Positions 1-23,225 of a DNA stretch of 23,225 nucleotides are shown here, piece after piece. Made by a program: the position numbers and the translations under genes. Numbering within the stretch: the stretch's first letter is position 1; each line of letters starts with the position of its first letter. A model generated the notes under the pieces. The model ran no database searches, was not told where the DNA came from, and was given only the letters and a program-made list of their open reading frames with translations. The stretch is from a virus, in the IMG/VR virus record IMGVR_UViG_3300042465_006454, positions 1 through 23,225 of that record; one strand, written 5' to 3'.

Positions 1-119
1 TCCTTCGATGCCTTCTCGCTCATGGTGCCCTTCTGCAATCGGGTCAACCGCTGCCTGTCTTGACGGATCATTTTTTTGACCTCGTCGATTACTCGCTGTT
101 GCTCTTCTCTTGTCAACAT
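1..119 (-). CDS. small phage protein, 3' end outside window (partial)
   Basis: This start codon is preceded by GGAG with a 6-nt spacer. The frame stays open to the window edge, giving about 39 codons. The visible peptide begins MLTREEQQRVIDEV and is Lys/Arg/Glu/Gln-rich, and it looks like an amphipathic helix. I do not recognise a family. It is nested in a different frame inside the longer open frame 1-273, so at most one of the two can be the real coding frame over this stretch. The good Shine-Dalgarno and helix-like composition favour this one. Function unknown. Confidence 0.45.
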   Translation of the reverse strand, partial: MLTREEQQRVIDEVKKMIRQDRQRLTRLQKGTMSEKASK

Positions 120-273
120 CACTTTCTCCTTTTTCTCGTTGCCACAACATTGCATCGGCCTGATCAAAGGCGGCCGCTGCGATGCTCCTTGCATCCATGT
201 TGGCGTTGCGCGTCATCAGCGCAGACATCGCAAACATGGCGTAGATGTCTCTGAGTTCTGGCTCGGGGTTCAT
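1..273 (-). CDS. small hypothetical early protein, end unresolved (partial)
   Basis: The ATG overlaps the TGA of the upstream 70-aa gene as ATGA, which suggests translational coupling. The first ~50 residues (MNPEPELRDIYAMFAMSALM..., then an Ala-rich helix and ADAMLWQREK) resemble, from memory, short phage proteins that stop soon after an ADAML-type helix. Here the frame does not stop but runs open to the window edge, overlapping the better-looking ORF at 1-119. One extra base in the A-run near 127-131 would bring in a TGA that overlaps the ATG at 119 (TGATG). The true end is therefore uncertain: a frameshift, a sequence error or a genuine long overlap could explain it. Function unknown. Confidence 0.45.
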   Translation of the reverse strand, partial: MNPEPELRDIYAMFAMSALMTRNANMDARSIAAAAFDQADAMLWQREKGESDVDKRRATASNRRGQKNDPSRQAAVDPIAEGHHEREGIEG

Positions 274-482
274 TTCAATTCCCCCATGAGCGCCTCACCG
301 GCCGCGTCGGGGAACCTCGCACCCCATGCGGCCACTTGCAGGACATCCATCTTCTCCATGAAACCGTCTACCGCACCGATGCGGTACTCGATCTCACCGT
401 TACTCGTCAGCACCCTGACGATGCCCACCGTGCCCTTGGCACCCGTGAACCAGATCCAGTTGAGCGGTCGGGATTCATTCAT
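270..482 (-). CDS. 70-aa hypothetical protein
   Basis: A small ORF tied to both neighbours. Its ATG overlaps the RusA stop (ATGA), its own TGA overlaps the next ATG (ATGA), and GAGGTG lies 5 nt upstream of the start. The product is soluble, with two short beta-rich stretches (residues 5-34, including WIWFTGAKGTVGIVRVLT) followed by an Ala/Gly-rich helix. No signal peptide or membrane segment is visible. I recognise no family. The case for it being a gene rests on the coupling at both ends, not on homology. As a member of the replication/recombination operon it may be an accessory factor, but no function can be assigned. Confidence 0.65.
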   Translation of the reverse strand: MNESRPLNWIWFTGAKGTVGIVRVLTSNGEIEYRIGAVDGFMEKMDVLQVAAWGARFPDAAGEALMGELK

Positions 483-826
483 TCGATCACCTCAATTCGT
501 ACCTTGACCATCCCGCCAATCACCGGTGCCCAGTAGATCCGCAGGTCTTGGATCTGCTCGTCGTCCCCGTACACACCGGCGTGCGCCAGCCCGTCCAACA
601 CCGCCTTGAGCAGGTTGTCCAGATCCCTGCGCCTGCGGTCTGGCCGGAACGCTTCGATCTCCACCCGCAGGGGTTTCTCGAAGTGCTTGGCAGCCCGCTG
701 GATCAGCACCTGATCTGCGACCGCCTTGCGGTACTCGCGGCCCTTCTCGCTCAGGATCGAGCGGCCGTTGAACACGCGCCAGTAAGTGTTGACCGTCGGC
801 GGCCAAGGCAGAGTGACTTCAATCAT
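479..826 (-). CDS. rusA: RusA-family Holliday junction resolvase
   Basis: A 115-aa protein of typical RusA (PF05866) length. RusA dimers cut Holliday junctions and branched DNA, which phages use to resolve recombination intermediates and tidy DNA before packaging. The N-terminus (IEVTLPWPPTVNTYW) carries the family's Pro-Pro-x-x-N-x-x-W-like signature. The acidic active site reads RDLDNLLKAVLD, with D68, D70 and K74, followed by GDDEQI with D88/D89; these match the essential Asp residues of RusA. I chose the ATG at 826 because it overlaps the upstream stop as ATGA and begins exactly at the domain. The longer open frame to 1141 adds only Pro/Arg/Gly-rich out-of-phase sequence. Upstream Shine-Dalgarno is weak, so translation is probably coupled. 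Confidence 0.9.
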   Translation of the reverse strand: MIEVTLPWPPTVNTYWRVFNGRSILSEKGREYRKAVADQVLIQRAAKHFEKPLRVEIEAFRPDRRRRDLDNLLKAVLDGLAHAGVYGDDEQIQDLRIYWAPVIGGMVKVRIEVIE

Positions 827-1077
827 TGGCGCTGGCTCGGGATGCGGTTGAGGATCTCCGCGGCCAACTCCGGGTACCCGGCCAGATCCGCCATCTCCGC
901 GCACGCTTGGCGCTCGATGAAGATCGCCTGCTTGCTGGTCTGAATGGCAATGGCCATGATCTCGGCCTTGGCCTGCGCCAGCGCCTCTTCGAACTCCTTC
1001 TGGGTGTACAGGGTCTGGCCCGCACCCTGACCCAGCAGGAATCGCTTCTGGAAGTCGGACAGTTCTACTTTGCTCAT
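823..1077 (-). CDS. 84-aa hypothetical protein
   Basis: The ATG at 1077 overlaps the preceding stop (ATGA) and has a strong GGAGAGAGAA Shine-Dalgarno; an in-frame start further upstream (1137) lacks this support. The product (MSKVELSDFQKRFLLGQGAG...) looks mostly helical, with a central Ala/Glu/Lys helix (EFEEALAQAKAEIMAIAIQ) and a C-terminal helix (AEMADLAGYPELAAEILNRI). It has no membrane segment and no catalytic motif that I recognise. It sits immediately before RusA, with which it shares a 4-nt overlap, so the two are probably made in fixed ratio. Its role in replication or recombination is only a guess from position. Confidence 0.7.
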   Translation of the reverse strand: MSKVELSDFQKRFLLGQGAGQTLYTQKEFEEALAQAKAEIMAIAIQTSKQAIFIERQACAEMADLAGYPELAAEILNRIPSQRQ

Positions 1078-1349
1078 TTCTCTCTCCTCGATGGGCATTC
1101 GCGCCCTTGGTTGCAGTTTTGATTGCACGGCGGACACTCACCTCCAGTCGCCATGCTCTCCACGATTTCCCTTACCCCACTGGTCTCGAACATCTTGTTC
1201 CAGCCGTGAGTTCGGATGAAGTTCATTCCATCCCTTGTGATGTCGGCCAGTGTGGTCACGGTAACCATTGAGCCATCGGTATGCACCATCACGATCTTCA
1301 ATGCGCTTTTTGATAACCCATCGAACGAGACAACGGTGGCGATGTTCAT
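1074..1349 (-). CDS. 91-aa hypothetical protein with C-terminal four-Cys cluster
   Basis: The gene follows the helicase by 18 nt. I chose the ATG at 1349 because AAGGAG lies at a good distance (9 nt); an in-frame GTG at 1355 would have only 3 nt. The N-terminal half is a beta-rich region (NIATVVSFDGLSKSALKIVM..., then TVTTLADITRDGMNFI). The tail carries Cys72, Cys75, Cys79 and Cys85 in the order C-x2-C-x3-C-x5-C (CPPCNQNCNQGREC), which could bind one zinc ion. The stop overlaps the next gene as ATGA. I recognise no family. The cysteine cluster and position in the replication operon hint at nucleic-acid binding, but this is inference. Confidence 0.65.
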   Translation of the reverse strand: MNIATVVSFDGLSKSALKIVMVHTDGSMVTVTTLADITRDGMNFIRTHGWNKMFETSGVREIVESMATGGECPPCNQNCNQGRECPSRREK

Positions 1350-1367
1350 CTTCACCCTCTCCTTCCA

Positions 1368-2387
1368 TCAGAATCTCCCTCTATCGTCGAACGACATCGG
1401 CACAGCGCCGGGCATCTCGACGAACTGCTGGCTCTCCTTGTCGTACCAGAGAGAGAACCAGTCTTCGGCCTCACCGTTGCGCTGCTTCTCGCACATCAGC
1501 ATGGCGTCTGGATCCTTGTCGTCAACCGCAACGCCAGATTGCGCCTTGTGCTCCTTCTTTTTGTTGCGCCACATCAGCAAAACATTGTCAACCTGATCGG
1601 CGATTGCGCCAGTCCCTTTGATGTCGTTTTTGTTCGGCTGAATCTCTTCGCTTTGCAACTTGCGGATGTGGTGGATCAGGTGAATGTGAACACCGTGATC
1701 GCGGGCCACCGCAGTCATCTCATCGACGAAAAATTTCTGGGCGTTGTAGTCGTCTTCCCCGGCCACGCACTTCATCAGCGAGTCGATGAAGATGTGCTTG
1801 ATGCCCAACTCGACGGCGCAGAATCGGGCCATGGCGATCACCTGCTGCGAGTTCGTTGTGCCCTGCTGGTCGTACAGGAACAGGCGGCCGTCGGCGAACA
1901 CGCGGAAGCGGTCGAGCAGGCCGCCGATGTACTTGGCCTTGTCCATGAACTTCGGGAAGTCGATGTTCTCGCCAGCGAACTGGCGCAGCATCCGGTACAG
2001 CGTGCGCTTGGGCTTCATCTCGAAGGACGCAAGGCAGATCGGTTGCTTGTGCTTGATCAAGCCCAGCGCGATCTGTCCGGTGATCAGTGACTTGCCGCCG
2101 CCGTTCGATCCAGCATACAGGGTCACCTCACCCGGGCGGAACTTGAAACTGTTGTGGGTCTTGGGCCAAGGCATCGGAAAGCCCTCGTCGCGCTTGACCG
2201 ACTGACCTAGTTCGTCCTGCATCTCGTCCAGCCACATCTCGGCCTCGTGAACCTTGTGGGTCACATCGTTGGCCTTCAGATACTTGGCGGTGTCGATCTC
2301 CTCGGACTTCAACAGGCGAATCCTACGGGCCTCATCGAGGGCGCGTGCTCGCTGCTCAACTGTGTTCACATAAGTCAAACTAGACAT
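1368..2387 (-). CDS. DnaB-like replicative helicase (RecA-type ATPase)
   Basis: A 339-aa protein matching the C-terminal ATPase domain of DnaB/T7 gp4-type hexameric helicases (PF03796). These unwind DNA at the fork using ATP or dNTP hydrolysis. Walker A is AGSNGGGKS (92-100). The catalytic Glu is probably E123 in SFEMKP, Walker B is IFIDS (199-203), and a DnaB-type block KGTGAIADQVDNVLLMWR (257-274) is followed by KQRNG (301-305). The first ~75 residues are a charged helical region, with no full DnaB N-terminal domain. The start overlaps the zinc-finger protein gene by 8 nt. The pair looks like the primase-zinc and helicase parts of a T7 gp4-like machine encoded as separate chains. A RadA/KaiC-like ATPase is a less likely alternative. 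Confidence 0.88.
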   Translation of the reverse strand: MSSLTYVNTVEQRARALDEARRIRLLKSEEIDTAKYLKANDVTHKVHEAEMWLDEMQDELGQSVKRDEGFPMPWPKTHNSFKFRPGEVTLYAGSNGGGKSLITGQIALGLIKHKQPICLASFEMKPKRTLYRMLRQFAGENIDFPKFMDKAKYIGGLLDRFRVFADGRLFLYDQQGTTNSQQVIAMARFCAVELGIKHIFIDSLMKCVAGEDDYNAQKFFVDEMTAVARDHGVHIHLIHHIRKLQSEEIQPNKNDIKGTGAIADQVDNVLLMWRNKKKEHKAQSGVAVDDKDPDAMLMCEKQRNGEAEDWFSLWYDKESQQFVEMPGAVPMSFDDRGRF

Positions 2388-2811
2388 TTGCGTACCTCAT
2401 CGCTTCATCAATTCGCTGATATGCCACCAACATTCGCTTTTGATCCTCTTCGCTCGGCTGCTTGCCGTGTGCGATGTCAAAGGCCACGATCTGCACCACG
2501 AGGGCCTCGAACGCGATCACGCGCATGAGGTCGCTGGCATAGAACGCGGGCTTCACGCTGGGCTTGCCGTGCCCGTACTCGCGCCGCTTCTCCTCCGGCG
2601 GGAACAGGTCGGTCATGTCCATGCCAACCGAACCGAGAACCGATTCGGTTTCGCACCCAGCGAAGCAGTGAACCAGCACCCGGCCGTCGGGCAACTCACG
2701 CACCGCGAGGCTTGGCCCCTTGTCGTCGTGAGCCGGGCAGCAGGCAGTCCATGAACCGTTGCGGCCGCGGACTTTGTTCAGCCGTTGGATTAGGTTTTCG
2801 GCCGGAGTCAC
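2380..2811 (-). CDS. CHC2 zinc-binding primase-type domain protein without TOPRIM domain
   Basis: A 143-aa protein whose first ~70 residues match the CHC2 zinc finger of DnaG/T7-gp4-type primases (PF01807), which recognises template initiation sites. Probable zinc ligands are Cys25 and His28 in CCPAHDD, and Cys49 and Cys53 in HCFAGC; the usual PSLAV strand lies between them. The chain ends after a helical region (about 90-143), so the TOPRIM/RNA-polymerase domain that makes primers is missing. The GTG start is supported because its GTGA overlaps the stop of the 27-codon ORF upstream; no in-frame alternative lies before an upstream stop. It overlaps the helicase gene by 8 nt and probably works with it. 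Primer synthesis would need another phage or host protein. Confidence 0.85.
   Translation of the reverse strand: MTPAENLIQRLNKVRGRNGSWTACCPAHDDKGPSLAVRELPDGRVLVHCFAGCETESVLGSVGMDMTDLFPPEEKRREYGHGKPSVKPAFYASDLMRVIAFEALVVQIVAFDIAHGKQPSEEDQKRMLVAYQRIDEAMRYANV
2626..2650. repeat. clustered AACCGA half sites ending in the 13-bp palindrome (copy 2)
   Basis: Plus-strand AACCGA occurs at 2626, 2631 and 2638, and the last pairs with TCGGTT at 2645 to give AACCGATTCGGTT (2638-2650). The cluster lies in the zinc-finger protein gene, about 0.6 kb from the putative origin repeats. Part of the similarity reflects a shared Thr-Glu-Ser codon string (ACC GAA TCG), so a protein-coding explanation for individual copies cannot be excluded. 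Confidence 0.4.
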
Positions 2812-2891
2812 TTCACACCCCGATCAGAAATGCCCGCCAAGGGGCCAGATCGGGCCATGGCTGCGTTTTTTGGGGCCGGGTAAGGGGTCAT
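2808..2891 (-). CDS. 27-aa micro-ORF coupled at both ends
   Basis: A 27-codon frame fills the otherwise empty gap between the DUF1376 gene and the zinc-finger gene. Its ATG overlaps the upstream TGA (ATGA) and its TGA overlaps the GTG of the next gene (GTGA), the same pattern as most junctions in this operon. The peptide starts MTPYPAPKNAAMARSG and is basic and Pro/Ala-rich, with no hydrophobic segment. It may act mainly as a translational bridge that lets ribosomes reach the weakly signalled GTG, or it may be a functional micropeptide. Support comes from junction geometry only; no family is recognised. Confidence 0.5.
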   Translation of the reverse strand: MTPYPAPKNAAMARSGPLAGISDRGVK

Positions 2892-3529
2892 ATCACCCTC
2901 CGCATCGAAACGGCTCCAGAGGCCGGATTTTCGTCTTCCCACCGGCGCTGGTTGATGTAGGTCATCGGGGCAGGCTCGAAACCCGATGTCCACTGCTCCG
3001 AGGTCTTCATCGACGCGACATGGGCGATGATCTGATCGGCCACCTTGTCGAGGTGGTGACGCTGCCACTTCGCAGCCACCGCAGCCTTGCCGACCTTGCG
3101 CTTGCTGCTGGGCCACACCGACCAGAAGTCCTCAAACCGCGACGCCGACGATATGGTTTTTTCTTTTTCTTCTTCTGTTAGGGTTTCAGTTCGGTTTTGA
3201 TTCGGTTCCGATTCGGTTTTCTTCGGCCTGCCGCCTCGCTTTCCGAGGGCCGTGTTAGTTGCCACCTGATGCTGATATTTCGTGATTTCGATATCACAAC
3301 GATGGTTCCGATACCCCTCTTCGGTGCGTTCGAAGAATTCCCCCAAAACCGATTCGGTTATGTCTAGATCGAGTCGAATCTTGCGTGAAACCGATTCGGT
3401 ATCGAGTGGGATTGGGCGCTCGCTCATGTAGTACAGATCGAGCAGCCTGCGGTAGGCCAGATCCTCAGCGTCACTGAGGTGCATGGTGTGGGTGATGTAG
3501 TCACCGAGATGAAACTTGTACCAGATCAT
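2888..3529 (-). CDS. DUF1376 phage replication-initiator-like protein
   Basis: A 213-aa protein. Residues 1-85 are a clear DUF1376 (PF07120) domain: WYKFHLGDYITHTMHLSDAE, then YRRLLDLYYMSERPIPLD, and GYRNHRCDIEI. A charged, low-complexity linker follows (about 95-128, KRGGRPKKTESEPNQNRTE and a Glu/Lys run). The C-terminal domain (131-200, FEDFWSVWPSSKRKVGKAAV ... MTYINQRRWED) is the type found at the end of phage replication proteins and DnaT/O-like factors. The probable role is origin recognition or helicase loading, consistent with the primase-type and helicase genes just downstream. The ATG overlaps the regulator's stop (ATGA). The linker is encoded by 11-bp-spaced repeats and an AT-rich tract that may be the replication origin, as in lambda gene O. 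Confidence 0.85.
   Translation of the reverse strand: MIWYKFHLGDYITHTMHLSDAEDLAYRRLLDLYYMSERPIPLDTESVSRKIRLDLDITESVLGEFFERTEEGYRNHRCDIEITKYQHQVATNTALGKRGGRPKKTESEPNQNRTETLTEEEKEKTISSASRFEDFWSVWPSSKRKVGKAAVAAKWQRHHLDKVADQIIAHVASMKTSEQWTSGFEPAPMTYINQRRWEDENPASGAVSMRRVI
3146..3186. other. AT-rich, pyrimidine-biased tract (possible DNA-unwinding element)
   Basis: On the plus strand this stretch is almost entirely T with scattered C (e.g. GGTTTTTTCTTTTTCTTCTT), in strong contrast to the GC-rich surroundings. It lies inside the DUF1376 gene, where it encodes a Glu/Lys/Thr linker, and directly abuts the direct repeats at 3187-3226. Repeats beside an easily melted tract inside an initiator gene is the layout of lambdoid origins. 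The Glu/Lys codons alone (GAA/AAA on the minus strand) could also explain the bias. Confidence 0.45.
3187..3226. repeat. iteron-like direct repeats with 11-bp period
   Basis: TTCGGTT-containing units follow one another at 3188, 3199 and 3210 (two exact GATTCGGTT copies and one AGTTCGGTT), with a degenerate fourth TTCGG at 3222. An 11-bp step keeps the sites on one face of the helix, as expected for binding by several initiator monomers. The repeats encode the ESEPNQNRTE linker of the DUF1376 protein, so some repetition could come from codons, but exact bases are kept at different codon phases. Related sites occur at 2642, 3351 and 3393. Confidence 0.55.
3347..3359. repeat. 13-bp palindrome AACCGATTCGGTT (copy 1)
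   Basis: AACCGA-T-TCGGTT is a perfect dyad around one central base. The same 13 bp occurs at 2638-2650, and the 11-bp core ACCGATTCGGT also at 3390-3400. The half site TCGGTT is the unit of the direct repeats at 3187-3226. It may be a binding site for the initiator or for a regulator. Confidence 0.45.
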
Positions 3530-3735
3530 TTGAGCGCTCCGAAGATGTCGGGCCTCAACTCTTCACGGGTGACGAGTCCATTGGTCAACTGGTGGATCAG
3601 CACAGCCAACTCTGGGCTGGGCACTTGGTGGCCATTCGTGATCAGGGTCATCCATGTCTTGGAGATCCCCAACTTCTTGGCCAACTCCAACTGCGCCCCG
3701 CGGGGTTTGTTGGAGAAGTATTCCTGAAGTGTCAT
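3526..3735 (-). CDS. YdaS/Cro-like helix-turn-helix regulator
   Basis: A 69-aa protein of the YdaS antitoxin/Cro-like family (PF15943). Residues 12-35 (RGAQLELAKKLGISKTWMTLITNG) form the helix-turn-helix, and the C-terminus carries the family-typical LVTREELRPDIF. Such proteins bind palindromic operators as dimers and switch phage promoters. I chose the ATG at 3735 over the upstream in-frame ATG because GGAG lies 5 nt before it and the family starts here. It is the first gene of the leftward operon and overlaps the DUF1376 gene (ATGA). It faces the rightward operon across a 124-bp region that contains a good operator-like dyad, so it probably controls both operons. No partner repressor is visible. 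Confidence 0.85.
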   Translation of the reverse strand: MTLQEYFSNKPRGAQLELAKKLGISKTWMTLITNGHQVPSPELAVLIHQLTNGLVTREELRPDIFGALK

Positions 3736-3764
3736 CGTTGCTCCTTTCGCTGTCAGGTAATGGC

Positions 3765-3792
3765 ATCTTACACCAAAAAACTTTTTGCACAA
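3765..3792 (-). promoter_or_regulatory. candidate leftward early promoter
   Basis: Read on the minus strand, a -35 TTGTGC (plus 3787-3792) and a -10 TAAGAT (plus 3765-3770) are separated by 16 bp and lead into the regulator gene. The -35 lies in the left half of the operator-like palindrome 3787-3804. Both hexamers are only partial matches to sigma-70 consensus (3/6 and 4/6). Confidence 0.4.
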
Positions 3793-3804
3793 CCCCCGTT
3801 GTAC
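3787..3804. promoter_or_regulatory. operator-like palindrome between divergent operons
   Basis: GCACAAC-CCCC-GTTGTAC is a dyad in which 6 of 7 positions per arm pair. The left arm contains the -35 of the leftward promoter and the right arm the -35 of the rightward promoter. A dimer of the adjacent YdaS/Cro-like protein bound here would block both. An overlapping inverted repeat AACCCC / GGGGTT lies at 3791-3813. Confidence 0.5.
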
Positions 3805-3827
3805 TTCGGGGTTATACCTGCTAAAGT
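3799..3827 (+). promoter_or_regulatory. candidate rightward early promoter
   Basis: A -35 TTGTAC (3799-3804) and a -10 TAAAGT (3822-3827) with a 17-bp spacer precede the first plus-strand gene by 32 bp. The -35 forms the right half of the operator-like palindrome. TTATAC at 3812-3817 is an alternative -10 but has no -35 at proper distance. Confidence 0.4.
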
Positions 3828-3859
3828 CGAGGGCACCTCAACAGCGAAAGGAGTGAATC

Positions 3860-4015
3860 ATGCGTGAAGACGAGATGCATCAACTGATGCTGGAGAGGCA
3901 AGAGCGCCTTGAGGAAGCCCTTCACCGGGCCGAGTCAGGCAAGGCAACCCCCGACGACTGGTCGGTGATCCGCTACGAGTGCGGCGTCCCCCAGAAGTCC
4001 AACAGGAGCGAATGA
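3860..4015 (+). CDS. 51-aa hypothetical protein, first gene of rightward operon
   Basis: An ATG preceded by AAAGGAG (6-nt spacer) opens a 51-codon frame that begins MREDEMHQLMLERQERLEE, a charged helix, and ends in a short DDWSVIRYECGVPQKSNRSE tail. The stop overlaps the start region of the SSB-like gene. Its strong ribosome-binding site, position right after the divergent promoters and coupled junction support it as a gene. I recognise no family; a small regulator or inhibitor made early in infection is possible but unproven. Confidence 0.7.
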   Translation: MREDEMHQLMLERQERLEEALHRAESGKATPDDWSVIRYECGVPQKSNRSE

Positions 4016-4692
4016 TGAGTTTGGTAGCGAAAGACAGCGGCGGCGAGGGCAGTTTTACCCCTGTGCCACCCGGTATGCATTTGGCGCGGTGCTACCGCGT
4101 GGTGGATCTGGGCACGCAAAAAACCGAGTGGCAGGGACAGATCAAGTACTTGCAAAAGGTCATGGTGCAGTTCGAGGTTCATGGCGAAGACGACAACGGC
4201 AAGTCGCTGGTCACCAGCAAGGGCGAGCCGATGTCCATCTCGAAGAACTACACCCTGAGCCTTGCGGAGAAGGCAACGCTTCGCAAAGACCTTCAGGCAT
4301 GGCGCGGCCGTGACTTCACGCCCGATGAACTGCGCGGTTTCGAGTTGAAGAACATCCTCGACAAGTGGGCCATGCTCTCTGTGGCCAAGTCTCTGGGCAA
4401 CAACGGCAAGGAGTACACCAACATCATGTCGGTGAACCCGGTGCCTGCGGCCATCAAGAAGGCCGGTCTTCCACAAGGGTTCAACACCCCGGCGATCTTC
4501 TCGATTGCTGATGCAGACATGGAACTCTTCGAGACCTTCGGCAAGGGCTTGAAGGAGAAGATCCAGTCGAGTCCCGAATGGCAGGAGCGCGAAGGCCGTG
4601 AGTACGCACGCGGCGAGCAGGTCTCCGGCCGGGAGCGCGAGGCCCGCACCGGGACGGGTTTCGATGACATGGATGACGACATCCCGTTCTGA
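4015..4692 (+). CDS. phage single-stranded DNA-binding protein (SSB-like)
   Basis: A 225-aa protein. Residues 14-145 look like an OB-fold: PPGMHLARCYRVVDLG, a KVMVQFEVHGE strand, and ISKNYTLSLAEKATLRKDL. The C-terminus is the diagnostic acidic SSB tail, ending FDDMDDDIPF (216-225), which in SSBs binds partner proteins. The middle is longer than in bacterial SSB, as in many phage SSB-like proteins of recombination cassettes. It would coat single-stranded DNA during replication and recombination, working with the exonuclease downstream. Two ATGs are adjacent (4012 and 4015); AGGAG is 6 nt from the second, so I chose that. The stop of the 51-aa ORF overlaps. Confidence 0.78.
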   Translation: MSLVAKDSGGEGSFTPVPPGMHLARCYRVVDLGTQKTEWQGQIKYLQKVMVQFEVHGEDDNGKSLVTSKGEPMSISKNYTLSLAEKATLRKDLQAWRGRDFTPDELRGFELKNILDKWAMLSVAKSLGNNGKEYTNIMSVNPVPAAIKKAGLPQGFNTPAIFSIADADMELFETFGKGLKEKIQSSPEWQEREGREYARGEQVSGREREARTGTGFDDMDDDIPF

Positions 4693-4709
4693 TCAAAAAC
4701 GAGGCAACT

Positions 4710-5159
4710 ATGAACAACACAGTCACTCTGGAGAAGATCCAATCGAAGATCAAAGGCGAGATGTACATCGTGCTGCCAGACGGCAGAACCACGGTGTGTA
4801 TGTTGACCATGAAGAACGGCTACACCATCAAGGGCATGAGCGCTTGCGTTGATATAGCCAACTTCGACTTCATGGTCGGGCGCAAGATTTCGCGAGAAGA
4901 CGCCATCCGGCAGATCTGGCCCCTTGAGGGCTATCTGCTGGCTGAGGAAATCTTCGCCCGCAGCCTTGAGCCGGAGAAGCCCACGCTCAGTCCTCAGCGC
5001 GTCAGGGCGATGAAGGACGCCGGACTCTGGAACAACAAACGCAAGCGCAAGCGCGTTGCCACCAGCCTGATGGAGCACGACGGCAAAGCGCCGTGGGGCT
5101 ACAAAAAGGACGGCACACCTAAGAAGCGCCCGGGCCGGGCACCGAAGGAGCAGGCATGA
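4710..5159 (+). CDS. Gp49/66-like phage protein (PF13876) with basic C-terminal tail
   Basis: A 149-aa protein. Residues 27-81 match the Phage_gp49_66 family: TTVCMLTMKNGYTIKGMSAC, VDIANFDFMVGRKI, then AIRQIWPLEGYLLAEEI. The biochemical role of this family is not known to me; it is common in phage early regions. The C-terminal third (105-149) is strongly basic (NNKRKRKRVA, GYKKDGTPKKRPGRAPK) and could bind nucleic acid, with an AT-hook-like PGR core. The start has GAGGCAACT upstream and follows the SSB-like gene by 17 nt; the stop overlaps the DUF2829 gene as ATGA. The same operon position in many phages suggests a DNA-metabolism or host-takeover role, but this is inference. Confidence 0.78.
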   Translation: MNNTVTLEKIQSKIKGEMYIVLPDGRTTVCMLTMKNGYTIKGMSACVDIANFDFMVGRKISREDAIRQIWPLEGYLLAEEIFARSLEPEKPTLSPQRVRAMKDAGLWNNKRKRKRVATSLMEHDGKAPWGYKKDGTPKKRPGRAPKEQA

Positions 5160-5668
5160 AGCGCTATATCGGAGTCAAGGAGATCAACGCCACGCCCATG
5201 ACGCGACTGGCGTACAACCATCTGCGCGGCTGGCAGGTTCCCGCTGACGAGAACCCCGACGACGAGGGCTATCTGGTCGAGTATCTCGATGGCGGACAGA
5301 CCAACCACTCGCAGTTCAAGGGATACATCTCTTGGTCGCCGAGGGATGTGTTTGACCGAGCCTACCGGCCAGCAGAGGGCATGACCTTTGGTCTCGCGCT
5401 GGAGGCTCTGAAGAAGGGCCACAGGGTGGCTCGCAAGGGCTGGAACGGCAAGGGGATGTGGTTGTCTCTGTCCGGGGATGCAAACCTGACCCGGTATGTG
5501 GAAGAGGACAAGTTCTGGTCGAAGAACAACAGTGACTTCGCGCTCGCTCAAGGCGGGGCTGCTCGCGTGCTTCCGTGCATCACCATGAAGACCGCAGACA
5601 ACGCGATCTTGATGGGATGGCTGGCATCGCAGACCGATATGCTGTCCGAAGACTGGGAGGTCGTATGA
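5156..5668 (+). CDS. DUF2829 / Tad2-like anti-defence protein with extra N-terminal domain
   Basis: A 170-aa two-domain protein. Residues 76-170 match DUF2829 (PF11195), the Thoeris anti-defence 2 (Tad2) family: MTFGLALEALKKGHRVARKG, WNGKGMWLSL, then MKTADNAILMGWLASQTDML and SEDWEVV. Characterised Tad2 proteins form oligomers that sequester the cyclic ADP-ribose-type signal of Thoeris, and some also bind CBASS cyclic dinucleotides, so immunity effectors stay off. Residues 1-72 (KRYIGVKEINATPMTRLAYN ... GYLVEYLDGG ... GYISWSPRDVF) form a separate phage domain of unknown role that often accompanies DUF2829. The start has AAGGAG and an ATGA overlap. That this copy is anti-Thoeris is inference from family; ligand-pocket residues were not tested. 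Confidence 0.82.
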   Translation: MKRYIGVKEINATPMTRLAYNHLRGWQVPADENPDDEGYLVEYLDGGQTNHSQFKGYISWSPRDVFDRAYRPAEGMTFGLALEALKKGHRVARKGWNGKGMWLSLSGDANLTRYVEEDKFWSKNNSDFALAQGGAARVLPCITMKTADNAILMGWLASQTDMLSEDWEVV

Positions 5669-5784
5669 AAGATTTGTCCCGACCAACCAAGATCGTCATC
5701 GGCGCGGTGACGATTCTTCCGATCTGGCTCGGCCTGTGGGCCGGGTCTTTTCTCGTCATGATCAAACTATGGGAGGCTCTATGA
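5665..5784 (+). CDS. 39-aa single-span membrane peptide
   Basis: A tiny gene with GGGAGG upstream and ATGA overlaps at both ends. The N-terminus is short and basic (MKDLSRPTK). One hydrophobic segment spans about residues 10-34 (IVIGAVTILPIWLGLWAGSF and onward), and a short C-terminal tail follows. It forms a pair with the next mini-membrane gene. Candidate roles are a holin-like or superinfection-exclusion peptide, or a membrane anchor for an early protein. The lytic transglycosylase lies on the other strand, which argues against a standard lysis cassette. Confidence 0.7.
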   Translation: MKDLSRPTKIVIGAVTILPIWLGLWAGSFLVMIKLWEAL

Positions 5785-5951
5785 GCGACAGTTTCTGGAG
5801 TATTGCAATCGCCGCTTGGGTCTTCCTCGCGTGGCTCACTCATGTCATCGTCTGCATCAGCACCAGCAAGTGGATCTTCCTGCTGGCTGGCGCGATCTTC
5901 TTCCCCGTTGGGTGCGTGCATGGCACCGGTGTCTGGTTCGGGGTGTTCTGA
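5781..5951 (+). CDS. 56-aa two-span membrane peptide
   Basis: The ATG overlaps the previous stop (ATGA) with GGGAGG at a good distance. Two hydrophobic segments are visible, about residues 6-26 (WSIAIAAWVFLAWLTHVIVC) and 31-54 (WIFLLAGAIFFPVGCVHGTG and onward), with a short polar STSK turn between them. The small size and hairpin topology resemble small holins or immunity-type membrane proteins. Its place in an early operon next to an anti-defence gene fits membrane-based exclusion or host interference equally well. No family is recognised. Confidence 0.7.
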   Translation: MSDSFWSIAIAAWVFLAWLTHVIVCISTSKWIFLLAGAIFFPVGCVHGTGVWFGVF

Positions 5952-6214
5952 TGGACGACTTCGAAGAGATGCCGAAGATGGCCGGGTGGCATGAGGCCAA
6001 GGTGCGCGTTGAAACTTTCCCGGGGATGGTTCCGACTCACCGACTGCGCTTCGTGGAGCGAGAGACAAAAGACCCGAACAACTTCAAGACGGTTCGTATC
6101 CTCCAGCAGTGGTGGGCACCATTCCGCACCTTCTCCGACGGCTACGGCTACCAGACAGTGGAGTTGAAGGGCGGCGAATGGCGAGATGTACAAGTCGAGG
6201 AGGAGAACACATGA
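5951..6214 (+). CDS. 87-aa hypothetical protein
   Basis: The start overlaps the previous stop by one base (TGATG) and the stop overlaps the exonuclease start as ATGA. Only a weak Shine-Dalgarno is present. The product is soluble, polar and aromatic-rich (MAGWHEAKVRVETFPGMVP, LQQWWAPFRTF, YGYQTVELKGGEWRDVQVEE) and probably beta-sheet-rich. I recognise no domain. Coupling to the exonuclease suggests co-production and perhaps a partner role, but nothing in the sequence shows it. Confidence 0.7.
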   Translation: MDDFEEMPKMAGWHEAKVRVETFPGMVPTHRLRFVERETKDPNNFKTVRILQQWWAPFRTFSDGYGYQTVELKGGEWRDVQVEEENT

Positions 6215-6969
6215 TCGCAAAAGAACCACGCGCCAGCGAATCGAACCACTGGTACACCCGTGACGGTGTGCCCATGTACACGGTCGAAGCAGTCAAGGGT
6301 GGCCAGCGTGCCACCACGCTGCGCGACGCCCGCAAACTCAATCTTGTTCCCTCGGTGACCACGATCCTGAATGTGGCCGCCAAGCCGGGCCTGACCCAGT
6401 GGCTGCAAAAGCAGGTGCTGCTGGCCGCGCTCACGCTGCCTCGCATGAAGGATGAGCCGGAGGACGAGTTCATCGCCCGGATCATCGACGACTCGAAGGA
6501 GCAGGGCCGTGCCGCCGCTGATGCCGGTACCGAGATCCACGCATCGATCCAAGGCTTCTACGAGGGCGGCCCGGTCACTCGGCACAGCGAGCACATCACC
6601 GGCTGCGCCAAGGCGGTCTTGGAGACCTTTGGGCTGCATGGCTGGATCGCCGAGCGAGCCTTCGGTCACGAACTAGGCTTTGGAGGCAAGGTCGATCTGC
6701 ACTCACCGCAAGGCGTGGTGATCGACATCAAGACCAAAGAATTCACCGACCCAGCAAAGGTCGATGCATACGATGAGCACCTCATGCAACTGGCAGCCTA
6801 CCGGGTTGGACTGGGTATGCCCGAGGCTCGGTGCGCGAATGTGTTTGTCTCGCGCAGCGTGCCCGGCCTGACCCGTGTAGTCGAGTGGTCGCAGGAGGAT
6901 CTCGAACGCGGGTGGAAGATGTTCGCCGCCCTTCTCAACTTCTGGCAGTTAAAGAACCAACACCAATGA
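6211..6969 (+). CDS. PD-(D/E)XK family phage exonuclease (RecB/Cas4-like)
   Basis: A 252-aa nuclease of the PDDEXK_1/RecB-like group. The order of motifs is AGTEIHASIQGF with His110, then GFGGKVDL with Asp162, VIDIKTK with Asp172 and Lys174 (the D-x-K core), and HLMQLAAYR with Gln193 and Tyr197 (the QxxxY motif). Such enzymes resect DNA ends for single-strand annealing recombination or process DNA during replication. The SSB-like protein in the same operon fits, although no annealase (Erf, Redbeta or RecT) is seen in the window. The ATG at 6211 has GAGGAGGAG upstream and overlaps the previous stop. The longer frame to 6109 covers the upstream gene and was rejected. Confidence 0.85.
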   Translation: MIAKEPRASESNHWYTRDGVPMYTVEAVKGGQRATTLRDARKLNLVPSVTTILNVAAKPGLTQWLQKQVLLAALTLPRMKDEPEDEFIARIIDDSKEQGRAAADAGTEIHASIQGFYEGGPVTRHSEHITGCAKAVLETFGLHGWIAERAFGHELGFGGKVDLHSPQGVVIDIKTKEFTDPAKVDAYDEHLMQLAAYRVGLGMPEARCANVFVSRSVPGLTRVVEWSQEDLERGWKMFAALLNFWQLKNQHQ

Positions 6970-7175
6970 AACAGATCAAGGCATTCGTCACAGAAGACGG
7001 AAAAATACACGCGACCGAAGAGGATGCGAAACGACACGAGATGGCCCTGTCCAAGCACACCGCCATCGATGACTTCCTCAACAGCACCGCGAACCCTTAC
7101 ACCGCGACGCCGCAGAAGTCCATCGCTCGGCAGTCAATCATCAACTGGGAAATCTGGAAAAAAGATGCTAAGTGA
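6966..7175 (+). CDS. 69-aa hypothetical phage protein
   Basis: The ATG overlaps the exonuclease stop (ATGA). The N-terminus reads MKQIKAFVTEDGKIHATEED, followed by AKRHEMALSKHTAIDDFL, a short two-strand hairpin plus helix seen in many small phage proteins of unknown function. The rest is polar (NPYTATPQKS) and ends in a Trp-rich helix (IINWEIWKKDAK). No catalytic motif is visible. It may modulate the nuclease made just before it, which is inference from coupling only. Confidence 0.7.
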   Translation: MKQIKAFVTEDGKIHATEEDAKRHEMALSKHTAIDDFLNSTANPYTATPQKSIARQSIINWEIWKKDAK

Positions 7176-7383
7176 AGAACTCATCAAGCAGGTCTTCTTC
7201 CAGAGTGACCGCCCGCGAAAGGACGCGCTGATCGCCGACGAGGTGGACATCGTTCAGTTCGCGCAGAACATCGAGGCCATCGTCCGCATTGAGGCCGCTC
7301 GTGAAGAGCATCGGCGCTGCGTGAAGATGGTCTCGGAAATGAACCGCGAAGTCGGTAGGGCACTGGACAACCAACGCCCATAA
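7165..7383 (+). CDS. 72-aa hypothetical helical protein, last gene of rightward operon
   Basis: The ATG lies inside the end of the previous gene (11-nt overlap) with GGAAA upstream. The peptide (MLSEELIKQVFFQ, then ALIADEVDIVQFAQNIEAIV and EEHRRCVKMVSEMNREVG) is almost entirely helical and charged, and may form a coiled-coil dimer. It is the last plus-strand gene; its stop runs directly into the A-tract of the terminator of the opposing late operon. No family is recognised. Confidence 0.7.
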   Translation: MLSEELIKQVFFQSDRPRKDALIADEVDIVQFAQNIEAIVRIEAAREEHRRCVKMVSEMNREVGRALDNQRP

Positions 7384-7408
7384 AAAAACCCCCCTCCGAA
7401 GAGGGGGG
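7382..7408 (-). terminator. intrinsic terminator of the late operon with UUCG loop
   Basis: Read on the minus strand, CCCCCCTC-TTCG-GAGGGGGG is a perfect 8-bp stem with a cUUCGg-type tetraloop, followed at once by seven T. This is a textbook rho-independent terminator, placed 64 nt after the transglycosylase stop. On the plus strand the A-tract precedes the stem and no T-run follows, so it is not expected to work efficiently in that direction. Confidence 0.9.
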
Positions 7409-7418
7409 CGTCAAGGAG

Positions 7419-7443
7419 CCGTACTGGGCAACTATCAGTACGG
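7419..7443. repeat. 8-bp inverted repeat between convergent operons
   Basis: CCGTACTG (7419-7426) and CAGTACGG (7436-7443) pair perfectly around a 9-nt loop. No T-run follows on either side. In the late transcript it would form a hairpin upstream of the terminator and could protect the 3' end; on the plus strand it might slow polymerase leaving the early operon. Confidence 0.7.
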
Positions 7444-7446
7444 GTG

Positions 7447-7467
7447 CGGAGGGGGAGACTCCCTCCG
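7447..7467. repeat. 7-bp inverted repeat after the late operon
   Basis: CGGAGGG (7447-7453) and CCCTCCG (7461-7467) pair around 7 nt. It begins 4 nt after the stop codon of the transglycosylase gene in the late transcript. With the repeat at 7419-7443 and the terminator it gives three hairpins in a row within about 80 nt. Confidence 0.65.
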
Positions 7468-7471
7468 AACC

Positions 7472-9049
7472 TTATGGAGCGGCATATTCTGCGGATGGGA
7501 CTGGAGGTGCAGTCTCCCCAGTTCTCTGCCGCTCTTTTTCTCTTTCGCGCAGGTAGTTGATCAGCGCAGCGCCACCGCCGACAACCGAGGCCGGTATCGT
7601 CAGGGGCGGGAACAGCGCGGCCAGACCAGATGCGGCCGACACACCAGACAGACCTGCCTTGATGTAGTCGGGTTCGTCCTTCCGCAACTCGCTGTACACA
7701 TCGGCACCCTCGCCGCCAGCACCAGCAAGAGCGAGCGGGGGCACTACATACCGACCGACCGTGGCCGCGCCAGACACCACCGGGCGGGCCAGCGCCTTGA
7801 GTTCCTGCGTCACGACCTGCAAGCCCGATGGCTGCGGAGGAGCGGTCGGGATCGCTTGTCTCGGGGGCAAAGGACGAAGACCACCGGCTTGAGCAGGCTG
7901 CCCGGGCGCAGCGGGCGCGGATGGCTGATTGACGAAAGACTGCCGCGGGCCGCCGCCAGTACCCTGCGTTGGGGTCAAAAGACCGCCATATCGAGGATTT
8001 TCGATATAGGTGTCGCTTGGGAAGCGCTGCCTGATGTCAAGTGTTGCTTCGCGGCGTTTTGTCAACAGATCATGAGCACCACCTTCCTGCTTGGTGGCGT
8101 CCAAAGCGCGAGCCGCCTCAATGTCTGTCAACCCCAACGATTTGGCGGTGTTGTAGACCTGAGCGCCGGTTTGGCCGCGAGCCATGTAACCACCATCAGC
8201 AGGGCCAACTGGAGCGCCGGGAACACCACCGGGAAGGCCGCCGGGAGCACCGCCCGGAATTCGGACAACGCTCTGCGGGGCACCAGAAGGGGCCGTAGGG
8301 GCCGCGCCGCGGCCTGCTGGGGGCATACCCCCACCGGGCAGTCCTGCGCGTGTCTGAGCCGTGATTCGGCCCGTCTCTGAGGCTTCCCCAAGGGCGGAGG
8401 CGGCGCTCAATGCACCAGACTTACCTGCGCGGTACGCAGAAACGGCCGCGCCTGCACCAGCACCGCCGATCTGCCCCATGCGGCGCTCTTGGGCCTCCAT
8501 GGCTGTTTGCTCGTCGGCGCGGATGCGGGCGTCTCGCTGCTCGTCGGTTTCGCCGGGAGGAGCAGCCTCGGGCGGCGCGGCCTCGGGTGCCGCTTGGCCC
8601 TCTTGCTGGCCTTCGGTGGGTTTGGGTGCGAAGGTGCCATAGGAGTTGATCGAGCGCAGATAGTCGAACACCCGCGGATCGGGGTCTTTGCCGGAGGACA
8701 TGGCTTGGATCGCGCCCGGCCCGCCGTTGTAGTAGATCGCGGTCAACTGGGGGTCGTTGCCAGTGGCCTCCAGACCCTTCTTCAGGTACTGAACACCGGC
8801 CTCGATGTTCTGGTCGAGGTTGGCCAGTTGCTTCTCGTTGAACCCCATGCCCTTACCGGTACCGGGCATGACCTGCATCATGCCGATCTCACCGGAAGAC
8901 CCACGGGGAGGATTGGAGCGAAGGCGGCTCTCCTGAAAGGCGATGGCCACAGCCAGCGAGGGATCCACGCCAGCACGCTTGGCGGCACGCGCCACCTTCT
9001 CGGCGTTGGCGGCCTGCTCTTCGTCCAGTTTGTCGATGAAATTCAGCAT
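7472..9049 (-). CDS. virion-associated lytic transglycosylase (SLT domain)
   Basis: A 525-aa protein. Residues 12-135 are a soluble lytic transglycosylase domain (PF01464): catalytic Glu40 in AIAFQESRLRS, GMMQVMPGTG (56-65), NIEAGVQYLKKG (81-92) and AIYYNGGPGAIQ (104-115). It would cleave peptidoglycan glycan strands so that the tail can pass the wall at infection. A long Pro/Gly/Ala-rich region follows (about 142-295 and 356-410), split by a short helical module (296-345). The C-terminus has hydrophobic stretches (about 425-445 and 464-500), then a charged REREKERQR tail. That tail could insert in a membrane during ejection. No signal peptide is present. It is the last late gene, with GGAGAGGCC directly between the previous stop and the ATG. 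An ejected internal protein is likelier than a lysis endolysin. Confidence 0.85.
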   Translation of the reverse strand: MLNFIDKLDEEQAANAEKVARAAKRAGVDPSLAVAIAFQESRLRSNPPRGSSGEIGMMQVMPGTGKGMGFNEKQLANLDQNIEAGVQYLKKGLEATGNDPQLTAIYYNGGPGAIQAMSSGKDPDPRVFDYLRSINSYGTFAPKPTEGQQEGQAAPEAAPPEAAPPGETDEQRDARIRADEQTAMEAQERRMGQIGGAGAGAAVSAYRAGKSGALSAASALGEASETGRITAQTRAGLPGGGMPPAGRGAAPTAPSGAPQSVVRIPGGAPGGLPGGVPGAPVGPADGGYMARGQTGAQVYNTAKSLGLTDIEAARALDATKQEGGAHDLLTKRREATLDIRQRFPSDTYIENPRYGGLLTPTQGTGGGPRQSFVNQPSAPAAPGQPAQAGGLRPLPPRQAIPTAPPQPSGLQVVTQELKALARPVVSGAATVGRYVVPPLALAGAGGEGADVYSELRKDEPDYIKAGLSGVSAASGLAALFPPLTIPASVVGGGAALINYLREREKERQRTGETAPPVPSAEYAAP

Positions 9050-9058
9050 GGCCTCTCC

Positions 9059-10753
9059 TTACCGCTTTTCGAGTTCTTTGCGTGCGCGTTCGCGTGCGGC
9101 ATCCAGCCCGGGGTTCTGACCCGGACGAGTAGTCGCGGCAGGGCGTTGTGCAGACGGCAGCGCGGGCAAGCGCCTCTCCATCTCGGCCAGACGCTCCTCG
9201 TACTTCTTCTCCAGATCCTTGAACATATCGCTGCGCTCGAAACGCAGGAAGGACTTGCCGGGGTTTTGCTTCTCCCACGCATCCCACGCATTCGCGACAT
9301 CCATGTCGAACTGCGAGCGCTCCTTGAGCAGGTTCAGGCGAGTGCGGAGAACCTCGGGGCTGTTGGACACGCCGCCGGGGATGCGCTGCACGATACGGCG
9401 CTCACCCTCGGTGACCTGACCCTGACCCTGCAAGTAGATCCGCGTGAAGAGCAGTTCCATCTCAGCCAGATCCGCGGCCGCCTTCTGGATGTTGTCCAGA
9501 TCCCTCTGCTGCACACCGGGCAACAGTTGGGTGACCGACTGCTGCAAGGCCGGGAAGTTGATCGAGCCGCTGGGCGTTTGAACACCCTGCGAAACGAAGT
9601 TGCCGATGGCGCTCATCAGGCCCGGGCGCTGGAAGATGCCGAAGTAGTTCTGGCTCTCGCCGAGGTAGTTGCCGACGCGGCCGGTGATGCCGTAGATGCG
9701 GCGGGCGTTGCGGTCGTTCTCGGAGACGGCAGCCTCGCGCTCCGCGGCCTTCGTGCCCAACTTGGTAGCCCGTGCCTTGCGCTCTTCTTCCTCGGTCTGC
9801 TTTTCGCCCTCTGAGCGCAAAGCGCCAGTGCCCTCGCCTGTCGCGCCGGGGCGATCCGGGCCTTTGACGATGCGATCCGCCAAAGAGTAGTAGCGCGGGT
9901 CGTTGTTGGCCCGGTACATATCGAGCAGCGCGGCGGACTTGGCATCGACCTTGAAGGTCTGGCCGTTGATCTCGCGCTCCACCAGATCGCCCTTCGGGAA
10001 GGCGTAGAACATCCCGGTGGCCAGATCCAGAACACCGCCCTCTTTGGTCTGATAGCGCTTCTGCTCGATCTCTTGAGCCTCTCTCAGGATGTCCTGAGCG
10101 GGCTTCTTGGGGTCGAGCATGGCGGCTTGGATGTACCGCTGCGAAGAGATGATCTCGGGGTTTGGGGGCGACACTTGCACGCCTTCGACACCAGCAAAAC
10201 CCGGGGGCTTGCCGGGCAAACCACCGCCAGCAGTAGCCGGTGCAGCGCCGGGCAGCCCGCCGGGGCCAGCCGCGGCAGCCGGGCCGGTAGGCGTGGCAGG
10301 GCCTGTGGGCGCGGCAGGAGCGCCGGGAGCAGCCGGGCCGGGCAAGCCGCCAGAGGGCGCACCTGATGTCGGCATCCCGGGCATACCAAGATTGCCACCA
10401 CCTAAGATGCGCTCACGCTGGCGCAGGCGCTCCAGTTCAAGGCCGGACTGCGCCACGGCCAGACGCTGCTGTGCCTCTTGCTGCTGCTCGGCGATGCTCT
10501 TCTCTTGGGCCTCGCCAACGCTGCCCGCGACACGGCCAAGCGACTCCATGAAACTGCCGGTCTTGGTGGGCGCAAGAAACCCCTGCGCGGCCGCCAACAG
10601 CATGGGGTCGAAGGTGCGGTTCTTCCGCAGGTCGAGGGACTCGTTCAGTTTCCTGAGCGCATCCTGATACACCCGGTTGGCCTCTAGGGTCGCGGGATCT
10701 GTGCCGGGGACATAGGCTGCCCCGGTCGGAATTGCTGGGGTCTTCTCTGCCAT
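9059..10753 (-). CDS. 564-aa putative internal virion/ejection protein
   Basis: No named domain is recognised. Residues 20-117 are helical, with a Gln/Glu-rich stretch likely to form a coiled coil (80-115). Residues 118-190 are a Pro/Gly/Ala linker (GLPGPAAPGAPAAPTGP). Residues 195-320 form a mixed region (ISSQRYIQAAMLDPKKPAQD, MFYAFPKGDLVEREINGQTF). A charged helix follows at 325-370, then 375-525 is a helical domain including GQGQVTEGERRIVQRIP, and the C-terminus is basic. The architecture, size and place between the giant protein and the transglycosylase match the internal-virion-protein block of podoviruses. The start has GGAGG 9 nt upstream and lies 2 nt after the previous stop. Function is inferred from position. 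Confidence 0.8.
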   Translation of the reverse strand: MAEKTPAIPTGAAYVPGTDPATLEANRVYQDALRKLNESLDLRKNRTFDPMLLAAAQGFLAPTKTGSFMESLGRVAGSVGEAQEKSIAEQQQEAQQRLAVAQSGLELERLRQRERILGGGNLGMPGMPTSGAPSGGLPGPAAPGAPAAPTGPATPTGPAAAAGPGGLPGAAPATAGGGLPGKPPGFAGVEGVQVSPPNPEIISSQRYIQAAMLDPKKPAQDILREAQEIEQKRYQTKEGGVLDLATGMFYAFPKGDLVEREINGQTFKVDAKSAALLDMYRANNDPRYYSLADRIVKGPDRPGATGEGTGALRSEGEKQTEEEERKARATKLGTKAAEREAAVSENDRNARRIYGITGRVGNYLGESQNYFGIFQRPGLMSAIGNFVSQGVQTPSGSINFPALQQSVTQLLPGVQQRDLDNIQKAAADLAEMELLFTRIYLQGQGQVTEGERRIVQRIPGGVSNSPEVLRTRLNLLKERSQFDMDVANAWDAWEKQNPGKSFLRFERSDMFKDLEKKYEERLAEMERRLPALPSAQRPAATTRPGQNPGLDAARERARKELEKR

Positions 10754-10755
10754 GA

Positions 10756-11841
10756 TCAGCCGCCTCCGTCTCCGGGCGACCAGACAAGGTCACCTTGGTA
10801 GTAATACTCGCCATCCGGGGAGATCGCGGTTCCGTCGCTGAAGTAGCGCCAGCCGTATGCACCGCTTGAATCGCCCGGCAGGGATGTGTTCGTGATCTCG
10901 GTCGCACCCGTGGAGGGGCTTTGGCCGAAGATGCTCTTGAGCAGATCCGAACCCACGCCGATGACCTTGTTGATGCCAACGCCCATCGCGTTGCCGCCAG
11001 CGCCACTGGTGCCGCCATAGGCCGAGCCGATGAGCGAGAGCACGCCCAGCACATTTTCCAGATCGGACTTCTGGTACTGGCCAGCCGTTCCCGGGCCAAT
11101 CTTGGTGCTGGTTTGAGTCGTCGGGACTTGGTAGCCGCGCATCAGGCCAGAGGCCGTGGTGGCGGTCTTCAAGGGGTAGTCAAGCAGGCTCTGCTCATAT
11201 GCCTGACGCTCCGCACCGGCCTTGGTCAAGGCACCTGCGCCGGTCAGACCAAGATCCTGCTCCATCTTGGCCGCAGCGGCCTGCTGCTGGCCCGCCTGAG
11301 TCAGGAAGGGCAATTCACCCAGCGCGGTCTTCAGGGCCTCGCTGTAACCGCTCTGAAGGGCCTGCGACTGCTGTCCCATCAGGTTACGCTGGGCATCGCT
11401 CATGGCCTGTCCCAGAGCACCGGCGTAGCGCTGGCCACCGATCCCGCCAGTACCGACGAAACCGGCCTTCAGAGTCGGAAGCACGGAGCGCTGGAGGGAC
11501 TGCTGCTGGAGCCGCTCCATCTCATCGACCACCGCGCCGGTGTACGGGTTCATCAGATCCTGCACACGCTGGCCGGTGACGCCCTGCGCTGCGCGGCCAA
11601 GGGTGTCTTGAGCGGCGCTCAGGCCCGGCTTGTACGCACCAGCAGCCTCAGGGATCTGACCGTAGCCCACGCTTTGCAGCGCGTCGTAAGCGGCGATGCC
11701 CTCTTGCGGGGTTCGAGCCAACGCACCCTGACCGGCCTTCGAGAGATCGGTCAGGTAATTGGTGTAGTAGTCTGGCGCAGTATCTACTCGGGTATCGGTC
11801 GTCTTGATATCCGGCAGCGGCGCTCCTTGGGTGATTGCCAT
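10756..11841 (-). CDS. 361-aa putative internal virion protein
   Basis: Soluble and rich in Gly, Ala and Gln. Residues 15-250 are predicted helical, with the stretch NPYTGAVVDEMERLQQQSLQ, then LPTLKAGFVGTGGIGGQRYA, a pattern I associate with uncharacterised virion proteins of environmental podoviruses. A Gly/Thr-rich section (about 250-330) leads to an aromatic C-terminus (YGWRYFSDGTAISPDGEYYY). It has no signal peptide and no enzyme motif. AGGAGG lies 5 nt upstream of the ATG and also encodes the last two Arg residues of the giant protein. An ejection-apparatus role is inferred from gene order. Confidence 0.8.
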   Translation of the reverse strand: MAITQGAPLPDIKTTDTRVDTAPDYYTNYLTDLSKAGQGALARTPQEGIAAYDALQSVGYGQIPEAAGAYKPGLSAAQDTLGRAAQGVTGQRVQDLMNPYTGAVVDEMERLQQQSLQRSVLPTLKAGFVGTGGIGGQRYAGALGQAMSDAQRNLMGQQSQALQSGYSEALKTALGELPFLTQAGQQQAAAAKMEQDLGLTGAGALTKAGAERQAYEQSLLDYPLKTATTASGLMRGYQVPTTQTSTKIGPGTAGQYQKSDLENVLGVLSLIGSAYGGTSGAGGNAMGVGINKVIGVGSDLLKSIFGQSPSTGATEITNTSLPGDSSGAYGWRYFSDGTAISPDGEYYYQGDLVWSPGDGGG

Positions 11842-11843
11842 GG

Positions 11844-14800
11844 TTACCTCCTAGCCTTTCGTTTCGTGTCCTTCAGGTAGTCCAAAGGAGATTTCTTTGC
11901 CGGAGGAGGGAGATCCTGCGGCTTTGCCGACCGGTGATACGCCCGAATCGAGTGCATCATGTCGTAGAGTTTATCGCTGCCAGCCTTCGTTGAGCCATTT
12001 CCAAGGGCCGCGACAACATCCGCCGGGAAGACAAACTCCCCGTCAGCCAGCATGGCCGGGATGTCATCGGACTGGCCGTCGCCGGGGCCGGTCACCGCAT
12101 CACCGCGGCGGAAGTCCACGCGCATCTTGCCGGAGTGCTCGACCGTATTCAGACCGCCGCCAGCGTACCGGCCGTGCCGGGTACCGGTCGTGCCGCCTTC
12201 GGCCATCAAGACGCTGGCCAACCCGCCCTCCTTGGCACCCAGCGCGTAGGGCGTGAAGGCGGTTCCCATGCCCTTGAGCGGATTCAAGATCGCATCGATC
12301 TCGTTGGCCGTGCCGTAGGAGAAGTAGTTCTGATCGGGCTGCTGCTGCCCTTGCTGGGGCTGCTGCCCCTGCTGCGCTTGCTGTGTCTGTTGCATAGGTT
12401 GTCCAGTCGGCGTTTGTGCGGGGGTGTAGGTTCCCTCTTTCACGGTCTTGAGGAATTGCTCCAGAGGGCCTTCGAACTTGGCCGCCGGTGCGCCGGAGGT
12501 CATGAACGGGTCTTTGAAGGTTGGGCCTGAAATGGCCTCATCACCACCCGGGCGGGCAACCAGAGACTGCGCTCTGGCCATCATGGACTGCTGCTGCTGC
12601 TTGGCTTGAGCGGCCTTTTGGGCAGCAAGTTGCCGCGCCTTCTCGGCGGCCATCTCGGTCTTGATGCCGGTGATCTCTCCACCCAGAATCGTGCCGACAT
12701 CGGTGATCGCCGTCTGGAGGTTCTCGCCCATCTGCACGCGGGCAAGCACCTCGGCCTTCTGGTTGGCGTTGAGTTCGTCGAACTGCGCCTGAGTCTCTTT
12801 GCTCAGGGTTTGCAGTTGGGTCTGGACTGCCTGATTGGTCTGGACGAGGTTCTGCTGGACGGTGTTGATGGCCGTCTCAAGGTTCTGCCCCATCTGCACC
12901 CGAGCATTGACCTCAGCCTTCTGCGCTGTTGACATATTGTCAAAAGCGGTTTGGGTCTGCTGGCTCAGACTGGTGATCGACTCGCTGATGTTTTGCAGCG
13001 CCTGCTGGGTCTGGGTTCCCTGCTGCGCCACCGTTTGGGCGACGGTGTTGATCGCGCTCTCAAGGTTCTGACCCTGCTGGACACGAGCAGCCACCTCGGC
13101 CTTCTGTGCGGCGCTCAGGGTGTCGAATGCAGTCTGGGTCTGCGTACCCAGTTGAGTGACAGCGTTGCTGATGTTGCTGATGGCCGTCTGGGTGTTTGTC
13201 GCCAGATCAGTAACTGATTGCGAGGTCGCCAGATTCGCGGTTGCGTTGCTGATCGCCGTCTGCACTTGGGCCGGAGTGGCGGTCGCAGGCAACGCCGCCA
13301 GCGCGGTGTTGACAATGTTCTGCACCTGCGTCGAGGTCAGGCCCGGGTTGGCCGCCATCGTGGTGTTGATCAGTTCCTGCACCTGCGCCGTGGTCAAGCC
13401 CGAGGCGGTCGTAGTGCCAGTAGTCGTACCGGTTGTGGTTCCAGCCGTGGTGCCGGTGGCCGTTCCGGCAGTCGTTCCGGTGCTCGTGCCAGCGGTGGTG
13501 CCAGTGGTGGAGCCGGTTCCCGCCGCTGTTCCGGTGGTCGTGCCCGTAGTGGCCCCAGTACCAGCAGTCGTTCCCGTGGTCGTGCCTGTCGTAGTGCCAG
13601 CCGTAGAACCGGCAGTGGTGCCTGTGCCAGCCGTTGTTCCGGCAGTGGATCCGGTGCCAGCCGTTGTGCCAGCAGTGGTGCCGGTGGTCGTGCCCGTCGT
13701 GGTGCCAGCCGTTGTTCCGCCAGCGGTCGTTCCAACAGTGGTGCCACCGGCCGTGGCTCCGCCGGTTGTCGTGCCACCAACAGTCGTTCCGGCGGTAGTC
13801 CCGCCAACAGTGGTTCCAGCGGTAGTGCCGCCGACGGTTGTTCCTGCCGTAGTTCCACCTGCGGTCGTTCCGGCAGTCGTTCCGCCAGTTGTCGTACCGG
13901 TAGTGGTGCCGCCAGTTGTCGTACCGGTGGTCGTCCCGCCGGTCGTGGTTCCGGTGGTGCCGCCGGTAGTTGATGCAGCAGGAACTACCGCGCCCTTGCT
14001 GATGGCGAGGACATCCGCAGAGGTCACAACGCCGTCTTTGTTCACATCGTAACGAAGGTCAACGGGCTTCTTGCCAAGAGCCATGTCCATCGCAGCGAGC
14101 GCATCGGGATTCGTTACCGTGCTGCCAGCAGTGCCGCCAACAGTTGCGGTACCGCCACCTGTCGTGGTGGTCGTGCTGCCAGTATCGGTGCCCGTGCTGG
14201 TCGTGCCACCCGTTTGAGTAGTCACAGAGCCGGTCGTGGTGCCGGAGGTTCCTCCGCCAGTGGTCACGCTGCTGCCCGGAGCCGTACTCATCACGGCATT
14301 GGCCACCGCGGTTCCGAAGGTTTCCGCGTTCACGCCGCCGTTGGCCAGTGCGGTGTTGATCTGCGTCCTGAACACATCAGCGCCGACCTCGTTGGTCAGA
14401 CTGTTCTTGATCGGCGCGAGTACCGCGTTGATCTGATCTTGATTCAAACCAGCAGAGGTCAGGCTGTTGGTCAGGTTCTGGTTGAGCACCCGATCCACCA
14501 TCTCGTTGGCCAGCGTCTCTGCACGAGCGCCCGTAGCCCCGAGGTTCTGAAGCATATCGGCCGTGCGATCCTTGACCGTGCCGATGCCGACACCACCGTT
14601 GCGGATGGTGTTCTCGATGCCCCTTGCGATCTGATCGATGTCGTACTGCTGGATGCCGAAGGTCTGGTAGACCTGATTGAGCGAGGGCAGCGTGGGGTTG
14701 AGCGAAGTCTCGCGGGTGTTCTCGGAGAACGGGTTCGCAGTGTTGGCGGCGTTGCGGAGGTTCTGAAGAGCCGTGCCCGTGGAGCCAGCAACACCCACCG

Positions 14801-17800
14801 CGGCCGTGGTGGCCAGAGCGGTATCCGCCAGTGCGTTCTTGTAGTCCTCGAAGGTCGCGTTCTTGCCCAGACCCACCGACAGCCACTTGTCGGCGGCCAT
14901 CTGCGCGGTGGTGGTCAGGAGTTCAGAGACCTGCTCATTGCCCAGACCCAAGCCGAAGTTCTTCACCGAGTTGACGATCTGGCCAACATCCCCGGTGATG
15001 GGGATTCCCTTCATGAGTTTGCTCATGCCCGGCACGCCCAAAGCCTCGCCGACGATCTCAAGCGAGGTCATCACCGCGGTGCGGATGCCGTTCTGCTCAG
15101 GCGTAAGTTTCGTGAAGGTGAAAACACCGTTCTGACGGGCTTCATCGGCGTTGTTCCATGTCCGGCCCTTGCTGTCGATCACGGCGTTGGAGCCTTCGAT
15201 CCATGCATTGTTGGCCGCGATACCGCCAAGAGTTCCGATGGCCCCGAATGGGCCGCCAAGAGTCCAAGAGATGGCCGAGGAGATGCCAGAGGCAAGGCCG
15301 CCAGCAACGACACGCTCGTTGCCGACCAACTTGTTCATGGTCGTCTCTTTGTCCTTGGTCATCAGGTCTTGCAACTTGTCCAGCGTCGGAGTGTCGTAGC
15401 CGAACACCTCGCCCATGACCTGCCCAGCACGGGTCACCAAGCCCACCAGATCGTTGCCAGCGCCGCGGATACCTGCCCTTACGGTGCCGATGTAGTCGGT
15501 GTGATTCGACGCCTTGATCTCTCCGGTAGTAAACACCGGCGCATAGGTCTGGCCAGAGGTTCGCTCGGACACGCCCTTGTAGTTCTGAAGGTGGTCGTTG
15601 ATCACCTTGTAGGTCGCCGAATCAGCGCCACGCAGAAGGGCGGCACGCTGCTCAGGCGTAGCCTTGACATAGTTGTCGATGAAGGAGGACATCTCCTTCT
15701 CGGTGAGATCTGACGGGTTCGTGGCGCTATCGAATCGTCCAGTGATGTTGGACATCCGAATGGCCTCGGTCAGGCGGCCCTTCACAAGGCTTACATCGCG
15801 AGTGTCAAAGTCACCGGTGGCTTGATTGACCGCGGTCTTGAAGGCGGCCTCTTCCTTGGTGTCGGTGATGTAGGTGCGCGTGACGCCCTTGTCGTCAGTC
15901 CATTGGAAGGTCTTGCCCGGGCCGAGTTGCTTGCGTGCAGCAGCGTATGCCTGTCCGAACGAGACCTTCTGAGCCTGCGAAGCGCCGGGCGAGACATACC
16001 CGTCGGGCAGATCCAGACCGTTAATGGCCCCGCTCTGCGCGGCGGCCACCGAGTCGTCCTGATTCAGGAAGGTTTGCGCTTCGCTTGCGGTTGGCTTTCG
16101 ATTCGCTATCAGTTCGAATTCGCGGTTGATCCGGTCAATCGCGTGATCTTGGAACTTCGTCGAGTCAAAGTTGGTGTACGAAACGCCGGAGAAGCGCTTG
16201 GCTTCATCGTCGGTCAGCGTCAGGCCGTAATCGCGCTTGAAGATGTTCTGAACATCGGAGTACGACAACTGACGGCCAGCATCCGCGCCAAAGCGCACCA
16301 CATTGCCTGTGGAGTCCTTAAATTCCAGACCGTTTTGAGACACGCCAGCGGCGTTGGTGAAGACCGGCTTGTTGACATAGTTGCCGCTCTCGTCGGGCAC
16401 CATCTGGTAGAACTTGCCGTCCTTCAGGGTCATGCCGTTGGACAGCGTGTAGGTGCCATTGCTGAAGCCGGTGACCTTGATTGCGCCCTCGTTCACGGCA
16501 TCGATGGTCAGGTCGCGGGTTGCGATCTCGGCCACGATCTTGTTGTAGTTCTGAGCGGCGCGATCAGCGGCCTCTTTCGAGGTCGCGTAGTTCGTGTACT
16601 CCTTCTGGTACTTGTCAGAAGCAGCCTTCAGGCGAGCGGCGATGTTGTCGCCGGACGGGGTCTCGATCTGGGCGCGAATTCCCTCAAGCAGGGCAACCGT
16701 TTGGGTGACAGAGTTTTCCTTGGCCTTCAGGCGATTGATGATGTCTTGAGTCTTCGCATCATCATTCAGCGCACTGAACGAATCCGAGGCGGCCTTGGCC
16801 GCAGCGCCAGCGTTGTTTGCGGTTGCGACATTGGCACGCGCAGCATCAAGGAACGACTGCTGACTTGGGCCGTAATCCACAGAAGTGGTTGGATTTCCCT
16901 CGGAATCTCGAATGCTCCCATCGGGCACATAAGCGTTGTAGTAACCGCCCTCTCCATCGTAGCGCTGCTCGTATCTGCCGCCGATGAGTTTGAAGTAGTA
17001 CGAACCGTTTTCGTCGCCAGTAAATGAATACCCCAACTCGCGCATCTTTGCGTCGTAGTTCTCGTAGGCCCACTTGTTCTTCTCGTAGTCAGCCTTGGCG
17101 ACCTCATAGATCGCCTTGTTGTCGTCAAAGGTCTTCTTGTAGGTGGTCAGTTGATCGGCGATGGGCGTGTACTCATCCTCGTAGATGTCCATGTACGCCG
17201 CCTGATCGGCCTTCAGCGTGGTGACGCCCTCGTTGTACTTCCTCGCCTCAGCGTCGTATTTGGCCTTTACAGCCACATAGTCGTCCTGCGCCTTTTGCGC
17301 GAGATCGGTCTTGCCGGTGAAGTCTTCGTAAGCCTTGACCGCGGTCTTGTAGAGTTCCGAGGAACCCATCTTCAGGGTGGCGTAGGCGATGTAGTTCGCA
17401 ACAGCCTGAGTGGGGTCGCCCTTGCCCGAAACAATCGTGTTCAAGGCAGTGCTGGTTGATCCCTTGAGCAGGTCGAGTGTGGTCTTGGAAAGGCCCCAGT
17501 TCGGGTCTTTGTTGATCTCAGTGAAGAAACTGTCCGTGCCGGTGTAGATCAGGCCCGAGGTGAAGCCTGAGGTGATGCCATCCATCACAGGCCTGCCGCT
17601 GAACAGAGCGTTCATGCCCCCAACCATGGCCTGACCAGCGGCGGAGGTAATCGTGTTGGCAACCGCAGCCGAGGTCGCCAAAGGGAGATCGAAGCCGCTG
17701 GAGATGGCCTCGGTCATGTCGGTCTTGAGATCGCCTAGCGCACTCTGTAGGCCGGTGGCCTGAAGGAAGTTTGCCGAGGCATACGACACAAATGCAGACT

Positions 17801-18059
17801 TTGCAATGTCTTCAAGGCCGCCGCCCCTAGACGCCGTGATGACTGCGGCCGTGACATAGGGCGGGATGCCGATCATGGCACCGCCAATCTGAAGAATGGT
17901 CGGCAGCGGATCTTTCAGGACATTGGTGACGAAGTCGCCGATGCCTTCGACCACATCGAAGACGGCATCAAACACACCCTCAACGATGTCGCCAAAAACC
18001 TCCGCAACACTGCCAAGAATGTCGCCGATTCCTTCGAAGAGATTTGATACGGCACCCAT
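11844..18059 (-). CDS. 2071-aa giant virion protein with dockerin-like loop, Thr/Gly tract and coiled-coil repeats
   Basis: The largest gene. Residues 1-240 are hydrophobic/amphipathic (IGDILGSVAEVFGDIVEGVF; membrane-active-looking). Residues ~250-345 are a Tyr/Lys/Asp-rich coiled coil, 345-920 mixed and 920-1150 Gly/Ala-hydrophobic. At 1338-1349 DVNKDGVVTSAD fits the calcium loop of a dockerin/EF-hand repeat (D1338, N1340, D1342, T1346, D1349), followed by ~190 residues of almost pure Thr/Gly/Ala/Val (1364-1552). Three related 54-61-residue coiled-coil units start near 1641, 1702 and 1756. Near the C-terminus GDGQSDDIPAMLADGEF (about 1990-2008) is a motif recurrent in phage tail and internal proteins. 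The start overlaps the previous stop as TAATG. It is probably an ejected core or tail-associated protein. No transglycosylase or protease motif was found in it. Confidence 0.85.
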   Translation of the reverse strand: MGAVSNLFEGIGDILGSVAEVFGDIVEGVFDAVFDVVEGIGDFVTNVLKDPLPTILQIGGAMIGIPPYVTAAVITASRGGGLEDIAKSAFVSYASANFLQATGLQSALGDLKTDMTEAISSGFDLPLATSAAVANTITSAAGQAMVGGMNALFSGRPVMDGITSGFTSGLIYTGTDSFFTEINKDPNWGLSKTTLDLLKGSTSTALNTIVSGKGDPTQAVANYIAYATLKMGSSELYKTAVKAYEDFTGKTDLAQKAQDDYVAVKAKYDAEARKYNEGVTTLKADQAAYMDIYEDEYTPIADQLTTYKKTFDDNKAIYEVAKADYEKNKWAYENYDAKMRELGYSFTGDENGSYYFKLIGGRYEQRYDGEGGYYNAYVPDGSIRDSEGNPTTSVDYGPSQQSFLDAARANVATANNAGAAAKAASDSFSALNDDAKTQDIINRLKAKENSVTQTVALLEGIRAQIETPSGDNIAARLKAASDKYQKEYTNYATSKEAADRAAQNYNKIVAEIATRDLTIDAVNEGAIKVTGFSNGTYTLSNGMTLKDGKFYQMVPDESGNYVNKPVFTNAAGVSQNGLEFKDSTGNVVRFGADAGRQLSYSDVQNIFKRDYGLTLTDDEAKRFSGVSYTNFDSTKFQDHAIDRINREFELIANRKPTASEAQTFLNQDDSVAAAQSGAINGLDLPDGYVSPGASQAQKVSFGQAYAAARKQLGPGKTFQWTDDKGVTRTYITDTKEEAAFKTAVNQATGDFDTRDVSLVKGRLTEAIRMSNITGRFDSATNPSDLTEKEMSSFIDNYVKATPEQRAALLRGADSATYKVINDHLQNYKGVSERTSGQTYAPVFTTGEIKASNHTDYIGTVRAGIRGAGNDLVGLVTRAGQVMGEVFGYDTPTLDKLQDLMTKDKETTMNKLVGNERVVAGGLASGISSAISWTLGGPFGAIGTLGGIAANNAWIEGSNAVIDSKGRTWNNADEARQNGVFTFTKLTPEQNGIRTAVMTSLEIVGEALGVPGMSKLMKGIPITGDVGQIVNSVKNFGLGLGNEQVSELLTTTAQMAADKWLSVGLGKNATFEDYKNALADTALATTAAVGVAGSTGTALQNLRNAANTANPFSENTRETSLNPTLPSLNQVYQTFGIQQYDIDQIARGIENTIRNGGVGIGTVKDRTADMLQNLGATGARAETLANEMVDRVLNQNLTNSLTSAGLNQDQINAVLAPIKNSLTNEVGADVFRTQINTALANGGVNAETFGTAVANAVMSTAPGSSVTTGGGTSGTTTGSVTTQTGGTTSTGTDTGSTTTTTGGGTATVGGTAGSTVTNPDALAAMDMALGKKPVDLRYDVNKDGVVTSADVLAISKGAVVPAASTTGGTTGTTTGGTTTGTTTGGTTTGTTTGGTTAGTTAGGTTAGTTVGGTTAGTTVGGTTAGTTVGGTTTGGATAGGTTVGTTAGGTTAGTTTGTTTGTTAGTTAGTGSTAGTTAGTGTTAGSTAGTTTGTTTGTTAGTGATTGTTTGTAAGTGSTTGTTAGTSTGTTAGTATGTTAGTTTGTTTGTTTASGLTTAQVQELINTTMAANPGLTSTQVQNIVNTALAALPATATPAQVQTAISNATANLATSQSVTDLATNTQTAISNISNAVTQLGTQTQTAFDTLSAAQKAEVAARVQQGQNLESAINTVAQTVAQQGTQTQQALQNISESITSLSQQTQTAFDNMSTAQKAEVNARVQMGQNLETAINTVQQNLVQTNQAVQTQLQTLSKETQAQFDELNANQKAEVLARVQMGENLQTAITDVGTILGGEITGIKTEMAAEKARQLAAQKAAQAKQQQQSMMARAQSLVARPGGDEAISGPTFKDPFMTSGAPAAKFEGPLEQFLKTVKEGTYTPAQTPTGQPMQQTQQAQQGQQPQQGQQQPDQNYFSYGTANEIDAILNPLKGMGTAFTPYALGAKEGGLASVLMAEGGTTGTRHGRYAGGGLNTVEHSGKMRVDFRRGDAVTGPGDGQSDDIPAMLADGEFVFPADVVAALGNGSTKAGSDKLYDMMHSIRAYHRSAKPQDLPPPAKKSPLDYLKDTKRKARR
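12696..13139 (-). repeat. three tandem coiled-coil repeat units in the giant gene
   Basis: Units begin TQTAFD (13139), TQTAFD (12956) and TQAQFD (12794), each followed by a QKAEV-x-ARVQ-x-G-x-NL-x-(S/T)AI core. Spacing is 183 and 162 nt (61 and 54 codons). DNA identity between units is high in the core but codons differ, so the duplications are old or under selection to diverge in DNA. Confidence 0.8.
13404..13972 (-). repeat. Thr/Gly low-complexity tract in the giant gene
   Basis: About 190 codons alternate ACx (Thr) and GGx (Gly), with some GCx, GTx and TCx, in short degenerate units such as TTGGTTGTT, TTGTTTG and TTAGTTAG. A smaller related tract lies at about 14110-14280, and the dockerin-like loop sits between the two. 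Codons are mixed, so the DNA is not a perfect microsatellite, but it is likely prone to slippage and length change. Confidence 0.85.
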
Positions 18060-18538
18060 TACTCACCCCTCGGCTTGCCGGTTACGGCCATGAACATACC
18101 CGAGTTCGAATCGAACTTCGCATACGCATCGGGCAGTTTTACCCGCCTGACAGCCGCCTTGAGAATCTTCACCATGGCGGGGCTGTGCGTCTGAGCGAAA
18201 AGAATATCGAAACCCATTTTGCGAGCCGCATAGAAGCACTCGATCAGGTTGTTGATGTAGTTCGGTGCCGTGTCGGCGTTGAAACTCATCACAAAACCCG
18301 CCCGCTTGGGCAGGGCCTTGATGGCGAACATCGTGTTTCCCTGACGCAGCCGGATGAGGCTCGGGTCTTGGAACATCTTGATCATCACGGTGTACTGCAA
18401 CCGCTCCGGGGTCATCCCGACCTTCTTGGCCGCCTGCTCGTACTGCTTCAGGCCCTCTTTGAACTCGTGCGATGCAACGATGAAGATGTCGTTGGGCACG
18501 AGCATTCGCTGGTTTGAATCGACGACATGGATATTCAT
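18059..18538 (-). CDS. 159-aa virion-region protein, possible GNAT fold
   Basis: Helical N-terminus (FKEGLKQYEQAAKKVGMTPE), a strand run (NTMFAIKALPKRAGFVMSFN), then a helix NYINNLIECFYAARKMGFDI and a strand-helix FAQTHSPAMVKILKAAVRRV. The alternation resembles the acetyltransferase (GNAT) fold seen in T7 gp13-like internal proteins and related virion-operon proteins, but no clear acetyl-CoA loop (Q/RxxGxG/A) is visible. Enzymatic activity is therefore doubtful. The ATG overlaps the upstream stop (ATGA) and the stop overlaps the giant gene (TAATG). An assembly factor for the adjacent giant protein is a reasonable guess. Confidence 0.7.
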   Translation of the reverse strand: MNIHVVDSNQRMLVPNDIFIVASHEFKEGLKQYEQAAKKVGMTPERLQYTVMIKMFQDPSLIRLRQGNTMFAIKALPKRAGFVMSFNADTAPNYINNLIECFYAARKMGFDILFAQTHSPAMVKILKAAVRRVKLPDAYAKFDSNSGMFMAVTGKPRGE

Positions 18539-19206
18539 GCGGCCACCTCGTAGCGCTTGTCGTCAAACCAATTCGGATGGAACCGGGGGATGTAGATTGC
18601 CAGCATGGGGATCAAGACCTTTTTTGTCATCCACCAGCCCCAGTCGATCAATTCAAGCCACTGGCGCGGCTTTTTCCAATCGACACTCTCCAAGACCTTG
18701 GTGGTTATAAAGCGGAGTACATAGGCTTGATTTTGCCTTGCTATGGCCCTCAAGTCTGTATCCGAATACCCCAACTCGCGCCAGATGTCGATGGCCAGAT
18801 CCTTGTGCCCGATTTCTTCGCGGGCGTGCCATTGGAACAGCCGGTGGTCGCGCTCGGTCTGGCCCGGGAACCGGTCGAGGTACATCCGGCCCATGCACAC
18901 CGCCAAGTGCTCGATGGACACCATCGTGCCCAGCCAGACCTTGTGGCCGGGCTTCCTGTGGATAACTCGGGTCTTCTTTAGTTCCTCGGCCTCGGCCTCA
19001 ACCAGCCCATACCGGCGGTTGTAGGACTCGTGAGCATTGGCGTGGGAAATTTCCTCCCTCACGAAGGCGTCAATTCGGGCCGCCAAGGCGCTAGAAACGC
19101 TCGGACGATGGTGGGTAGCCACCGCAGCAAACGCACGCTCCCAAGCGGGGAAAAGCACGCTCACGGCGTGCCCATACTGAACCCAGACCATCGGATCTTT
19201 GCTCAT
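18535..19206 (-). CDS. PF10118-like ferritin-type diiron protein (predicted metal-dependent hydrolase family)
   Basis: A 223-aa protein matching, by motif order, the bacterial family Metal_hydrol (PF10118/COG3687). Four helices carry E23 (LFPAWERAF), E52-x-x-H55 (FVREEISHANAHESYN), E99 (SIEHLAVCM) and E131-x-x-H134 (WHAREEIGHKDLAIDIW). This is the E / ExxH / E / ExxH pattern of ferritin-like diiron sites; H59 and H100 are further candidate ligands. The C-terminus has the family-typical IPRFHPN-x-x-D. Length is a little short of bacterial members (about 250-290 aa), and no ligand is missing. The reaction of the family is poorly established, and oxidase, hydroxylase or hydrolase chemistry is possible. 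It lies inside the virion operon with ATGA overlaps on both sides, so it is made with late proteins and could be packaged or act on host metabolites late in infection. Confidence 0.85.
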   Translation of the reverse strand: MSKDPMVWVQYGHAVSVLFPAWERAFAAVATHHRPSVSSALAARIDAFVREEISHANAHESYNRRYGLVEAEAEELKKTRVIHRKPGHKVWLGTMVSIEHLAVCMGRMYLDRFPGQTERDHRLFQWHAREEIGHKDLAIDIWRELGYSDTDLRAIARQNQAYVLRFITTKVLESVDWKKPRQWLELIDWGWWMTKKVLIPMLAIYIPRFHPNWFDDKRYEVAA

Positions 19207-19460
19207 AGCGGGATCCTCGGGTTCATTGCGCCCAGCAGGGCGGCGGCCCAGTCCTGCCAGTCATCGTACTGGGCGGGGTTCGGCACGGCCTCGTTGGTGA
19301 AGACATCGATGGCCAGCAGGCCCTGACCCCACTGCTGCCAGTCGGTGTCGGCCGTGGGGATGGAGAGTTGCTGCGCGGCGTACTGCTCGCACATCAGGCA
19401 GGCCCACGACTCGAAGGTGTGGTACCGGGGGTCGTAGACGAATGCGTTGCTAGTAGCCAC
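19203..19460 (-). CDS. 85-aa hypothetical protein, Trp-rich
   Basis: The best start is the GTG at 19460, with GGAG 6 nt upstream. An ATG two codons earlier (19466) touches the GGAG and is less plausible. The frame overlaps the end of the nozzle gene and ends in an ATGA overlap with the diiron gene. The product (NAFVYDPRYHTFESWACLM, then WQQWGQGLLAIDVF and YDDWQDWAAALLGAMNP) is acidic and aromatic, with no membrane segment. Similar short proteins follow tail genes in environmental podoviruses, as I recall, but no function is known. A tail or assembly accessory role is inferred from position. Confidence 0.75.
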   Translation of the reverse strand: MATSNAFVYDPRYHTFESWACLMCEQYAAQQLSIPTADTDWQQWGQGLLAIDVFTNEAVPNPAQYDDWQDWAAALLGAMNPRIPL

Positions 19461-21651
19461 GGACATCTCCGATATCCGCGCTGATGATGATCTTGCCGGT
19501 CTGGTAGTCACCTCCGACCACATTCGAGCGGAACTGAAGGCGCAACTCGCGGCGCTGCTCCTTCATGTCGATCTTGTTCGTGTTGCCATCGAAGACATAG
19601 GGGTCTGAGGGCGCATCCTGCGACTGTGCGTAGGGTCGGCCGGTGACGATCAACTCCATCTCGCCTTGCATCAGGAAGTCAGGCTCGACGCGCTCCACGC
19701 GCAGCCAGCGGTTGGCACCTTCCATAGCAGGCTGAGATGGCCCGCCAGTAACCCAGCCGAGGTCGTTGGTCTCAAAGTAGGACTCAATGGCCTCCACATT
19801 CTGGCCATCGATGGCATCGACGCCGATCTCGTGCTGGAACACCTGAATCCGGTTGGGCGGCAGCGAGAAGGTCAGGAGAACCGCGCCGGTACCCGTGGCA
19901 GCGGCGGACATCTCAATGGCCTGAGCGTACAAAGCAGACACCGGCACGGAGAAACCGGCTCCCGCGCCGCCCAAATTGGTGTTGCTGGCGCTCAAAACAT
20001 CACCGACCTGATACCCAGCGCCGCGGGCGGTGACCGTGACCGTTGCCACAGCGCCGCCAACCACCGCAATGGTGGCCTCAGCGTTCGCGCCGTTGCCGCC
20101 GGTCAGTGGGACATCGGTGTACACCCCGTTGGTGTAGCCAGATCCGCCGGTGATTGCGCCCAGCGTCTTGATGTTCGAACTGGTGATGGCCACCACCGTG
20201 GTGCTTGCGGGGATGTTCGAGCCGGAGACGACCTGATTGATGGCCACCTGCGTGTTGTAAGTGTCGAGGTACAGGAAGTTGCTGCCGGTCACCTCGTTGA
20301 AGGTGTCGGTGAAGACAACCTCATCAGGCAGAGTGACCCATGACGCTTCAATCGGGTACGCAAACACCTGCGAGAAGTACCCGGCAGAGCGGCGAGCGCC
20401 AAGCGCCTGACCGGCGTCGTACCAGATCTGCTCGCGGACATTGAAGACGATGGCGTCCGTGCATTCGGTCGCATCACCGCGGGGGTAGAACCACCAGATC
20501 TCGCCGTAGCGAGGCACCTTCGTTGCCCAGACCTTCTGACGCTGAACATAGTTCAGGTTGTCGAAGAAGTAGTTCTGGTTCATGTCGTTCGGGATTTCTT
20601 TGACCGTACCGTTGTACAGCAGGAAGCGATCCGTGCCGATCCAGTAGTAGATGCCGTCGTACTCGATGGCGCACTGGGATGACATGATGGAGGTCTGCGA
20701 CGAGATGATGTCGTAGCGCCAGTATTGAGGAGGTGTTCCGGTGCCGCCGATGTAGGAGACCCGGATCAGGCTGTCCACGCTCCAGAAGAGGCCAGAGGGC
20801 GCGTTTGAACCCCCGCGCACAGGCAGACCTTGGACGATCTTGCCGGTGGCCACATTGACCTCGTTGGCGTCCGCAGAGACCCAGTCCGTCGGGTCACCCG
20901 CGGAGCAGTTCTTGATCAGCCCCGCGTTGCCGTACACGAACACATACGGGTGCAGCGAGACCACGCCGCCAGACACCGAGATGTTGTTGTTGAAGGTGTA
21001 GGTCTGCACGCCCAGCACGGTCGTGGCGTTGGACAGAACCACCGAGGTCGTGGAAACAGAAACCACGGTCGTGTTCGCTGGCACGCCGGTGCCGGTCACG
21101 GTCTGGCCTGCTCCGATGCGAATGTCGGCCGCCGCCAGTGTGATCGTCGTGGTGTTGTTCGAGGTAGCCGATGCCGAGAAGACCCCGATTTGGCTCATCG
21201 TGGTGCCGGTGATGTCACCGATCAGCACCGGGGTGTTGTTGTCCTCGTCGATGGCCACGAGGTTCTGACCGGGGTGCGCCAGCAGGTTGTTGATCTCGCC
21301 GGTGACCGAATAGAAGCCGTCGAACTGCCACAGGTTCAGAGCAGAGGCAGTGAAGTTGTTCAGCGTGAAATTGGCCACACCCGAGCCGACGCCGTTGTCG
21401 TCGATGGTGAGAACCTGAAGCCCGCTGGAGTACCCCGAAAAGATCGAGGTGAAGTTGTTCTTGGCGTTGACCCAGATGCCCCGAGAAGGCCCGAGCAACT
21501 GATCAGAGATCACCCGGTAGCCGAGCATCTTGCGCGGCCGTCCGCGCTGAAACCTTACCCACCGACCGTCGTTGTAGAACAACTTGTCGAAGAGCGTGCC
21601 ATCCCGCTGGATGCCAGCCTTGGTGTCAAGCGCGAAGACCTTTGCTGTCAT
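19450..21651 (-). CDS. tail nozzle / packaged-DNA stabilisation protein (P22 gp10-like) with inserted domains
   Basis: A 733-aa protein. Its core resembles the beta-propeller hub that closes the portal in podoviruses: GRWVRFQRGRPRKMLGYR (30-46), IWVNAKNNFTSIFSGYSSGL (59-78), DPTDWVSA, then SSQCAIEYDGIYYWIGTDRF, DNLNYVQRQKVWATKVP and EIWWFYPRG. The C-terminus (RELRLQFRSNVVGGDYQTGK) is typical of the same group. Two insertions interrupt it: a Ser/Thr-rich segment at about 165-222 (GQTVTGTGVPANTTV) and a beta module at about 470-580 (GGSGYTNGVYTDVPLTGGNG, GAGYQVGDVLSA). The second repeats a pattern found in many phage surface proteins and may be a decoration or host-contact domain. The start overlaps the fibre gene by one base. 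The alternative name is tail tubular B (T7 gp12) analogue. Confidence 0.78.
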   Translation of the reverse strand: MTAKVFALDTKAGIQRDGTLFDKLFYNDGRWVRFQRGRPRKMLGYRVISDQLLGPSRGIWVNAKNNFTSIFSGYSSGLQVLTIDDNGVGSGVANFTLNNFTASALNLWQFDGFYSVTGEINNLLAHPGQNLVAIDEDNNTPVLIGDITGTTMSQIGVFSASATSNNTTTITLAAADIRIGAGQTVTGTGVPANTTVVSVSTTSVVLSNATTVLGVQTYTFNNNISVSGGVVSLHPYVFVYGNAGLIKNCSAGDPTDWVSADANEVNVATGKIVQGLPVRGGSNAPSGLFWSVDSLIRVSYIGGTGTPPQYWRYDIISSQTSIMSSQCAIEYDGIYYWIGTDRFLLYNGTVKEIPNDMNQNYFFDNLNYVQRQKVWATKVPRYGEIWWFYPRGDATECTDAIVFNVREQIWYDAGQALGARRSAGYFSQVFAYPIEASWVTLPDEVVFTDTFNEVTGSNFLYLDTYNTQVAINQVVSGSNIPASTTVVAITSSNIKTLGAITGGSGYTNGVYTDVPLTGGNGANAEATIAVVGGAVATVTVTARGAGYQVGDVLSASNTNLGGAGAGFSVPVSALYAQAIEMSAAATGTGAVLLTFSLPPNRIQVFQHEIGVDAIDGQNVEAIESYFETNDLGWVTGGPSQPAMEGANRWLRVERVEPDFLMQGEMELIVTGRPYAQSQDAPSDPYVFDGNTNKIDMKEQRRELRLQFRSNVVGGDYQTGKIIISADIGDVRGY

Positions 21652-22889
21652 CAGAATGCCCCGCCAGAAACACCCCCAGTGAAGGTGCCGGTACCCGTGA
21701 TCAGAAGACCTGTGGCGCTGAGTCTAAACCGTTGCGTGGCCAAGACGGCAATCGCAAACTCGCCCGAACCAGCGCGGTAGATACCCGTGGAGGTCTCAGA
21801 GGAAAAGTTCAGAGAGGGCGCACCGACGGTGCCGTCCACCAGCGAGACATTCACCGCACCGGCGGCAATCGTCGAGGCGTTGAGCAAGTTCACCGAGTCG
21901 CACAGCAGAATCACCTGCTGGCCCGCGGGAACGGTCGCCGTGGCTCCGCCAGCAGCGGTGGTCGTGAAGGTGATCTGGAACCCCGCCCCGGTGCCGTCGG
22001 TCTGGTTCGTGATGTAGTAGACCTGAATGGTCTGGGGCAGTTCCACGGTCACATTGCCAGAGAGCGTGCCGGTGTACTTCTGCACCACATTGGCAGCCTC
22101 AGAAGCCGTCAGGGTGTAGGTGCCGCTGGTGACCGCCTTGGTCAACTGAGTGAAGTTGAACTGGGTCGAGCGGCCAAGGCCCACCGTGAAGAAGGCAGCA
22201 CCCGAGCAGACGATGAAGGCTGAGTCAGCGGGCTGCAAGGCAATACTGGCCGCGCCGTTGATCAGGCCCGAGGCAGGAGACACCGTAAGGGTGCCGGTGC
22301 CAGAGTTGCGAACCATCAGGAACCAGTCGTTGCCCAGCGTAGTGGCAGCCGTCAGCGTCAAGGTTCCCGAGCCGCTCGTCCAGACATAGGTCGAAGCCCG
22401 GTCGGAATCCAACGCGGTGTAGTTCGACGAGAAGGTCTGAACCGTGTGAGATTGGTTCAGCGTGGTCGTCAGGGCCTTCAGGCCGTACCCGGCAAGGCTC
22501 GCAGCGTCCGCGGTCGAGGAACCCACACCAAAGGCGATCACGCCCCATGTGCCGGCAGCGGTGCTGTTGGTGGTGATGTAGATGTACTTCGCCTCGCCTG
22601 CGGCCACAGAGACGATGGTGTTGCCGTCGTAGTCCGCGACCGTGAAGGTGTTAGCCCCGACATTTCGGATCAGGGCATCTTGGCCCACCGAGGTCTGGTT
22701 GGCCGGAGGCATCTCCAGCCGCAGGCTCCCGGCCGTAGCCGTCACATTCATGATCCGGGCGGCATAGTCGTTCGTCGCGGATCCGTTGATGGGCCACTGA
22801 AGTTGGGTATTGGCGGACAGCGTGATAGCGCGAAACGAAACATCGGTCGGCTGGATCACATTGCCGGTGAATGGCGATATGAAACTCAT
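21651..22889 (-). CDS. tail fibre/spike-like beta-rich protein
   Basis: A 412-aa protein that is almost entirely Ser/Thr/Gly/Ala/Val beta structure. It begins MSFISPFTGNVIQPTDVSFR, continues with repeated motifs such as TLTASEAANVVQKYTGTLSG, NVTVELP and GTLTVSPASGLINGAAS, and ends with NFSSETSTGIYRAGSGEFAI and a Gly-rich tail (TFTGGVSGGAF). The STGIYRAG block is common in phage tail-fibre C-termini. No chaperone/peptidase domain or enzymatic motif was seen. Its place between adaptor and nozzle genes points to a short-tail appendage that contacts the host. GAGGG lies upstream and the ATG overlaps the adaptor stop (ATGA). Confidence 0.78.
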   Translation of the reverse strand: MSFISPFTGNVIQPTDVSFRAITLSANTQLQWPINGSATNDYAARIMNVTATAGSLRLEMPPANQTSVGQDALIRNVGANTFTVADYDGNTIVSVAAGEAKYIYITTNSTAAGTWGVIAFGVGSSTADAASLAGYGLKALTTTLNQSHTVQTFSSNYTALDSDRASTYVWTSGSGTLTLTAATTLGNDWFLMVRNSGTGTLTVSPASGLINGAASIALQPADSAFIVCSGAAFFTVGLGRSTQFNFTQLTKAVTSGTYTLTASEAANVVQKYTGTLSGNVTVELPQTIQVYYITNQTDGTGAGFQITFTTTAAGGATATVPAGQQVILLCDSVNLLNASTIAAGAVNVSLVDGTVGAPSLNFSSETSTGIYRAGSGEFAIAVLATQRFRLSATGLLITGTGTFTGGVSGGAF

Positions 22890-23225
22890 GAATCCCTCAC
22901 AACGGTTTGACGGTCACCGACCCGGGCGACATCCTCGGTCTTGAGGACTTCCATGATCTGCGTGTACTGGGTTTGCCACATCCCCATGCGCTCGTCGTTC
23001 TTGAGGAACGGCATGGCCTGAAGCAGGGAGCCATACAGCATGGCCTGAGGCGCGTACTCGGTGAACCAATTGGACTGGTTGGACGAATCCAGAGGCTGCA
23101 CGCGCTCGTAGTAGAGAACCTCGAAGGTGTAGGCGGCAGCCGGTGTCGGGGCGACCAGCCAATGGGTGTAATCGTAGTCGCAGTAGAACTTCGGCACATC
23201 CTCTTCGGCGGCCTCTGGCCAGTAC
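22886..23225 (-). CDS. head-tail adaptor protein (P22 gp4 / T7 gp11-like), 5' end outside window
   Basis: The frame is open through the right edge: the codons before the GTG at 23197 read YWPEAAEED, so the gene is truncated and the GTG is not its start. The visible C-terminus (YCDYDYTHWLVAPTPAAAYT, YYERVQPLDSSNQSNWFTEY, APQAMLYGSLLQAMPFLKND, then a helical MGMWQTQYTQIMEVLKTED) is typical of the phage adaptor/tail-tubular-A group that connects the portal to the nozzle. Gene order (adaptor, fibre, nozzle) supports this. About 113 codons are visible. Confidence 0.75.
   Translation of the reverse strand, partial: YWPEAAEEDVPKFYCDYDYTHWLVAPTPAAAYTFEVLYYERVQPLDSSNQSNWFTEYAPQAMLYGSLLQAMPFLKNDERMGMWQTQYTQIMEVLKTEDVARVGDRQTVVRDS

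Follow-up and report, generated by a model that had tools for sequence, protein, structure and literature searches.

In a viral operon of virion genes, one fixed junction serves as a slot that related environmental phages fill with a ferritin-like diiron-type protein (FER), with an ACP-like protein and a ketoacyl synthase (ACP+KAS), or with nothing. The window, by which we mean the whole 23,225-nucleotide stretch of viral DNA that was analysed, carries the FER version. In it, FER lies directly ahead of G13, a gene whose product is modelled as a GNAT-fold protein, and G13 in turn precedes the gene of a long tape-measure-like/ejection protein. This fixed-place choice of FER, ACP+KAS or nothing before an acyltransferase-shaped gene suggests, but does not prove, chemical decoration of a DNA-injection protein.

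A phage branch of PF10118 in a virion operon

FER (18535..19206, minus strand, 223 aa) belongs to PF10118 (Metal_hydrol). A Pfam profile search aligned residues 9-212 with positions 25-244 of the 247-position profile at E=2.3e-28, with a score of 100 bits where the curated cut-off is 33.2. The first-pass annotation had proposed this family, to be checked by such an HMM search, and its reading frame, strand and coordinates for the gene were correct. It had also named a ligand set, E23, E52-x-x-H55, E99 and E131-x-x-H134; the numbering is right, and all six residues are invariant in 35 of 35 distinct phage FER homologues. Adding four bacterial members of PF10118, 21-26% identical, leaves them unchanged, and in these alignments the ligand conservation is far beyond chance. 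Its FHPN C-terminus held for the first three residues, as F209-H210-P211 is invariant in phage and bacterial members, but not for the Asn after P211, which varies. Five further residues (H59, H100, H127, D140 and H210) are fixed in 35/35 phage homologues, and E130 is nearly so (34/35).

A single-protein query found 13 viral FER loci and an alignment query 43, at 36-99% identity. Sequence searches of FER against PHROGs, NCBIfam and the PDB returned nothing useful, and no FER was found in annotated phage genomes. Nine annotated phage records with FER-like matches turned out to be bacterial DNA rather than phage FER. Among them, three records filed as phage (L221, L222 and L223; CAKLQH/CAKLQF, 'Acinetobacter phage MD-2021a') carry the bacterial chromosome genes gltB, eno, trpA and accD, and the match in OQ658364 lies beyond an attR, outside the annotated phage genes. 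Gene neighbourhoods of bacterial PF10118 members were uninformative in the cases examined, with no virion-operon or GNAT-fold context. One FER-type phage operon (L045, CAMDXR010000008.1) sits in a bin labelled Limnohabitans sp., which is either a weak hint of a Burkholderiales host or a binned phage contig. Judged by sequence, FER adds a new phage branch to a known family.

An AlphaFold2 model of FER, built from a 31-member alignment, is all-helical with a mean pLDDT of 95.3 (helices 6-36, 39-65, 89-112, 119-133, 149-173 and 180-205). E23 and E52 are equidistant from the first helix turn, and E99 and E131 from the second, a helix register that would bring the ligands to the same height in the bundle and suggests that the six cluster in one site. 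FER is predicted to bind two metal ions (iron or Mn/Fe). Foldseek against the PDB gave no significant match for the model (best E=0.39, TM up to 0.56). Its list includes many ferritin-like diiron proteins (aldehyde-deformylating oxygenase, R2lox, MMO, COQ7) as well as heme-oxygenase-like and unrelated proteins, so placement in the ferritin-like superfamily is based on Pfam and the ligand pattern. PF10118 is labelled 'predicted metal-dependent hydrolase', and hydrolase or other catalysis by FER is a prediction.

The genes around FER, all on the minus strand, keep one order in most fetched relatives. The operon opens with an SU10-type adaptor, of which the window holds the C-terminal part where the gene reaches the contig edge (22886..23197; PF24175 E=1.8e-15, profile 95-186 of 194). 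It continues with g21651, a putative tail/fibre-like virion gene in the upstream part of the operon (21651..22889; phrog_28766 tail fibre E=2.9e-6, and synteny), and with a homologue of the nozzle or P22 gp10-like stabilisation protein (19450..21651; phrog_3287 E=3.2e-28), whose counterpart in MW202545.1 is annotated 'phage stabilization protein'. Next come g19203, a small protein at the 5' border of the slot whose place is conserved in FER, KAS and empty loci (19203..19523), the slot itself, and G13 (18059..18538, 159 aa). They are followed by the tape-measure-like/ejection protein, about 2000 aa long in these phages and 2071 aa in the window (11844..18059; phrog_167 tape measure E=5.4e-4), and by an ejection protein (10756..11841; phrog_4287 DNA ejection protein E=1.5e-5). 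Where the contig extends far enough, g9059, an internal virion gene placed by synteny only and lacking a family match (9059..10753), and an internal virion protein with an SLT transglycosylase domain (7472..9049; PF01464 E=1.9e-16, phrog_342 E=1.1e-13) come next.

Both junctions of FER are 4-nt ATGA overlaps, GCTATGAGC with g19203 and GCATGAAT with G13. The first-pass annotation had described these overlaps and had called the neighbours virion-region genes, with which the Pfam and PHROG matches agree. The tape-measure-like/ejection protein has a long Thr/Gly-rich repeat tract (window 13156-14052) and a dockerin-like calcium-loop motif, DVNKDGVVTSADV, at residues about 1337-1357, which matches PF00404 below cut-off (E=0.008). 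The cultured Octadecabacter phage MW805364.1, whose nozzle protein is a distant homologue, has a gene annotated acetyltransferase, gp16, at a comparable place (L227:11296-11652) and is a possible laboratory model.

The variable slot and its constant partner

We took a census of the slot in 204 fetched G13 loci, some from contigs fetched twice; 284 G13 relatives were seen and 80 fetched. The slot contains ACP+KAS in 119 loci, FER in 54 and nothing in 31. (A script had scored 118 loci as ACP+KAS and L206 as 'other'; inspection showed L206 to be ACP+KAS too, its G13 reading frame being over-extended.) No other enzyme occupies the slot in any of the 204 loci, and FER and ACP+KAS never occur in the same one. 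Searches of whole contigs, many of which may be incomplete, gave the same picture: FER contigs held ACP in 0/12 and KAS in 0/8, and KAS contigs held PF10118 in 0/13, with ACP in 13/13 as a positive control. The two cassettes are mutually exclusive.

FER is a cassette cleanly gained and lost in a fixed place. Many close relatives have an empty slot in which g19203 abuts G13, as in L056 (7992/7989). L036 and L039 share 78-95% identity with the window in nozzle and adaptor but only 44-54% in FER, a drop that marks a recombination border at the start of FER. Caulobacter phage GB2A and similar relatives without G13 carry neither cassette. The earlier statement that FER is 'not a stray insertion' is therefore right as to its conserved position and pairing, but the gene comes and goes and is absent from many close relatives. 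The survey of neighbouring genes in related phages that the same annotation had suggested thus brought out a conserved operon, slot exchange with ACP+KAS, and G13 as a constant partner.

We recognised the alternative cassette in MW202545.1, where an ACP-like gene and a ketoacyl synthase occupy the slot and are followed by a G13 homologue. Scanning with this synthase brought up 51 loci, almost all of them arranged in this way. The synthase matches PF02801 (E=1e-15) and PF00109 (E=1.6e-6), and its catalytic Cys, two His and Lys are kept in 89 of 89 sequences. The carrier Ser of the ACP-like protein, the putative phosphopantetheine site, is kept in 85/85. A profile match to E. coli AcpP (hhalign E=8.8e-5, prob 60) supports the ACP label, as Pfam does weakly, with PF00550 matching just 4 of 18 members (best E=0.0015). 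With these residues invariant and the FER ligands kept in 35/35, all three proteins look active. The sole exception seen to the arrangement is L116:629-2202, an ACP+KAS pair with no recognisable G13 downstream, on a 4-kb contig that carries no other gene of the operon. In MW202545.1 the annotated KAS start at 16686 is probably too late, as the open frame reaches back to a GTG at 16530, which overlaps the stop of the ACP-like gene (L047:16530-17630); a neighbouring gene's label there, 'coronavirus S2 glycoprotein', looks spurious.

G13 directly follows FER in all 54 testable loci. The two overlap by 4 nt in 49 of the 54, a figure biased upward because the start nearest the overlap was picked. 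In L026, L029, L030, L040 and L041, unrelated genes lie between nozzle and FER, yet a G13-type gene comes immediately after FER. Separately, in L026 (4300-4704) and L027 (3066-3470) a second, different gene, which reads as an ordinary-looking GNAT acetyltransferase, lies directly upstream of FER. The G13 proteins of the FER and KAS groups form one family (hhalign E=2e-20); a divergent subgroup gave an alignment too variable for scanning.

No Pfam or PHROG family matched G13. Its AlphaFold model (pLDDT 91.9) has a GNAT tertiary fold, with GNAT proteins dominating the Foldseek list against the PDB (best E=3.9e-4, TM about 0.4-0.5). On inspection, the G13 alignments A3 and A6 contain neither the CoA pyrophosphate loop R/Q-x-x-G-x-G/A, the loop reading N-x-D-T-A-x-N, nor an invariant His of HlyC type. 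G13 could therefore be catalytically dead, and for want of the invariant His we do not class it as RtxC. Homology to T7 gp13 was rejected (hhalign of A3 against T7 gp13, E=0.19), and TAL-effector matches of the G13 profile were discarded as an artefact, as no stretch passes alone.

Residue 2 of the protein after G13

The protein encoded after G13 almost always begins with Met and a small residue; in the window it starts MGAVSNLF, with Gly at position 2 (Gly2). After removal of duplicates by N-terminal sequence, and with L067 (which starts MMG) scored as Gly, residue 2 is Gly in 25 of 27 FER phages and Ser in 17 of 21 empty-slot phages, the other four having Gly. KAS phages have 40 Ser, 33 Gly, 7 Ala, 2 Thr and 1 Pro. 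Comparing FER with empty loci over the 46 with a usable nozzle gives a Fisher p of 1.2e-7. The strongest association with FER among positions 2-12 is at position 2, and in the other operon proteins residue 2 does not switch to Gly in this way between empty and FER loci.

We controlled for descent on a backbone tree of the nozzle (118 rows, quick method, some long branches), on which FER changes 13 times, at least 10 of them on supported branches. Independent pairs on this tree link FER and Gly2 the same way in 6.2 cases, the opposite way in 0.1 and without difference in 1.7; a sign test on them gives a median p of 0.031 (range 0.016-0.22). The tree-controlled association is modest. On the G13 tree FER changes only 5 times, leaving about 3 independent pairs (2.0 to 0.1). 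FER thus travels with G13, and Gly2 may hitch-hike with a block made of FER, G13 and the downstream N-terminus. Within FER phages, Gly2 is kept while residues 3-12 diverge, which argues for constraint without proving it.

Proposed acyl chemistry, rival readings and known systems

We propose, tentatively and at somewhat short of an even chance, that two acyl-chemistry cassettes, of which FER is one, can replace each other ahead of G13 and serve the modification of a virion (ejection) protein. Late in infection, FER, with O2 and a diiron centre, would oxidise a fatty acyl chain borne by a host carrier, through hydroxylation, desaturation or shortening, and G13 would then move the modified group onto a virion protein. 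The tape-measure/ejection protein, whose gene lies directly downstream, would be the likeliest acceptor, through its exposed N-terminal Gly. In sister phages, ACP+KAS would provide a tailored acyl-ACP in place of FER, and with an empty slot G13 would draw on host acyl donors. The modification would aid the ejected protein in engaging the host inner membrane.

We favour this reading because FER, ACP+KAS and nothing exchange at one junction across the 204 loci, because the cassettes never co-occur in whole contigs, and because a single GNAT-fold family follows FER without exception, even where the upstream genes differ. The preference for Gly2 with FER and Ser2 with an empty slot also supports it, as do precedents for GNAT-like acyltransferases working on acyl-ACP: RtxC/HlyC proteins have a GNAT-like fold and an acyl-ACP donor, with RtxC lacking CoA elements (PMC8339906), and LuxI-type synthases are GNAT-like proteins with acyl-ACP as substrate (PMC8188788). 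Two kits of unrelated fold swapping before one constant partner point to a common product or target. Against the proposal stand two FER phages without Gly2 (L028 with Asn, L040 with Ala), four empty-slot phages that have it, and KAS phages, in which residue 2 is commonly Gly and commonly Ser. PF10118 is, moreover, named for a hydrolase, and we found no substrate for the family in the open-licence literature.

Other readings fit part of this evidence. FER, or ACP+KAS, could be an auxiliary metabolic gene that changes the membrane lipids or free fatty acids of the host late in infection; the operon position would then serve late timing only, and G13 would be structural or unrelated. Both cassettes are compatible with fatty-acid chemistry, and auxiliary metabolic genes of this kind have been described, acpP with fabF in Rhodobacteraceae prophages (PMC8224337) and an ACP in an Alteromonas podovirus (PMC11705849). 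We consider it unlikely, if a serious contender, since it leaves the residue-2 association unexplained and fits poorly with two findings: FER in 54/54 loci, and KAS in almost all of its loci, is strictly paired with G13 and the ejection gene, and G13-less relatives such as GB2A lack both cassettes. FER might instead oxidise the virion protein directly, at the N-terminal Gly of the ejection protein or at a side chain, with no acyl group involved and G13 acetylating or merely chaperoning. Some ferritin-like diiron enzymes act on amines, and FER is linked to Gly2 specifically; the replacement of FER by ACP+KAS in the same slot goes unexplained, and we rate this as improbable. We give slightly less credence to a slot that is a mere recombination hot spot for unrelated accessory genes, with the Gly2 link arising because FER, G13 and the downstream N-terminus hitch-hike as one block. 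The joint turnover of FER and G13 speaks for it (FER changes 5 times on the G13 tree and 13 times on the nozzle tree), but just two cassettes appear in all the loci, both fit acyl chemistry, their active sites are fully conserved, and Gly2 outlasts the divergence of its neighbouring residues.

The first-pass annotation had offered packaging and delivery, action on host lipids, or change of a virion component as roles for FER. Of these we favour the last, by way of acyl or lipid chemistry, in view of the ACP+KAS found otherwise in the slot and the position of both cassettes before a GNAT-fold gene and the tape-measure/ejection gene. The evidence found does not support packaging with the ejection proteins and activity in the newly infected cell. 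The FER gene does sit among virion genes, but we identified no export or virion signal in FER, ACP+KAS makes little sense as a delivered dose, and the rest of the operon stays intact despite FER gain and loss; we regard this role as very improbable. Least probable of all is a guard against iron or oxidative stress. The ferritin-like ligand set would suit it, and ferritin-like Dps and manganese catalase are reported in phages (PMC8008677), but FER matches PF10118 rather than either, and neither the G13 pairing nor the ACP+KAS exchange would be explained.

Returning to the acyl-cassette proposal, a broader form of it, which we regard as rather doubtful, is that phages lipidate the N-terminus of an ejection protein through a plug-in system, in which a constant GNAT-fold transferase works with an exchangeable acyl-tailoring enzyme (a diiron oxygenase or a private ACP+KAS), selected jointly with the acceptor residue. 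The open-licence literature on PF10118, diiron proteins in virions and acylated phage virion proteins yielded nothing relevant and named no role for PF10118 in phages. Nor did we find there a description of the slot, of the exchange with ACP+KAS or of the link between a GNAT-fold gene and the virion operon. Slot exchange gives a first functional handle on PF10118. If a virion protein is indeed acylated, the phages would possess a protein modification devoted to DNA ejection, and certain 'fatty-acid metabolic genes' of phages would work for the particle rather than for host metabolism.

Several known systems resemble parts of this one. FER shares its sequence family, six ligands and FHP motif with bacterial PF10118 proteins, but the phage branch is shorter at both ends, and its genes belong to a virion operon, where they keep a GNAT-fold partner. 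The Dps and manganese catalase of 'Gratiaviridae' (PMC8008677) are also ferritin-like proteins in phages; they are of other families than FER, with a proposed oxidative-stress role. In podoviruses, T7 with its gene 13 among them, genes ahead of those for internal virion proteins resemble G13 in position, between nozzle and internal virion/ejection genes, but T7 gp13 has no sequence similarity to G13 (E=0.19), and no slot cassette occurs there. Like RtxC/HlyC (PMC8339906), G13 has a predicted GNAT-like fold without CoA elements and a gene beside that of the acylated protein, here the proposed acceptor; unlike them, it lacks the invariant catalytic His, and the proposed acceptor is a phage ejection protein with a proposed N-terminal site. 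The phage acpP/fabF auxiliary metabolic genes (PMC8224337) also place an ACP and a ketoacyl synthase side by side, whereas the slot cassette is without fabG, fixed at one virion-operon junction before G13 and exchangeable with FER.
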